A stretch of DNA of 64,000 nucleotides from Synechocystis sp. PCC 6714 (GTDB taxonomy: Bacteria > Cyanobacteriota > Cyanobacteriia > Cyanobacteriales > Microcystaceae). Below are positions 1-64,000 of this stretch, one piece after another (within the stretch, counting starts at the first letter, position 1; each line of letters begins with the position of its first letter). The notes under the pieces are model-generated. The model searched no databases and was not told the origin of the DNA. It saw nothing but the letters and a program-made list of their open reading frames with translations. Location: contig NZ_CP007542.1 in assembly GCF_000478825.2 (NCBI RefSeq), positions 2,294,001-2,358,000 on the forward strand, read 5' to 3'. Both the position numbers and the translations under genes were made by a program.

Positions 1-124
1 TCATTTTTTCTGTCACCATATAACCCCTGGACGGGCTGGATTTTGGGACTATGGTGGGGGGACAAGCCAACTTTTGGGCTATCCTTGGGGAGTGGATTCG
101 ACTGTGCAGGGGAGTTTTATCTAG
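1..124. other. Upstream edge, no assignable gene
   Basis: Two forward frames stay open through this short stretch, one ending in TAG directly in front of the next ATG at 125. The translations (rich in G and W) match nothing I recognise. It could be the tail of an upstream gene or plain leader sequence. No fluoride-riboswitch fold is evident to me, although a crcB gene lies just downstream. Confidence 0.3.
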
Positions 125-403
125 ATGCTACGTCGTATTAGTCAATTGGCGATCGCCATGGTGTTGGCATTGGGGTTAGTTTCTCTGGCATTGTTGACCA
201 TGCAAAATGTCACCCTCGTTTCCTTGAGCTTTTTGACGTTGCAATCGATTCAGATGCCGGTGGGTTTACTATTGGTGTTCGCCGTGGCGGGGGGATTGGT
301 GGCAGGGAGCCTATTTTACCCATTGTCTAGGGGAAATCGTCGGCGGGGTATCCCTTCCCAAAGAGAATTAGACCGAGAATTCGACTTTGATGATCTGGTA
401 TGA
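125..403 (+). CDS. LapA-domain (DUF1049) small membrane protein
   Basis: A 92-residue protein with two hydrophobic segments (about residues 8-28 and 43-66), followed by a basic patch (RGNRRRG) and an acidic tail. This is the usual layout of the lipopolysaccharide-assembly-protein-A/DUF1049 family, small inner-membrane proteins of poorly known role. The stop overlaps the ATG of crcB by four bases (ATGA), so the two are very likely co-transcribed and translationally coupled. The family call rests on size, topology and the hydrophobic pattern, not on a catalytic motif. Confidence 0.6.
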   Translation: MLRRISQLAIAMVLALGLVSLALLTMQNVTLVSLSFLTLQSIQMPVGLLLVFAVAGGLVAGSLFYPLSRGNRRRGIPSQRELDREFDFDDLV

Positions 404-822
404 ATCCTTTGTTGCAATGGTTGGGAGCCATGCCGGTTTCCCTTCGATCGCCATTGGCGATTATTTTAGGAGCCATACCGGGGGCTTTATGTCGTTACTA
501 TGCCACTATTTTTCTCGCTAGACTTTTTGGCAATGATTTGCCCTATGCCACTTTTCTAATTAATTTCTCTGGCTGTGTAGGCATGGGCTTAGTGGTGACC
601 CTAGCAACCCAACCAGCTTTGATGTCCCCGGATTTACGCCTACTCTTAGCGGTGGGTTTTTTGGGTTCCTACACCACCTTTTCCACCTACGCCCTGGAGG
701 TGACTGCCCTCTGGCGCACAGGACAGTTAGCGGAAGGACTTATCTATGGTCTGGGTAGTCTGGTGGTGGGGGCGATCGGCGTATTATTGGGAAATCTCAT
801 TGCCCATCGTTTTACCCTCTAG
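400..822 (+). CDS. crcB: CrcB/Fluc fluoride ion channel
   Basis: A 140-residue protein with four hydrophobic segments. It carries the Fluc signatures: GALCRYY near residue 28, an N-F-S-G element around residue 55 in the position of the usual N-x-x-G, and GFLGSYTTFSTYALE around residues 86-100, which supplies the phenylalanines of the fluoride path. Fluc proteins work as antiparallel dimers in the inner membrane and let toxic fluoride leave the cell. Length is normal for the family (about 125-140). It overlaps the preceding LapA-type gene by four bases. Confidence 0.93.
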   Translation: MNPLLQWLGAMPVSLRSPLAIILGAIPGALCRYYATIFLARLFGNDLPYATFLINFSGCVGMGLVVTLATQPALMSPDLRLLLAVGFLGSYTTFSTYALEVTALWRTGQLAEGLIYGLGSLVVGAIGVLLGNLIAHRFTL

Positions 823-854
823 GTTTTGCTACTCAGTATTAGATTAGATCTGTA

Positions 855-2081
855 TTAATCTGTGGCTAATTGGGGTCTGCGGCCCAACAAACCAGTCATC
901 AAACGCAAAGCGAACTTTTTCGCCGGGGGCACTTGCCGCAACATTTCTAAGCCAAATCTTCTTAAGGCGATCGCCGGTAACCAATGGCTGGAAAAAAAAC
1001 GGTCTAACAGATCAGTGAAGCCGAGGATGAGCCAATTTTCCGGTTTTCGCCAATGTTCATAACGTTTCAGCACCGTTAAGGAGCCCCAATCTTCCCCTTG
1101 GCCATGGGCAGTGGCAATTACCTGGGCCAGGGCTGCCCCGTCCCGGATGCCTAAATTTAACCCTTGGCCTCCCACGGGGTGGCAACAATGGGCCGCATCC
1201 CCCACCAATGCTAAGCGGGGTTGCACGTAGCAATTACTCTGCATCAGTTGCACCGGAAATAAACGCCGGCCATTAACTAAATGAAATTCCCCCAGGCGAT
1301 CGCCAATGCGTTGGCGTAATTCTGCAATAAAATCCGCTTCCGGTAAGTTAACCAAAGTATGGGCTTTATGGTGGGGCATAGTCCAGACAATCTGGGCCCG
1401 ATCGCCCGGCAGGGGCAAAATTCCCATGGGACCAGTGTCACAAAAACGCTCAAAAGCCGTGTTATTGCTGGGGGCTTGATGGTGAATGGTAAAGGCAACG
1501 CAGGACTGCCAATATTTCCAACCTTTGGTTTTAATACTTGCTAAGGAACGTACGCGGGAACGGGCTCCATCCGCCGCCACTAATAATTTGGTCTGTAGGA
1601 TGATTTTCTTTTTCCCCTGTTGCAGGGTGACTTGTTTGTGGTTTTCTGAATTGGTGAAACTGAGCAACTCGGCAGGACGGAACCAGGTAATGTGGGGACA
1701 GTGCTCCAAACAGTTTTCCAAGGCTTGCAAAATCACCGGATGTTCTGCCACATGGCCCAGGGCCAATTCATTGACATCTTCCTTAGCAAAGGGGACGATG
1801 CCCCGGTAATCATTGTCGGAAATTTGGATGCGGTCGAAATGACCGATGGAGTCCTTGATACTTTCCCAGACCCCCAGCCCCGCTAAAATTTTGCCCGATA
1901 ACAAGGAAACGGCATAGGCTTGGGGTTTGGTGAGGGCCTGCTCCTTGGGCAAAGCTTCAATAATGGCAATTTTTAAACCAGTCTGGCGTAACCCCGCCGC
2001 CAATACCAGCCCCACAATGCCCCCTCCGGCGATCGCCACATCGAATTGATTGTCAGTTATGCAGGGGAGCATAGGAATCAT
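855..2081 (-). CDS. UbiH/COQ6/VisC family FAD-dependent hydroxylase
   Basis: About 408 residues if read from the ATG at 2081; another ATG lies at 2072. The frame stays open further upstream, but that part has no recognisable domain and would overlap the promoter of the divergent gene. The N-terminus has the FAD-binding Rossmann motif GGGIVGLVLAAGL. Near the middle is VAADGARSRVR (the DG motif), and toward the C-terminus GDAAHCCHPVGGQGLNLGIRD, the second FAD motif of aromatic-ring hydroxylases. Members hydroxylate quinone precursors or other aromatics. The substrate in cyanobacteria, which make plastoquinone, cannot be told from sequence. Confidence 0.85.
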   Translation of the reverse strand: MIPMLPCITDNQFDVAIAGGGIVGLVLAAGLRQTGLKIAIIEALPKEQALTKPQAYAVSLLSGKILAGLGVWESIKDSIGHFDRIQISDNDYRGIVPFAKEDVNELALGHVAEHPVILQALENCLEHCPHITWFRPAELLSFTNSENHKQVTLQQGKKKIILQTKLLVAADGARSRVRSLASIKTKGWKYWQSCVAFTIHHQAPSNNTAFERFCDTGPMGILPLPGDRAQIVWTMPHHKAHTLVNLPEADFIAELRQRIGDRLGEFHLVNGRRLFPVQLMQSNCYVQPRLALVGDAAHCCHPVGGQGLNLGIRDGAALAQVIATAHGQGEDWGSLTVLKRYEHWRKPENWLILGFTDLLDRFFSSHWLPAIALRRFGLEMLRQVPPAKKFALRLMTGLLGRRPQLATD

Positions 2082-2312
2082 GGGAGAAAATAGTTGGGTA
2101 ATTTTTACGCCGTCCTCAATGCCGGTAAAGCTTCCCAGGACAGGGCATTGAACCCTATTGTATCCAATTTTTAACAATGGTGCCCCGGCGCTAGAATTGC
2201 CCCAATGCGCCCTGAGCAACGGAACTTGATAGCCAATTTTTCGGTAAAATAGTGCCCCGTCGTCACCTTGCTGATTTTTAGCCGCTTTATCCACACTAGC
2301 CCCAATAATTTT
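2082..2312. promoter_or_regulatory. Divergent intergenic region
   Basis: This separates the hydroxylase (leftward) from the sugar-kinase-like gene (rightward) and must hold both promoters. Open frames run across it from both sides, but their translations lack domain similarity. I therefore read the region as non-coding. No specific operator was recognised. Confidence 0.4.
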
Positions 2313-3452
2313 ATGGAATCCCCTGGGGAAACAACCAAAGTATCGGAGAATATTCTTGCCATTGCAGGCCAGTTTAATCACCAGGGAAAAATTGTCCAGA
2401 TCAAACCCTTTGGTAATGGCAATATCAATGACACTTTTTTAGTCGATTTAGATTTAAATGGCCAAGGGCAAACCAGTTTTATTTTGCAACGGATTAACCA
2501 TCAAGTGTTTAAAAATCCGGCGGCGGTAATGGGCAATATGGTCTGGGTAACCACCCATATCAAACAGAAACTGCAACGGTATCCCCTGGGGCGTCCTTGG
2601 TCCATGCCCGAGGTGATTTTGACCAAAAATAACCAAGACCATTGGGATTCTGGCACTGGACAATTCTGGCGGGCCATTAGTTTTATTGAAGGCTCAGAAT
2701 CTTTTGATATTCTGACTAGTCCGAGGCAAGCTCAGGAAGTGGGCACTGCGTTGGGCATTTTTCACCAATTATTGAGCGATCTTCCCCCAGCAAAATTGGT
2801 TGATACCCTGCCCGGATTTCACCACACCCCTGGGTATCTTCAGCAATATCACCAAGCGTTGGCCAGCAGTCAAAGGGCCGTGGGAGAATTTAACCGGGAA
2901 ATTGCCCATTGTCGGGCTGTAGTTGAAGAGTGGACTCCCGTAGTTGAAGTATTGGAACAAGCAAAGGTAAAGAGACTATTACCACTCAGGTTAATGCACG
3001 GTGACCCCAAGGTTAATAATATTTTGTTCGATCGCCAATCGGGGCAAGCCGTCAGTGTGATTGATTTGGATACGACTAAACCAGGATTAATCCATTATGA
3101 TTTGGGGGATTGTTTGCGCTCTGGCTGTAACCTGTTGGGGGAAGAAACGGAAAATTGGTCCGCCGTTGAATTTGATCTGGATCTATGTCAGGGCATTCTT
3201 CAGGGTTATTTGCCCCAGTGTCGACATTTTCTCACCGCCGCCGACTACGATTATTTTTTCCCCGCCATTGCTCTGATTTCGTTTGAGTTGGGACTTAGAT
3301 TTTTCACCGATTATCTCAATGGCGATCACTATTTCAAGGTTAAATATCCTCCGCACAATCTCATACGGGCCCTAGTGCAATTTCAATTAGCTACCCGGAT
3401 CAAAAGTCAGGAAAGCTCCATTCGTCAAATGATTGAGGAAATTAGCGGTTGA
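2313..3452 (+). CDS. NahK-like phosphotransferase (APH/choline-kinase fold)
   Basis: About 379 residues from the ATG at 2313. The N-lobe has FGNGNINDTFLV (residues about 29-40), which resembles the G-x-G-x-I-N-D-T-Y/F loop of N-acetylhexosamine 1-kinase and related enzymes. The catalytic loop is LMHGDPKVNNILFD, and the metal-binding segment is VIDLDTTKPGLIHYDLGDCLR. All APH-fold catalytic residues (HGD...N, D) are present, so it should be an active small-molecule kinase. A sugar or amino-sugar substrate is inference from the N-lobe resemblance. No pathway neighbour helps: the next genes are the pst operon on the other strand. Confidence 0.72.
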   Translation: MESPGETTKVSENILAIAGQFNHQGKIVQIKPFGNGNINDTFLVDLDLNGQGQTSFILQRINHQVFKNPAAVMGNMVWVTTHIKQKLQRYPLGRPWSMPEVILTKNNQDHWDSGTGQFWRAISFIEGSESFDILTSPRQAQEVGTALGIFHQLLSDLPPAKLVDTLPGFHHTPGYLQQYHQALASSQRAVGEFNREIAHCRAVVEEWTPVVEVLEQAKVKRLLPLRLMHGDPKVNNILFDRQSGQAVSVIDLDTTKPGLIHYDLGDCLRSGCNLLGEETENWSAVEFDLDLCQGILQGYLPQCRHFLTAADYDYFFPAIALISFELGLRFFTDYLNGDHYFKVKYPPHNLIRALVQFQLATRIKSQESSIRQMIEEISG

Positions 3453-3679
3453 TGTTGACTAAGACAAAAATTGAAGGGAGTTCCCCTTTTTCCTCGACCA
3501 TGCCACAGACAATCAATGGACTCCTGGTCATTGACCTGGCAAAAGCCATCATCAGAAAAATGGGTTTGAAATTCCATGCCTCAGCACGGCTTTATACTAA
3601 AACTAGAGTGCCAAAGACGGAAATCAAGTAGTCGGCTAAGCAAGGGAGGATGTCAAGCCAATGGCTGATCGCCTCCGGA

Positions 3680-4480
3680 CTAACCGAAACGGCCGCTGAC
3701 GTAATCCCGGGTAGATTGTTGGGTCGGATTTTGGAAAATTTCCTCTGTGGGGCCATATTCCACCAGACTACCCACTTTAGCTCCTTTCTCCACTGATTCC
3801 ACGTTGAAAAAGGCAGTGTAGTCCGAAACCCGGGAAGCTTGTTGCATATTGTGGGTGACAATCACAATGGTGAACTGCTCTTTTAGTTCGTGCATTAGCC
3901 CTTCAATTTTGAGGGTGGAAATGGGATCTAAGGCCGAACAAGGCTCATCCATCAAAATTACTTCCGGCTGAACGGCGATCGCCCGGGCAATGCAGAGTCG
4001 CTGTTGTTGACCGCCGGAGAGGGAGAATCCACTGGCTTTCAATTTATCCTTCACCTCGTCCCAGAGAGCCGCCCGACGCAGGGACGTTTCCACTAATTCA
4101 TCCATATCTCCTTGAAAGTTGTTTAACCTAGCCCCCCAAGCAATATTTTCGTAAATGGACTTAGGAAAAGGATTAGCTTTCTGGAACACCATGCCAATGG
4201 AACAGCGTAAACCCACTGGATCCACTGTGGGGGAATAAATATCGGCACCATGGTAGGTAATCCGCCCTTCCACCCTGGCGATCGCCACCAAATCATTCAT
4301 ACGGTTGAAGCAACGGAGCAGGGTGCTTTTGCCACAGCCGGAGGGGCCAATGAATGCCACTACCCGTCTTTCGGGAATGGAAATATTGCAGTCTTTGACC
4401 GCTAGGTGGGAGCCGTAGTAAACGTTAACGCCCTGGGCTTCTAACACTCCCTTAGTGGCCACGCCGTTGGAAACGACCAT
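3680..4480 (-). CDS. pstB: Phosphate ABC transporter ATP-binding protein PstB (second copy)
   Basis: A 266-residue ATPase, last gene of the sphX-pst operon. Walker A is GPSGCGKST (about residues 42-50), the signature is [15 protein letters not shown], and Walker B is [13 protein letters not shown], followed by the H-loop VTHNMQQA. The DEPCSALDP form is typical of PstB. It couples ATP hydrolysis to phosphate import through PstC/PstA. It is a close paralog of the gene just upstream (4563-5372) and shares long identical stretches with it, so a local tandem duplication is likely. The spacing of 82 bases fits one operon. Confidence 0.95.
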
Positions 4481-4562
4481 AATTAATATCCTCCTGAAAA
4501 ATCACTAAATAATCGAACTAACCAACCATTAACAATAAATAAGGTTTTTAACTCAGACACCA

Positions 4563-5372
4563 TTAGCCGAAGCGGCCACTGACGTAGTCCTTGGTTTCCT
4601 GCTCTTGGGGGTCACCAAAAACCTTGCTGGTTTGATCAAACTCCACTAGGTAGCCCACCTTATTACCTTTTTCCGTGGCCTCTGCGTTGTAAAAAGCGGT
4701 GTAGTCCGCCACCCTGGTGGCCTGTTGCATATTGTGGGTAACAATAATGATGGTGTAATTCTCCTTCAGTTCATTCATCAACTCTTCCACTTTCAGGGTG
4801 GAAATGGGGTCCAACGCCGAGCAGGGCTCATCCATCAACAGTACTTCCGGTTGCATGGCGATCGCCCGGGCAATGCAGAGTCGTTGTTGCTGACCACCGG
4901 AGAGGGAAAAACCACTGGCTTTTAATTTATCTTTCACTTCGTCCCAGAGGGCGGCCCGTCGGAGAGAATCTTCGGCCAACTCTTCCAAATTGCCTTTATA
5001 ACCGTTGACCCTAGCACCGTACACCACGTTATCGAAAATGGTTTTGGGAAAGGGATTGGGCTTCTGGAAAACCATGCCAATATATTTACGCACCGCAGTG
5101 ACATCGATGTTGGGCGAGTAAAGGTCTTGGTTATGGTAAAGAACCTTGCCCTCCAGTCGAAAACTTTCAATCAGGTCATTCAGACGGTTAAAGCAGCGTA
5201 AAATCGTGCTTTTCCCACAACCGGATGGCCCAATGAAGGCGGTGATTTTATTTTTGGGAATGGTCATGGAAACATCCCGCACTGCCCGATGATTACCATA
5301 GTAAATGTCAAGGTTTTGGGCAGTAAAGACAGGAATGGTTTCAGTTAATGTCCGAGCAGGGGATTCGTTCAT
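4563..5372 (-). CDS. pstB: Phosphate ABC transporter ATP-binding protein PstB (first copy)
   Basis: A 269-residue ATPase with Walker [10 protein letters not shown], signature [15 protein letters not shown], Walker [13 protein letters not shown] and the H-loop histidine in VTHNMQQA. The N-terminus is about 15 residues longer before the first strand than in its downstream paralog. It follows pstA at 25 bases. Two ATPases could form a PstB heterodimer or serve alternatively. The sequence does not decide which, and both have all catalytic motifs. Confidence 0.95.
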
Positions 5373-5397
5373 GGTGGGTTCCTTATTTAATCAGTAT

Positions 5398-6261
5398 CTA
5401 ATAAGCCTTCTTCCGAGTAAAGAAGCGAGCGGTGATGTTGGTAATGAGCACCAAAAACACCAGCAACAACGAAGCTGCCCAGGCCAATTCTTGCTGAGAT
5501 TTGTAGGGTACCGAGGCAAAGTTATAAACCAATACAGCCAGTGTCGCGATGGGTTCTTTCAGTCCCCGGGGCCAGAAGTTGGAATATAAGGCAGTGAAAA
5601 TTAGGGGGGCCGTTTCTCCAGCAGCCCTGGCGATCGCCAATGTGACCCCGGTGATAATGGAAGAAAGGGCAGCGGGCAGAACGACGAATAAAACGGTCTG
5701 GTATTTGTAAGCTCCCACCCCCAGAGCTGCCCAACGAATATCCTGGGGCACAATCTGTAACGCTTCGTCGGTGGTACGGATAATGGTGGGCAACATCAAC
5801 ACCGCCAGGGCAACGCCCCCCGCAATGGCAGAAAAGCCAAATAGTCCCGAAGACACCAACGCCCCATAGGCAAATACCCCCGCAATGATGGAAGGAATGC
5901 CACTCAACAGGTTGGTGGCAAAACGTACTGCCCGGGCCACTTGGTTATCACCGCTAAACTCGGAAAGATAAACCGCACTCAAAACTCCAATGGGCACAGC
6001 AATCACCGTGGCGATCGCCACCACGATAAAGGTTCCGATAATGGCATTGCCCACTCCACCACCAGCCAAACCCGGGGCCGGGGGTAGTTTGAGAAATAGG
6101 TTAAGGTTAATGCTGCGGAAACCCTGGATGGCAACAAAAATTAGCACCGCAAACAGGGGAATAATGGTGGCCAATAAACAGGCCCCCGACACAGCAGTCA
6201 TAGAGTAACCAAAGATGGTTCTCAGGTTAGATTTTTTCTTTTGGAGGTTAACGGCGGTCAT
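5398..6261 (-). CDS. pstA: Phosphate ABC transporter permease PstA
   Basis: A 287-residue polytopic membrane protein with about six hydrophobic segments. The BPD_transp_1 coupling region reads EALQIVPQDIRWAALGVGAYKY, where the ATPase docks (EAA loop). A conserved TGVTLAIARAAGETAPLIFTA segment typical of PstA follows. It pairs with PstC (6353-7306) to form the phosphate channel in the plasma membrane. It lies between pstC and the two pstB genes in the standard C-A-B order. Confidence 0.95.
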   Translation of the reverse strand: MTAVNLQKKKSNLRTIFGYSMTAVSGACLLATIIPLFAVLIFVAIQGFRSINLNLFLKLPPAPGLAGGGVGNAIIGTFIVVAIATVIAVPIGVLSAVYLSEFSGDNQVARAVRFATNLLSGIPSIIAGVFAYGALVSSGLFGFSAIAGGVALAVLMLPTIIRTTDEALQIVPQDIRWAALGVGAYKYQTVLFVVLPAALSSIITGVTLAIARAAGETAPLIFTALYSNFWPRGLKEPIATLAVLVYNFASVPYKSQQELAWAASLLLVFLVLITNITARFFTRKKAY

Positions 6262-6352
6262 TGGTTTGGGCGGCCAGGGCCTAGGGGAATTTAAAAAACG
6301 TAACTCTAAGCAAAAATACTTGTAGCCAAAATCAATTTAATGGTGGAAAAAA

Positions 6353-7306
6353 CTAATATTTAGCTTTGACTTTGTTCACAATCAGCTCTGCCAAAATATT
6401 GACAACGAAAGTCAGAATAATCAGCACAAAACCCGCATACATCAATGCAGAAACCTGCATCCCCGAAGCTTCAGCAAACTGGTTAGCCAACAGAGATGCA
6501 ATGGTGTTGGCAGGATTTAATAAAGACCAACTAAGACGGTTAGAGTTACCAATAATCATGGTTACGGCCATCGTTTCCCCCATGGCTCGCCCCAGGGCTA
6601 ACATAATGCCCCCAACAATGCCGGAGAAAGCGGCGGGAATTAGCACCCGAAAAATAGTTTCCCACCGGGTAGCTCCTAGTCCCAAGGAAGCTTGACGCAA
6701 TTCCGGCGGTAAGGAAGCCAAAGAATCTCTGGCGATCGCCGTAATGATGGGCAAAATCATAATGGCCAAAACAATACTGGCGGGTAACATACCAGGGCCC
6801 GCAGGCGGGGTGCTAAAGAGAGGAATCCAACCAAAATATTCGTTTAACCACATGCCCACCGGTTTGATCAGCGGAATAATGACAAAAATGCCCCACAATC
6901 CATAAACAACACTGGGAATAGCCGCTAGCAATTCCACCATAAAAGTTAGGACAGTGCGAATTTTAGTAGGAATGAAATCTTCACTTAAAAACAGTGCCGT
7001 GCCAATACCTAGGGGAATAGCCAACAGCAAGGCCAAGCCGGAGTTTATCAAAGTTCCCACAATAACCGCCAAGGCACCATACTGACTTGTGACGGGGTTC
7101 CAAGTATTGTTGGCGATAAAGCCCAGCCCAAAAGCTTTAATTGCCGGCACTGATTGGAGGAAAATTAGGACGGCGATCGCCAGCAAAATCAGACCAATAC
7201 TGACGGCAAAGGCTAAAGTTAAATACTTAAACCCTTTCTCCAAATTTTTTTCAATATCGGAGCGGGAAGCCAGGGGCTTTGTCCGGGAATAGGGCGCAGT
7301 GGTCAT
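6353..7306 (-). CDS. pstC: Phosphate ABC transporter permease PstC
   Basis: About 317 residues from the ATG at 7306 (sequence MTTAPYSRTKP). The frame is open 25 codons further up, but that stretch has no conserved content. Six predicted membrane segments; the EAA-type loop SLPPELRQASLGLGATRWE and the GGIMLALGRAMGETMAV segment are typical of PstC. It partners PstA and follows the binding-protein gene pstS within about 90 bases. Confidence 0.94.
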   Translation of the reverse strand: MTTAPYSRTKPLASRSDIEKNLEKGFKYLTLAFAVSIGLILLAIAVLIFLQSVPAIKAFGLGFIANNTWNPVTSQYGALAVIVGTLINSGLALLLAIPLGIGTALFLSEDFIPTKIRTVLTFMVELLAAIPSVVYGLWGIFVIIPLIKPVGMWLNEYFGWIPLFSTPPAGPGMLPASIVLAIMILPIITAIARDSLASLPPELRQASLGLGATRWETIFRVLIPAAFSGIVGGIMLALGRAMGETMAVTMIIGNSNRLSWSLLNPANTIASLLANQFAEASGMQVSALMYAGFVLIILTFVVNILAELIVNKVKAKY

Positions 7307-7396
7307 GGAAAAATGGGGGATTAGGAAAGGAAAATGGGAAGGAAGATCAACATCAATAATGGTGATCGCCTCCCCACCCAAATATTTGGGACTGAA

Positions 7397-8533
7397 CTAT
7401 TTCAGGGTGATAGTGTAATCAGGGGAAATTTTGTCAGCGGCGGCGGCCACCTTTTCCCGCACATTTTGGGGCAGGGGCACATAACCCAAAGCAGGGGCCA
7501 TGGTTTGACCTTCATTCAGACCAAATTCCACCATTGCTTCCATGCCCTTGGCCTTGTCCGCATCAGCATACTGGGGATAGAGCAACATCCAGGTATAGGT
7601 AACAATGGGATAGGATTCCGCCCCAGCCGGGTTAGTGATGAATTCCCGTAGGTTTTCTGGCAGTTCCACTGCGGCCAATGTGGCCGAAGCATTTTCATCG
7701 GTGGGCACCACAAACTGTCCATCCTTATTCTGCAAGCTAGCCATAGTCAGGTTATTGTTGGTGGCATAGCCATATTCAACATAGCCAATGGCCCCTTCGT
7801 TTTGTTGAATGCCAGCGGTTACCCCTTCGTTGCCTTTACCACCAATGAATTTACCTTTACTGGTAGGCCACTCTACGGTTTTACCTTCGCCGATGGTCTC
7901 TTTGAATTCGGGGCTCATGGCGGCCAAGTTCATGGTAAAAACGGCCGTGGTACCACTACCATCGGAACGGTGGACCACAGTGATAGGTTGATTGGGCAGA
8001 GTTAAATCGGGATTATCCGCCACTAATTTGGGGTCATTCCAGTTGGTAATATTGCCCAACATGATGCCCGCTAAGGTTTCCTGGGATAACTTCAATCCTT
8101 CGACTCCAGGCAGATTGTAGGCCATGACAATGCTACCGGCGGTCATGGGGAGCATGATGACTTCACCATTAATCTTGGCGATTTCTTCGTCATCCATAGC
8201 CACGTCACTGGCACCAAAATCAACGGTTTTAGTCATGAATTGCTCTACCCCGGCCCCACTACCCACGGATTGATAGTTGACTTCCAGATTAGGTACAGCT
8301 TGGTTCAGGGCCACAAACCATCCTTGATAGAGGGGAGCGGGAAAACTAGCACCGGCACCGGTCAAAGAAACTTTACTGGCAAAAGCATCTGCGGCGGTAG
8401 AATCACCACTACCGGTTTGGGCTGTGTCACCACCGCCACCACCACAGGCCGCCAAACTAACGGCTAGGGCTAGGGCAGAAGCCTTGGGCAACAGGCCCTT
8501 GGACAACTTTTTAATCTGCTTGAAAGTAGTCAT
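7397..8533 (-). CDS. pstS: Periplasmic phosphate-binding protein PstS
   Basis: About 378 residues from the ATG at 8533. A basic N-terminus and hydrophobic stretch end in a lipobox-like LAVSLAACGGGG, so the protein is probably lipid-anchored on the periplasmic face. The mature part begins with LTGAGASFPAPLYQGW, the phosphate-binding loop typical of PstS, and later has the VHRSDGSGTTAVFT loop. It captures orthophosphate for PstCAB. Pho-box-like repeats lie upstream at 8608-8625, so it can be transcribed separately from sphX. Confidence 0.96.
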   Translation of the reverse strand: MTTFKQIKKLSKGLLPKASALALAVSLAACGGGGGDTAQTGSGDSTAADAFASKVSLTGAGASFPAPLYQGWFVALNQAVPNLEVNYQSVGSGAGVEQFMTKTVDFGASDVAMDDEEIAKINGEVIMLPMTAGSIVMAYNLPGVEGLKLSQETLAGIMLGNITNWNDPKLVADNPDLTLPNQPITVVHRSDGSGTTAVFTMNLAAMSPEFKETIGEGKTVEWPTSKGKFIGGKGNEGVTAGIQQNEGAIGYVEYGYATNNNLTMASLQNKDGQFVVPTDENASATLAAVELPENLREFITNPAGAESYPIVTYTWMLLYPQYADADKAKGMEAMVEFGLNEGQTMAPALGYVPLPQNVREKVAAAADKISPDYTITLK

Positions 8534-8607
8534 GGATGTGTTCTCGACGCGGATTTTTGTAATCTGGCTAAACAGTTGCTCATGATACATTTATTAAGCC
8601 AGACCAT

Positions 8608-8630
8608 GGTAAAGACAAGGTTAAGGTCTA
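8608..8630 (-). promoter_or_regulatory. Pho-box-like repeats upstream of pstS
   Basis: On the minus strand two octamer-like elements, CTTTACCA (8608-8615) and CTTAACCT (8618-8625), lie about one helical turn apart. They resemble the cyanobacterial Pho box (two or more CTTAACCT-like octamers) bound by the phosphate-response regulator SphR. They sit about 75-95 bases upstream of the pstS start. Recognition is by eye against the remembered consensus. Confidence 0.5.
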
Positions 8631-8705
8631 TGGAATTCGGATTTCCTTGTTTTGAATCCCTAATACTCTGACCTTAGCGAGGGTTATGGATCTTAATTTT
8701 TTGCC

Positions 8706-9716
8706 CTACTCGAATGAAGCCTGTTTCTTTAGCAATTCCCCAATAGTCAGGTCCATAACGCTTTTCCCTTCGAATACCGTTCCCACTTCTCCTTTGTTGA
8801 AGCTGATTTTACCCAAATCGTAGGCTTCCTGGGGGAGGGGAATATAACCAACACTGGTGGCGGTGGTGGAAGCATTGGCGAGATAAAAATCAATAAATTC
8901 CCGCAGAGCTGGATTTTCCTGGGCCTTGGTGGCGTTGACGTAAATAAATAAAGGACGGGATAGGGGTTGATACTCAGATTTTTCCACCGTTTCCCGGGAG
9001 GGTAGTACTGGGCCTTTACCTTGATCCACAGCAATGGCTTTCAACTCATCGGTGTGAGCTTCGTAGTAGGCAAAGCCAAAATATCCCAGGGAATAAACAT
9101 CTTGAACTACCCCTTGCACTAAAATGTCATCATCTTCACTTTTTAGGCTATCAAGACGACTGGCCCCAGCTTGCCCAACGATCGCCTCGGTGAAATAGTC
9201 AAAGGTGCCAGAATCTTCGCCGGGGGAATAGAGATTAATGGGTTGATCGGGAAATTCAGGACGAACTTGGTTCCAGCGGGTCAAGGTTTTTTCGGCGGCC
9301 GGCTCCCAAATGCGTTTCAGTTCTTCGACGGTCAAACTATTGAGCCAGTCATTGTTGGGATTGCTGACTACGGTGATGGCATCAAAGGCAATGGGCAATT
9401 CCACGTACCTAACTTGGTTGTTATTGCACAATTTCATCTCCTCCTTATTTATGGGACGGGATGCATTGGTAATATCGGTTTTTCCTTCGCAAAATGCCCT
9501 AAAGCCCCCGCCGGTGCCCGAAAAGGCCACATCGATCGCCACTTCTTCTTTGCCCATGGAATAATCTTTCACAATTGCTTCAGTGATGGGATAAACCGTA
9601 CTAGAACCATCGATGGCGATCGGCTGACTGGTCTGAGATGGTGTGCAAGCGGAAATTCCCAGCAAGAGCAAAGCTACAGGGGCAATGCGCCGGCTCAATT
9701 GACGTAAACCAAACAT
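8706..9716 (-). CDS. sphX: SphX-type phosphate-binding protein
   Basis: A 336-residue binding protein. The N-terminal signal ends in the lipobox LLLGISACTPS, so it is a lipoprotein. The mature part starts IAIDGSSTVYPITEAI and has VAFSGTGGGFRAFCEGK and SPGEDSGTFDYFTEAI, the phosphate-binding loops of the SphX/PstS-2 branch. It differs clearly from pstS, which follows 172 bases downstream, so the operon carries two binding proteins, probably of different affinity. A four-element Pho-box array lies upstream. Confidence 0.93.
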   Translation of the reverse strand: MFGLRQLSRRIAPVALLLLGISACTPSQTSQPIAIDGSSTVYPITEAIVKDYSMGKEEVAIDVAFSGTGGGFRAFCEGKTDITNASRPINKEEMKLCNNNQVRYVELPIAFDAITVVSNPNNDWLNSLTVEELKRIWEPAAEKTLTRWNQVRPEFPDQPINLYSPGEDSGTFDYFTEAIVGQAGASRLDSLKSEDDDILVQGVVQDVYSLGYFGFAYYEAHTDELKAIAVDQGKGPVLPSRETVEKSEYQPLSRPLFIYVNATKAQENPALREFIDFYLANASTTATSVGYIPLPQEAYDLGKISFNKGEVGTVFEGKSVMDLTIGELLKKQASFE

Positions 9717-9813
9717 TCTTCCTTCTCCGCCCCTAGGGTGGTCAATTTTGATTAGCCGTTAACGGTAGCTTGGGGCATCCATCAACATTTTCGTATATTA
9801 AGGCGGGCCCGCA

Positions 9814-9850
9814 TGGTTGAAGGTTAAGCCCTAGTAAAGGTTTGGTTAAA
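9814..9850 (-). promoter_or_regulatory. Pho-box array upstream of sphX
   Basis: Read on the minus strand, four related octamers occur: TTTAACCA (9843-9850), CCAAACCT (9838-9845, overlapping), CTTAACCT (9821-9828) and TTCAACCA (9814-9821). The PyTTAACCx pattern is the cyanobacterial Pho box bound by SphR under phosphate limitation. A T/A-rich segment (TTAATATACG on the minus strand, near 9793-9801), about 15 bases further toward sphX, could be the -10 region. Confidence 0.6.
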
Positions 9851-10052
9851 GGGCTACAGGGGTTGTTTTTGCCTACGTTTCGGCGCTTAAATTTGTTTGA
9901 AGAGAAACCAACTAACCAATTTGCAATCTGGTCTTTTAGGCAAAAGTGGTCGCACTCCATGGGCAATGGGTGACTTTCAGCCACAGCATCGGCCCAGGGG
10001 ACTTTTTGCTCCGATTAACCTAGACTTGAGAAAAAAGCTGATTTCTGTAACT

Positions 10053-11144
10053 ATGGCGACTTTTTCCTCCCTCGAAATTTTCAATCCCCATGTTCCAGCT
10101 ATGGCCTTGGAGGCAGATTTCCATTGGCAGACCCAGGGAGAGAAAGGCCATCTAGCATTGACTTTAACGCCCCAAGCTGACGGCCAATGGTTGTCACTGT
10201 TGGGAGGAAAACTGCGCTTTTGGCTACGGGGCATAGATTTAACGGTCCAAGGGGAGGGAGCCACCATCAACAATGGTCAAAACTTTTTTAATGCGGGGGA
10301 GATAATTTTTAAGCCGGAAACCCTTTCGCCTCAAATCGTTAATGTTGATATTACTCTGGCTGAACAGTGGGCCCGTCTACAAGTGGAAGTTAAAGCTGAA
10401 GCTCGACAGGTGGCGATCGCCGAAACCCAAAGCCTGTGGCCAGCGGATTTGAGTCCAAACCAATTGGCCATTGCCGATCGCCTCTTAGCAAAATTTTTGG
10501 CGGAAGCTTACTTAACGCCGGCCCTTTGTTGGGGTCAATGGCTCCTAAGTAAATCAGCGGACTCTGACCCTCAAATTCCCTGGCAACCTCTGTACGATAT
10601 CGAAAATCATCAAGCCGTAACCGAAGCAAACACCATTAGCCTTGGCGATCGTCTGCGTTTGGCGATCAATTCCCCTCATTTGGATTGCCTTGCCCTGGGT
10701 AAATTAGTTGGTTTAGACCCGCAACGGGATTTGGCCGGCGGCAAATTTGTTGGTGCAGACCTCAATGGCATTGATCTGGGTAACAGCCAACTTATGGACA
10801 GCAACTTCCGGGGAGCCATCCTCACGGACAGTGACCTGAGCCACGCCGATCTCCGTTGTGGTAACTTTCGGGGCGCAGACCTGAGTGGCGCCTATCTAGA
10901 AGGGGCTAATCTCCACCAGGCTGATTTCCGTAAAAGTAGTTTAGCCCTAGCAACTCTAATCGGTACAGATCTACGGGGAGCAGATTTGCGGGGAGCCACC
11001 CTCCAAAACGTTAACTTCAGCGGCGCCAAGGTGGAAAATTTGCAGTTTGGCGACAATCCAGGGCTGACCCCCACTCAAGAAGCCTGGTTGTTGGAAAATG
11101 GTGCACAGTTGACTTCCGAATCGGTGCAAGAAATGTTACGCTGA
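10053..11144 (+). CDS. Pentapeptide-repeat protein
   Basis: About 363 residues from the ATG at 10053 (MATFSSLEIF). An upstream TTG at 9897 keeps the frame open but adds a stretch without domain character. Residues 1-240 are a non-repetitive domain I cannot place. Residues about 240-340 are tandem A(D/N)LxG repeats (for example FVGADLNGIDLGNSQL, LRGADLRGATLQ) that fold as a right-handed quadrilateral beta-helix. Such proteins are abundant in cyanobacteria and mostly of unknown role. It is followed by tRNA-Arg and rpsN. Confidence 0.75.
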   Translation: MATFSSLEIFNPHVPAMALEADFHWQTQGEKGHLALTLTPQADGQWLSLLGGKLRFWLRGIDLTVQGEGATINNGQNFFNAGEIIFKPETLSPQIVNVDITLAEQWARLQVEVKAEARQVAIAETQSLWPADLSPNQLAIADRLLAKFLAEAYLTPALCWGQWLLSKSADSDPQIPWQPLYDIENHQAVTEANTISLGDRLRLAINSPHLDCLALGKLVGLDPQRDLAGGKFVGADLNGIDLGNSQLMDSNFRGAILTDSDLSHADLRCGNFRGADLSGAYLEGANLHQADFRKSSLALATLIGTDLRGADLRGATLQNVNFSGAKVENLQFGDNPGLTPTQEAWLLENGAQLTSESVQEMLR

Positions 11145-11190
11145 TAGCTGGTGAAAATTCTGTTCCCAGAGAGAAAAACAACCAAAAATT

Positions 11191-11263
11191 GGACACGTAG
11201 CTCAGTGGATAGAGCATCAGGTTCCGGTCCTGAGGGTCGGGGGTTCGAATCCCTCCGTGTTCG
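11191..11263 (+). tRNA. trnR-CCG: tRNA-Arg (anticodon CCG)
   Basis: A 73-nucleotide cloverleaf: acceptor GGACACG pairs with CGTGTTC (one G-T pair), D-arm GCTC/GAGC, anticodon stem TCAGG/CCTGA enclosing loop TTCCGGT with anticodon CCG (reads CGG), and T-arm GGGGG TTCGAAT CCCTC. The CCA end is not encoded. It lies 46 bases after the pentapeptide-repeat gene and 99 bases before rpsN. Confidence 0.95.
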
Positions 11264-11362
11264 TCTGATCGGTGATTTCAGTCCTTTAGCCCCTGTCCCC
11301 TAAACGGTGTGATAGAATCAGGATTGCTCAATTTTAGACTAAAGAAATAAAGTTAAACCCCG

Positions 11363-11665
11363 ATGGCAAAAAAATCCATGATCGAGCGGGATAGGCGTCG
11401 TAGCCGCTTGGTAGCAAAATATGCTGCTAAACGGGAAGCGCTCAAAGAAGAATTCCGTCAAGCTGAAACCCTAGAAGACAAATTAGCTGTCCACCAAAAA
11501 TTGCAGGATTTACCCCGCAATAGCGCTCCTAACCGTCGCCGCAACCGCTGTCAGGTTACAGGTCGCCCCCGTTCATACTACCGGGACTTTGGCCTTTGCC
11601 GTAATGTTTTGCGGGAATGGGCCCACCAAGGTCTTCTGCCCGGTGTAACAAAATCTAGCTGGTAG
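11363..11665 (+). CDS. rpsN: 30S ribosomal protein S14
   Basis: A 100-residue basic protein, [13 protein letters not shown] at the start and [21 protein letters not shown] in the C-terminal half. That is the zinc-free (C-minus) long S14 form typical of cyanobacteria and plastids. It binds 16S rRNA in the head of the small subunit. The gene stands alone here, as is usual in cyanobacteria, outside the main ribosomal operon. Confidence 0.98.
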
Positions 11666-11799
11666 CATCCACCACTTGGCTGTGGCCAGTGGCAACGTTT
11701 TGACCGTCTCTAGTCGCTACCAGTTGCTAAATGTAGAAATAGTCGGAGCATGAGTTGCTCATTAGTGACCGTTATTACAAATTAATTATCTGATTCTAC

Positions 11800-11840
11800 A
11801 GAGGGCTGCACAGAAGAAAACTTGCGCCCTCTATTTTTTT
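11800..11840 (+). terminator. Strong intrinsic-type terminator
   Basis: A hairpin AGAGGGC (11800-11806) with GCCCTCT (11826-11832), extended by GCA/TGC pairing inside the loop and followed by A and seven T. It lies 135 bases after rpsN, too far to be its simple 3' end, so it may close a longer rpsN transcript or a separate small RNA starting within 11666-11790. Confidence 0.65.
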
Positions 11841-11940
11841 CTGAATTTCCTCTATCGGCAGTGACCCCGCTCCAAAGACGACTCCCTGTAATCCCTAAGT
11901 CCACATTGACATCCATCCCGTGGCTAAAACCATAGGATTG

Positions 11941-12712
11941 CTACGAAGCAAACAGATTTAACTGAATAGCTTTTCGGTGGGTTGACACTTCAAAGGATGG
12001 CGCTACCGAAGTGTTCCTATGCTTTCCTCCATGTCCGTTTAAAGTCTCCGAATGCTCTCCGGTAACCAGCACATTTTTTGCGGCATTTATATCTTTATCC
12101 TGGTTCGCACCACAGAAAAAGCAAGTCCATTCCCTGACAGAGAGTTATTTTTTGCGACCCATTGCACCACAACGGGAACAGCGTTGAGAAGTCGGTTCCC
12201 AACGGGAGATTACCCGGAAGTCCCTACCATACGTTTCTGCTTTGGCAGAAAACATTGTTCTAAAACAACGCCAACCCAGGTCAGAGATGGCACGGGAGAG
12301 ACGACGATTTTTCAACATCCCGGCGGTGTTCAAATCCTCCAGAATCACTGTTTGGTTCTCACGAATTAATCGGGTGGGTGGTTTATGTAAAAAGTCAGCA
12401 CGGGTATCTTTCACTTTGGCGTGAATTTTGGCAATCCTTAATCGTGTCTTTTCCCGTCGTTTACTCCCATTCTGTTTATGGGCAAGATTACGTTAGCATT
12501 TCTTAGGTCGCTTCAACTTTGCCTTTCCTCCATCTGTTCGCATTGAGTCAATCTACCCGCAAGTTCATTGTAGGAAGGAAGTTTATCCAATTCCTTACAA
12601 AAAGCTAAGGCGTCATTGAAAACTACCTGCACACAATCGAACAATTGAGCTAAACTTCGTTGCTTTTGGTCTGTGGGATGGAATCAGCACCTATACCTTA
12701 ACTCTACGTTGT
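11941..12712 (-). pseudogene. Decayed tnpB (IS200/IS605-type) remnant
   Basis: Reading the minus strand across frames reconstructs most of a TnpB. The N-terminal piece near 12690-12540 includes SLAQLFDCVQ and LPSYNELAGRLTQCEQM. The central piece at 12145-12480 includes AKVKDTRADFLHKPPTRLI, VILEDLNTAGMLKNRRLSRA and the first zinc knuckle CSRCGA. The C-terminal piece includes [17 protein letters not shown] and a tail ending LNLFAS at 11941. Frameshifts, an internal stop in the N-terminus and loss of the segment between LTQCEQM and the VKDTRAD region show it is dead. Intact TnpB is an RNA-guided nuclease of the transposon. Confidence 0.8.
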
Positions 12713-12735
12713 TATTCTACGAGGAAATTAAAGCC

Positions 12736-12769
12736 GTCCCGAAGGACAGGGTTTAAAACCCTTTTTTTG
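12736..12769. repeat. Palindromic end of the tnpB element
   Basis: Two adjacent palindromes, GTCCCGAAGGAC (12736-12747) and AGGGTTTAAAACCCT (12748-12762), are followed by a T run. They sit just upstream of the reconstructed tnpB start. Such imperfect hairpins mark the ends of IS200/IS605-type elements, recognised as single-stranded hairpins. The plus-strand T run also gives this the look of a terminator. Confidence 0.5.
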
Positions 12770-12881
12770 ATAAAAAATTTTTTCAACCTTGCTTCCCCTA
12801 GCCCAAGAAAAATCGGGTCACCATTGAACCTTGAGCAAACCCATTGGGTCTAAACCCCCGTAACCGCCAAAGAGGTAGGTT

Positions 12882-13493
12882 TTGTTGGTTAAGCCCTTAG
12901 TCAATCCAGCAATGGGGGAAAACGAGACCAGTATTATCCGGCAAAGTCAGCAGGGTGATGCGGAGGCTTTTCGTCAACTCTATCGCCGGTACCAAGCTAA
13001 AGTCCGTTCCACCCTCTATCAACTCTGTGGACAGCATCAATTAGATGATCTAGTTCAGGAGGTGTTTTTGAGGGTTTGGAAGGGATTGCCCAAACTCCGC
13101 AATCACAATTTTTTTGCCACCTGGATTTATCGCATTACTTGGAATGTGGCCCAGGATGCCCGCAAACAATTGGGGCGATCGCGCCAACGGATTCACCAAC
13201 CGAGTATTGCCCCGACCGACAACGAAGGAGAAATTTCCTTACAATTGTCTCGGCCAGAGGACAGCCCCGATTTGTTGCAACTCCATTACCAAGATTTGGT
13301 GCAACAGGGTTTAGCTGAGCTCAGTTTTGAGCATCGGACTGTGTTGGTGCTCCATGATCTCGAAGATCTGCCCCAAAAAACCATTGCGGAAATACTTAAT
13401 TTGCCGGGGGGGACGATCAAATCTCGTTTATTCTATGCCCGGCGAGCCATGCGTGAATTCTTGCAACAACAGGGAGTTCAAGATGTCTTTTAA
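12882..13493 (+). CDS. sigG: ECF-type RNA polymerase sigma factor (SigG-like)
   Basis: A 203-residue group-4 sigma factor. Region 2 spans about residues 25-95 (DAEAFRQLYRRYQ, LDDLVQEVFLRVWKGL) and region 4 about residues 135-190 (LAELSFEHRTVLVLHDLEDL, IAEILNLPGGTIKSRLFYARR). I start it at TTG 12882 because AGAGG lies six bases ahead; an ATG at 12912 would remove ten residues. Its end overlaps the next gene by 11 bases. Gene order and size fit SigG of Synechocystis, which serves membrane stress; the symbol is by resemblance. Confidence 0.85.
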   Translation: MLVKPLVNPAMGENETSIIRQSQQGDAEAFRQLYRRYQAKVRSTLYQLCGQHQLDDLVQEVFLRVWKGLPKLRNHNFFATWIYRITWNVAQDARKQLGRSRQRIHQPSIAPTDNEGEISLQLSRPEDSPDLLQLHYQDLVQQGLAELSFEHRTVLVLHDLEDLPQKTIAEILNLPGGTIKSRLFYARRAMREFLQQQGVQDVF

Positions 13494-13860
13494 CACCGAT
13501 CAGGAGACAAAGCTGAAGCATTTTTTGCAAGCCCATTGCCCTGGAGTTCCCGCTGCGTCACCAGCACTAGAAGACCAAATTTTGCAACGGATCAAACAAT
13601 GTCCCCGCCGCTCCTTGGCCTCTAGTTTATCCTGGCAATGGCTGGGGGGAGGAATGTTACTCCTAGGCCTAGTGGGGGTTGGAATCTTTAGTTGGCGATC
13701 GCCGATGCAAACGGCCGAGGAACCGAATATGGCCGAACTGGAAGCCTTTCTCCAGGAAACTTGGTCTGGCTCCATCTACCCCGACAGCGTCAATGGTGTG
13801 GAATCTGCCGATGGTGCTAACCAGGATTGGTGGTTACTAAGCGATCCCCCACGGGAATAA
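13483..13860 (+). CDS. Single-pass membrane protein, probable anti-sigma factor
   Basis: About 125 residues from the ATG at 13483, which lies inside the last codons of the sigma-factor gene (11-base overlap, typical of translational coupling). The N-terminal 45 residues are cytosolic and polar. One membrane helix (about residues 52-70, GGGMLLLGLVGVGIF) is followed by an acidic periplasmic tail. Size, topology and coupling are what one expects of an anti-sigma factor that holds its ECF sigma at the membrane. The protein has no zinc-binding HxxxCxxC motif, so it is not a classical ZAS protein. The function is inferred from context. Confidence 0.7.
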   Translation: MSFNTDQETKLKHFLQAHCPGVPAASPALEDQILQRIKQCPRRSLASSLSWQWLGGGMLLLGLVGVGIFSWRSPMQTAEEPNMAELEAFLQETWSGSIYPDSVNGVESADGANQDWWLLSDPPRE

Positions 13861-13916
13861 GACAGTTTGTACTTTTAAATCACTTTTCAGTTAATTTTCC
13901 GAGGAACTTGTTCACA

Positions 13917-14423
13917 ATGAAAAACATTATTATCGCCAGTCTGCTCAGCGGCTTAGTTTGTACTGTCAGCACTATGCCCGCCATGGCCCAAAATCAAAAT
14001 CTGGATTTACATTGGCAAAGTGGCGATGCCAGCGAGCAGTTGCTAGCCCAATGGGGCTGGGGTAACAAAAAAGGTGGCCAGGGCCAGTGGATGGAATCCC
14101 TTGATTTAACCGATAGTCAAAAACAACAACTGGAAGCCATTCGCCAAAAATATCAAGGTCAAATGCAATCCCTGTCGGAGCAAATGCGTACTAGCCAGAA
14201 TGAGTTACGTACTCTAATGTCTGGCAATGGCAGTGACAGCGAAATTCGAGCTAAACACAATCAGGTGGCCAATTTACGACAACAACTGGGGGAACTGCGC
14301 TTCAATAGTATGTTGGAAAGCCGTCAAGTGTTGACCCCGGAACAACGGCAAAAATTTTCCGAGTTAATGCAGGAACGTCGCAATAGTCGTCAAGGCCGCC
14401 GGGGCATGGGCAACCAACAATAA
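13917..14423 (+). CDS. Spy/CpxP-like periplasmic protein
   Basis: About 168 residues from the ATG at 13917 (a longer open frame up to 13827 overlaps the previous gene). A signal peptide with a likely cut after MPAMAQ is followed by a helical, Q/R-rich domain. It contains SLDLTDSQKQQLEAIRQKY and MLESRQVLTPEQRQKFSELM, two copies of the LTxxQ motif of the Spy/CpxP family. Those proteins are periplasmic chaperones or feedback sensors induced by envelope stress. Lying directly behind the ECF sigma and the presumed anti-sigma gene, it is a plausible sensor or target of that regulon. Confidence 0.75.
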   Translation: MKNIIIASLLSGLVCTVSTMPAMAQNQNLDLHWQSGDASEQLLAQWGWGNKKGGQGQWMESLDLTDSQKQQLEAIRQKYQGQMQSLSEQMRTSQNELRTLMSGNGSDSEIRAKHNQVANLRQQLGELRFNSMLESRQVLTPEQRQKFSELMQERRNSRQGRRGMGNQQ

Positions 14424-14443
14424 GTCAGCCAATAAATCAGCGA

Positions 14444-15910
14444 TTATTTGACCAATTGATAACGGCGTTTAAATTCCCGTTGTTGCTGATTGTGATCCAC
14501 TACTGGATCTGGATAATTGACCGATCGCCGTGACCCGGGGGTGAGTTTACCGGTTAACAAATCTCCTGTGTCAAACCGGGCCAACTGGGGCAACCAAGTG
14601 CGGATATATTCCCCCTCCGGGTCAAACTTCTGGGCTTGGGTATGGGGGTTAAAAATCCGTAGGGGTTTGGGGTCCATACCGCTGGAAGCACTCCACTGCC
14701 AGCCCCCATTATTAGCCGCTAAGTCACCGTCGTATAGGGTCTGCATAAAATACAGCTCTCCCCATTGCCAATTGAGAATTAAATCCTTGGTTAAAAAACT
14801 AGCCACAATCATGCGGCAACGATTGTGCATCCAGCCAGTCTGGTTTAACTGAGTCATGGCCGCATCGATAATTGGGTAACCGGTTCTGCCTTCACACCAG
14901 GCTTGGAAATGGTCTTGGTTTTCTTCCCAGGGAAATTCCTTGAACGGCGATCGATAGGGGCCTTGGGCTAATTCAGGAAAGCTGTAGAGGCAGTGTTGGT
15001 AAAATTCCCTCCAGGCCAATTCTTGTTGCCAGGTTTCAATGTTGGCTCGGGCTTCCTCGCTGCGACTTTGCTCCCAAGCTTCTAGGGTGGCTTGCCACAG
15101 GGTTCGGGGAGAAATCACTCCAAATTTGAGGGCAGCGCTCAGTTGGGATGTGCCATCCAGGGCTGGAAAATTACGATTTTGCTGATATTCTTCCAACCCG
15201 TGGGTCGTAAACCAAGCCAATCTTTGCTGGGCTGCGTCTTCCCCAGGTTCCAAAAGTAGAGGTTTTTCCCACACAAAACCCAGCTCCCTTAATTGGGGCA
15301 GATTCTGGAGTCCTAGAGATTTGAGTTTTTCCTTTTCTGTTGGACTCAAACCCTGCAAATCCTTGGGAGTAGGCACAGGGCTAGGTTTGGGTAACTGGCG
15401 CCAATTTTTCCAAAAGGGAGTATAAACCGTATAGGCATTGCCCGTTTGGGTTAACACTTGTCCTGGATGATGAAGCAGTTGATCCCATTCCGTGGCGATC
15501 GCCAAACCCTGTGCCCTGAGAGCCTGGGCCACTGCCAAATCCCGTTGCTGGGCGTAGGGTTCCGTATCCAAAGTCCAAGTAACGGTATGGACTCCAAGGG
15601 TGGTGGCTAATCTAGGTAACAACTGCACCGGATCTGCTTGGAAGATCAATAATTGACTGCCCAGGTGCTGGTAATGATTCTGCAAAGATTCTAGGCAACC
15701 GAGCAGGTAAGCTACCCGAGCTGGGGCCATATCCTCCGCTTGAAGAATTTTGTTATCTAAGCAAAAGACCCCGACAATTTTGGCGGTTTTCCGTCGGGCG
15801 TTGGCCAAAGCTAAATGATCATGGAGGCGTAAATCCCGACGATGCCACAGCAAAATCAAAGGATGGTCAGACTGGTCAGACATGGGCAACAAAATCGACA
15901 GCCTTCCCAT
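14444..15910 (-). CDS. phrA: Deoxyribodipyrimidine photolyase (class I)
   Basis: A 488-residue photolyase. The N-terminal alpha/beta antenna-binding domain begins [18 protein letters not shown]. The helical FAD domain carries [43 protein letters not shown] (FAD and damaged-DNA contacts) and [21 protein letters not shown]. It repairs cyclobutane pyrimidine dimers in blue light. Start 15910 gives [10 protein letters not shown]; an internal ATG at 15883 would also fit. Gene order with rimI and ndbA matches my memory of Synechocystis, where this is phrA. The lack of DASH-type features argues against cryptochrome-DASH. Confidence 0.93.
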
Positions 15911-15941
15911 TGTGCCCCCTTACCCTCTCCTCCAACTAGGG

Positions 15942-16427
15942 TTATGTCAGCGGGACGGGCAAAATTAATCGATTTTTCCAGAGAATCAGCGCATCTTCTC
16001 CGTCGGGATAGTAACGTTTTCTGCACCCAGCCCGTTGAAACCCAAATTGACGGTAAAGCCCAATGGCAATCTCGTTAGAGGCCCGCACTTCTAGGGTGGC
16101 TCGCTCCAATTGCCGGCGACTTGCCTCTGCCAAGAGGGACTGGAGCATCATTTTCCCCAATCCTTTACCCCGATGTTCCTGGGCCACAGCCAGCAGAGTG
16201 ATATGAGCTTCTTCTAAAATTTGCCAAAAGCACCCCATGGCCACCAGGTATCCCCCGGTCATTGAGCGAATTCCTAGCAAAACACCATTTTCACTGTCCC
16301 ATTCCCGCTCATAGCCCGCCAGGGTCCACATTTCTCCCAAGCACTGACTATCCAACTGGGCAAACTGGGGCAAATCTTCCCTATGGGGATAAAAAAGGTC
16401 ATACCCGGAGCAAGGCGCTGTAACCAT
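15942..16427 (-). CDS. rimI: GNAT acetyltransferase, RimI type
   Basis: A 161-residue GNAT protein. The acetyl-CoA loop reads LLAVAQEHRGKGLGKMMLQSLL (R/Q-x-x-G-x-G/A). It is followed by ATLEVRASNEIAIGLYRQFGF, the region that is highly conserved in RimI (LEVR.SN..A..LY...GF). RimI acetylates the N-terminal alanine of ribosomal protein S18. The start codon shares one base with the stop of the upstream gene (16427-16855), so the two are coupled. Confidence 0.88.
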   Translation of the reverse strand: MVTAPCSGYDLFYPHREDLPQFAQLDSQCLGEMWTLAGYEREWDSENGVLLGIRSMTGGYLVAMGCFWQILEEAHITLLAVAQEHRGKGLGKMMLQSLLAEASRRQLERATLEVRASNEIAIGLYRQFGFQRAGCRKRYYPDGEDALILWKNRLILPVPLT

Positions 16428-16855
16428 CAGGTTGCCACCTGTTCTTGCAGTTTTAGTTCCAACTCCTTCAACTGTTGCCGTTGGGTTTCCAATTCGATTT
16501 GTCGTTTGGTCAATTCCAAATTTTTAGCAGCCATTTCCTGTCGCCAGGCTTCCACCCTTCTTTTTTCTTGCTTCACCAGAGAAGAGAGAGTTTGGTCGGG
16601 GGCTAAGCCATTGGTATTGGGGACAATTTCCAAAATTTCCATTAGCCAATCTAGGCCATCCCGAATCTGCTCCACCCGCTGGTCAGGATCAGTTTGTACC
16701 AACACCAATGCCCCTGCTTGCCAACGGCCTATATCCTCCAAAGGCAGAGTAAAACTATCCCTTTGCCAACATTGATGGCTCTGGTAACTGGCCAAAACCA
16801 AAAGCTGATGGCAATTTTTCTGCTCGTCAATGGTAATTTGGGCGAGATGTAGCAT
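16427..16855 (-). CDS. Conserved hypothetical protein with C-terminal coiled coil
   Basis: A 142-residue protein I cannot assign. Residues 1-85 are a compact globular part (LAQITIDEQKNCHQLLVLAS, then WQAGALVLVQ). Residues about 95-140 form a strongly charged heptad-like helix (ELTKRQIELETQRQQLKELE), a likely coiled coil. Its stop overlaps the rimI start by one base. The same neighbour order (ndbA, this gene, rimI, phrA) is what I recall in Synechocystis, supporting it as real. Confidence 0.7.
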   Translation of the reverse strand: MLHLAQITIDEQKNCHQLLVLASYQSHQCWQRDSFTLPLEDIGRWQAGALVLVQTDPDQRVEQIRDGLDWLMEILEIVPNTNGLAPDQTLSSLVKQEKRRVEAWRQEMAAKNLELTKRQIELETQRQQLKELELKLQEQVAT

Positions 16856-16963
16856 TATTTTCCCAGGCTGAGGCCCATGGCCCTGTTTTCCACAGTTTAA
16901 CTAAATTGGCTGGGCAAGCCATGGTCCAGTTTACCGAATTTTTTCCCCTGACCCTGTAACGTT

Positions 16964-18313
16964 TCACGGGCGCACTAATTCCTTGTTCTTGCCCACAGTG
17001 GACAGTGGTTGGTGATGAACAGTATCGGTAATTAAGCGTGCTCCTCGGCCTCTGGTAAAATAATTCCAGCCCCACTGCAACATGACAATTAACTTATTGT
17101 CGAATTCAATCAGATAGTAAACGTGGGCCCATACCCAAATCATCCAAGCCACTAGGCCTGTAAATTGGGCAAAACCTAGGTCCACCACAGCTTTGTTCTG
17201 GCCAATCACCGCCAAACTACCGTAATCGGTGTAGTAAAAGGGAAGAATTTCCCGTTGTTTTAAACGGGCGGGAATCAGTTCAGCAAGGTAGGCCGCCTGC
17301 TGCATGGCAACGGGGGCCACTCCTGGCAAGGGTCGATCGCCTTGGTGGGAATAATTGGCCAAATCCCCTAACACGAAGATATTGTCAAAACTAGCCACGC
17401 TCAAATCAGGGTTTACCATCACCCGACCGGCCCGGTCTAGCTCAGCGCCGGTACGATCACCAATGACTTTACCAAGGCTCGAAGCCCTTACCCCAGCAGC
17501 CCAGAGTACCGTTTTGCCCACAATGGTTTCCGATTGATCACCGTTATACACTGTCACTTGCTCCGGGGTAATGTCGGTGACCATTCTTTCGGTCAATACT
17601 GTCACCCCCAGGTCTTCCAAGTCCCGTTGGGCCCGGGCGGAAAGTTGGGGTTTATAGGGGGGCAAAACCCGGTCCACCCCTTCAATTAACAAAATTTTTG
17701 CCTGCCGGGTGTCGATGCGGTGGAAGTTATCCTTGAGGGAACTATGGGCAATTTCGGCGATCGCCCCGGCCAATTCCACCCCCGTGGGGCCAGCTCCGAC
17801 AATAACGAAGGTTAGCCAAGCCTGTTGTCGCTCTGGATCACTTTCCTTTTCCGCCGCTTCAAAAGCAGCAAAAATCCTTTGGCGCATAGTCAAAGCATCT
17901 TCAATGGTTTTTAACCCCGGTGCCAGGGCGGCCCAGTGGTCATTGCCAAAGTAATGATGACTCACCCCGGTGGCCACCACTAACCAGTCGTAGGCGATGG
18001 GGGGATGATCCTTGAGCACCACTTTTTGCTTATCGGGGTCAATGTCAACCACTTCATCCATTAACACCTGGACATTTTTTTGCCCCTTTAGTACTCCCCG
18101 CAATGGGGAGGCAATGTCCGCTGGGGAAAGGCTCCCTGTGGCTACTTGGTACAATAGAGGTTGGAAAAGATGGAAGTTACGTTTGTCGATTAGGGTGACT
18201 TCCACCGGCGATCGGCGTAAATGTTTCGCAGTGTAAAGACCGGCAAAGCCGCCCCCCACAATAACCACATGGGGACGACGGGGGGAGCTGGGGGCATTCA
18301 TTGGGAATGGCAA
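16964..18313 (-). CDS. ndbA: Type II NAD(P)H dehydrogenase (NDH-2)
   Basis: A 449-residue flavoprotein. FAD motif VIVGGGFAGLYTAKHL lies at residues about 16-31; the second, NADH-binding motif is VIVGAGPTGVELAGAIAE (about 165-182); the distal FAD motif is NIFVLGDLANY, then GVAPVAMQQAAYLAE. It moves electrons from NAD(P)H to plastoquinone without proton pumping and sits on the inner face of the membrane. The segment LVAWMIWVWAHVYYLIEF near residue 385 is the membrane-contact helix typical of the family. Among the Synechocystis paralogs, context fits ndbA. Confidence 0.88.
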   Translation of the reverse strand: MPFPMNAPSSPRRPHVVIVGGGFAGLYTAKHLRRSPVEVTLIDKRNFHLFQPLLYQVATGSLSPADIASPLRGVLKGQKNVQVLMDEVVDIDPDKQKVVLKDHPPIAYDWLVVATGVSHHYFGNDHWAALAPGLKTIEDALTMRQRIFAAFEAAEKESDPERQQAWLTFVIVGAGPTGVELAGAIAEIAHSSLKDNFHRIDTRQAKILLIEGVDRVLPPYKPQLSARAQRDLEDLGVTVLTERMVTDITPEQVTVYNGDQSETIVGKTVLWAAGVRASSLGKVIGDRTGAELDRAGRVMVNPDLSVASFDNIFVLGDLANYSHQGDRPLPGVAPVAMQQAAYLAELIPARLKQREILPFYYTDYGSLAVIGQNKAVVDLGFAQFTGLVAWMIWVWAHVYYLIEFDNKLIVMLQWGWNYFTRGRGARLITDTVHHQPLSTVGKNKELVRP

Positions 18314-18639
18314 AGTTATTACAATTTGTTAATGATAATCAGTTCTCCAAAGATTGCCAGTAATGGTTGCTACCAAAATTTCCCTAGCGCCGTATTTTGC
18401 TATATATTTTTAATATTTTCACAAGTTAAAAGTGATAGAGGTGCCAATACTAATATCTGGCGACTAATGCGGTCAATATTGACAATAAATCGAGACTAAA
18501 ATAGTCGAACCATTATCAAAGGAGAGGCACTCAACGGAACTCCAATCAAGTTGAAAAATAGCAAATATTGACAGAAGAATTTCCCTACTCAGATCAATAC
18601 TAGGTCAGCCTTGCTCTTAGCCAAGCCAACTTCTTCCCC
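18314..18639. promoter_or_regulatory. Divergent intergenic region ndbA / menC
   Basis: 326 bases, A/T-rich, holding the promoters of ndbA (leftward) and menC (rightward). A perfect 12-base palindrome, GTCAATATTGAC, occurs at 18472-18483; its half ATATTGAC recurs near 18567. A small hairpin GACT/AGTC follows near 18493. These could be operator sites, but I know no regulator for them. Confidence 0.4.
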
Positions 18640-19605
18640 ATGGGCAAATCCTATCAAGTTAACTTTTATCCCTACAATTTTTCTTTACCCAGCCCGGTGG
18701 TGACCGCCCACGGTACTTGGCGACAGCGCCAAGGATTGATTGTTCAGTTAGCCGATCGCCAGGGCAGAGTTGGCCGGGGGGAAATTGCTCCCTTACCCTG
18801 GTTTGGCACAGAAGATCTGGCCAGTGCCACTAACTTTTGCCGCAATCTCCATGGTCAGATCAGCCCCGAGCAAATTGGAAAAATTGGCGATCGCCTGCCC
18901 TGTTGTGGGTTTGCTTTTGGTTCAGGGGAGTGGGAGGTGAATGGAAAAGGTTTGGTCGAACTGCCCTTAAATCCCCTCAGCTATTGTCAACTATTGCCGA
19001 CGGGAAAAAAGACCTTAGATTACCTAACCTCAGGGCAAAAGCTAACCGCCAGTACTGTTAAATGGAAAATTGCTGTGAATGATTTCCCGACGGAACGGGA
19101 TTTATATCTACAACTCTTGGACCAATTAGAGCAATGCCCCGGGGAGATAAATTTGCGACTGGATGCCAACGGTGGTTTGGACTTAGCCATTGCCCAACAA
19201 TGGTTACAACTGCTCGATCGCCAAAGGGAAAATACTTCAGTGAAAGTGCAATACCTGGAGCAACCCCTACCTGCTGGGGAAATTGACGATATTTTTCGAC
19301 TACAGCGAAATTTTGTCACCCCCATTGCCCTGGATGAAGCGGTGTGTAGCCTGTCCCAGCTCCAAGCACTTTACGATCGCCATTGGCCAGGAATTTACAT
19401 TCTCAAAGCGGCCATCATGGGTGATCCGAGAACCCTAGCAGATTGGTTGAATAAACATCCCATTCCCGCCATTTTCTCCTCCGTCTTCGAAACGGCGATC
19501 GCCAGGCATCAGGTTTTAACCCTAGCCCAACGGTGGAACTTACCAGACCATGCCGTTGGCTTTGCTCCCCCCAGGGAACCGATTATAGAGGCCACCCCAG
19601 ACTAG
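18640..19605 (+). CDS. menC: o-succinylbenzoate synthase
   Basis: A 321-residue enolase-superfamily enzyme. It dehydrates SHCHC to o-succinylbenzoate in phylloquinone (vitamin K1) synthesis, needed for photosystem I. The catalytic pieces are visible: the lysine motif VKWKIAV, metal ligands in [14 protein letters not shown] and LDEAV, and the second lysine in ILKAAIMG. The next gene encodes the DHNA-CoA thioesterase of the same pathway, 46 bases downstream, so they probably form one transcription unit. Confidence 0.92.
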
Positions 19606-19651
19606 GTATGATGGGGATCAGCTCTGTTTAACGCTCTCTATTAAATTGATT

Positions 19652-20167
19652 GTGAGTGATTCTCCCAAGCCCCAACTCCCCCCAGGCCCCCAAGGTGACC
19701 ATAGCCTAGTGCCCCGACCGGAACTGCAAGCTGTGACCGAAAAGTGGTTTGAGATTATGGTCCGGGTACAACCCCACCACACTGATTACGGCGGCGTTGT
19801 TTGGCACGGCACCTACCTGACCTGGTTAGAAACCGCCCGGGTGGAATGTTTACGATCCGTTGGCGTAGATTTTGCTGACTTGGTCAAGCTAGGTTGCGAT
19901 TTGCCTGTGGTTCATTTGGGTCTGCGCTACCACCGTCCCATCCGCCTGGGACAAACGGCCGTAGTTAAGGTGCAAATGCAAGAAATTGAGAAAGTGCGGC
20001 TGGAATGGCAAAATCAGGTTGTTTGCTTAGAAACAGGAGAACTATGCGTCAGCGGCAAAATTACCCTTGTGGCGATCGACCCGGATAAGGGCAAAATCAT
20101 GCGTCGTTTACCCCCGGCAGTACAGGAACATTTCTTAAAACTGAGGCAATATTTACAAGGTTTCTAA
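19652..20167 (+). CDS. 1,4-dihydroxy-2-naphthoyl-CoA thioesterase (hotdog fold)
   Basis: About 171 residues from GTG 19652; a TTG at 19646 is an alternative. The hotdog helix motif HHTDYGGVVWHGTYLTWLE near residues 50-68 carries the Asp of the 4HBT family. Cyanobacterial members of this group hydrolyse DHNA-CoA in phylloquinone biosynthesis, and the position right after menC supports that role. The proline-rich N-terminal 25 residues are unlike the domain and may be a linker or mis-assigned start. Confidence 0.85.
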   Translation: MSDSPKPQLPPGPQGDHSLVPRPELQAVTEKWFEIMVRVQPHHTDYGGVVWHGTYLTWLETARVECLRSVGVDFADLVKLGCDLPVVHLGLRYHRPIRLGQTAVVKVQMQEIEKVRLEWQNQVVCLETGELCVSGKITLVAIDPDKGKIMRRLPPAVQEHFLKLRQYLQGF

Positions 20168-20318
20168 CCATGGCATGGAATGGTTTTGAAATTTCATGAC
20201 TAAAATACTGTGTTTCCATGGCAAGAAACTGTAGTTTTTCTTTTTCCCAATTCCGACCTGAACATAAGTTTCCCCCTGTTCAGTTTGCCCCAGGGAATGC
20301 TTCCCGTTGTCTTTGATA

Positions 20319-21560
20319 ATGATTAATTACTCCGTACTCTTCACCCTAGCTTTACCTCCCATTGCCGGGGGAATTATTGGCTATTTCACCAACGATCTAG
20401 CCATCAAAATGCTATTTCGTCCCTACAAACCCCTATTCATCGGGCCATACCAACTGCCCTTTACCCCCGGGTTAATTCCCCGCAACCAAGAACGTTTGGC
20501 CAAACGGGTTTCCGACACCATTATGGGGTCTTTGTTAACCCCAGAGGAACTCCAGCGGCTGGCCCGTAAGCTACTGCAACGGGAACGGGTGGAAGGGGCT
20601 TTGGGATGGTTATTGCAACTAGCGCTGAAACAAATTCGGGAGGATAAACAACAAAAAACCGGCCAAATTCTGGCTAATATTTTGCGGGATTTATTTAGTG
20701 AGTCTTTACCCCGCTTACTCAAAGCCCTAGCCCGGCAGGATAATTTTTTATCGGACCAGATTAACCGTATTTTTGACCAAATTCTGCTGGAATTTAGACT
20801 GTCGGAATTGCAATCCCGCCAATTTGCTGATTGGTTATTAGGCACAGTTTTACCGCCGGATACAATTCGCTTAGCGTTGGTGGACTTTTTGAGCGATCGC
20901 AATATTCAGGTGATTGACGAAGGTTTTCGGGAAAAAACCAGTGGTACCTATTGGGTGGTGGCCAATTTATTTGGGGTGCGTAATTCCCTCACCCGTCTGC
21001 GGGCTTTTTGCTTAGAAGAAAAAGAAACGGCCAATTTGCGATTGAAGGAACTATTGCTCTCCTTGGAAATTCGTAACCGTCTGAAAGACTGGTTGCAACA
21101 ATTGTCTTTGGAAAATTTGCCAGTTTCCACTGTGCGGCAATTGCGGCGGACTACGGGGGAAGTGGTGCGGACCTACATTCGGGAACGGGGGGAACCTTTC
21201 CTCAAGGATTTTGGCGAATCGGTGGATTGGGATAATGTGGCGGTGATTATTGTCAATCGCCTCCAGTCCTCCACTGCGGTCACCGGTTCCTTGGGTTTGG
21301 TCAGCGAGGAGTTGGCCTCAATTTTGGAGCGGTATTTAGAGGACGATTTGGAAAAACTGGTCAAGCAAATTATTCCCATTTTGGCCATTGACCAGGTAAT
21401 TATTAACCGGATCAAGGAAACTTCCGCCGCCGATTTGGAAACCGCTGTCCAGGCCATTGTCCGTAGTGAACTCCAGGCCATTGTCAACTTGGGGGGAGTG
21501 CTGGGGTTGATCATTGGCGGTCTACAGACTGGCTTTTTCCTAGTCAGCCGTGGTTTTTGA
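20319..21560 (+). CDS. DUF445 family membrane-associated protein
   Basis: About 413 residues from ATG 20319 (a TTG at 20307 is possible). The N-terminal membrane segment with [20 protein letters not shown] and [15 protein letters not shown] is the signature of the DUF445/YheB family. The long middle part is helical, and a C-terminal segment ([20 protein letters not shown]) is again hydrophobic. The function is unknown; members are peripheral or integral membrane proteins. It follows the menC pair on the same strand and precedes the DUF3038/DUF4335 pair. Confidence 0.85.
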
Positions 21561-21699
21561 TGGGAGTCTGACCCGATGCGATACCATGGTTGGCAGTGTC
21601 AGAGTTTAGATCGTTGTTTAGGTCATTCCCTCTGATCCTTTGGTCGCCCTTTTCACTGTTATTTTCCTTTGCCCAACTCAGCCTGTGTTAACTTCGCCC

Positions 21700-22308
21700 A
21701 TGTCTGATGCCGCTGTTGTTGTTGAAGAACAGGCCTCTGTGCTAAAAACTTTGCCGGATTTTCCCCTGTCCAATCAGCGGTGCGCCAGCCAATTGCAACA
21801 GCGCCTTGATTTACTGTTACTGGCGATCGAGGCGTTGGATGTGGGGGCAGCCTCCAAAATGCTGGCCAGTGCGGAAAGTTTAGGTTTGCAGTCTATTGTT
21901 CCCCATGCCCTGGCCCTGTGGCGATTGCGCTGTACTAACCCCTGGCGACGTTCCTACAATCGCACCCTCCTCACCCTGGATCAAGCCAAGGCCCTAACGG
22001 CGATCGCCCATTACCAGGCCAAGCCGTTGAATGTGACCATGCGTCAATTGCTCATTGCGGAACGGCAAATGCGGGTTAAACAACTGCCGGTGGGCACTAA
22101 TTTTTTATTGTCGGATTACCTAGACCAATTCCGTTCCCATTTTGGTAGTCGGATGAATCACCGCCGGGCTAAAGTATCGGTGCTGTTGGCCTCAGAACCG
22201 GCCATGGATGATTTTGCGCTGGGTTTGCTGAACCAATTGTTGTTTTGCACTGGCACCATCGGTTTGGAACGTTTATGGATTAGCTTGTTTGACGGAGAAG
22301 TGACTTGA
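21700..22308 (+). CDS. DUF3038 domain protein
   Basis: About 202 residues from ATG 21700 (MSDAAVVVEEQ). The frame is open 20 codons further, but that portion reads like untranslated leader. The core (CASQLQQRLDLLLLAIEALD, LWRLRCTNPWRRSYNR, then ISLFDGEVT at the end) matches the cyanobacteria-specific DUF3038 family as I remember it. Function unknown. Its stop overlaps the next start by four bases, and the DUF3038-DUF4335 order is a conserved cyanobacterial pair. Confidence 0.75.
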   Translation: MSDAAVVVEEQASVLKTLPDFPLSNQRCASQLQQRLDLLLLAIEALDVGAASKMLASAESLGLQSIVPHALALWRLRCTNPWRRSYNRTLLTLDQAKALTAIAHYQAKPLNVTMRQLLIAERQMRVKQLPVGTNFLLSDYLDQFRSHFGSRMNHRRAKVSVLLASEPAMDDFALGLLNQLLFCTGTIGLERLWISLFDGEVT

Positions 22309-22958
22309 ATATTCAACGACCCTATCGCTTGCCCAACTGCACCCTTATTCTGGAGGGTATGGCCACTGGCGCCGACCCCAGTTCCGGTAATCAGGATTTA
22401 CAAATTATCCTCAATGCCCGTTGTCAATTTCTGGGCACCAATCAGAGTTTGGAAGGGGGGCGGGCTTTCCTGGAAGCATTGGCCAAGGCAGTTAATGACT
22501 ATGCCCAGGGCTGCTTAAGTGGCATTCCCCACCCAGCGGAAACCAAGGGAGAAAATGGGGAATGGGCCGAGTTGACCCCATTACCGGAGCAGGCCTTACA
22601 CCGTTTAGTCTGGCATCCCCCGGCCGACGAGTCTTCCGAGGCGATCGCCGTTGACCTGAGCACAGTGGAACTATTTGATCTGGTGGAAGCAGTGGACCAA
22701 TTCATTGGCGATCAGCACACGTTACCGGATTTTTCCCTCACCCTAGAGCCCCTTTCCCGGCGCCACCGTCAACCGGACGAACCCTTTACCCAACGGGCTA
22801 TTCCGGCCAGCTTGGGAGCTTTGGGCCTGGCATTCTTTGCCCTAGTTATCTATTGGTTGCCCATCCCTGAGATTCGGGAACCGGAAGTAGATTCCGGCAA
22901 TACTCCCAATTTAGTCCAGCCAGACAATGGCAATCCAACGGATGGCCCTACTCCCTAG
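22305..22958 (+). CDS. DUF4335 domain protein
   Basis: A 217-residue protein starting with TTG at 22305, inside the end of the DUF3038 gene. The N-terminus (RPYRLPNCTLILEGM) and the LSTVELFDLVEAVDQF segment are typical of DUF4335. Near the C-terminus is one membrane helix (SLGALGLAFFALVIYWLP, about residues 168-185), followed by a proline/asparagine-rich tail. Function unknown. Coupled translation with the preceding gene implies a joint role. Confidence 0.78.
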   Translation: MNIQRPYRLPNCTLILEGMATGADPSSGNQDLQIILNARCQFLGTNQSLEGGRAFLEALAKAVNDYAQGCLSGIPHPAETKGENGEWAELTPLPEQALHRLVWHPPADESSEAIAVDLSTVELFDLVEAVDQFIGDQHTLPDFSLTLEPLSRRHRQPDEPFTQRAIPASLGALGLAFFALVIYWLPIPEIREPEVDSGNTPNLVQPDNGNPTDGPTP

Positions 22959-22981
22959 CCATTCATGGCACTCAAGTCTCA

Positions 22982-23326
22982 CTAAACACTCAAGCAAACC
23001 ACCCACAGTCCACAATCATTGTCGTTTTTGTCCGGGTAAAGACGGATACGGCTGGCGGAACGACAGAGCATAGCGTCCATTTTCCATTATCCTCCCTGCA
23101 ACACCCGTGGGGAAGAATCTGGCCCCGTTACCCAAGCACTGCCATCCCCCGTTGCCCCCTGGTAGTTTTCGAGCCAGGTATCTCTTCACACCATTGCCAC
23201 ACATTACCGCTCATTGATAAGGAACACAGCCCCAAATCCCCCTGCCCCCAACAGTTTTTCCAAATGGTATTGACCAATCCTTTGGCCTGCCATCGCGGCG
23301 CAAATGAAGGGATTTGGGTTCACCAT
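22982..23326 (-). pseudogene. Gene fossil: protein-kinase N-terminus joined to FGE-sulfatase C-terminus
   Basis: Hand translation of this 385-base gap gives, from ATG 23326, a Ser/Thr kinase start with a glycine loop (IGQYHLEKLLGAGGFGAVFL). After a frame change come pieces of a formylglycine-generating-enzyme/SUMF1 domain: [11 protein letters not shown], then [23 protein letters not shown], a TAA where a Ser codon is expected, CRSASRIRLYPDKNDND and WVVCLS. The whole kinase body is missing, with at least one frameshift and one nonsense codon. This is a relic of a kinase-FGE fusion gene or of two genes joined by deletion. Confidence 0.75.
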
Positions 23327-23343
23327 GGGCTAAGGGACTGGGG

Positions 23344-24057
23344 CTAGTAGGCGATTTCTAGGGTTACCGTGGCCTGCACCGTTTGGTCGCCCCCGATGAT
23401 GGGGGTCGGAGCTGATTCGGCCATGGCGGATGTGGCCACTCCACTGCGAAAAACAGGTACGGGTTGCCCCGGACTGGGGTTGATAACGATGCGGACAATA
23501 TTTTTAGGAGTCAAATTGAGACTGGACAGCACCACCCGGGCCTGGGCTTGGGCATCGGCAGCGGCGGCCACTAGTGCTTTTTGTTCCGCAACTTTGAGGA
23601 TTTCAGGGGTGGCAATGAACCGAATGCCATCTATGCGGCTGGCCCCCATCCGCACCGCCTCATCAAGGATTTTTCCCACCTGGTCGCTGGGGTACTGGAA
23701 ACTGACGGTGTTGGTGCCAATGTACCCCTCCAACCTTCTTTCATTATTGCTGTAAACATAATTGGGTTGCAGTTGAAGCCCCTGGGTTTGCAATTTATCC
23801 ACCCGTTGACTGCGTAGATATTCCACCAGGCGATTACTCCGGTCGGCGATCGCCGTTTGGACTTGGCCAGCGGTATCAGCTTGAACTTCCACGGTTAATT
23901 GGGCTTCGGTAAGGCTAGTGGGAACAGATTCCGAAGCTTGGCCAGTGACAGTGAGCAGTTGTTGCATATCGTTAGCCCCCAGGGGAGAGAGGGGCATAGC
24001 GGTCAAAATGGTGCCGGACAGTAACAGCACAGATGCAGAAAATTTAAGTATGCCCAT
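23344..24057 (-). CDS. SIMPL (DUF541) domain periplasmic protein
   Basis: About 237 residues from ATG 24057. A signal peptide (MGILKFSASVLLLSGTILTA...) precedes a DUF541 domain: LLTVTGQASESVPTSLTEAQ at the start, the strand-helix repeats LTVEVQADTAGQVQTAIADR, and GYIGTNTVSFQYPSDQVGKI in the middle. Members are secreted or periplasmic proteins of uncertain role, some linked to oxidative stress. It follows the prohibitin gene on the same strand within 50 bases and may share its transcript. Confidence 0.83.
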   Translation of the reverse strand: MGILKFSASVLLLSGTILTAMPLSPLGANDMQQLLTVTGQASESVPTSLTEAQLTVEVQADTAGQVQTAIADRSNRLVEYLRSQRVDKLQTQGLQLQPNYVYSNNERRLEGYIGTNTVSFQYPSDQVGKILDEAVRMGASRIDGIRFIATPEILKVAEQKALVAAAADAQAQARVVLSSLNLTPKNIVRIVINPSPGQPVPVFRSGVATSAMAESAPTPIIGGDQTVQATVTLEIAY

Positions 24058-24103
24058 GGTTGACCTCGTTAGAGAATATTTGGAGTGGCAATGCAGAAGG
24101 AGC

Positions 24104-24952
24104 TTAATTGGCAATATCCGTCAGATTAAACATAAAGGGAACCCCAGAACCTTTGCCTTCCCCTCCCATTACTAAAACCTTGGGCATGGGAGCCCCACCT
24201 TCCCGCCAGGCTTCGATCGCTTCTTTTTGCAAAACTAACTCACCCCCTTGGGCTTTTAGAGTTTCCGCCAACAAACGTTGGGCTTCCGCTTTCCCCTTAG
24301 CTCGATTAATATCCGCCTGGGCCTGTTGTTCTGCTTCCTGAGCGACATACACGGCCCGCTGGGCTCGCTGTTCAGCAATTTGCTTTTCCTCCACTGCCTT
24401 GGCAAACTCAGGGGAAAAAGCCAAATCCACCACGCTCGTATCCAGGACAATGATGCCGTATTTTTCTAACCGGGAATTGAGGGCATTGTCAAAATCCTCC
24501 TTCAATTCACTTCGTTTAGTGATCGCTTCTTCCACTGTGCGGCGAGCGGCAGCAATTTTAAAAGATTCCTGGGTTTGGGGGGCAATGATTTTAGCCACAA
24601 TATTTTGCAAAGTGCCCTGGGTCCGGCGAATGGTAACTACCTCCGTGGGATCAAGGCGGAAGTTAATGGCAAAGCTAGCGGACAGATCCTGTAGATCCTT
24701 GGTGGAACTTTGGGCCGGCACTTCGAATTTTTGCACCGTCACATCATAAATATCCACCGACGACACTAGGGGTGGTTTGAAATGAATGCCTTCTAGCAAA
24801 GCTCCATCCTGGGCCCGCCCCAGCACACTCAGGACCCCGGCTTGCCCTGGGTTAATGACCACAAAGGAGTTGAAACTCAACAGGACTAACAGGGCGGCGA
24901 TGAGACCACCGACAATGGATTGCCAGCCTTCAAAGGATGGTTGTTTGTTCAT
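24104..24952 (-). CDS. Prohibitin/SPFH (band 7) protein
   Basis: About 282 residues from ATG 24952 (MNKQPSFEGW). One N-terminal membrane helix (IVGGLIAALLVLLSFNSFVVI) anchors a band-7 domain (PGQAGVLSVLGRAQDGALLEG, DLQDLSASFAINFRLDP). A charged helix follows (EEKQIAEQRAQRAVYVAQEAEQ, AKGKAEAQRLLAETL) that drives ring assembly, and the C-terminus is VPFMFNLTDIAN. Length equals the Synechocystis prohibitin Phb1 as I remember it. These proteins form large membrane rings and are linked to membrane protein quality control. Confidence 0.9.
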   Translation of the reverse strand: MNKQPSFEGWQSIVGGLIAALLVLLSFNSFVVINPGQAGVLSVLGRAQDGALLEGIHFKPPLVSSVDIYDVTVQKFEVPAQSSTKDLQDLSASFAINFRLDPTEVVTIRRTQGTLQNIVAKIIAPQTQESFKIAAARRTVEEAITKRSELKEDFDNALNSRLEKYGIIVLDTSVVDLAFSPEFAKAVEEKQIAEQRAQRAVYVAQEAEQQAQADINRAKGKAEAQRLLAETLKAQGGELVLQKEAIEAWREGGAPMPKVLVMGGEGKGSGVPFMFNLTDIAN

Positions 24953-25190
24953 AGTACTTGCCCGCCGTCGGTAAACTGGGAAAAAATCCCTGCCCAAAGT
25001 ATGGCAGAAAACCCTGCCCTTCCCAATGCCCCCGTTCCAGTTTGCTTTGAGGTAACCCGATCTGAGCTAAAGTGGAGTTCCGAAGCTAATTGTTGTCAAC
25101 GTTGGTTCAGTCCCTCGGTTTTTGGCTAACCCCTCAGTTTCCCCATCGGTAAAAATTAAGTTTCAGTAAGTTTCAAGCTCAAGTTTTCCC

Positions 25191-25841
25191 ATGGCCTCTC
25201 AATTGCGTGTTTATGTGCCAGAGCATCCCTTGATCAAGCATTGGTTGGGAGTAGCTAGGGATGAAAGCACGCCGCCGGTTTTGTTTAAAACTGCCATGGC
25301 GGAACTAGGGCGCTGGTTGACCTACGAAGCGGGGCGCTATTGGCTACCCACGGTGGATACAGAGGTGCAAACTCCCCTGGCGATCGCCAAAGCCAGTCTG
25401 ATAGACCCCCAAACGCCCTTTGTGATTGTGCCCGTTTTAAGGGCGGGATTGGCCCTGTTGGAAGGAGCCCAGGGTTTATTGCCCCTGGCCAAAATTTACC
25501 ATCTGGGGCTAGTGCGGAATGAGACCACTTTGGAGCCCAGTCTTTACCTCAACAAACTACCAGACCAGTTTGCCCCCGGCACCCGCCTTCTCCTGTTGGA
25601 TCCCATGTTAGCTACAGGGAATACCATCATGGCCGCCCTAGATTTACTCATGGCCCGGGACATTGATGCTAGCTTAATCCGCTTAGTTTCCGTGGTGGCC
25701 GCCCCCAGCGCCCTCCAAAAATTGAGTAATGCCCATCCGAGTTTAACCATCTACACCGCTATGATCGATGAACAACTAAACGACAGAGGTTACATTGTCC
25801 CTGGTTTGGGGGATGCAGGCGATCGTTGCTTTGGTACCTAA
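25191..25841 (+). CDS. upp: Uracil phosphoribosyltransferase
   Basis: A 216-residue type I phosphoribosyltransferase. The PRPP-binding loop is LLLDPMLATGNTIMAALDLL (about residues 128-147). The uracil hood near the end, DRGYIVPGLGDAGDRCFGT, matches the UPRT signature. Catalyses uracil + PRPP to UMP in pyrimidine salvage. The start MASQLRVYVPEHPLIKHWL is standard, and the upstream 238 bases hold its promoter. Confidence 0.96.
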   Translation: MASQLRVYVPEHPLIKHWLGVARDESTPPVLFKTAMAELGRWLTYEAGRYWLPTVDTEVQTPLAIAKASLIDPQTPFVIVPVLRAGLALLEGAQGLLPLAKIYHLGLVRNETTLEPSLYLNKLPDQFAPGTRLLLLDPMLATGNTIMAALDLLMARDIDASLIRLVSVVAAPSALQKLSNAHPSLTIYTAMIDEQLNDRGYIVPGLGDAGDRCFGT

Positions 25842-25927
25842 TGGGGCAGTTAAACTGGTGGGACTAGATAATAGTCAAAGAAACAATCAACAACTGCACC
25901 CCAAAGATTAAAAACAGGAGTAAGATC

Positions 25928-26227
25928 ATGGCCCAAAAGGATAACTTTGCCGGAGGATTTTTGTTAGGCACAGTCATTGGCGGTGTGGTGGGGGGAATTT
26001 TAGGTTCTGTCCTAGCCAATCGAGCGGCCGCCCAAAGTCCAAATTTGCAAACATCAGACATGGAAGGCATTGGCAACCTGGACAGTGAAGAAAATATTGA
26101 GTTAGCCCGCCGTCGCCTGGAGGACAAAATTGCCCAACTCAACTTAGTGATTGACGATGTTCGGCACCAGTTAGGCCATGTCAACGAGCTGAACAACACC
26201 AAGGAAATGCAAGAAGAACACCACTGA
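25928..26227 (+). CDS. Small YtxH-like membrane protein
   Basis: A 99-residue protein. A glycine-rich hydrophobic segment (AGGFLLGTVIGGVVGGILGSVLA, about residues 8-30) is followed by a charged helix (IELARRRLEDKIAQLNLVIDD) that could form a coiled coil. This is the layout of YtxH/gas-vesicle-like stress proteins, a weak family call. The start is preceded by AGGAGTAAGATC, a good ribosome-binding site. Role unknown. Confidence 0.65.
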   Translation: MAQKDNFAGGFLLGTVIGGVVGGILGSVLANRAAAQSPNLQTSDMEGIGNLDSEENIELARRRLEDKIAQLNLVIDDVRHQLGHVNELNNTKEMQEEHH

Positions 26228-26319
26228 ACATTCCAGTAAAAGATTTTTGCGTACAATTCCTCTGGTCTAGTTGAAATTACCGCCGTCGTTACTAGGGAGC
26301 CAAAGGAACTGACAGTCCA

Positions 26320-27198
26320 ATGACATTCAAAATCAAATTTTGGGGAGTACGGGGTAGCATTCCCTGTCCTGGGCCGGCAACGGTACGCTATGGGGGCAAT
26401 ACCACCTGTGTGGAAATGATAATTGGGCAAGAGCGGCTCATTTTTGATGCGGGTACGGGCATTAAGATGTTGGGAGACAGTTTGGAGGGTCAAGACCGGG
26501 TTTCGGCCCATATTTTCTTCACCCATAGCCATTGGGACCACATCCAAGGATTTCCCTTTTTTGCTCCGGCTTTCCGAGCAGGAAATTTTTTTAGGGTTTA
26601 CGGGGTGCCCACCCCCAATGGCATGACCATTGAACAGCGATTGCATGAGCAAATGTTACACCCCAATTTTCCTGTGCCTTTGCAAACTATGCAGGGCATT
26701 GTCGCTTTTTACGATTTGGAAGTGGGGGAAGACATCACCATTGGAGAAATTAGCCTACAAACCAGGCCACTAAACCACCCAGGGGAAGCCATGGGCTATC
26801 GCATTAATTGGCGGGGCATAACGGTGGCCTTTGTCACTGATACAGAACATTTCCCCGATCGCCTAGATGATAATGTGCTGATCTTGGCCAAAAATGCAGA
26901 CGTATTGATTGTTGATGCCACCTACACCGATGAAGAGTACTATGATCGCCAGGTGAGTAAGGTGGGTTGGGGCCATTCTACTTGGCAGGAAGCGGTGAAA
27001 GTGGCCCAGGCCGCTGGAGTAGGGCAACTGGTGCTATTCCACCATGATCCCAGCCATGATGATTCGGTGCTAGACACCATACTGGACCACGCTAAACAGC
27101 AATTTTTCGCCACGGCGATCGCCAAGGAAGGCATGGAAATTAGCCTAGCCCCCGGAACAATGGACGACCCATTGCCAACCATTACCATAATGGGGTGA
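26320..27198 (+). CDS. Metallo-beta-lactamase fold hydrolase
   Basis: A 292-residue MBL protein. N-terminal KFWGVRGSIPCPGPATVRYGG is the signature of the subgroup often found fused to cyclases or regulators. The metal motif FTHSHWDHIQGFPFF (HxHxDH) lies near residue 69. Later come RPLNHPGEAMGYRI and FVTDTEH, with DATYTDEEY as further metal ligands and FHHDPSHDD near the end. This branch includes PhnP/RNase Z-like phosphodiesterases; the substrate is unknown here. Confidence 0.85.
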   Translation: MTFKIKFWGVRGSIPCPGPATVRYGGNTTCVEMIIGQERLIFDAGTGIKMLGDSLEGQDRVSAHIFFTHSHWDHIQGFPFFAPAFRAGNFFRVYGVPTPNGMTIEQRLHEQMLHPNFPVPLQTMQGIVAFYDLEVGEDITIGEISLQTRPLNHPGEAMGYRINWRGITVAFVTDTEHFPDRLDDNVLILAKNADVLIVDATYTDEEYYDRQVSKVGWGHSTWQEAVKVAQAAGVGQLVLFHHDPSHDDSVLDTILDHAKQQFFATAIAKEGMEISLAPGTMDDPLPTITIMG

Positions 27199-27297
27199 GT
27201 CCAGTCTTTCCCGAAGAAAAAGGTAGTTTTCCCTGCTGACAGTTAATGGAACTATCCCGCCGCCAAATTAGCCAAAGGTTTTCAATCCCATCTAATT

Positions 27298-28851
27298 TTG
27301 AATCTTTTAACGTTGCTGGCATCAGCCAATAAATTCCGATTTTCTCAATTCAGTCAATATCGGCTCCATTGGATTGTGGCCTTCATCGCCATTGCCCCCT
27401 TAGTTTTTGTTGGTTGCACCACCCGCAGACCCACCACTGTTACCCTTTCCAGTGGCAGTAATATCAGTGCTTATGCTCGCATTGGGGAACAAATTCAAGC
27501 ATCGGCGGCCACCATAGATCTAGTGGTGGAAGATGAAAAGGACTCCCAGGGCTCCCAACAGAATTTACAACGGCTTTTGGAAGAAAAAGTTGATTTTGCT
27601 CTGGTACAATTGGACGTGGCCAGCGAAGCCATGAAGGCTGGGGATGTAGCGGCGGTGGCTATTTTGACTGAAGAGTATGCCCATATTGTTGGCCGTAAAA
27701 GTGACAACATCAAAACCCTAGCGGATTTAGAAGGCAAAAAAATTAACATTGGTCCCCCCGCCAGTGGCATTAACTTCACCGCCACCCGTCTATTTGATTC
27801 CACCAACTTACAAATTCGGCCATTTACAGATTCAGGGCTAGGCCATAGTCTCCAGGCTTTTACAAACCCCAACAGCGGGCTGGATGGCTTAGTCTATGTT
27901 GGCCCCCTCAAAGCCAGCGATGAAGTGCGGGAAAAACTAGCTCTGGTGGGGGACGTCACCTTTGTGCCCCTAAGTGAAAGCTTTATTAACTATCTGACTT
28001 TGCAATTTCCCGAATCCTACCGCAAAGCCTATATTCCCCAGGGAACTTATCGGGCTTTTCCCCCTTTTCCTTCTGAGGACATACTCACCATTTCCACTGG
28101 AGGAGCTTTGTTAACCAGGCCCAACGTGAGTCGAGAAAAGGTGGCCCTGATGACCTGGGCAATTTTTGCTAATTCACGGCAATTTGCCTCTTTTTACCCG
28201 AAGTTAGCGGCGGACAACGGCTCGGTAAATCTTTATGAAGGTTTGCTGTATATCCATCCCGCGGCGATGCGGACCTATCGAGATGGGGACCCCCGCATTG
28301 CTTGGCTGCGTTATATCCAGGAAAATAAGCCCCTCCAGGCCGCTTCAATTATGCTCATCAGCACCACCACCATTGGTTTTTTGCTCCAGGGCTGGCGTAA
28401 ACGGAAAACGGAAAAGTTCTTGGTGGGGCACCGTCAGGCGATCGCCGATCTGCGGCAAGCAGCCGAAGAAAATCCCCAGGAGGCGCTGAAGGAAATTGAA
28501 AGCTTGAAACAGAGCTATCGTTTGATGCTGATTGAAGGTAATCTAGCACCGGATTTATATCAGCAAATTGAGGGTATGAACGAAGTTTTTATCGAGCAAT
28601 GTCGTATGGAAATTAACCGCCAACAGGACAGGGATTTAAACAAAATTATTGGCGGTTTAACCGAAGTACAACAATGGCAGGGTCATAATACACCTTGGAT
28701 GATGGAACATCTACGGCAATGCCAGGAAATTTACCGGGAAATGCTCCTCAAGGGCCATTTGGATTTTCCCACCTACCTTAACCTCTACCAAATGCAACTA
28801 TTGTTGGATATTCTCACCAGTCGCCCCCAGCCTGCCACAGAAAGAGCTTGA
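27298..28851 (+). CDS. TAXI-type TRAP solute-binding protein with membrane anchor and C-terminal extension
   Basis: A 517-residue protein, probably starting at TTG 27298 (no in-frame ATG is near). A hydrophobic N-terminus ends in a lipobox-like VFVGCTT. The TAXI domain (about residues 40-345) shows TLSSGSNISAYARIGEQI and KKINIGPPASGINFTATRL. Then comes a membrane helix (SIMLISTTTIGFLL, near 350-370) and about 145 cytosolic helical residues (KSRYRLMLIEG-like segments). Ordinary TAXI proteins are about 330 residues. No TRAP permease lies nearby, so it may sense rather than transport. Confidence 0.75.
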   Translation: MNLLTLLASANKFRFSQFSQYRLHWIVAFIAIAPLVFVGCTTRRPTTVTLSSGSNISAYARIGEQIQASAATIDLVVEDEKDSQGSQQNLQRLLEEKVDFALVQLDVASEAMKAGDVAAVAILTEEYAHIVGRKSDNIKTLADLEGKKINIGPPASGINFTATRLFDSTNLQIRPFTDSGLGHSLQAFTNPNSGLDGLVYVGPLKASDEVREKLALVGDVTFVPLSESFINYLTLQFPESYRKAYIPQGTYRAFPPFPSEDILTISTGGALLTRPNVSREKVALMTWAIFANSRQFASFYPKLAADNGSVNLYEGLLYIHPAAMRTYRDGDPRIAWLRYIQENKPLQAASIMLISTTTIGFLLQGWRKRKTEKFLVGHRQAIADLRQAAEENPQEALKEIESLKQSYRLMLIEGNLAPDLYQQIEGMNEVFIEQCRMEINRQQDRDLNKIIGGLTEVQQWQGHNTPWMMEHLRQCQEIYREMLLKGHLDFPTYLNLYQMQLLLDILTSRPQPATERA

Positions 28852-28926
28852 TTTGCCCGATTGGACTTGGGGAGGAGCTAATATTTTGACCCGATTCAGC
28901 CCTCAATCAATCTGGATCCATTGGCA

Positions 28927-31900
28927 CTAGCCAAACTCCAGGCTAAGTTGCACAAAGGGTTGATTCGGCTCTGTTTTTCTGGGGAAACCCTGCAATTTTT
29001 GCCAGTAATCAGCCATCCATTGTTCTGAACTACCGGGACATTGGCGATCGCCTTGGAGCCAAGCTTGGAAGACCTTTTCTCGGCCATCCTGGGGACAGGT
29101 GATTTGATAAATCCGCACCCGTTTTTTCTCTATAGTTTTCGTGCGGGTCAATTGGATGCCAAAGCCCAGCTTTTCTAGGAAGCGACGGACAATGGTGATG
29201 GGGCTAGCATTTTTCGCTAAACCAATGCCCACCACTGTTTTAATATCATCCCGGTTAGCCAAGGCCAATTGGCCCAAGGCGATTAAATCTTCATCTAGGG
29301 CGCATAACTCCCGTTGGGGATGGCCCAGCAGGATGGGAATGCCGATAATGTCATAGGTGCCGATAATGGCCCCTAACTGGGAACCGTTAAAGTCTGGGAG
29401 AAAGAGACTGCCTTGCCCTTGATCCAATAGTAAACGGGCAATTTTGGCATCCCGATCGCCAAGGAATGGTCGGCCTAGAGTGAGAAAATAATGCCAGCGC
29501 AGTTTTTGGTACCAATTTTGGTCATCTTTTTGTACCAGATCCGCCGTCACGGGGATACCATAGCGTTGGGCCAGTTCATAGCGTCGCAAACTGTGTCTTT
29601 CTTGGCCATTTTTCACCAATCTTTTCTTTAACTGTTGATATTCCGGCTCTGTTAAAGGTTTAGCAGTGGCGATCGCCTGGCAGTCGGCCAGGTAGTTTTG
29701 GGCCCGCACTGCTTCAATGGCCTGTTGCAAAGGCTGAGGGGCCACCGTACTAAGGGGGTGGTCTGGATCGCTAGGGAGAACATGCAAGGACGGTAAAGCC
29801 GGGGGCGGCCCCAATAACCGATGCCCTTCCTGGTGCAGAAGTCCAAGAATGGATTCTCGGTAATTGACCATGGCCAAGTTAATCCGCACCGCCATTTTGG
29901 CCCAGCAGAGCAAAGATTCCGCCTGGAAACCGGTGTCTAAATCGTCCAAATTATCCAGGTCCGATTGTTGCAACAACCGGATGTTGACCTCCGTTAAGCG
30001 ATGGCCGGCGGTGAGGAATTTGCTGATGGTGGTGGCTCCGTTGCCCACTTGGTTAAAGCCATAGCTAGCGGCCCAGAGGTAACGGGGAATGTTCTGGCGA
30101 ATGCGGCCAAGGGATTGGCAAACGGAAGTGGCGGTTTGGATGCCCTGGGCAATGCCCCACACGGAGGTGAAATGATTTTGTAGATCAATGCTGATCCCTG
30201 TTTCCACTGCGGGACTGCTGAGCACAATGTCATAGTTGGCCAACACCGAGTTGAGATTAGTCAAGCTGCCATGGGCTGGATGATTGGGATCTGACAGCGA
30301 TTCCGCATCAATACGTAAAATGCGGCGATCGGGAAACTGCTTTTTCAGATAAGCTTCCAGGTTGCGGGTGCCCCAGGCACTGGTGAGTTTTTGGGCGGAT
30401 AAGCAAACAAAAGGTTTACCCCCTTCCCGGATATGGTGCAATAGTTGTTTGACCAATTGCTTGGGATCATTTTCCCCAAAGTGATAAATGGGCCAAGCTT
30501 CCCGTTCCCCCGGTTGCCAATGGTTACGGATCACGTAGGGTTGGATCGGAATGCCGCTCAGGCTAATGAGGTAATCCAGGGAAACATCGGTTAAATCCGC
30601 ATCGGCCACATAAATTTGCCCTTCTCCCCCTAGGCTATGTTGCAATAGTTGCTTAAGGTTACGGAGAATGGCCACCCGCTGACGACGGCAGGTGTCGGAA
30701 TTAAGCCCATGCCAGAGCACCTGCTCCACTTCATCAATGATAATTAGGCAATCCTGCCACTGTTCCGGGTCAAACTGGGCTTGGGAATGGCCATGGAGGG
30801 AGTCAATACAGAGACCAAAACCCCTTTGGCGAGCTAGGGGAGAAAGGGGGAAATCCCCTAGGTAGGGCAACTGAAAACGGTGACAGAGTTCCTGCACTAA
30901 ACGGATGCGGTGGCCAATTACCAGTACCGGTCTGTGTTCTGCCTGGGCCTGGCGGACAATGCGGGCCAGAAATTCAGTTTTGCCCGTGCCCTTTGGTGAT
31001 CGTAGGGCAATTAATTTTTCTTCGGCGGGAATAGTTAAAGTAGGCAAATAGCGGGCATTGACTTCTGTGCCCCGGTTATGGGTCAGCCGATTGAGCCGGT
31101 GGGCTTTCCAGATTTCCAGCGGCAGGGCTTTACTAACCAACTGTTGCAAGTAATCACTACCTTGGTGGGCAATTACGTCGTCAATTCCTTTGCCCAGGCG
31201 GTGATCCCATTGCAGGACTTTGACTTCACACCCCTGGCGGCTAAACAAATAGCCCAACCGTTGAATGGCCAGATTCACCTGCTGAATGGTTTTAGCCTTG
31301 CTGTCTTGGTCAAAGGCAATCAAAATCTGTCTCTGGGGAGTGGCTAATTTGCCCAGGGCCGGAATTAATTGACATTTACCGATGCGTTGCCCTTGATCAT
31401 CCCTGGGGGTGCGGTAACCATTGTGGATTCCTGGTAAGGCGATCGCCCCGTAACCGGCCGTGAGTAGAGCCCCAGCTTTTTTTGCCCCTTCTGTAATTAC
31501 CAGGGGAATTTCCGGATGGCCCATCAACCATTGCCAAAAACCTAAATCCGGTTGGTCTGGATCTTGATCCTCCTCTGTAAGCACTACCCCAGCTTTGGCA
31601 GCAATCCTTTCCCAGAGATGTAGGGGCACCCGCAGGGCAAAAATTCCCGTAGGGGTTTTCGGAGGATGCTCATATTTAATGGTCTTACTGCTTTCCCCAT
31701 CCTGCCTCGGGCGATCGGGTTTAAAACAACCCCATAAATCTTTTTCTCCGGACAGTAAATCAATGCCGGAACACCACCAGCCCCCCGCAGCTATGTGGGC
31801 ATAACGTTTCAGCAAGCCATCACTAACCCGGCCATCATTACGACGCTGGATCGCATCGGCATAAAGCAAATGTTGGGCGGGGGCATCCCCCAGCAGGGGA

Positions 31901-31998
31901 GTGACATTAAGACGGGTCAGTTGGTCATCTACACAACTTTGCCGCCATTCTTGCAAGTGATTCATTCTGCCATCGGTCTTGCCGGGGCAAGACTCCAT
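28927..31998 (-). CDS. Plasmid-type replication protein, CyRepA1/DUF3854 family
   Basis: A 1023-residue protein (an ATG at 31965 is an alternative start). N-terminal third: a DUF3854/Toprim-like primase part with IPLVITEGAKKAGALLTAGYGA and ILIAFDQDSKAKT (about residues 175-260), and GKGIDDVIAHQG. Middle: a helicase-type ATPase with Walker A SPKGTGKTEFLARIV (about 333), Walker B IIIDEVEQVLWHGL (about 420), and later SSPAVETGISIDLQNHF and QSLGRIRQN, which look like helicase motifs V-VI. This layout is that of the replication initiator CyRepA1 of cyanobacterial plasmids. Here it sits among chromosomal genes. Confidence 0.82.
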   Translation of the reverse strand: MESCPGKTDGRMNHLQEWRQSCVDDQLTRLNVTPLLGDAPAQHLLYADAIQRRNDGRVSDGLLKRYAHIAAGGWWCSGIDLLSGEKDLWGCFKPDRPRQDGESSKTIKYEHPPKTPTGIFALRVPLHLWERIAAKAGVVLTEEDQDPDQPDLGFWQWLMGHPEIPLVITEGAKKAGALLTAGYGAIALPGIHNGYRTPRDDQGQRIGKCQLIPALGKLATPQRQILIAFDQDSKAKTIQQVNLAIQRLGYLFSRQGCEVKVLQWDHRLGKGIDDVIAHQGSDYLQQLVSKALPLEIWKAHRLNRLTHNRGTEVNARYLPTLTIPAEEKLIALRSPKGTGKTEFLARIVRQAQAEHRPVLVIGHRIRLVQELCHRFQLPYLGDFPLSPLARQRGFGLCIDSLHGHSQAQFDPEQWQDCLIIIDEVEQVLWHGLNSDTCRRQRVAILRNLKQLLQHSLGGEGQIYVADADLTDVSLDYLISLSGIPIQPYVIRNHWQPGEREAWPIYHFGENDPKQLVKQLLHHIREGGKPFVCLSAQKLTSAWGTRNLEAYLKKQFPDRRILRIDAESLSDPNHPAHGSLTNLNSVLANYDIVLSSPAVETGISIDLQNHFTSVWGIAQGIQTATSVCQSLGRIRQNIPRYLWAASYGFNQVGNGATTISKFLTAGHRLTEVNIRLLQQSDLDNLDDLDTGFQAESLLCWAKMAVRINLAMVNYRESILGLLHQEGHRLLGPPPALPSLHVLPSDPDHPLSTVAPQPLQQAIEAVRAQNYLADCQAIATAKPLTEPEYQQLKKRLVKNGQERHSLRRYELAQRYGIPVTADLVQKDDQNWYQKLRWHYFLTLGRPFLGDRDAKIARLLLDQGQGSLFLPDFNGSQLGAIIGTYDIIGIPILLGHPQRELCALDEDLIALGQLALANRDDIKTVVGIGLAKNASPITIVRRFLEKLGFGIQLTRTKTIEKKRVRIYQITCPQDGREKVFQAWLQGDRQCPGSSEQWMADYWQKLQGFPRKTEPNQPFVQLSLEFG

Positions 31999-32218
31999 AT
32001 CTAGTGTGCGGGGAGTCTTATTGTAGGGGCAAAACGCTAAATGTGGTAGTAGCTAAAATGTTTAAATTCCGGTAATTTCCGCCTCGACCGGTTCTTGGGC
32101 TTCGTTTACCACGGCGGAACTTAATCTTAGTCCAGTTTGCGCTCCGGCGATCGCCGAATTGACTTTGGGCCGAAAAGGAAAACCGTGTACAGTTAAGCAA
32201 AAGCTTTGGTACCAGACT
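31999..32218. promoter_or_regulatory. Divergent intergenic region
   Basis: 220 bases between the leftward replication protein and the rightward beta-helix gene. It holds one HIP1 site (GGCGATCGCC near 32147) and a short hairpin-prone C/G stretch. Open frames cross it in both directions but have no domain content. No iteron-like direct repeats, which would mark a plasmid origin, were seen. Confidence 0.4.
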
Positions 32219-35065
32219 ATGGCAAACTTTACCGTTGCAAATCTCAATGACTCCGGTGCCGGTTCCCTACGACAGGCAATTTTAGATGCCAACCTCAACC
32301 CTGGCGCTGACGTAATTAGTTTCAATGTTACCGGCTCCATTAATCTTCTTTCAGCTCTGCCAGACATCATCGGTGAGTTGGCCATTGACGGCACCACAGC
32401 CCCGGGCTTCAACGGTATTCCTTTGGTAGCAATCAATTTCAACAACAATCCTGGTCTTAAATTTACTAGTCTGAACGGCAATGGGTCGGCGGGCTCCCAG
32501 CTCCTCGGTCTAAGTATTGTCAACAGTAGTACGAATGGCGTTACCGTTGAAGTTGATAACATTACCATTCAGGGTAACTACATTGGCGTAGATTTAGATG
32601 GCCAAACTGTCCGGGGAAATCGGGGAGATGGAATTTTTCTCGGTAGTCAAACGGGCCAGCATCTAATCGGTACTACCAGCAGTGCTAGCGGTCAGTTTCA
32701 GCTTTCCAATGTAATTTCCGGCAACCTAGGTAATGGTATCCACTTAGCAGGTTCATCTAACAACCGGATCTCGATGAACTACATCGGGACTGATGTAACA
32801 GGACAGATCAAGCTAGGCAATGGCCTGAATGGAATTCTAGTTACCCAAGGTTCCAGTAATAACCTCATTGGTGGTTTTGAAACCGGCGGCAATAACCCTG
32901 TGAATGCAGGGCCCTTTGGGGATGGCAGCCCCGTTGTATTTGTCGTCCCCCCCCAGGGAAATTTAATTTCCGGCAACACGGGCAATGGCGTTTTAATTGA
33001 CCAACAATCGGAATCTAACACCCTAGCGGGTAATTTCATTGGCACTGTTGCAAACGGTAATTCTGCTTTGGGTAATGGGGGAGATGGGGTTGCCATCAAC
33101 GAGGCCGATAACAATTCACTATTAGGAACAACTTTTGTTCAAAATCCCTTCGTTTTTTATAACGTAATCAGCGGCAATGGCGGTAATGGTCTGCGGGTGA
33201 CCAATGCCGATAATATTACTATTCATGCCAATTTTTTGGGGGTTGGTGCTAATAATGCCACCATTGTTAGTAATGGCTTAAATGGCTTGGTGGTGGAGGG
33301 AAATTCTACCAATACCACCTTGGGGGGAGTGATTCCCTTGGGCAATGTCATTGCAGGTAATACCCTCAACGGGGTGGAAGTTAAAGATGAGGTTACTGGC
33401 TTTATTTCCTTCAATACTTTTGGCGGTTTATTTGCTTTCAGCACTGCGGCACCAAACGGTCAAGATGGAATTTTAGTTACTTCCACCGGTGGGAACAACA
33501 CCATCCGCACTAATGTATTTTCCGGTAATATTGGCAACGGCATTCATCTCACAGGAAACGCCACCGGGGTAACCATCGATCCCAATGTTGTGGGGGCTAG
33601 CACTTTCGGTAATAGTCCATTACCCAATGGGGGCCATGGGGTTGTAATCAGTGGTAATGCTAACAATAATTTTATTGGTGGTTTTGAGAATCAAACTCCT
33701 TCAGTTATCCCGCGTAATTTATTTTCCGCCAATGGCGGTTACGGTTTAGTTATCGCCGACCAGGCCCATAACAATACGGTGATCAATTCCCAATTGGGAG
33801 GAGGATTTGAGACTGACCTTCCCCTCGGTAATGGCTTGGGGGGATTGTTAATTACCGGCCAAGCTTTTAACAATATCATCGGTGGTTTTCCTACCTCCGG
33901 AGTCTCTGATGACCCCCAGGCGATCGCCAAAAATAACAATGGCTCTGGTTTCATCCTTAACACCACGGGCACAGGGAATCAATTGATTAGTAATCTGGCG
34001 CAAAATAACAGCGGCGCCGGGTTTGCGGCGATCGGCAGTAATGGCAATACATTGGTCGGCAACGAATCCCTAACGAATGACGGCTACGGCTACAGCTTTC
34101 TCAATAGTCCTTTGGTAGATAACACATTTAACGACAACCAGGGAATAAATAATAATCTAGGAGAAACCCAAGTTGCCAATGGCTGGATTAATGGTTTAGC
34201 TAGTCAAGCGGTGGGAGTCAATAGCTTTTCCTTAACCGAAACCACCGATCTAACCGTGGCCCGCACCGACAGTACCGGAGGCACTTTTACGTTTGGTTTG
34301 ACCAATGGCATCATTAGCCTTACCTTACTCAACGATGCCCAGGCTAGTAGTACCAATGCTTTGACCGTTGAGAAAGTTTATTCTGATGACACCAGCAACA
34401 ATTGGATTACTTCCGAAGGGCAAGCTTTTGGCGCTACGGCAGTGCAATCTGTCGACACCGGCACCTGGACGCCCTTTGCCCAGGATAGTGATGGTAATCA
34501 ATTGGCATTGACCAGTTTGTTAGTGGAGGGAAACAATGCCACAGCCACCTTTGTCGGGGGGGTAACTGCTAGTTTTAGCTTACCTAATACAGGGACTAAT
34601 ACTAACTTTGTCGGGCAATCGGCGCCTCTCACCGTCCGTCGCCTGGCGGGCAACGAAAATGGACTGGCTTTCTACCGCACTGATGATTTAACGGGGGCAG
34701 TCAATGGACTTTTACCGGGACAGAGTGGTTATTTAGCGGCTGCTTTTGCCCAGGCGCAAAATGAGAGTTTAGTGTTCTCGGCGGCCCAATTGCCAGCTTT
34801 TCAGGGTACTCAGGGCTTTGCCTTAGGATTGGATGCCACCGCCAACTACGGTATTCTACTTTTGCCCCAGGACAATATTAATACTGCTTTTAGTTCCTAC
34901 TCTGCTGCCAACCCAGGGAGAGTGGCCCAGTTTCAGACCTTTGGCAGTATTGGTGGACGGCTAACCATTGGCATTGAAGATATTGCTGTTAATTCTGGGC
35001 TATCAGACCGGGATTATAACGACCTGATTTTAACTTTGGCCGCTGGTAACATCGGAGGAATTTAG
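32219..35065 (+). CDS. Large beta-helix protein with C-terminal DUF4114
   Basis: About 948 residues from ATG 32219. The start NLNDSGAGSLRQAILDANLNPG is a CSLREA-type motif. Residues about 60-680 are degenerate repeats such as GNVIAGNTLNGVEV, NLISGNTGNGVLID and NNFIGGFE that predict a right-handed parallel beta-helix (NosD-like). The C-terminus (about 810-948) is a DUF4114 domain ending IGIEDIAVNSGLSDRDYNDLILTL, a probable calcium-binding G-x-x-D-x-D-Y-N-D motif. There is no N-terminal signal peptide, so export by a type I system through the C-terminus is likely. A cell-surface or extracellular role is inferred. Confidence 0.75.
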   Translation: MANFTVANLNDSGAGSLRQAILDANLNPGADVISFNVTGSINLLSALPDIIGELAIDGTTAPGFNGIPLVAINFNNNPGLKFTSLNGNGSAGSQLLGLSIVNSSTNGVTVEVDNITIQGNYIGVDLDGQTVRGNRGDGIFLGSQTGQHLIGTTSSASGQFQLSNVISGNLGNGIHLAGSSNNRISMNYIGTDVTGQIKLGNGLNGILVTQGSSNNLIGGFETGGNNPVNAGPFGDGSPVVFVVPPQGNLISGNTGNGVLIDQQSESNTLAGNFIGTVANGNSALGNGGDGVAINEADNNSLLGTTFVQNPFVFYNVISGNGGNGLRVTNADNITIHANFLGVGANNATIVSNGLNGLVVEGNSTNTTLGGVIPLGNVIAGNTLNGVEVKDEVTGFISFNTFGGLFAFSTAAPNGQDGILVTSTGGNNTIRTNVFSGNIGNGIHLTGNATGVTIDPNVVGASTFGNSPLPNGGHGVVISGNANNNFIGGFENQTPSVIPRNLFSANGGYGLVIADQAHNNTVINSQLGGGFETDLPLGNGLGGLLITGQAFNNIIGGFPTSGVSDDPQAIAKNNNGSGFILNTTGTGNQLISNLAQNNSGAGFAAIGSNGNTLVGNESLTNDGYGYSFLNSPLVDNTFNDNQGINNNLGETQVANGWINGLASQAVGVNSFSLTETTDLTVARTDSTGGTFTFGLTNGIISLTLLNDAQASSTNALTVEKVYSDDTSNNWITSEGQAFGATAVQSVDTGTWTPFAQDSDGNQLALTSLLVEGNNATATFVGGVTASFSLPNTGTNTNFVGQSAPLTVRRLAGNENGLAFYRTDDLTGAVNGLLPGQSGYLAAAFAQAQNESLVFSAAQLPAFQGTQGFALGLDATANYGILLLPQDNINTAFSSYSAANPGRVAQFQTFGSIGGRLTIGIEDIAVNSGLSDRDYNDLILTLAAGNIGGI

Positions 35066-35114
35066 TAGCAAGGTCAAAGTTTATCGCTGATCTTTGGGGA
35101 TCAAAGTTCATGGA

Positions 35115-36101
35115 TCAATGGGATCTGGGACTAACGGCCATCAATTCGGCAATGGTTTGGCAGTGAGCTGGTAGGCCTAGTTGGGCTGGAGCAACGGGGT
35201 CGGGATAGGTGAAATGGCGATAATCGAGGCAAAACCTATCCCATTCCGCCATTTGAATGCGAAACAGCTTGATAAAAACATTAGCCAGGGTGAGGGACAG
35301 TGGAATTTGAAAATAAATTTTCTGGTGGTGATATTGGCAAACTTGGCGGATGCCCTCCGTGGCGGTGAGGGGAGCATTACCTAACACCACATCAATTCTG
35401 GCCCCAGGGGGATGGTCAACGTAATAGGCCACTACCCGAGCTATATCTCTACCGTGGATAAAGTGGAAACTACCATCGGCCCGGAACCAACGAATCAAAG
35501 GTAACCAGCGCAGAATTTCCCCCAATCCCCCAGAAAGGTGGGAATAGGGTTTACCGGGTTCGCCGCCAAAAACCAGGGTGGGGTAAACCACGGTGATTTT
35601 ATTGGCCATGGCCTCAGTGATAGGTGATACCTCCGGCAAGGAACTATGGTGGGATTCCAATGCCTGATGACAGAGATACTTAGTACGGATATAGTCGGTG
35701 CCCAAACTACCCGCTTCCGGTAATGGTTGCCCCTGGCGATCAAGGATGCTGGCGGTGGAAAAGTAAATTACCTGTTCGCACCGTTCCGGGTTGAGCAAAT
35801 TGATCAAAGTTAGGGTTTTGACCACGTTGATGTTGTAGGTCTCCTGGCGATCGCCCCAACTGGTGGCAATGAGAATGGCGCAGTCTATGGTTTGCAGCAG
35901 ATCTTTGTGGGCTTCAATATTGCCCATATCGCCGGGGATTAAATGGATATTGCTCCGCAACTGGGGGTCAAATTGCAACTTGTCTGGATTTCTCACCAGC
36001 AGGAACAGTTCGTGGTCTGTGCCTTGGATTAATTCATCGGCTAAGTAGTGGCCAATGCAACCACTGATCCCGGTGATAAAAATTCGTTTTAAATTAACCA
36101 T
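35115..36101 (-). CDS. NAD(P)-dependent epimerase/dehydratase (extended SDR)
   Basis: A 328-residue Rossmann protein. N-terminal RIFITGISGCIGHYLADEL has the GxxGxxG of extended SDRs. DMGN and CAILIATSW follow, and FSTAS then YIRTKYLCHQAL supply the Ser and YxxxK of the catalytic triad. The C-terminal half holds the substrate part (TLVFGGEPGKPYSHLSGG). Such enzymes modify nucleotide sugars, flavonoid-like compounds or polyketides; the substrate is not predictable. It stands alone, convergent with the beta-helix gene. Confidence 0.82.
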   Translation of the reverse strand: MVNLKRIFITGISGCIGHYLADELIQGTDHELFLLVRNPDKLQFDPQLRSNIHLIPGDMGNIEAHKDLLQTIDCAILIATSWGDRQETYNINVVKTLTLINLLNPERCEQVIYFSTASILDRQGQPLPEAGSLGTDYIRTKYLCHQALESHHSSLPEVSPITEAMANKITVVYPTLVFGGEPGKPYSHLSGGLGEILRWLPLIRWFRADGSFHFIHGRDIARVVAYYVDHPPGARIDVVLGNAPLTATEGIRQVCQYHHQKIYFQIPLSLTLANVFIKLFRIQMAEWDRFCLDYRHFTYPDPVAPAQLGLPAHCQTIAELMAVSPRSH

Positions 36102-36270
36102 CTCAAGACACTCCCCAGAAATAAATAAATTTTGCTCAGCTTAAAAGCCTGTTGATGTTGACAGAGTTTGTGTTCGCCTGACAAACTGACCCACTAAAAC
36201 TCTGGCCATACTGGAGAATTTTGATTACATTTCCCCAAATTTGGGATAGGAGTACGTTTTAAATACACTC

Positions 36271-37572
36271 CTAGGACAACACCCGGATGACACTGGGAAT
36301 TTCCTTCACCGCCTGTAGTTGGCTAATTTCCCCCAGGGCGGCCCGATAGTTCCCCTCCCGCACATCGTGGGTGACCACCACAATTTCCGCACAGCCGTCG
36401 GTAAAGCCAATTTGCACTAGGGATTCCAAGCTAACCCCATGGTTGCCAAATCCCATACCGAGATGGCCAATCACCCCCGGTACATCGGCACAGAGGAAGC
36501 GACAATAAAAACGGGTGACGAGGTCTTCAATGGGGGACACCTGGCAGTAATGTTGGTGGGTGCAACTGAGCAGGGGATCAAGGGCAGGATTTTCGTCACT
36601 GCTGGTAATGATGCCGACAATGTTAATCACATCGGACACGACGGCACTGGCGGTGGGGCCGGCTCCCGCTCCCCGGCCGTAGAACATCACTTGCCCCAAC
36701 GGATCTCCGGTTACCAATACGCCGTTGTAGACCCCATTGACGCTGGCTAGGGGATGATCCTTGGCAATCAAAGTGGGATGGACCCGCAGTTGCAACGCTT
36801 CCGAGTTTTCGCCGGCATTACCGTTAGCAATGGCCAAAAGTTTAATCACAAAGCCCAATTTATCGGCGTAGGCAATGTCCACTGCACTGACGGATCTAAT
36901 GCCTTCACAGGCCACATCTTCCCGCTTAACCCTGCCGCCAAAACCAAGGGAAGCAAGGATAGCAATTTTGTCCGCCGCATCTAACCCATCTACGTCGGCA
37001 CTGGGGTCCGCTTCGGCATAGCCCAACTTTTGAGCGGCTGCTAACACTTCGTCGAAATCCGCCCCCTCGCTGGTCATGCGGGAAAGAATGTAGTTGGTGG
37101 TGCCATTGAGAATGCCCACAATGCTTTGAATGCGGTTACCCCCCAGGGATTGCTTTAGGGGTTTAATGATGGGAATGCCCCCCCCCACCGCCGCTTCTAG
37201 GAGAACGTAGACACCATGCTGATTGGCCGCTTCATAAATTTCCGCCCCATAGCGGGCAATGACGGCTTTGTTGGCGGTGACAATGTGTTTTTTGTGGGCG
37301 ATCGCCTGGAGGATCAATGATCGAGCGGGTTCCAGTCCCCCCATCAATTCCACCACAATGGCAATGTCGGGATCGGTGACAATGGCTTCTAGGTCTGTGG
37401 TCAATACCTCCGGCGGTAAATTAACCTGGCGGGGTTTATCTAAGGAACGCACCCCCACTGCTTTAACTTCAATGGCTTGGAGCAGGGGACTACGGCCCTG
37501 GGGCTCCTGCAAAATTTCCACTGTGCCGGTGCCGACGGTACCTAGACCGAGTAAACCAATTTTAACTGTCAC
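36271..37572 (-). CDS. hom: Homoserine dehydrogenase
   Basis: A 433-residue enzyme. The NAD(P) fold begins IGLLGLGTVGTGTVEILQ, and VVELMGGLEPARSLILQAI and HIVTANKAVIARYG follow. The catalytic region has AAVGGGIPIIKPLKQSLGGN and ILNGTTNYILSRM, then GYAEADPSADVDGLDAADK. The last 80 residues are an ACT domain (FYCRFLCADVPGVIGHLGMGF) for feedback by threonine. It reduces aspartate semialdehyde to homoserine on the way to threonine and methionine. Divergent from hetI. Confidence 0.97.
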   Translation of the reverse strand: MTVKIGLLGLGTVGTGTVEILQEPQGRSPLLQAIEVKAVGVRSLDKPRQVNLPPEVLTTDLEAIVTDPDIAIVVELMGGLEPARSLILQAIAHKKHIVTANKAVIARYGAEIYEAANQHGVYVLLEAAVGGGIPIIKPLKQSLGGNRIQSIVGILNGTTNYILSRMTSEGADFDEVLAAAQKLGYAEADPSADVDGLDAADKIAILASLGFGGRVKREDVACEGIRSVSAVDIAYADKLGFVIKLLAIANGNAGENSEALQLRVHPTLIAKDHPLASVNGVYNGVLVTGDPLGQVMFYGRGAGAGPTASAVVSDVINIVGIITSSDENPALDPLLSCTHQHYCQVSPIEDLVTRFYCRFLCADVPGVIGHLGMGFGNHGVSLESLVQIGFTDGCAEIVVVTHDVREGNYRAALGEISQLQAVKEIPSVIRVLS

Positions 37573-37699
37573 AATTTTCCTCCCGTTGCCTTTCCTTTCT
37601 TTAGGTTACTGGCGATCGGCTCCCCATTCTATCTGGACTTGGGCAGGTGGCAGAATAGCGAAACTCTTTTATTGTTCAAAACACTGTTTAAACTGATCT

Positions 37700-38449
37700 G
37701 TGTTCCCCCAGCCCCAAATTTGGTTTTGTCCCACCGATCGCCTCTTGCTTTCCGGTTATCAAATTCTATTAAGCCCGGAAGAAATAGCCCGCAGTGAACG
37801 CTACCGACAACCCCAAGATAAACAGCGGTTTTTAACCATGCGGCTGGCGTTAAGGATTATTTTGGCTAGTCAGCTTGAATGTCTGCCCCAGCAATTACAG
37901 TTCACCTATGGCCCCCAAGGTAAGCCGGAGTTAGTGAACAGAGAACGGCGATCGCCATGGTTTAACCTCGCCCACAGTGGTAATTATGGCTTGATTGGTT
38001 TAAGTACAGAGGGGGAAATTGGGGTTGATTTGCAAATCATGGTCCCTAAAGCCCATGGCTTAAAATTAGCTAGACGATTTTTTTCCCTGCAGGAAACCCA
38101 GCAATTGGAAAATTTGCCACCGGGGGAAAGAACTAAACTTTTTTACCAGCTTTGGACGGCCAAGGAGGCATTTTTAAAAGCCACGGGGCAGGGCATCAGC
38201 GGCGGTCTGCACCAAGTTATACCGAGCAAAAATTTAGATCAATATCAATGCTTACCAAGTAACTACGAAACGAAGCAGTGGCAATTATCCAGTCAGCGTT
38301 TATTTGGGAATCAGGCAGATCAGACTGTGAACGATAATTATTGGACGGCGATCGCCTGGCGCACTAATCCGGTCAACAGGCCCCCATCTTCCCCGTGGCC
38401 GACCATTGAACCATTCTCCTGGCCCCGTAACCTTGATTCATTTCTCTAG
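37700..38449 (+). CDS. hetI: 4'-phosphopantetheinyl transferase (Sfp type)
   Basis: A 249-residue protein starting with GTG at 37700. Sfp signatures: FTYGPQGKPEL and WFNLAHSGNYGLIGLS in the N-half; GVDLQIM with the magnesium-binding Asp; and LFYQLWTAKEAFLKATGQGIS with the W-x-x-KEA catalytic motif. It attaches the phosphopantetheine arm to acyl carrier proteins and is the sole such enzyme in many cyanobacteria. The symbol follows the cyanobacterial naming. It lies 127 bases from the divergent hom. Confidence 0.9.
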   Translation: MFPQPQIWFCPTDRLLLSGYQILLSPEEIARSERYRQPQDKQRFLTMRLALRIILASQLECLPQQLQFTYGPQGKPELVNRERRSPWFNLAHSGNYGLIGLSTEGEIGVDLQIMVPKAHGLKLARRFFSLQETQQLENLPPGERTKLFYQLWTAKEAFLKATGQGISGGLHQVIPSKNLDQYQCLPSNYETKQWQLSSQRLFGNQADQTVNDNYWTAIAWRTNPVNRPPSSPWPTIEPFSWPRNLDSFL

Positions 38450-38489
38450 TTTCGTTAACTTAGGCTGGCGGCCTTAATCGTCTGAAACC

Positions 38490-38819
38490 ATGGAAAATCC
38501 TTTGCAAAAAGTAGAAGCGGCCATTAACCATCAAGTTAGTGAAACGGTACGCCAAACCAGCGATAAATTCTATGGCCAGCTAGAAAAAATCGTCCATAAA
38601 GAGTTGACCAGCGATCATTTGGAAAGAATCATTGCTGACGCAGTGGCCCAAACGTTACGGAAGTTAGCTTGGCAGTACTGGTATTTGTTACTAGCCGCCG
38701 TCTGTGGCCTGTTGGTGATCCAGGCCCTACTACTCAGAATGGTGCTCAAAGATACTAATTCTTGTGTGGAATTTGGGCCGGGATCAACCCCCCCATCCCT
38801 AAATACTCCCCAGCGTTAA
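38490..38819 (+). CDS. Hypothetical protein with one membrane helix
   Basis: A 109-residue protein: a charged helical N-terminus (VEAAINHQVSETVRQTSDKF), one membrane segment (YWYLLLAAVCGLLVIQALLL, about residues 67-86), and a short polar tail. Not recognised as any family. It follows hetI after 40 bases on the same strand and converges with pheS. Good codon usage and start context (ACCATGG) support it as real. Confidence 0.6.
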   Translation: MENPLQKVEAAINHQVSETVRQTSDKFYGQLEKIVHKELTSDHLERIIADAVAQTLRKLAWQYWYLLLAAVCGLLVIQALLLRMVLKDTNSCVEFGPGSTPPSLNTPQR

Positions 38820-38832
38820 GAGTTGAGCAGAT

Positions 38833-39828
38833 TTAAAACTGGCGCAGAAAGCGTAAATCACTGTTATAGAGCCGACGAATATCGTCAATTTGGTGTAACA
38901 CCATGGCAAATCTTTCTACCCCAAAGCCCGCCGCAAAGCCGGTGTAAATTTCTGGATCATAGCCCACTGCTTCCATTACGTTGGGGTCCACCATGCCACA
39001 GCCCATCACCTCCAACCATTTCCCTTGCCATTGCACGTCCACTTCCGCCGACGGTTCGGTAAAAGGAAAATAGCTAGCCCGGAAACGGATCGGTAAAGCT
39101 TCTCCGAACATTTGTTTGATAAACGCCTGGATGGTTCCTTTCAAATGGGTGAAAGATAAACCTTTATCGATCGCCAGCAGTTCCACTTGATGGAATACCG
39201 CAGAGTGGGTCGCATCCACCGTATCCCGACGATAAACTCGACCGGGGGCGACAATGCGGATGGGGGGATCGTGCTTCTCCATATAGCGAATTTGCACCGG
39301 AGAAGTGTGGGTGCGGAGCAGGCGGCCATCTTTTAAAAAGAAGGTGTCCTGCATATCCCGGGCGGGGTGGTCAGCGGGGATATTTAATGCTTCAAAGTTG
39401 TAATAATCCGTTTCCACCTGGGGCCCCGTGGCGACGGTGTAGCCCAAGCCCACAAAAATATCCAATACCCGGTCAACGGTGCTATTGAGGGGATGGCGAC
39501 GGCCCTGGGGACGGTAACTGCCCGCCATGGTCACATCTAAGGTTTCCGCCGCGAGTTGGGCCTCGATCGCCGCATTTTGTAGGTTAGTTTTGCGGGATTC
39601 CAAATCATGCTGGAGCGCTTCTTTCACTTCATTGGCGATCGCCCCAAATTTAGGTCTTTCCTCCGCCGAAAGTTTGCCCATGCCCTTGAGAATCAGGGAC
39701 AGTTCCCCTTTTTTGCCCAGATATTGCACCCGTAATTTATCCAACTCATCCAGGTCATCACAACGATTGATCGCCTCCTGGGCAGATTGTTGCAGGGATT
39801 TTAAATCAGCTTCCAAAGAAATAGTCAT
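38833..39828 (-). CDS. pheS: Phenylalanyl-tRNA synthetase alpha subunit
   Basis: About 331 residues from ATG 39828 ([12 protein letters not shown]); the frame extends 12 codons upstream without conserved content. The N-terminal coiled-coil tRNA arm is followed by the class II core: [35 protein letters not shown] (motif 2 start), [14 protein letters not shown] and [21 protein letters not shown] (motif 3). Works with PheT as an (alpha-beta)2 enzyme. Confidence 0.97.
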
Positions 39829-40031
39829 GGAAAAATATGGGTCTCGTAAATTCTGCCCTAGCAAAGGCCTTGGTGATGGGAATGGATCAAATACTGATTA
39901 GCGCTGGTCAGGTTGATCAACAGGGGACAATCGGTCTTCCCTTGGCCATGGTCGAGACCAACATCGGCCCCACCTAGGAAAAATTGCCCGTTACCGATTC
40001 TACCCCAGCAGAGAGCGGAAATCCTTTGGCA

Positions 40032-40634
40032 TTAAGAGCTAATCCTTGGCACCAGGGGAATTTGCCGTAATTTAACGCCGGGAATGGTGAACTGTTGTTT
40101 GATCTGATTCGGATCTAGGGGAATCGTCTCAGTAAACTTGGACTGGCTTGTGGATAACACCCCCAACACACTCAGGGGCACCTGCAAAAATAGGTTAACC
40201 ATCAGATAGGCGATCGCCCCCAGCAATAAACCTGCCAAACGAATCTGGGGTAAATCCGTCACCCAAGGATAGGCGATCGGGGCAAAATAATACACCAGCC
40301 AGAGCAAACCTAAGCTAATCATTCCCCCCAACAAAGTAATCCACCGTTGCTGTCCTCGTTTGAATAAACTAAGAATTCGCAGTTGGTCTTCCCCCAAACT
40401 ATCCGGGCGTAGAGCAATGATCAACAAACCAAAAATTTCAAAGGGCTTAAACCATTGCATCACCATCACCGGCAACCAGCCCAATACAATTAACAAAATC
40501 AGTTCCACACCATAGGCCGAAAAAGGCGTTCCCACGCCTAAGCCCAGCATCATCACCAATAGGGCCAGGGGCACCACTGCGATGCCTGCTAAATGGATCC
40601 AGAGAAATGGTTCTGCTCGAAAAGATGCGCCCAT
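40032..40634 (-). CDS. Low-complexity-tail-type membrane protein
   Basis: About 200 residues from ATG 40634 (MGASFRAEPFLWIHLAGIAV). The frame runs open to 40775, but the added 47 codons look non-coding and end next to the antitoxin fossil. Five hydrophobic segments follow the SEPFLWIHLAG-like start, which I associate with a cyanobacterial membrane family called low-complexity tail membrane proteins. The C-terminal tail (LDPNQIKQQFTIPGVKLRQI) is short here. Function unknown. Confidence 0.6.
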   Translation of the reverse strand: MGASFRAEPFLWIHLAGIAVVPLALLVMMLGLGVGTPFSAYGVELILLIVLGWLPVMVMQWFKPFEIFGLLIIALRPDSLGEDQLRILSLFKRGQQRWITLLGGMISLGLLWLVYYFAPIAYPWVTDLPQIRLAGLLLGAIAYLMVNLFLQVPLSVLGVLSTSQSKFTETIPLDPNQIKQQFTIPGVKLRQIPLVPRISS

Positions 40635-40771
40635 GGTTTCAATGCCTAATTGCTGGTCTGACGGTGGTGTTGCACTGTGACCAATAATACCAAATTGCCC
40701 TGGTTCCGAACTTTTTTTGTCAAGTCTTATTTTTTCAAAAAATCTCCAAATAATATTAAAAATTTTTAATT

Positions 40772-41015
40772 TCAATCGGTTGAGTCATTTTCTAGCCCTT
40801 CCCCAAATTGAGATAGTAGTATTGTTTGACCTGTCATTGCTCCATGCCACCCCTGGCGAAAGTCTGATATTGTTTCTTGCTTAGTAAAATCTTATGTTGG
40901 CCCTGGGATTAGTACGATAATTTCTACTCGACTATTTTTTATTATTCAGTAGCGGACTGTCTAGAGTGATTTGTCCTTGATCATTAATAGTTGCCATTGT
41001 TTTAAGTGCTTTCAT
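40772..41015 (-). pseudogene. Decayed type II antitoxin gene
   Basis: From ATG 41015, behind a good ribosome site (GAGGAAG), the minus strand reads MKALKTMATINDQGQITLDS and stops after 27 codons at a six-A run (40935-40940). Removing one A restores NSRVEIIVLIPGPT. An in-frame TAA follows, then FRQGWHGAMTGQTILLSQF and a tail ending at 40772. This is the pattern of the small cyanobacterial antitoxins with an I-N-x-x-G-x-I-x-L-D start and a FRQGW-x-x-AMTG end. One frameshift and one stop codon make it a pseudogene. No toxin gene follows; the next gene on this strand is the membrane protein. Confidence 0.72.
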
Positions 41016-41333
41016 GTTTTTCTTCCTCATTTTAAAAATTTACTTGATTTTAATGGCTGTGTATTTTTCGGGAGTTTATCCAAGATAAATACTTTATTTA
41101 ATGCCTGCTTAGGATGTAGTTTATTCTCCAACGTCAGACTCCTTGAAGTTACATATAAAATCTTGTAGTTTGAACATAGTTATCTTATTCAATCTATCTA
41201 TCATCTGGTTATCCTAGTTTTTAGAACAAGGATCTGAATGATTAGTTAACTATGGGTCTTCGGCTGTCCAACGGACTATTCCCTCAAAGCTCCGTGCGAT
41301 AATGGGTAACTGACCCATGCCAAAGTAAAAACC
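41016..41333. other. A/T-rich intergenic region
   Basis: 318 bases between the antitoxin fossil and the radical SAM gene, poor in G+C and without HIP1. It must hold the promoter of the radical SAM gene. No RNA gene, further fossil or repeat was recognised. Confidence 0.4.
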
Positions 41334-43931
41334 ATGTCAGTGCCCGTCGAAACCTTGATTAATGCCGAGATCCATAAACCTGCCCGGTATCTAGGCAACG
41401 AATTGGGGGCTGTGCATAAGAACTGGGACAGGGCCACAGTGCGTTGGGTGTTGACCTATCCCGAAGTTTACGAACTGGGGGCTTCTAACCTGGGGCATAT
41501 TTTGCTCTACAACATCATCAACGCTCAACCCCGGCAATTGTGTGATCGTACCTATCTCCCCGCCGCTGATTTAGCCGCCAAGCTAAAGGAAACTAATACT
41601 CCTTTATTTGCCCTAGAATCCCGTCGTTACCTGCCAGAATTTGACATTTTAGGCTTTAGTTTGAGCTATGAACTAGGGGCCACTAATATTTTGGAAATGT
41701 TGCAATTGGCCCAGATTCCTCTCACTTGGCAAGCAAGAAAAAATGGGGATTATCCGCTAATTTTTGCCGGGGGACAAACTGCGACTTCCAACCCGGAACC
41801 CTACGCCGACTTTTTTGATTTTATTGCCCTAGGAGACGGGGAAGAATTATTGCCAGAAATTGGCTTGGTGCTAGAAGAAGGCAAACTAAAAGGATTAACC
41901 AAAGAAGATTTATTACTGGATTTGGCACAAGTGCCAGGGGTTTATGTGCCCCGCTTTTACGATATGGCCGATGATGGTTCCGTCCATCCAAATCGAGATG
42001 ATGTACCAAGTAAAATTCTGCGGCGGGTAGCCACTCCCATTCCGGCCTACTCCATTGGTTTAGTACCCTTAATTGAAACTGTCCACGATCGCCTCACGGT
42101 GGAAATTCGTCGGGGTTGCACCAGGGGCTGTCGTTTTTGCCAACCGGGGATGTTAACTCGGCCCGCCAGGGATGTGGAACCGGAAGCGGTGATCGATGCC
42201 ATTGAAACCGGTATTCGGCAAACGGGCTATAACGAATTTTCTTTGCTTTCCCTCAGTTGTTCCGATTATTTAGCTTTACCGGCGGTGGGACTGGAAATCA
42301 GAAATCGTCTCAAAAATGAAAATATTGCCCTCACTTTGCCCAGCCAACGGGTGGATCGGTTTGATGAAAACATTGCCAATATTTTGGGGGGAACTCGTCA
42401 AGGTAGTTTGACCTTTGCACCGGAAGCAGGCACCCAAAGGTTGCGGGACGTGATTAACAAAGGTTTAACCAACGAAGAATTACTGCGGGGGATTAAAACG
42501 GCCGTGGAACAGGGTTGGGACAAAATCAAACTCTATTTCATGATTGGCCTGCCGGGGGAAACCGATGTCGATGTCCTGGGCATTGTGGAAACAGTGCAAT
42601 GGTTGCGCCAGGAATGTCGTTTGCCGAAACGTCGAGCTTTGGATTTTAATCTGACTATTTCCAACTTCACCCCCAAACCCCATACCCCTTTCCAATGGCA
42701 TTCCGTTTCCACCAGTGAGTTTCGCCGTAAGCAGGATTTATTAAAACAAGCTTTCAAAGGCATGCGGGGGGTCAAAGTTAACTACACTGATGTCCGCATT
42801 TCCGCCATGGAGGATTTCGTCGGTCGAGGCGATCGCCGTTTGAGTCAAGTGGTACGTCGGGCCTGGGAATTGGGGGCGGGCATGGATGCCTGGTGGGAAA
42901 GTTTAGACAAAGCCTATGGAGCCTGGGCCCAGGCGATCGAAGAAGCGGATTTAACCTGGAAATATCGCCTGGTGGAAGACGGAGAATGGAACATTTTCCA
43001 TGGGGATACTCCGGACGAAAACGTCTATGATGCCCCCCTACCCTGGGATCACCTCGATACAGGCATTGATAAAACCTGGCTCAAAAACGATTTGTTTAAA
43101 GCCCTAGAAGCGGCCACCGTCCCCGACTGTTCCTTCGATGGTTGTTCCCATTGCGGCGTTTGTGGGGTGGATTTTGGCCATAACATCATTGCTCCCGTAC
43201 CCCCTATTCCCGTTTTTGATGGAGACTTTAAACCCAACACTGACCGAGTGCAACGGCTCCGGGTTTGGTTTGGCAAGCAAAATTCCATGGCGTTAGTTAG
43301 TCACCTGGATTTGGTACGCCTATTTGATCGGGCCATGCGTCGTACAGGTTTACCTATTGCCTTCACTGGGGGATTCCATCCCGGCCCCAGAATTTCCATT
43401 GCCAATGCTTTACCTTTGGGTTCCAGTAGTAGCGGAGAAATTGTCGATTTTGATCTGACAGAAATGCTTGATCCTGAAGAGTTTCAGCAACGATTAACCA
43501 CCGTTTTGCCGCCAGATTTACCTCTTTATCGGGTGGAAGAAGTGGATCCCAAATCTCCAGCGGTGACGCAATTATTGGCCCAAGCCCGTTATCAAGTGCA
43601 GTTAATAACCGAAGAATCGGTGGCATTGACCCAATGGCAAGCTTGGACGGCAGAAATTCTCGCTCGGCAGGAAATATTGTGGGAAAAGACGACTAAACGG
43701 GGCAAAAAAGTTACCCTCAATTTACGGGAGCAGTTGCTTGATTTGTCTCTCCTGGCAATGACACCAGAGGGCATCACTGTGGATTACACTGGAACCTGCC
43801 GTAATGATGGCACCCAGCTACAACCCCGCAATTTGGCCTATTTGTTTGAGCAGGTAAGTGGAGTTAGTATGCAATTAGGGCACATCCATCGTCAGGGGTT
43901 GGTGCTCGACAAACATGAACAAGAAATATGA
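41334..43931 (+). CDS. B12-binding-type radical SAM protein with DUF2344 (TIGR03960 family)
   Basis: An 865-residue protein. N-terminal cobalamin-binding-like region (about residues 30-200) with IFAGGQTATSNPEPYADFFD. Radical SAM core with RRGCTRGCRFCQPGM (CxxxCxxC, near residue 260), FAPEAGTQRLRDVINKGLTN and KLYFMIGLPGETD. A cysteine-rich linker C-SFDGCSHCGVCG follows near residue 600. The C-terminal DUF2344 part (about 640-860) begins LRVWFGKQNSMALVSHLDLVR. Cyanobacteria and others carry this two-domain form; the modified substrate (possibly tRNA) is unknown. Confidence 0.88.
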   Translation: MSVPVETLINAEIHKPARYLGNELGAVHKNWDRATVRWVLTYPEVYELGASNLGHILLYNIINAQPRQLCDRTYLPAADLAAKLKETNTPLFALESRRYLPEFDILGFSLSYELGATNILEMLQLAQIPLTWQARKNGDYPLIFAGGQTATSNPEPYADFFDFIALGDGEELLPEIGLVLEEGKLKGLTKEDLLLDLAQVPGVYVPRFYDMADDGSVHPNRDDVPSKILRRVATPIPAYSIGLVPLIETVHDRLTVEIRRGCTRGCRFCQPGMLTRPARDVEPEAVIDAIETGIRQTGYNEFSLLSLSCSDYLALPAVGLEIRNRLKNENIALTLPSQRVDRFDENIANILGGTRQGSLTFAPEAGTQRLRDVINKGLTNEELLRGIKTAVEQGWDKIKLYFMIGLPGETDVDVLGIVETVQWLRQECRLPKRRALDFNLTISNFTPKPHTPFQWHSVSTSEFRRKQDLLKQAFKGMRGVKVNYTDVRISAMEDFVGRGDRRLSQVVRRAWELGAGMDAWWESLDKAYGAWAQAIEEADLTWKYRLVEDGEWNIFHGDTPDENVYDAPLPWDHLDTGIDKTWLKNDLFKALEAATVPDCSFDGCSHCGVCGVDFGHNIIAPVPPIPVFDGDFKPNTDRVQRLRVWFGKQNSMALVSHLDLVRLFDRAMRRTGLPIAFTGGFHPGPRISIANALPLGSSSSGEIVDFDLTEMLDPEEFQQRLTTVLPPDLPLYRVEEVDPKSPAVTQLLAQARYQVQLITEESVALTQWQAWTAEILARQEILWEKTTKRGKKVTLNLREQLLDLSLLAMTPEGITVDYTGTCRNDGTQLQPRNLAYLFEQVSGVSMQLGHIHRQGLVLDKHEQEI

Positions 43932-44007
43932 TTTTTTTCAGGATGAGACTCAGAAGACTGCCCTGAGTTTGTAACAAAAATTGTTATTGATATACCAAAA
44001 TTTTTGC

Positions 44008-44013
44008 TATACT
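44008..44013 (+). promoter_or_regulatory. Possible -10 element of the Argonaute gene
   Basis: TATACT, with a TTGATA at 43987-43992 that is 15 bases upstream (short spacing), lies about 105 bases before the Argonaute ATG in an A/T-rich leader. No clear ribosome-binding site precedes ATG 44118. Weak evidence. Confidence 0.3.
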
Positions 44014-44117
44014 TCTGTCCTAAAGAGCATCATACGAAAAGTTTTTGCATAGTCCTTAGCTATTCTTACGGAAATGTTTTGCAAGCTCTAGTTCCATAAA
44101 ATCTTTAAACTATCAGT

Positions 44118-46313
44118 ATGAATTTATTGGCAAGGATCGAGAAGACTTCTGTTGTTTTAAATCACTTTTTTGTGAAAAATTTAGACAAGGAAGATTTATG
44201 CTTTCATGAGTATCAGTGTAAATTTTCTCAACCTCCTCAACAAGGAGATGAACAACGAGCTATTTCCAGTATTTGTTACAAGGTAGGTGTTACTGCCGTT
44301 AGATTAGGTAGTCGTATTATTACGAAGGAAGAAGTCAGTTGTGAAAAAATGAAGGGTAGTAGTTGGAAATTAGTAAAAATGAGCGATAGAGAACTAAGCT
44401 GTGAGGATAATCTTCAAAGAAAAGCTATCGAAATCTTTGAACGCAAAATACTAGAGAAACAATTAAAATATTTTAATAAGACTGCTATTGAAAAAGCAAC
44501 TGAAGGCGGATTGATTTGGTGGATAAGAGATCAACATGGTGTAGAAAAGTTTGGGAACGGATGGGAAGTACATAGGGGTAGAAAGATAGATGTTGTTATT
44601 GATTCAGATAAGAATCTGTACCTAGAGATTGACATACACCATCGATTTTATACCCCATGGACACTTCATCAATGGCTAGAGAATTACCCTGATATTCCCA
44701 TCAACTATGTCAGGAATACATACAAAGACCAAAATAATAATTACATCAGTTGGCAGTATGAAGAAGTTTCTGAACAATCACCGCAAGAAACCATAGTAGA
44801 AGGATTAGGTATTAGCCTGGCAGATTACCACCGCAATAACGGAGCTAGTGAAGAAGAAATAAGTTCTATTGTTGTGTATGTCAGACGAGCAGATAGATGG
44901 AATAGTAAAAGCGTGGCGCATTTATCTAAAAGATTGTCGCCAAGTTTAACGATGGAAATGTTAGCAAATATTTCTGAGCAGGGAAAGGATAGTAAAGAAA
45001 TCAAAGATGTTTTTGGTTTGATTAGAAAAAAATTAGATGATCGCTTGAAGGAATCTAAAGCGACGGCGAAATATATTATAAGTCAGGTTTATGGTATTCC
45101 TAGAGAAACTGAGCCTCTAAGGGTTGATGGATACGTTATGCCAAAAGCAAAATTGCTAGCACTCAACGGTCAGGAAGTAGATATAGTTGCAAAGGTCAGA
45201 TATAAAGGATGCGCTAAAATAGGAGAAACAAAATTTGGCTGTCTTAATCTTTTCAATGAAAAGCATCAATATCCCGAAGAGGTTAGTAAATGCTTATTAG
45301 ACATAGAAAAAAATAGCCATACAAAGATAAAAATAAATTCTTATCGCGCACAACAAGATTTCCCTGACAGTGAATTAGAGCAACAAATGTTTTGGCAAAA
45401 ATGGTCTGATGAGGGAATAAAAACAGTTTTAGTGGTCATGGACTGGTCGCCAAATGAACGTAAACAAAAAATCCGAGTACAGGCACTACAGGCAGGAATA
45501 GCCACTCAATTTATTGTCCCTAAGCCAAAAGCTGATCCATACAAAGCATTGAATGTTGTATTGGGACTTTTATGTAAAGCTGGGTGGCAACCTGTGCGCC
45601 TGGCGCCTTTGCAGTACGATGAAACCGCCGATTTAATTATTGGTTTTGATACTGGAACAAATCGAGAACTCTATTATGGCACTTCTGCTTTTGCAGTTCT
45701 TGCAGATGGGCAAAGCTTGGGCTGGGAGTTACCTGATATTCAAAGAGGAGAAAGCTTTTCTGGAAAAGCGATTTGGCAAACAGTATCTAAGCTAGTTCTT
45801 AAATTTCACCAAAGTTGTAAGCGTTATCCCAAGAAATTACTTCTAATGCGAGACGGATTAGTTCAAGAAGGCGAATTTCAACAAACTATAGAGGAGCTTG
45901 TCAAGAGCAATATAGCAGTGGATGTTGTTGGAGTTCGTAAAAGTGGGACAGCTAGAATGGGGCAGGAAATCATCCAAGACAATGGAGAAGTCGCATATCG
46001 TGATGCCAGAGTTGGTACTGTTATTTTTGCCCGAAAAGAAAGGTCATTCACGATAGTAACAAGTCAGCCAGTTACAGCCCAAATCGGTAGCGCAAAACCC
46101 TTACGAGTAGTTCATGAATATGGTAACACCTCTTTGGATTTGCTCGCTTTGCAAACTTATCAACTCACTCAACTGCACCCTGCTAGTGGTTTTCGGTCCT
46201 GTCGCCTACCTTGGGTGCTACATCTTGCAGACAGAAGTAGTAAGGAGTTTCAACGCCTAGGACAAATTAGTATCTTGCAAAACATCAGCCGTGAAAAACT
46301 AATTGCTGTCTAG
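44118..46313 (+). CDS. Long prokaryotic Argonaute (pAgo) with intact PIWI catalytic tetrad
   Basis: A 731-residue protein. The PIWI domain (about 500-731) shows IIGFDTGTNREL (D511), DIQRGESFSG (E545), LLLMRDGLVQEG (D579) and LPWVLHLADRSS (D705, H702 nearby). Spacings 34-34-126 match an active DEDX tetrad (34-34-114 in Thermus thermophilus Ago). The MID-like part (about 400-500) ends TQFIVPKPKADPYKALNVVLG, LLCKAGWQPVRLAP. The N-terminal 400 residues (N and PAZ-like) diverge. pAgos use short guides to bind or cut invading nucleic acid. A-rich codons contrast with neighbours, suggesting acquisition. An MNT-HEPN pair follows. Confidence 0.9.
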   Translation: MNLLARIEKTSVVLNHFFVKNLDKEDLCFHEYQCKFSQPPQQGDEQRAISSICYKVGVTAVRLGSRIITKEEVSCEKMKGSSWKLVKMSDRELSCEDNLQRKAIEIFERKILEKQLKYFNKTAIEKATEGGLIWWIRDQHGVEKFGNGWEVHRGRKIDVVIDSDKNLYLEIDIHHRFYTPWTLHQWLENYPDIPINYVRNTYKDQNNNYISWQYEEVSEQSPQETIVEGLGISLADYHRNNGASEEEISSIVVYVRRADRWNSKSVAHLSKRLSPSLTMEMLANISEQGKDSKEIKDVFGLIRKKLDDRLKESKATAKYIISQVYGIPRETEPLRVDGYVMPKAKLLALNGQEVDIVAKVRYKGCAKIGETKFGCLNLFNEKHQYPEEVSKCLLDIEKNSHTKIKINSYRAQQDFPDSELEQQMFWQKWSDEGIKTVLVVMDWSPNERKQKIRVQALQAGIATQFIVPKPKADPYKALNVVLGLLCKAGWQPVRLAPLQYDETADLIIGFDTGTNRELYYGTSAFAVLADGQSLGWELPDIQRGESFSGKAIWQTVSKLVLKFHQSCKRYPKKLLLMRDGLVQEGEFQQTIEELVKSNIAVDVVGVRKSGTARMGQEIIQDNGEVAYRDARVGTVIFARKERSFTIVTSQPVTAQIGSAKPLRVVHEYGNTSLDLLALQTYQLTQLHPASGFRSCRLPWVLHLADRSSKEFQRLGQISILQNISREKLIAV

Positions 46314-46361
46314 CAAATATACAAAAAAAGAGGAATTACAAGCCCTAGGATTAAAACTCAC

Positions 46362-46694
46362 ATGACGATTAAGGCGATCAAATTACCAATGAAAAAAATT
46401 GCTGAGTTTTGTCACAAATGGCAAGTAATAGAACTGGCTTTATTTGGGTCTGTCCTGCGTGATGACTTCCGCCTAGACAGTGACATTGATGTGATGGTGC
46501 AATTTGATCCAGATGCCCATCCCACTTTCCGTACCTTAGACCAGATGGAAGCAGAACTTAAAACCATTTTTGATCGAGATATTGACCTGATTACTCGACA
46601 GGGCATTGAAGCTAGTCGCAACTACTTACGCCGTCACGAAATTCTTTCCTCAGCCCAGGTGATTTATGCAACGGGATCTTCAATTCCTGCTTGA
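46362..46694 (+). CDS. mntA: MNT-type nucleotidyltransferase antitoxin
   Basis: A 110-residue minimal nucleotidyltransferase. The motif LFGSVLRDDFRLDSDIDVMV has the GS and the D-x-D (D41, D43) catalytic pair. MNT antitoxins neutralise the partner HEPN toxin by adding AMP units to a tyrosine. It overlaps the HEPN gene by 29 bases, the standard coupled arrangement. The symbol follows the MntA/HepT naming and is not the manganese transporter gene of the same name found later in this window. Confidence 0.88.
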   Translation: MTIKAIKLPMKKIAEFCHKWQVIELALFGSVLRDDFRLDSDIDVMVQFDPDAHPTFRTLDQMEAELKTIFDRDIDLITRQGIEASRNYLRRHEILSSAQVIYATGSSIPA

Positions 46695-47010
46695 TATGCT
46701 CCAGTCCGCAGAGCTAATCCTGACTTACACCGCTCAATGCTCAAAAGATGAGTTTGTTGCAAACGTTCAGCTTCAAGATTCAGTCATTCGGCGACTATTG
46801 GTTATTGCTGAAGCGGCAAGACGAGTTTCAGACCCTACTCGGAAGGCCTTACCGAAGGTCTCTTGGCAAGAAATCAACGGAATGCGAAATCGGTTAGTGC
46901 ATGAATATGATGATGTTAACCTCAACATTGTCTGGGATGTTCTTCAGCGGGAAATACCGTCTTTAATCGAAGAATTGAAATCTCAAATTCCTCCAGAGCC
47001 AGAGGTATAG
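46666..47010 (+). CDS. hepT: HEPN-domain RNase toxin (HepT-like)
   Basis: A 114-residue all-helical protein (DUF86 type). The catalytic motif R-x4-H-x-Y is intact: R74, H79, Y81 in MRNRLVHEYDDVN. The SVIRRLLVIAEAARRV helix is characteristic. HepT is a ribonuclease toxin; the Tyr is the target of its MNT partner. Coupled to the MNT gene upstream. It is 352 bases downstream of the Argonaute stop, so a shared defence function is possible but not shown. Confidence 0.9.
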   Translation: MQRDLQFLLDMLQSAELILTYTAQCSKDEFVANVQLQDSVIRRLLVIAEAARRVSDPTRKALPKVSWQEINGMRNRLVHEYDDVNLNIVWDVLQREIPSLIEELKSQIPPEPEV

Positions 47011-47060
47011 TCAGTGGAGGCGATCGCCAATTTTGGCTTTAATTAAAAGGGGTAATTCTC

Positions 47061-47527
47061 ATGGCCAATAAATTATATGAACAGGACTTGCAAAAATGGA
47101 TTGAGAAAACTATTGACTCACTGAAAAAACGTGAGTTTGAATCATTGGATATTGAGCATTTGATTGAGGAATTGGTGGACTTGGGTAAATCAGAAAAAAA
47201 TACACTGAAAAGTAATTTAATGATTTTGTTAGCCCATTTACTCAAGTTACAGGTTCAGTCCAATGCGCCAGAATCTATGAAGGGGAGCTGGTATAATTCA
47301 GTATTAGAATATCATCAGCGGGTTTTAAATAATTTAGCTGACACACCTTCCCTTAAAAGTTTCTTACCGGAAGCAATGGAAAAATCCTATAAAGATGCTC
47401 GAAAACTAGCTATAAGCAGGGAAAATTGGCTCGGCTTGGGGTCGGAATGCCCAATGAGAAAGAGTATCCCTTGGTTTGTCCTTTTTCCGCTGAGCAGATC
47501 CTGAATGAGGATTTTATGGGTGATTAA
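47061..47527 (+). pseudogene. DUF29 family gene with C-terminal frameshift
   Basis: Behind a good site (AAGGGG), a DUF29 protein starts MANKLYEQDLQKWIEKTIDS with FESLDIEHLIEELVDLGKSE and WYNSVLEYHQRVLNNLADTP, all typical. At the four-A run 47422-47425 the frame slips: the read frame ends in unrelated residues at 47504. One extra A restores KLARLGVGMPNEKEYPLVC and PFSAEQILNEDFMGD to a stop at 47527. That is the normal DUF29 end (P-x-x-CP-x-x). It is a recent single-base loss or a sequencing error in a homopolymer. DUF29 function is unknown. Confidence 0.8.
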
Positions 47528-47528
47528 G

Positions 47529-48650
47529 CTAAGTTTCCTGCAAGACCAAATTGTCCCGATGGATGACCGTATCTGGCCCCATATAACTCAAAACTTCGGC
47601 GATCGCCTCGGAGTGGAGCCCTTTAATCTTCTCTAGCTCGTTGGAGTTGTAGTTAACTAATCCCCGCCCTAATTCTTGGCCTTGGGGATCACAGATTACA
47701 ACAGCATCGGTGGCACTGAATTCCCCCTCCAAAGCAACAACACCGATCGCCAATAATGATTTGCCCCTAGCTTTAAGAGCTTGCACTGCCCCAGCATCAA
47801 TGAAAATTTTCCCGGTGGGCACCAAGCCATAGGCAATCCAGCGTTTGCGGGCATTATCGGAGCGGGGTTGGGGTTCAAATTGGGTGCCTAAATCGGCCCC
47901 TTCAAGAATGGCTAAAATCTGTTGGGGTTTTTGCCCATGGGTGATAACAGTGCGGACCCCTGAACCAGTGGCAATGCGAGCAGCGGTGATTTTAGTGGCC
48001 ATGCCACCGGTGCCCCAAGCTGAACCAGTACTATCGGTGCGGACCTGCAATTGGGCCAACTCCGTCGCTCTGACCAGGGCAATGGGATAGGCATCGGGGT
48101 CTAAGCGGGGATCGTTGGAATAAAGGCGGTCTACATCAGTGAGTAAAAACAACCAATCCGCTTCCACCAGGCTAGCTACCAAAGCAGAAAGGGTGTCATT
48201 GTCACCAAACTTCAATTCATCGATCGCCACCGTGTCGTTTTCATTAACGATGGCAATTACCCCTAATTCAAACAAGGCTTGGAACGTGTTGTAGGCGTTG
48301 ACGTAGGCAGTACGTTCAATCAATTCCCGTCTGGTCAGCAAAATTTGGGCAATGGGTTGTTGCAAACTACTAAATAGGTCGTCGTAGGTCCGCATTAATC
48401 GCCCCTGACCCACCGCGGCGATCGCCTGCTTAAAGGCCATTTTTTTCGGCCTTTCTGTTAGACCCAAACGACTACAACCTACCCCCACAGCTCCAGAGGA
48501 AACCAACACCACCCGATGGCCTCGGTTAATTAACTGGCACAAAGTTTCCACCAACGCCGCAATGGTGGACAGGGCTAACTGACCAGATTCAGGCCGGGCC
48601 AAGCTAGAAGTACCAATTTTAATCACCAAAGTTTGGGGTTGCATTGCCAT
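47529..48650 (-). CDS. proB: Glutamate 5-kinase
   Basis: A 373-residue enzyme, first step of proline synthesis (glutamate to gamma-glutamyl phosphate). The amino-acid kinase fold starts [14 protein letters not shown], with [39 protein letters not shown] and [15 protein letters not shown]. The C-terminal part (about 280-373) is a PUA domain ([25 protein letters not shown] onward). It stops two bases after the DUF29 remnant and is separated from psbJ by a terminator. Confidence 0.96.
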
Positions 48651-48682
48651 TTAATTTAATCGTTGCCAAAGAAAATTGCCAT

Positions 48683-48704
48683 AAAAAAAGTGGGCCAAGC
48701 CCAC
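48683..48704 (-). terminator. Terminator of the psbEFLJ transcript
   Basis: On the minus strand a six-base-pair stem GTGGGC/GCCCAC with loop TTG, followed by seven T. It lies 38 bases beyond the psbJ stop and 33 bases before the proB start, so it separates the photosystem II operon from proB. Confidence 0.75.
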
Positions 48705-48741
48705 CAAAAAACCATGATATTCCGTGATGGCTAGTCCTCAA

Positions 48742-48861
48742 TTACATGGAAGAACCTAAACCGGCGTAGGCTCCGTAGAAAAATAAACCCAGCACGCCAA
48801 TGGCACCAATACCAGCCACTACGCCTACCACCCACAAAGGGATTCTGCCTTCTGCAAACAT
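48742..48861 (-). CDS. psbJ: Photosystem II reaction center protein J
   Basis: A 39-residue single-helix protein, [17 protein letters not shown] at the start and [13 protein letters not shown] at the end, matching PsbJ. It sits near cytochrome b559 and affects electron flow at the acceptor side. The last gene of the psbEFLJ operon; too short for standard gene-length cutoffs. Confidence 0.97.
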
Positions 48862-48905
48862 ACCATGCCTCCTAAATTACGACTTAAAATTATCAGTTAA
48901 AAAAC

Positions 48906-49025
48906 TTAGTTAAAGAAATAGCTGGAGAACAGAATCCCCAATACGGCCACCAATAACAGACCCAGGTACAAAGAAGTACGATTTAACTCCACCGGTTGGC
49001 GGTTGGGATTTGAATTTCTTTCCAT
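48906..49025 (-). CDS. psbL: Photosystem II reaction center protein L
   Basis: A 39-residue protein, [19 protein letters not shown] then a membrane helix ending SSYFFN, the canonical PsbL. It is needed for the function of QA and for dimer stability. It lies nine bases downstream of the psbF stop in the psbEFLJ operon. Confidence 0.98.
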
Positions 49026-49034
49026 GGAAAACTC

Positions 49035-49169
49035 CTAGCGTTGAATGAATTGCATCGCGGCGATCGCCCCGACAAAAAAGACAGAAGGCACAGCCAGGGT
49101 GTGAACCGCCAGCCAGCGGACCGTAAAAATAGGATAAGTGACCGGTTGATTAGGATTTTGGGTTGCCAT
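49035..49169 (-). CDS. psbF: Cytochrome b559 beta subunit
   Basis: A 44-residue protein starting [19 protein letters not shown]. The heme-ligand histidine is in [17 protein letters not shown], in the single membrane helix. It pairs with PsbE to bind the shared heme of cytochrome b559 in photosystem II. It starts 35 bases downstream of the psbE stop. Confidence 0.98.
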
Positions 49170-49204
49170 TGTTAATTACCAACTAAAAAAGAACAATTAA
49201 ATGT

Positions 49205-49450
49205 TTATTGATTAAATTCTTGAATTTCCTGATTAATGTCGTAGCGTTCCTGGAGAATAGGCAGCTCTTGACGGGTCTGGGTGAAATATTCATCGGGACG
49301 GGGGGTGCCAAAGGCATCGTAGGCCAAGCCTGTGCTGACAAACAACCACCCAGCGATGAACAACATCGGAATGGTAATGCTGTGGATCACCCAATAACGG
49401 ATGCTAGTGACAATATCGGAAAACGGACGCTCACCGGTAGACCCTGACAT
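49205..49450 (-). CDS. psbE: Cytochrome b559 alpha subunit
   Basis: An 81-residue protein with the heme-ligand histidine in [18 protein letters not shown], and the lumenal tail [18 protein letters not shown]. First of the four psbEFLJ genes. An essential photosystem II core subunit. Upstream on the same strand is the assembly factor gene ycf48, so assembly and structural genes are clustered. Confidence 0.98.
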
Positions 49451-49599
49451 TTTGTGTTCTCCTTCAATTTTTCAAAACAACGTTGATAAATGTAAAACAG
49501 TCAGAGTCTAGTTTACCAAGATTCGTCACAGTGCTCCAACCATAGCCTCATGGCCGATGGGTTTGGTTAAACGGGAAGCGATTACTTATTAGACCCATC

Positions 49600-50628
49600 C
49601 TAGGAAACCATAGCCATTTCAGTGCTGGGGCTGTATTTGAGCAGAACCCCGTCTTGCCCCAACACAAATCCTTTCTCCGGACTGAGGAATACCACCCGAT
49701 AAAGATTAGCGGGAATATTCTCCACCGCCGTGTCCTTGGCCCAGGTTTGGCCCCCATCTTGGCTCATCAATAGATTCCCGCTGGCCCCCGCTACCCATAA
49801 CTCTTCTGGGGTACGGAAAGATAGGTCTAGTAACCCCCAACTACCCTTGTCCTGGGGCGCAATTACATCACTCCATTCCTCTGCATCGGGGTCGGTGCTG
49901 AACTGGAGTTGTCCCCCCCGGGCCAGCAACCATAGTTGACCGTCCTGGCCATAGCCCATGGTTTGCAAACGTCGAGAGGAATTACGGTTATGGGGAGTCC
50001 ATTCCGTTTGCCCTGGGGCCCAAGTGGAATAGAAATTACCCCGGGCGGATACCGCCACATAACGGCCATCCGGCGATCGTTGGATGGTACGGGCTACCCC
50101 TACGGCTCCTTCCACCAAAGCTTTCCAGTTTTTGCCCCCGTTGGTGGTTTTATAAATTGCGCCCAAATCCGTAATCATTTCCGCTGTCTGGGGCCCCAGA
50201 GCAATGATGCTGTAGGGGGCACCGGGAAGTTTTTCACTTAGGGGAATGCGGGCCCAGGTTTGGCCACCATCGGTGGTGTGGAGCAGAATTGACGGCTTAC
50301 CGGTAATCCAACCTTCATCCCCAGAAAAACTCACTGCGGTGAAACTGGCTTTTTCCTCTCCCAGATCGATCAGCTTTTGTTCCCAAGTATCTCCCCCATC
50401 GGTTGTTTCAAAAATGGTTTCCTTTGTACCAACGAGCCAGCCATGGTTCGGGTCTTCAGTAAAAGCAATATCCGCAAAGGTGGAATCCGTCTCTAAAACA
50501 ATTTCCTGCCAGGGATTAAAACCTAAGTCCGGCACATGGCTACAGCTAACACAAAAAACGGCGATCGCCGCCACTAGGAAAAGTTGCTTCAGTCGCTCAA
50601 ATTTAAAACTGGGTAATTTAAAAGCCAT
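49600..50628 (-). CDS. ycf48: Photosystem II assembly factor Ycf48
   Basis: A 342-residue lipoprotein with lipobox-like AVFCVSCSHV after the signal helix. It forms a seven-bladed propeller built of BNR-like repeats (TTDGGDTWEQKL, TTDGGQTWARIPL, TTNGGKNWKAL, SQDGGQTWAKD). It binds newly made D1 in the lumen during photosystem II assembly (HCF136 in plants). It lies between rubA and psbE on the same strand, the conserved order. Confidence 0.96.
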   Translation of the reverse strand: MAFKLPSFKFERLKQLFLVAAIAVFCVSCSHVPDLGFNPWQEIVLETDSTFADIAFTEDPNHGWLVGTKETIFETTDGGDTWEQKLIDLGEEKASFTAVSFSGDEGWITGKPSILLHTTDGGQTWARIPLSEKLPGAPYSIIALGPQTAEMITDLGAIYKTTNGGKNWKALVEGAVGVARTIQRSPDGRYVAVSARGNFYSTWAPGQTEWTPHNRNSSRRLQTMGYGQDGQLWLLARGGQLQFSTDPDAEEWSDVIAPQDKGSWGLLDLSFRTPEELWVAGASGNLLMSQDGGQTWAKDTAVENIPANLYRVVFLSPEKGFVLGQDGVLLKYSPSTEMAMVS

Positions 50629-50697
50629 CGTTAACAGAAGTAGTTGAGGGGGGCAGCAGTGATCAGATTGATTGGGCCAAGGAGAGAGAATAAAACC

Positions 50698-51045
50698 TTA
50701 ACCCATGCCGTAAAGACTAAGAAAAAAGAGGAAAATGACGAAAAGGCTACCAAAAATTAAAAGGTTTTTTTTGCCACTGCTCATGCGGTTAAAACCAAAA
50801 CCATAGTTGAGATTTTCCGCAAAACCAGAAGGAGCATCGGTTTCCCCCGTACTCATGAAATAATTGCGAGGCGCTCCACAGACCGGACATTTCCAATTAA
50901 GGGGTAGCGCCTCAAAGGGAGTGCCAGGGGAAATGTTGGTTTTCTGATCCCCTTGGCTGGGGATGTAAACATAGCCGCAAGCCCGGCATTCATGGTTCGG
51001 GGAGGCCAACTCCGCTAAGGTCTTTTCGGGGGGACGCTCACTCAT
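50698..51045 (-). CDS. rubA: Membrane-anchored rubredoxin
   Basis: A 115-residue protein. The rubredoxin fold has both iron-binding pairs: CRACGYVY (CxxC) and [13 protein letters not shown] (CxxC). A C-terminal membrane helix ([19 protein letters not shown]) anchors it to the thylakoid. Needed for photosystem II assembly in cyanobacteria and algae. It lies upstream of ycf48 and divergent from dxs. Confidence 0.95.
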
Positions 51046-51280
51046 GGCAACTAAACCAGGGGACTGGAATAAATCTTTAGCAATCTTTGTTACAAATTAT
51101 GACATCTTCGCTCCCCTTTTCCCCAGCCTTGCCATTGTCCATTGGCGATCACTCCCCCTCGCGTTTTTTCCGCGCCATGGCTGAGATTTTCCCGATATCC
51201 TCCCTTCACTTGATCGGTTAAAGTGTGAGAAGTTTGAAAAAACTTTGACGTTCTAGCCACCGTTTAGTCTCACATCCACC

Positions 51281-53197
51281 ATGCACATTAGCGAACTGAC
51301 CCACCCCAACCAGTTAAAGGGTTTATCCATCCGTGAATTGGAGGAAGTTTCCCGGCAAATTCGAGAAAAGCATTTGCAAACTGTGGCCACCAGTGGTGGT
51401 CATTTGGGGCCAGGACTGGGAGTGGTGGAATTAACGGTGGCCCTATATTCCACCCTGGATTTGGATAAGGACCGGGTGATCTGGGATGTGGGACACCAGG
51501 CCTACCCCCATAAAATGTTGACGGGACGCTATCACGATTTCCACACCCTGCGGCAAAAGAATGGGGTCGCCGGCTATCTCAAGCGTTCCGAAAGTCGTTT
51601 TGACCATTTTGGGGCGGGGCACGCTTCCACCAGTATTTCCGCTGGGTTGGGTATGGCTTTGGCCCGGGATGCCAAAGGGGAAGATTTTAAGGTGGTTTCC
51701 ATCATTGGTGACGGAGCCCTGACCGGGGGCATGGCCTTGGAAGCGATTAACCATGCGGGGCATTTACCCCACACCAAGCTGATGGTAGTGCTTAACGATA
51801 ATGAAATGTCCATTTCCCCCAATGTGGGGGCCATTTCCCGTTATCTGAACAAAGTCCGCCTCAGCAGTCCGATGCAGTTTTTGACGGACAATCTAGAGGA
51901 ACAGATCAAACATTTGCCCTTTGTCGGGGATTCTCTGACCCCGGAAATGGAGCGGGTTAAGGAAGGGATGAAGCGCTTAGTGGTCCCCAAAGTGGGAGCT
52001 GTGATCGAAGAGTTGGGCTTTAAATATTTTGGTCCCATTGACGGCCACAATTTGCAGGAATTGATCGACACCTTTAAACAGGCGGAAAAAGTACCAGGAC
52101 CGGTATTTGTCCATGTTTCCACCACTAAAGGTAAAGGCTACGATCTAGCAGAAAAGGATCAGGTAGGTTACCACGCCCAAAGTCCCTTTAACCTTTCCAC
52201 TGGCAAGGCCTATCCTTCCAGTAAGCCGAAACCCCCCAGTTACTCCAAAGTTTTTGCCCACACGTTAACCACCTTGGCCAAGGACAATCCCAACATTGTC
52301 GGCATTACTGCAGCTATGGCTACCGGGACAGGGCTAGATAAACTGCAGGCCAAATTACCGAAACAGTATGTGGATGTGGGTATTGCGGAACAACATGCTG
52401 TGACCCTAGCGGCGGGGATGGCCTGCGAGGGCATTCGTCCAGTGGTGGCAATTTATTCCACCTTTTTGCAACGGGGTTACGACCAGATTATCCATGACGT
52501 TTGCATTCAGAAATTACCCGTATTTTTCTGTCTGGACCGGGCGGGTATTGTGGGGGCAGACGGGCCCACCCACCAGGGCATGTATGACATTGCCTATCTC
52601 CGTTGCATTCCCAATCTGGTGCTGATGGCTCCCAAGGATGAAGCGGAGTTACAACAAATGTTGGTTACTGGCGTTAACTATACCGACGGGGCGATCGCCA
52701 TGCGTTATCCCCGGGGTAATGGCATTGGGGTGCCGCTGATGGAGGAAGGTTGGGAACCGTTGGAAATCGGTAAAGCTGAAATTCTCCGCTCCGGCGATGA
52801 CGTACTCCTGTTGGGCTACGGCTCCATGGTCTATCCGGCTCTGCAAACGGCGGAATTGCTCCACGAACACGGCATTGAAGCAACGGTGGTTAATGCTCGC
52901 TTTGTCAAACCTTTGGATACGGAATTAATCCTGCCCCTGGCCCAGCGCATCGGCAAAGTGGTGACTATGGAAGAGGGTTGCCTAATGGGGGGCTTTGGTT
53001 CAGCGGTGGCGGAGACTCTGATGGATAACAACGTGTTGGTACCCTTGAAGCGTTTAGGGGTGCCCGACATACTCGTTGACCATGCCACTCCTGAGCAATC
53101 CACAGTCGATCTAGGTTTAACCCCAGCCCAGATGGCGGAGGATATTATGGCTTCGCTGTTCAAAGCTGAATCCGCCGTAACCCCGCGGGTCAGTTAA
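51281..53197 (+). CDS. dxs: 1-deoxy-D-xylulose-5-phosphate synthase
   Basis: A 638-residue thiamine-diphosphate enzyme, first step of the MEP isoprenoid pathway (pyruvate + GAP to DXP). ThDP motif: [18 protein letters not shown] to [12 protein letters not shown] (about residues 143-180). The transketolase pyrimidine domain has [20 protein letters not shown] (catalytic Glu) and [18 protein letters not shown]. The C-terminal domain ends at [13 protein letters not shown]. In a phototroph it feeds carotenoids, phytol and quinone side chains. Confidence 0.98.
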
Positions 53198-53274
53198 GGA
53201 AAGCTTCAACGAGCTTGCTGAGGGGGATTAAAGTTGTTTCAGTGCCCCCTCTAGGTTTTGATTTGTTCCCTAAA

Positions 53275-53293
53275 TCCCCCAAATATTGGGGGA
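53275..53293. repeat. Short palindromic repeat between dxs and ycf23
   Basis: Perfect inverted repeat TCCCCCAA (53275-53282), loop ATA, TTGGGGGA (53286-53293), inside CCCTAAA...GGGGGACTT. The same C5/G5 palindrome motif is, as I recall, a dispersed repeat in many cyanobacteria. Here it lies between convergent genes, so it may also serve as a bidirectional terminator. A second C-rich/G-rich inverted pair lies at about 53220-53252. Confidence 0.55.
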
Positions 53294-53327
53294 CTTCTAA
53301 CTTATTTTCTCGAACTTAAACCGTTGC

Positions 53328-54074
53328 CTAGGCAACCCGGACAGGCTGGGCCACTAAGGCATCCGCTAGACGGCGGACAGCGGCCACCATGGCCACAGGA
53401 TCATTCAACTGGTTAATGGCGGAACCAACCCCTACTCCACTGGCCCCAGCGGCGATCGCCATGGGAACGGTGACATCGGATAGACCGGAGGCACAGAGGA
53501 CAGGAACATTAACGACGCGGCTGATGGCATGGGCGGCGGCTAGGGTGGGGGCAGCTTTTTCGATCAGTCCCAAAACTCCGGCATGGTGGGGTTCAGCACT
53601 GGTACCCCCTTCGGTTTGGATGATGTCGGCTCCAGCGGCCACTAAAGCTTCGGCCAATTGCACCTGTTCGTCCAGGGCAAGGATATGGGGAACGGTGACG
53701 GAAAGGAGGGTGTGGGGTAACAATTGACGGGTGGCTTGGGTGAGGGCCAACACCTCTGGCCCTTCAAAACGACGACCCTGGGCGTAAAAACTGTCGAAGT
53801 TACCAATTTCCACCAGGTCCGCCCCGGCGGCCACGGCTTCCACTAATAATTCTGCTTCCACCGCCGATACACAAATGGGCAAATCAATGGCATGGCGCAC
53901 TTGTTGGATCAATTGGCGATCGGCTGCAATGTCTACAAAAGTGGCGCCTCCGACCTGGGCAGCTTGCACCACGGCCAAAACTTTGGCGCTGTCGAAGTTA
54001 TTTAAACCACTAATTACCTTCAAGGCGGTACGATTTTCCAGGGCCTGGTGGAGTTGGGAAAGGTTTACGCTCAT
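53328..54074 (-). CDS. ycf23: Ycf23 (DUF561) protein
   Basis: About 248 residues from ATG 54074 (MSVNLSQLHQAL); the frame extends 11 codons further. A TIM-barrel-type protein with ALKVISGLNNFDSAKVLAV at the start, EIGNFDSFYAQGRRF and QTEGGTSAEPHHAGVLGLIEKA in the middle, and ASGLSDVTVPMAIAAGASGVGVG near the end. It is conserved in cyanobacteria and red-algal plastids, with unknown function. Confidence 0.9.
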   Translation of the reverse strand: MSVNLSQLHQALENRTALKVISGLNNFDSAKVLAVVQAAQVGGATFVDIAADRQLIQQVRHAIDLPICVSAVEAELLVEAVAAGADLVEIGNFDSFYAQGRRFEGPEVLALTQATRQLLPHTLLSVTVPHILALDEQVQLAEALVAAGADIIQTEGGTSAEPHHAGVLGLIEKAAPTLAAAHAISRVVNVPVLCASGLSDVTVPMAIAAGASGVGVGSAINQLNDPVAMVAAVRRLADALVAQPVRVA

Positions 54075-54204
54075 AGGATTACCAAAATGATTAATGCTGA
54101 GTGGCATGGCCCCTGATCCTAACCGCCTAGGCTAGGCCAGGAAGACTTTCTGCCCCACTGATAACAATAGGCTATTGGCATCCATCTTAAGTCCACTCCC
54201 CGTT

Positions 54205-56682
54205 ATGGTTAAGCAAATTTTTTCTAAACCCTGGACAGTGCCCCTACTGCTAACTTTTGTCTGGCTTGGTAGCAATGGCCTCGATCGCCTGTGGCTTACC
54301 CTAGACAAAACGGTGCCCGCTTGGGATCAGAGTAACCATTTATCCTACGGACTGGAATATTTGCAGACGTTAAGGTCACCGGAGCTTTTGAGTGGGGAAT
54401 GGTGGCGAAGCTTTTGGATGCTTTCCCCTAAATATCCTCCCCTCACCTACATAGTCAATGCTCCTTTCCAAGCAATAACAGGGGGGGGCAGTGATCAAGC
54501 CCTGATCAGTAATTGGCTCTGGAGTGGCATTTTAATTATCTGTGTCTACGCCCTGGGCAAGAAACTTTTCAGCCGGGAAATTGGCCTGTGGGCAGCAACC
54601 ATTATGGTTTTGACTCCCCGCTTAATCCATAGTCGGTTGATTGTGTTGTTGGATAGTCCTCTCCTGGCCTTTACCCTGTTAAGTTTTACCTGTTTGACCT
54701 ATTGGAAAGAGTCCAAAGGTCGCCGTGCCCAATGGCTCTGGGCGATCGCCGCTGGGGTGGCCCTGGGACTGGGTTTATTGTCTAAACAAAGCATCATTTT
54801 TTACCTCTTTTTCCCTTTGCTGGGGTTGGGGCTGTGGAGCATCTGGACGAAGCAGTGGCAACGGTTAGCCCAATTATTAGTGGGTTTACTAGCAAGCATT
54901 CCCCTGTGGTATCCCTGGTATCGCACCAACTGGATTTACCTATTCAGCACTGCCCAAAATTCCAATGCTATTCCCGCTGGCCTAGAGGGGGACCCCCCCA
55001 TTAATACCCTGGCGGCCTGGACTTACTACTGGCAGGATTTACCCAATGCCCTGTCCTGGGTGTGGTTACTACCGCCCTTGGTGGGGATGATTCTGTCTTT
55101 GCTCAATCGTTTTCCTTCCCAATTACAAATCCCCAGTTGGCGATCAGCAAGACCGGGCCTGCTCTGGTTAGGCTACTACTACGGCGGTACTTATCTAATC
55201 TGCTCCGCCATTCAAAATAAAGATGACCGTTACATTTTGCCCTATTTGCCCATTGTGGCCATTTTCCTTGCCTTTGGTCTGACCCGTTGGTGTGGTCGTT
55301 GGTTGTGGATACGGTGGGGCACGTTGGCGATCGCCATTTTGGTCACCATTGGTAATTTATTTCCTATCCCTGGCAGTGATGGCATTGTCCAAGCCCTGGG
55401 TCCGTCGGTATTATTCCGTCCCGATTTTGTTTTGCCAGCTCCCAACACGGAAGTCATTGCCGCCGCCATAGAAACTACCCCAGAGCAACGGATTAATTTG
55501 GGGGTGATTCCCAATACCCCGGCCATTAATCCCAATACGTTGAATTATTATGGTGCCGTGGCGGATTTTCGGGCCTATGGTCGGGAATTAAGTCGCAATG
55601 GGGAAATTATCCGGCGGGATCAGGAAAATTTTGACTGGTTTCTGACCAAAACCGGAGATAACTACCTAGCAGATCCGGTGCAGACTGAATTGGGGGAAAC
55701 CATTACCCAGAATGGTGATTTTGCCGCTGTGCAAACTTGGCCTTTGCCCGATAACAGTGATTTAACCCTGTGGCACCGCCGTCAACCCAAGGTAGAGGTT
55801 AAATCCAGTCAAATTAACGCCGAATTGCCGCAACTAACCAAAGTTGATTTCCCGGCCAGTGCTCCCCCTGGTCAACCGGTACCCATCACCTACCATTGGC
55901 AGGGTAACGGCGATCGCCTGAGTGAGGGCATTGTTTTGCTCACTTGGGAAAATGTCAATGATCCTAATCAAGTTTGGTTCCATGACCATGCCATCGGTTT
56001 GGGGGAATTGCTTCCCTCGGTTGTGGATCAAGGCGTTGAAGTTGTTGAGCGTACTGCCATGCTTCCCCCAGCAGATCTACCTCCGGGGAATTATCGGTTA
56101 ACGGGACAATGGTTAGACCCTGCCACCATGACAGCCCAACCCCTACCTTTGCCGGATATCACCCTAACCTTGGATACTGATGCCCCGGCTTTAGCGGCCC
56201 CTCCGTTGGATTTTGTCAGTCAACTGTATTATCTTTCCCAAAATTTACGTCAGGGCATTACCGGATTGGAGCCAGTTTTTGCCCAGGTTGACCGGATTAA
56301 TCTATACGATCCCCGCCACGATTACCTACGCCAGGGGGATGTCAGTTGGACCTATCGCCTGAGCCAAAATCCCGTCGACCCCCTCAGTTTGACCTATGCC
56401 CAGGTGTTGGCCCGGGTGTTACAGGAAAATCCCCCCCAGGCGATCGCCGCCTTGCAATCCCTAGTCAAACTGGATCCGGAAAATCCTTACGCCCATGCCT
56501 ATTTGGCCTTTGTCCATCTCTATGACTGGCAGGGATACCAAGGGGAACAAGCCCTAAAACCCGCTTTGGCATTAGCCCCCGAAAATCCAGAAATTAACGG
56601 TCTCCAGGCGATCGCCCTCTTTATGCAGGGAAAAATTTGGTCTGCCTGGCAAACGGTGCAAAATTCTGGGCTATTGAATTAG
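54205..56682 (+). CDS. PMT/ArnT-type glycosyltransferase with C-terminal TPR-like part
   Basis: About 825 residues from ATG 54205 (MVKQIFSKPW). The N-terminal membrane domain (to about residue 400, some ten helices) has the acidic PMT_2 motif: AWDQSNHLSYGLEYL in loop 1 and LIVLLDSPLLAFTLLSF. It is of the GT39/GT83 type that transfers sugar from polyprenyl phosphate at the periplasmic side. Residues about 480-700 form a beta-rich periplasmic domain, and the last 100 residues are TPR-like helices (AIAALQSLVKLDPENPYAHA). The acceptor is unknown. Confidence 0.78.
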   Translation: MVKQIFSKPWTVPLLLTFVWLGSNGLDRLWLTLDKTVPAWDQSNHLSYGLEYLQTLRSPELLSGEWWRSFWMLSPKYPPLTYIVNAPFQAITGGGSDQALISNWLWSGILIICVYALGKKLFSREIGLWAATIMVLTPRLIHSRLIVLLDSPLLAFTLLSFTCLTYWKESKGRRAQWLWAIAAGVALGLGLLSKQSIIFYLFFPLLGLGLWSIWTKQWQRLAQLLVGLLASIPLWYPWYRTNWIYLFSTAQNSNAIPAGLEGDPPINTLAAWTYYWQDLPNALSWVWLLPPLVGMILSLLNRFPSQLQIPSWRSARPGLLWLGYYYGGTYLICSAIQNKDDRYILPYLPIVAIFLAFGLTRWCGRWLWIRWGTLAIAILVTIGNLFPIPGSDGIVQALGPSVLFRPDFVLPAPNTEVIAAAIETTPEQRINLGVIPNTPAINPNTLNYYGAVADFRAYGRELSRNGEIIRRDQENFDWFLTKTGDNYLADPVQTELGETITQNGDFAAVQTWPLPDNSDLTLWHRRQPKVEVKSSQINAELPQLTKVDFPASAPPGQPVPITYHWQGNGDRLSEGIVLLTWENVNDPNQVWFHDHAIGLGELLPSVVDQGVEVVERTAMLPPADLPPGNYRLTGQWLDPATMTAQPLPLPDITLTLDTDAPALAAPPLDFVSQLYYLSQNLRQGITGLEPVFAQVDRINLYDPRHDYLRQGDVSWTYRLSQNPVDPLSLTYAQVLARVLQENPPQAIAALQSLVKLDPENPYAHAYLAFVHLYDWQGYQGEQALKPALALAPENPEINGLQAIALFMQGKIWSAWQTVQNSGLLN

Positions 56683-56725
56683 TCAACTACAATTTCGCCG
56701 ACGGACCCCCAGTGCGTTGCCGGGG

Positions 56726-56763
56726 CAATTATGAGAGAATAATGAAAAGTGAAACAATTATGA
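56726..56763 (+). promoter_or_regulatory. Direct repeats in the mntCAB promoter region
   Basis: Nine-base direct repeats CAATTATGA at 56726-56734 and 56755-56763, 29 bases apart, lie just upstream of the mntC start (56774). In Synechocystis the mnt operon is repressed by the manganese-sensing pair ManS/ManR when manganese is plentiful; these repeats are a plausible ManR operator. That assignment is inference. Confidence 0.45.
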
Positions 56764-56773
56764 AATCACTTTT

Positions 56774-57775
56774 ATGCCCATGGCCATGTCATTTTCTCTC
56801 CGTCGAGTGTTGCTAGCGTCTAGTTTGACGCTAGGTTTCTGCTTGACCGGTTGCGGCCCAGGGGAAGTTGTCCCATCCGGCTCCCCCAGCCCGGCGGTGA
56901 CGGCAACAGTGACCCCACAGAGCCAAACTAAAACTGGAGAGAAAAAAAAGGTTTTAACTACGTTCAGCGTCCTGGCAGACATGGCTCAAAACATTGCCGG
57001 GGATAAGTTGGTGGTGGAGTCCATTACCCGCATTGGTGCAGAAATCCATGGTTATGAGCCGACTCCCAGTGACATTGTCAAAGCCCAAGATGCAGACTTA
57101 CTGCTCTATAACGGTATGAACTTGGAACGTTGGTTTGAGCAGTTCCTGGGCAACGTGGAAAATGTACCGTCGGCAATTCTGACGGAAGGCATTGAACCCA
57201 TTGCCATCGCTGAAGGGCCCTACACCGATAAACCCAACCCCCACGCCTGGATGTCCCCCCGCAACGCTCTGGTGTATGTGGAAAATATCCGCCAAGCTTT
57301 TGTGGAAATAGACCCCGACAATGCGGAATATTACAACGCCAATGCAGCGGCCTACAGTGAGAAGTTGAAGGCGATCGATACCCAACTAGCTTCTGATTTG
57401 CAGAATGTACCCCCTAGCCAAAGATTTTTGGTCAGTTGTGAAGGGGCTTTCTCCTATCTAGCCCGGGACTATGGCATGGAAGAGATTTACCTCTGGCCCA
57501 TTAATGCGGAGCAACAGTTCACTCCTAAACAGGTGCAAAGGGTTATTGAACAGGTGAAAACGAATGATGTACCGACAATTTTTTGTGAAAGCACCGTTAG
57601 TGATGAAGGGCAAAAACAAGTGGCCCAGGCCACCGGCGCTCGCTTTGGCGGCAATCTCTATGTGGATTCCCTCTCCACTGAAGAAGGCCCTGTGCCCACC
57701 TTTTTGGATCTGCTGGAATACGATGCCCGGACCATTGCCAACGGTCTTCTCGCCGGCGCCAACGCCAAGCCCTGA
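56774..57775 (+). CDS. mntC: Manganese-binding lipoprotein MntC
   Basis: A 333-residue cluster A-I binding protein. Signal peptide with lipobox GFCLTGCGPG. Metal ligands: GAEIHGYEPTPSD (His), NPHAWMSPRNALVYV (His), the glutamate region FLVSCEGAFSYLARDYG, and YVDSLS near the end (Asp). The VSCEGAF segment is the MntC/Synechocystis variant in place of the usual VTSHDAF. It binds Mn(II) in the periplasm for import, needed for photosystem II. First gene of mntC-mntA-mntB. Confidence 0.93.
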   Translation: MPMAMSFSLRRVLLASSLTLGFCLTGCGPGEVVPSGSPSPAVTATVTPQSQTKTGEKKKVLTTFSVLADMAQNIAGDKLVVESITRIGAEIHGYEPTPSDIVKAQDADLLLYNGMNLERWFEQFLGNVENVPSAILTEGIEPIAIAEGPYTDKPNPHAWMSPRNALVYVENIRQAFVEIDPDNAEYYNANAAAYSEKLKAIDTQLASDLQNVPPSQRFLVSCEGAFSYLARDYGMEEIYLWPINAEQQFTPKQVQRVIEQVKTNDVPTIFCESTVSDEGQKQVAQATGARFGGNLYVDSLSTEEGPVPTFLDLLEYDARTIANGLLAGANAKP

Positions 57776-57861
57776 AAACGTTTCCGATGCTCAGATCCTA
57801 AGTAGCTCAGCCCAAATTTTGTAATTCAACTACCCACTCCAATCAAAACCCTTCTCTGGCG

Positions 57862-58644
57862 ATGCACACCACTCTTCCCCGTCTGGATATATCCGTAGAT
57901 AACGTCAGTGTTACCTACAACAACGCCCGACTAGCCCTTTACAATGCCACTTGCACCGTTGAACCGGGGACGATAACGGCTCTAGTGGGCCCCAACGGCA
58001 GTGGCAAATCAACTTTATTCAAATCCATTATGGGTTTTTTACAACCCAGTCAGGGGCGGGTACGCATTGGCGGTCTTTCAGTGCAAAAAGCGCAAAAACA
58101 GCAGTTGATGGCCTATGTGCCCCAGGCAGATGAGGTGGATTGGAATTTTCCGGTCAGCGTGTTTGATGTGGTAATGATGGGACGCTATGGCTATATGAAT
58201 GTTTTGCGTATTCCTAGCCCCAAAGACCGTCGCCTGGTGATGGAAAGTTTAGAACGGGTGGGGATGCTTAAGTACCGCGATCGCCAAATTGGGGAACTGT
58301 CCGGCGGTCAAAAAAAACGGGCGTTTCTGGCCCGGGCCCTGGCCCAGGAAGGGAAAGTAATTTTGCTGGATGAACCTTTCACCGGGGTTGATGTGAAAAC
58401 GGAAAAGGGGATGATCGATTTGCTCATGGAACTGCGGGATGAGGGGCACACGATTTTGATTTCTACCCATGATTTAGCTTCCATTTCTACCTTTTGTGAC
58501 CGCACTATTTTGCTCAACCGCACCATTTTGGCGGCGGGGAAAACGGAGGAAACCTTCACCAAAGAAAATCTAGAGTTAACCTTTGGCGGCCTACCTATGG
58601 TGAGTCTGAATCAGATGTTTGAATCCGCCGAGGTGGACGGGTGA
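57862..58644 (+). CDS. mntA: Manganese ABC transporter ATP-binding protein
   Basis: A 260-residue ATPase. Walker [18 protein letters not shown]-loop [13 protein letters not shown], signature [18 protein letters not shown], Walker [13 protein letters not shown]-loop ISTHDLAS. It energises the MntCAB importer. The stop overlaps the mntB start by four bases (GTGA). Confidence 0.95.
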
Positions 58645-59516
58645 ATTCCATCATTGTTAACATTTGGCATTGGCTCGTTGAACCTTTCCAATATGCCTTT
58701 TTAATCCGAGCAATTTGGGTCAGTGCCTTTGTCGGCCTGGTCTGTGCGGTGCTCTCCTGTTACATCACCCTCAAAGGTTGGTCCCTGATGGGGGATGCCA
58801 TTTCCCATGCGGTTGTCCCCGGAGTGGTCTTGGCCTATGCGCTGAATATTCCCTTTGCCATTGGGGCGTTTACCTTTGGCTTTGGGGCAACGGTGGCGAT
58901 CGGTTACGTCAAGTCCAAAACTCGACTAAAGGAGGATGCGGTCATTGGCATTGTCTTCACCGGCTTTTTCGCCCTGGGTCTAGTGTTGGTGACCAAAATT
59001 CCCAGCAATATTGATTTGTTCCACATCCTTTTTGGCAATGTACTGGGGATCTCTCAGCAAGACATTATCCAAACCCTAATTGCTGGATCGATAACGCTGG
59101 TGGTGATTTTACTGCGCCGCAAAGATCTGCTCCTCTTTTGTTTTGATCCCAACCATGCCAAGGCGATCGGCCTCCGTACCCAGGTGATGTATTACACACT
59201 CTTGTCGATCCTAGCCCTTACCATTGTGGCAGCCCTACAAACGGCGGGCATTATTCTGGTCATTTCCATGCTGGTCACCCCAGGGTCCATTGGTTATCTA
59301 CTCAGCGACCGCTTTGACCATATGTTGTGGTACTCAGTCACCAGCAGTGTTCTATCCTGTGTACTCGGCACTTATTTGAGTTATCACTTTGACGTGTCAA
59401 CGGGGGGCATGATTGTGGTTATTCTCACAATTCTGTTTGTCGTTACCATGGTCTGTGCGCCCAAATATGGCATTTTGGCCCAGGAACTGCGGCGGCTTTC
59501 AACACCCAATCCTTGA
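58641..59516 (+). CDS. mntB: Manganese ABC transporter permease
   Basis: A 291-residue ABC-3 family permease with about eight hydrophobic segments. [21 protein letters not shown] is the conserved coupling region. It starts with GTG inside the end of mntA, so it is translationally coupled. It forms the membrane channel of the Mn(II) importer with MntA and MntC. Confidence 0.95.
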
Positions 59517-59533
59517 AGACAGGTGCAATTAGT

Positions 59534-61033
59534 CTATATGCTCGAAGATTTACTAGGGGTCAATGGTGTTTGTTGGATAGTTGACCCGCCTAAAAATTCC
59601 GTTAACCAATCCTTCAAGACCCAGGTGGCGCGGCAATCATCTTCGTTGTAGCGCAAAATTAATTCTAAAAATTGGCGATCGCCGGTGGTTAACCAATTGT
59701 CATACCAACAGACTGATTGATCCCCGCTGGCCTGGGCATCCCGCCATTGAAAACCTAACCAATTGGCTAGGGATTTGAGGGAATAACTTTCCACCGGGCA
59801 GATAACATGGTTGACCACATAATGGTGTAAATCAAAACATTGTTCGAGAATTTCTTCCCTCACTTTTACCGGCGTACCGTAGAGTTTACCCAGCCGCTTA
59901 ATGGTTTCCCGTTCATACTCAGAAAAGTGATAAATGGGAGCACTGGGATAGGTCTGGATTAACTGGACAAATTCCTGCCAAATTAGACCTTCTTCTTCGG
60001 GATCTTTGGCCATAAAACCATAGAATTTCTCCGTTTTCTGCCCATGATCAACCACCACTACCCCCAGTAAATAGTCTAAATTTCGTTCCGGTTCCGCTTC
60101 AATGTCGAAATATAATTCCACTGGCGATCGGGGCAGAGGATAAACTTTTTTCTCCTTCACCATGGCCCTTTTTTCCACCAAAGCCAAAGCCTGTTGTTGT
60201 AACTGTTCAGCGATGGCTGTGCCCATTAATTCGGCCACTTGATGGGTTTGCATTTGGGCCAGGGAATCAATGGTTAAGACTCCCACTGTTTGCAACGATT
60301 CGTAGCGACTGGGGGTAACGCCCGGTACTAGGGAAAGGTGCTGTTGTTCCTGGGCGATCGCATAGCAATGATCGTACCAATGGCAAAGGTTACAGCGTTG
60401 GCGGGAAATAAAAATTTCCGGTTCTTCCGGTTGGCTGAGGGTTTGTACACAGTCCGCTAGGGTTTGGTGAAAACGGGGTAACCATTCCAACAAATCTACG
60501 GTGTAAGCATTGCCCCGGCGCAAAATTATTTCTACTTTTTGGGGTAATTGACCCTGGTACACCGCCAGTAATTGGGCATAGAAAGCGGCCAAAATTTTAT
60601 ACTCTGGTTTTGGTCTGCGCCCTAATTGAATACTAATAGGTCGATATTGCCAGTTACCCCAGCGGGATCGACCAGGCACTTTGACCAATAAATGGGGATG
60701 GCCTAATAATTCCAGGGGTTCTAATTCCTCCCCATCAAAATTAATGGGTAAACTATGGCTGAGGTAGCCTCGATAAATACAGGTTACCCCCTGGGCCATT
60801 AAGGTTTTCGTTTCCCGGGCCCTATCTTGCCAAAGAGTGGTGGGGGTTTCCGGCTCTCGATAATCGGTAAATTGGGTGGTAAGTACTTCTTGGATATGTC
60901 TCTGGCTTTCCTGGCGCAATTTGAGCAAAAAGTCTCGCTCCGGGCGACGCTCCTCCATTGCCCCGTGGGTGTTGAGATGGGCCCGCCGTTGACAACGCTT
61001 ATAGTCCAGCAGAAGGGAATCGGTGACTAACAT
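59534..61033 (-). CDS. TM0106-type RecB-like putative nuclease
   Basis: About 499 residues from ATG 61033 (MLVTDSLLLDYKRCQRR). The N-terminal half is a PD-(D/E)xK-like nuclease part with an iron-sulfur-type cluster: the first Cys in DYKRCQRR and the pair CNLCHWYDHC near residue 240. A helix-hairpin-helix-like segment follows (VGVLTIDSLAQMQ). The C-terminal half is a 3'-5' exonuclease-like RNase H fold (LYFDIEAEPERNLDYLLGVVVV). The layout matches the TM0106 family, of Cas4-related flavour. No CRISPR array or cas gene lies nearby. Confidence 0.8.
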   Translation of the reverse strand: MLVTDSLLLDYKRCQRRAHLNTHGAMEERRPERDFLLKLRQESQRHIQEVLTTQFTDYREPETPTTLWQDRARETKTLMAQGVTCIYRGYLSHSLPINFDGEELEPLELLGHPHLLVKVPGRSRWGNWQYRPISIQLGRRPKPEYKILAAFYAQLLAVYQGQLPQKVEIILRRGNAYTVDLLEWLPRFHQTLADCVQTLSQPEEPEIFISRQRCNLCHWYDHCYAIAQEQQHLSLVPGVTPSRYESLQTVGVLTIDSLAQMQTHQVAELMGTAIAEQLQQQALALVEKRAMVKEKKVYPLPRSPVELYFDIEAEPERNLDYLLGVVVVDHGQKTEKFYGFMAKDPEEEGLIWQEFVQLIQTYPSAPIYHFSEYERETIKRLGKLYGTPVKVREEILEQCFDLHHYVVNHVICPVESYSLKSLANWLGFQWRDAQASGDQSVCWYDNWLTTGDRQFLELILRYNEDDCRATWVLKDWLTEFLGGSTIQQTPLTPSKSSSI

Positions 61034-61172
61034 ACCGCCCCAACGACCACTAGCTGGCAATCGTTTCGGTTTACTGTTCCCCAATGGTTACTATTCTGTC
61101 GGGGAAATTCGCTGAGATCATCCACAAAGTTCACAAATCAAAAAGTTTTTGCCCAAGTTAACCCCCATTATT

Positions 61173-62174
61173 CTATGAATCTGAAAAAAGTTGTCGAAAA
61201 CGGTGGGGACTCATACCTGTCCATTGTTTAAAAGCCCGGGTGAAGTGGGCCGCATCTTGATAGCCTAGCTCAAAAGCAATATCAATGATTTTGATTTGAC
61301 TTTCACCCACTAGTTGCAGGGCTTTTTGGTAACGTAGGCGGGTAACTAATTGGGAATAGGTAAATTGCTCTTCGGCCAGGCGACGTTGTAAAGTACGCAC
61401 ACTCATCTGGGACAGATTGGCCGCTAGTTGCACAGAGGGATAACGTTCTTTGAGCAAAGGGGCGATCGCCTGTTGGAGGGAATCGGTAAAACTGAGGGGA
61501 GGGACCGAAGCAAGGAGAAGCTTGTGATCGGAATCGTGATCGGTCTCGTTGAGGGGAGACAGAGGCAAACTTAAAAGTCGGCGTGGAAAGATAATTGCAG
61601 AAATACCCTGCTGTGTTTCAATCCGAGCTTGGGAGAGGGAGAAGTTACCAATTTTTCCCAAATATGGAGTTTGTAAATATGCTTCTTGGGGATGCCAATT
61701 TTGACCAGCTACTCGGCGAATTAACTTGAGCATGAGGGTCAGTGAAAAATGGGAAGCGTGGTGTGAATCTTCGTTAATTTGTTTAAATTGTTGTCCGAAC
61801 CATGCCCGATCACCATTTTCTCCTAACCATAAACATTCTTGGGAGTTGAATATTCCCATAAATCTAATGGCAATGGCGATCGCCTCATAAAGGGTTGTTG
61901 CTTGGGAAATAAGGCGACCGAAAGCATGTAGTTCTTCGAGCTCAGTGCGTTCACCTACCAACCAGCCCAAATCTTCGATCCCCTCCCGTTGGGCCGCCTC
62001 CAACAAAAAGGCAAAAACCTGATGACGGGGTAAAAAAGCATAGGGATCTTCCAAGGCAAAGATGGATAACTGCGATCTCCTTAATAACTTTTCAGTTGGT
62101 GTGCCGATTTTGTCAAGGTAGTTAACAAAAGGCTGAAGATTACAAGCCCGGATGAGCGGAATGGCACGCACCAT
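61173..62174 (-). CDS. AraC-family transcriptional regulator
   Basis: A 333-residue regulator. Residues about 15-200 are the arabinose-binding-like sensor domain of the OruR/ArgR type (LDKIGTPTEKLLRRSQLS, RLISQATTLYEAI). The C-terminal 90 residues are two helix-turn-helix units: NLSQMSVRTLQRRLAEEQFTYSQL and IIDIAFELGYQDAAHFTRAFKQW, followed by TGMSPHRFR. It is divergent from a small membrane protein gene and a DUF1254 gene, which are plausible targets. Confidence 0.9.
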   Translation of the reverse strand: MVRAIPLIRACNLQPFVNYLDKIGTPTEKLLRRSQLSIFALEDPYAFLPRHQVFAFLLEAAQREGIEDLGWLVGERTELEELHAFGRLISQATTLYEAIAIAIRFMGIFNSQECLWLGENGDRAWFGQQFKQINEDSHHASHFSLTLMLKLIRRVAGQNWHPQEAYLQTPYLGKIGNFSLSQARIETQQGISAIIFPRRLLSLPLSPLNETDHDSDHKLLLASVPPLSFTDSLQQAIAPLLKERYPSVQLAANLSQMSVRTLQRRLAEEQFTYSQLVTRLRYQKALQLVGESQIKIIDIAFELGYQDAAHFTRAFKQWTGMSPHRFRQLFSDS

Positions 62175-62344
62175 AAATAAAAATTAAGTATTTTCCCCGA
62201 TGGTAACTTGGCACGAAATGGCAAGCAAGGGCCATTATTGTTCTGTATCCTTACCTAAATCCTTTGTCCACTTAAGTACTTGGCCATAATTCTGCAAATC
62301 GAAAATATTAAGTTTTTTAGTAATTTTTATTTTATCTGGATTGA

Positions 62345-62373
62345 TTCGTACAAATAAACTTGCGCTGTTCGTA
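62345..62373. promoter_or_regulatory. Direct repeats in the AraC-divergent region
   Basis: TTCGTACAAATA (62345-62356) and TTCGTAAATAG (62368-62378) share TTCGTA at a 23-base period, about two helical turns. Tandem sites at that spacing are typical of AraC-family operators. They overlap the 5' end of the gene starting at 62381. Confidence 0.35.
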
Positions 62374-62380
62374 AATAGTT

Positions 62381-62869
62381 ATGCAATCGCTAAAACATGA
62401 AGTCAGAAAAGTGGGCTCCCTCAGCCTCTTTTTCTTTATTGGTTACGGATATATTCTCATTCTAATGAAGCTTTTGCTCAAAGAGTTCTCTGTCGATGTC
62501 AATATTTTTGCCAAGGTTGTGATTTATTCAATAATTTCAGCTAAATCGGTGGCCATTATGGACATGACTCCTTGGATGAATCGTTTTTCAGAATATCCCC
62601 GTTATCTTCAAGTTCTTTACAAAACTTCCATTTATACCCTTGCTGTTTTTCTCTTGAATTTAATTGAGAATATTTTCCATGCTTATCACCAAACCAAAGC
62701 CTTAAATTCTGCGTTTATGCTATTTTTGGAGACCCGTAGCTTTAGCCGCTTTTTGGCTATTCTTCTGTGTGTTTCAATTATATTTTTAATTCATAATATT
62801 TTTCAGGAATTTGACCGATATTTAGGGAAGGATAACCTAAGCAAATTTTTCCTTAAGCCACCCCAGTAA
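62381..62869 (+). CDS. Small polytopic membrane protein of unknown family
   Basis: A 162-residue protein with four hydrophobic segments (about residues 12-32, 43-60, 82-100, 122-142). No family recognised. The N-terminus MQSLKHEVRKVGSLSLFFF and the motif MDMTPWMNRFSEYPRYLQVLYK might help a search. It lies between the AraC regulator (divergent) and a DUF1254 gene on the same strand, suggesting a three-gene regulated unit. Confidence 0.65.
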   Translation: MQSLKHEVRKVGSLSLFFFIGYGYILILMKLLLKEFSVDVNIFAKVVIYSIISAKSVAIMDMTPWMNRFSEYPRYLQVLYKTSIYTLAVFLLNLIENIFHAYHQTKALNSAFMLFLETRSFSRFLAILLCVSIIFLIHNIFQEFDRYLGKDNLSKFFLKPPQ

Positions 62870-62930
62870 TTTTCAAATTCTAAATAAGAGAATGGCAATT
62901 ACTTCTCATATTTTCAAATACTTTAAAATT

Positions 62931-64000
62931 ATGAATCAACCAGAAAAAATTTTATTAAATTTGCTATTTTTTACCATTGCCGCTCCCCTAATCTTTGGCT
63001 ACAACCATCAAGCTAATGTCGTCAGCGCATTGCCTGAATACCCAACAAAGGAGACTGTTAACATGACTAGCATTGAGGAAACCAATAAAATTTCTACTGT
63101 GGCTAAAGCCGCTACCCTTACCCCAGAGGAAGCCCAAAAAATTGCCATTCAAGCCTATACCTATGGTTATTCCCTCGTTACAACTGAAATTACTCGCCTG
63201 GCCTTCACAAACACCACTAAGCCTAACCCCGCAACTCTGCAAGCTCCGTTAAATCAAATCGTCAATCAGCCTGCCTATCCCCCCGCAACCTATAAAGGGG
63301 TAACAGCTCCAAATGCAGACACCCTGTATTCGGTTGGATTTATAGATGTCAGCCAAGAACCAATGGTGTTCTCCTATCCTGACATGGGAAAACGATTTTT
63401 TCTGTTTCCCATCTACGATGCATGGACTAATGTGATTAGTGTGCCAGGCTCTCGAACCACCGGTGGTCAAGCCCAAACCCTCCTTATTACAGGGCCCTCT
63501 TGGCGTGGAGAAGTTCCCTTTGGAATGACCCAGGTTAAATCTCCCACTAATAACCTCTTCATCATTGGCAGGGTTTATGCTGACGGGACGGCCTCTGATT
63601 TTGCCAAAGTTCATGGATTACAAAAAGAATTTAACTTAGTTCCCCTTAGTCAACACGGAAAATCCTACACTCCACCGACAGGCAAAACCGGGGGACCTTA
63701 TACGCCTAAAGACATTGTTCGAGATCTAATTCTCAACATGAGCCCTCCTGAATATTTCAACTTAATGGCAAAGCAGATGGCGATCGACCCTCCTACTTTA
63801 CCCAGGGACCAAGCCGTAGTCGAAAAAATGGCTAAATTGGGCATTGTTCCAGGGCAACCCTTTAGGTTTGATCAACTCGATCCCAAAGTTCAAGAAGCAT
63901 TAACCGGTGTGGGGGAAACTGTTTTAGAAAGCTTAGAAGCTTGGCAAAAAACCGGCGGAAAAATAATTAATGGTTGGTCAATTCCAGGGGCTGCCGGAAG
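62931..64000 (+). CDS. DUF1254 domain protein (partial, runs off the window)
   Basis: Open to the window end, about 356 codons visible from ATG 62931; an in-frame ATG at 62892 is an alternative start. An N-terminal hydrophobic segment (ILLNLLFFTIAAPLIFGY) is a probable signal. The DUF1254 domain follows: EAQKIAIQAYTYGYSLVTTE, PNADTLYSVGFIDVSQEPMV, KRFFLFPIYDAWTNVISVPG and FIIGRVYADG. The DUF1214 part expected after it lies beyond the window. Function unknown; members are secreted or periplasmic. Opposite-strand open frames here have no domain content. Confidence 0.85.
   Translation, partial: MNQPEKILLNLLFFTIAAPLIFGYNHQANVVSALPEYPTKETVNMTSIEETNKISTVAKAATLTPEEAQKIAIQAYTYGYSLVTTEITRLAFTNTTKPNPATLQAPLNQIVNQPAYPPATYKGVTAPNADTLYSVGFIDVSQEPMVFSYPDMGKRFFLFPIYDAWTNVISVPGSRTTGGQAQTLLITGPSWRGEVPFGMTQVKSPTNNLFIIGRVYADGTASDFAKVHGLQKEFNLVPLSQHGKSYTPPTGKTGGPYTPKDIVRDLILNMSPPEYFNLMAKQMAIDPPTLPRDQAVVEKMAKLGIVPGQPFRFDQLDPKVQEALTGVGETVLESLEAWQKTGGKIINGWSIPGAAG

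Follow-up and report, generated by a model that had tools for sequence, protein, structure and literature searches.

A SeAgo-Like Argonaute Gene in Synechocystis sp. PCC 6714

The chromosome of Synechocystis sp. PCC 6714 carries a gene, ago, that encodes an ordinary bacterial long Argonaute (pAgo), which is probably active. Judging from profiles, alignments and the predicted fold, the product is very likely a stand-alone long-A pAgo of the SeAgo/TtAgo clade with predicted catalytic competence. The protein is SeAgo-like, comes from a genus for which such an Argonaute had been reported before, and is not a new kind of system. The analysis itself shows the gene and its domains, the tetrad and the MID motif, a predicted fold, and a sporadic distribution. 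The features of the locus are as follows, with positions in the window (i.e., the whole 64,000-nucleotide stretch of DNA that was analysed).

44118-46313, forward strand: ago, 731 aa, a long-A pAgo of the SeAgo/TtAgo clade with its DEDD residues at 511, 545, 579, and 705 (ORF, profiles, alignment, predicted fold)
44670-44942, forward strand: PAZ domain, residues 185-275, guide 3'-end pocket (Pfam PF18309 PAZ_3, E 9.9e-26; inside the range superposed on TtAgo)
45411-45578, forward strand: MID core, residues 432-487, 5'-phosphate motif K449, R453, Q464, N479, K487, KR type (TtAgo alignment, 26 family rows, motif definition of PMC6299218)
45636-46310, forward strand: PIWI nuclease domain, about residues 507-731, boundary approximate (TtAgo match, alignments)
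45648-45650 and 45750-45752, forward strand: codons of D511 and E545, PIWI tetrad
45852-45854 and 46230-46232, forward strand: codons of D579 and D705, PIWI tetrad
46362-46694, forward strand: MNT nucleotidyltransferase, GSx10DxD intact (Pfam)
46666-47010, forward strand: HEPN protein, Rx4HxY intact (Pfam)
47061-47504, forward strand: DUF29 gene, adjoining proB (Pfam)

The ago frame ran from ATG to TAG with no internal stop, and one translated frame of the opposite strand contained many stops. The coordinates are right, because the N-terminus (MNLLARIEKTS) agreed in its start with that of a full-length, 62% identical homologue in genome G401 (MDLLSNLRRSS). A promoter and terminator scan returned four promoter-like and no terminator-like sites, both fewer than the means for shuffled sequence (9.4 and 2.8, respectively).

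A phmmer search matched residues 7-729 of the protein to TtAgo PDB structures (E 5.1e-65), and blastp against TtAgo gave 211 bits, compared with 24.3 bits for the best of 200 shuffles of the same protein; the similarity to TtAgo is far beyond chance. The PADLOC pAgo model PDLC02387 scored 1015 bits, and other PADLOC models scored at most 658 bits. These results bear out the preliminary description, which had recognized a long Argonaute in a Synechocystis-like chromosome. The NCBIfam argonaute equivalog reached 20.2 bits where 700 are required and therefore does not name the protein. Pfam gave no match to a Piwi domain up to an E of 1, so the PIWI assignment rests on the TtAgo match, PADLOC, and the predicted structure.

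The preliminary description could place no PAZ domain with confidence and regarded the N-terminal part as divergent, possibly a new variant. Neither point held, because the profile search that it had suggested for the N-terminal half found PAZ_3 at residues 185-275 (90.6 bits; cut-off 27), the TtAgo alignment began at residue 7, and identity to the G401 protein extended over residues 1-731. The structure prediction that it had also proposed yielded a model that superposed on TtAgo over model residues 5-731, with Foldseek concurring, and this predicted structure has the N-PAZ-MID-PIWI overall fold of a long-A pAgo. A missing PAZ or a novel N-terminal architecture was rejected on the PAZ_3 match and the superposition.

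Catalytic Tetrad and MID Pocket

D511, E545, D579, and D705, at spacings of 34, 34, and 126 residues, had been read as a complete tetrad, and each of them aligned with one of the TtAgo residues D478, E512, D546, and D660, the catalytic tetrad of that protein. TtAgo mutants at positions 478 and 546 are named in PDB titles. By this alignment, the protein has the DEDX tetrad of long-A pAgos predicted to be catalytically active. The family alignment comprised 26 rows chosen by similarity to the PCC 6714 protein, of which 24 had DEDD and one (L060) had DEDH; L052, which is cut by a contig end, showed D, E, and G and no fourth letter. This alignment left out L039 (a copy of L038), the divergent loci L023-L029, the later loci L078-L088, and L058, L059, L061, and L062, which are incomplete, broken, or truncated. 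The loop of E545 was poorly modelled, since pLDDT was below 50 at model residues 514-521 and 542-545.

The TQFIVPK...PYKALNVVLGLLCK core, earlier described as MID-like, does sit in the region of the MID pocket for the guide 5' end. The pocket residues (K449, R453, Q464, N479, and K487) were assigned from the TtAgo alignment and the 26 family rows and form the KR variant, whereas the first two positions are R and K in TtAgo. KR is named among the long-A pAgo MID variants in section 8 of PMC6299218, and the 5'-phosphate motif is thus of the YKQTNK type with known variants, although the strict rule in the same section (Y, H, or R first) would assign a protein with K in that place to MID*.

Relatives, Distribution, and Acquisition of ago

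A search of 386 genomes of the phylum gave matches in 15. Eight of these, including PCC 6714 itself, held full-length relatives, and the other seven matched in the C-terminal MID-PIWI part only and represented divergent cyanobacterial pAgos (28-32% identity). A family profile matched 39 of 388 genomes of the class, and a contig scan with two short peptide patterns found 25 loci, all in records titled as cyanobacteria. The 735-aa Argonaute of G401 is probably SeAgo, the protein of S. elongatus PCC 7942/6301; besides its 62% identity, it shares the tetrad and MID residues of ago by alignment, but the genomic surroundings of its gene differ. TtAgo of Thermus thermophilus is a full-length homologue (about 29-30% identity) with the same fold and tetrad, but it is plasmid-borne and belongs to a thermophile. 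CbAgo, CpAgo, and KmAgo were 17-18% identical to ago over the superposition, with the best sequence stretch in MID-PIWI only. Similarity places ago in the SeAgo clade, as shown by G401, the lead of PDLC02387 over other PADLOC models, and the far lower identity of the divergent cyanobacterial pAgos; the tree alone does not test this membership because it contained similar family rows and TtAgo, and neither G401 nor other pAgos.

Several relatives had features of their own. L038 and L039 are two ago copies approximately 14 kb apart on a Thermosynechococcus MAG contig, identical over the 2178 bases compared, which represent a recent duplication or an assembly artefact. The DEDH protein of L060 (706-2922), from a Thermosynechococcus MAG, lies on a long branch. 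The ago frame of L053 (6145-9617; Gloeomargaritales) is broken near residue 210, perhaps through an insertion, and its two parts are separated by about 1.2 kb; Hyella patelloides and an Oscillatoriaceae MAG have broken copies as well (L061 and L062).

Among five Synechocystis genomes, ago was present in one and absent from the other four; all 13 further members of the family that the phylum sample contained lacked it as well. The DNA of 43950-47520 had only partial matches in the four congeners (66-82% identity), all in MNT, HEPN, or DUF29 and none in ago, and in the congener stretches compared, homology ended by 43939 on the left and resumed at 47529 on the right. The GC content of ago was 38.3% and its GC3 29.6%, against a window GC of 48.5% and a GC3 of 48.5-59.7% in eight surrounding genes. 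The tree, from which the incomplete L052 and L053 were left out, grouped the protein with those of a Thermosynechococcus MAG, G086, and UBA999 at moderate support (91/90); 11 of its 22 inner branches passed both support thresholds, and TtAgo had a very long branch that met the long row L054. In the whole-genome search, the nearest full-length relative was that of G086; the 76% identity of the two ago proteins is by itself no excess similarity because Dxs of the two genomes is already 79% identical. Horizontal acquisition is held to spread pAgos (PMC6299218; PMC10653904). The sporadic distribution, composition, and tree placement fit this route, and ago was probably acquired horizontally by this Synechocystis.

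An exact empty site was not found in the congeners: the radical-SAM gene and proB were present but non-adjacent in G001, G003, and G004, and proB was not found in G002. The search for a target-site duplication at the ends of the stretch returned only short imperfect repeats, and no tRNA lay there, the single tRNA of the window being at 11190. Carriage of ago by viruses was rejected, as no relative turned up when viral contigs were scanned with two short peptide patterns. Plasmid records matching ago numbered 38, of which 27 were from Thermus and all were under 60% identity.

Proposed Function of ago

Guide type, DNA cleavage, and plasmid restriction are predictions by homology. The protein would take up 5'-phosphorylated DNA guides of about 15-19 nt, produced during the processing of double-strand breaks and of replication forks that stall or terminate. 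The MID pocket would hold the 5' end of the guide and PAZ its 3' end, and the DEDD tetrad of PIWI would cut complementary DNA with a divalent metal. Because poorly replicating foreign plasmids would yield more guides, ago would be a barrier against plasmids and against DNA taken up in transformation, and the chromosome terminus may be nicked or cut as well. In E. coli, the small DNAs of SeAgo measure 15-19 nt, are enriched in plasmid sequence, and show peaks at ter (PMC10269773); the supply of additional guides by poorly replicating plasmids is a proposal of Taton et al. (PMC10653904). SeAgo, a close relative, has been shown to protect a different cyanobacterium from foreign plasmids, since it reduces natural transformation and destabilizes RSF1010 plasmids (PMC10653904). 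The guide-dependent nuclease against plasmids that had been predicted from the DNA thus has a published precedent in a close homologue and may be expected here by analogy. Taton et al. (2023) also report that, of 160 cyanobacterial long-A pAgos, 20 have PAZ and DEDX, with Synechocystis among the genera (PMC10653904).

The main job of ago could instead be chromosomal, with terminus-derived guides directing nicking or cutting for sister separation and the plasmid effect as a by-product. This is unlikely, but it is the best placed of the alternatives. TtAgo acts on the terminus of its native host, which it aids under ciprofloxacin, and when SeAgo and LrAgo are expressed in E. coli, they bind DNAs derived from ter and relieve the inhibition of gyrase (PMC10269773). 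However, the ago deletion of S. elongatus has wild-type morphology and growth (PMC10653904), and ago cannot be generally needed for replication in Synechocystis because four of the five genomes of the genus lack it.

The plasmid barrier, which is the preferred reading, has to accommodate the statement of a review that Synechocystis PCC 6714 supports the replication of RSF1010 derivatives (PMC8066212), which argues against strict exclusion of RSF1010 by ago. The same passage names PCC 7942 and PCC 6301, where SeAgo was later found to destabilize RSF1010. Exclusion in PCC 6714 is therefore either incomplete or bypassed, and S. elongatus offers a parallel for bypass, as ago mutants emerged there under selection (PMC10653904). 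It is rather improbable that ago tolerates RSF1010-type plasmids and polices other DNA or the chromosome terminus, as a SeAgo relative with a different discrimination of self from non-self. Such discrimination would perhaps stem from another guide-processing route in a host that, unlike that of SeAgo, has three plasmid-borne CRISPR-cas loci (PMC4118070).

Neighbouring Genes and Search for Partners

The MNT and HEPN frames overlap by 29 bases and form a HepT-MntA-type (type VII) toxin-antitoxin pair at 46362-47010 on the forward strand, with NCBIfam scores below the cut-offs of that library. In the congener G004, a gene that by eye resembles DUF29 adjoins proB, and G001 and G003 have another gene there; the proB flank therefore looks variable.

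That ago, this pair, and the DUF29 gene constitute one defence cassette, triggering abortive infection for example, is suggested by the common strand, the 48 nt from the ago stop to the MNT start, the intact motifs of both MNT and HEPN, and a consensus scan without a terminator-like site between ago and the pair. It is nevertheless very improbable, as blastp at E 1e-3 detected neither MNT nor HEPN relatives among the ORFs of 30 other ago loci, several of them cut short by contig ends, and co-localization with ago is not conserved; HEPN relatives occur in all five genomes of the genus, four of which lack ago. A DUF29 relative was present in one of the 30 loci (L050). Partner clustering compared ORFs of at least 70 aa from 31 loci (window included, several ending at contig ends) by blastp, an approach that would miss diverged or very short partners. 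Besides ago, no gene cluster spanned more than five of the 31 loci, and most listed clusters reflect shared synteny because they are made of three related genomes (L064-L066). A conserved partner, notably Cas4, was rejected on this result, and ago is taken as a stand-alone gene because no neighbour cluster is conserved across the loci. Cas4 matches in the PCC 6714 genome were one above the cut-off, in a 574-aa frame on contig C3 that was taken, from inspection of the DNA, for a putative Cas4-Cas1 fusion of a CRISPR locus, and a second below the cut-off on C1. In G086 (L063, 9525-11189), a 554-aa frame without a Pfam family at E 0.1 lies directly downstream of ago and is a possible, unfamiliar partner in that lineage.

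That ago is decayed or inactive and was kept by chance after transfer is hardly credible, for although relatives carry broken copies (L053, L061, and L062), its frame is full-length, tetrad and MID pocket are intact, and agreement with the G401 protein runs from end to end.

Significance

A literature search on argonaute with Synechocystis or PCC 6714 gave no paper on this gene among the matches listed, and the word argonaute did not occur in the available portions of the main texts of PMC4060947, PMC8155712, and PMC5386190, which cover PCC 6714, PCC 7338, and transcriptomes (the last being the PCC 6714 transcriptome). PCC 6714, an established laboratory strain, carries a SeAgo homologue for which no published test was found among those matches. 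The gene offers a solid case of a cyanobacterial Argonaute with predicted activity in a strain related to the model Synechocystis PCC 6803, and a comparison between PCC 6714 and S. elongatus is possible in transformation efficiency, RSF1010 stability, and chromosome effects.
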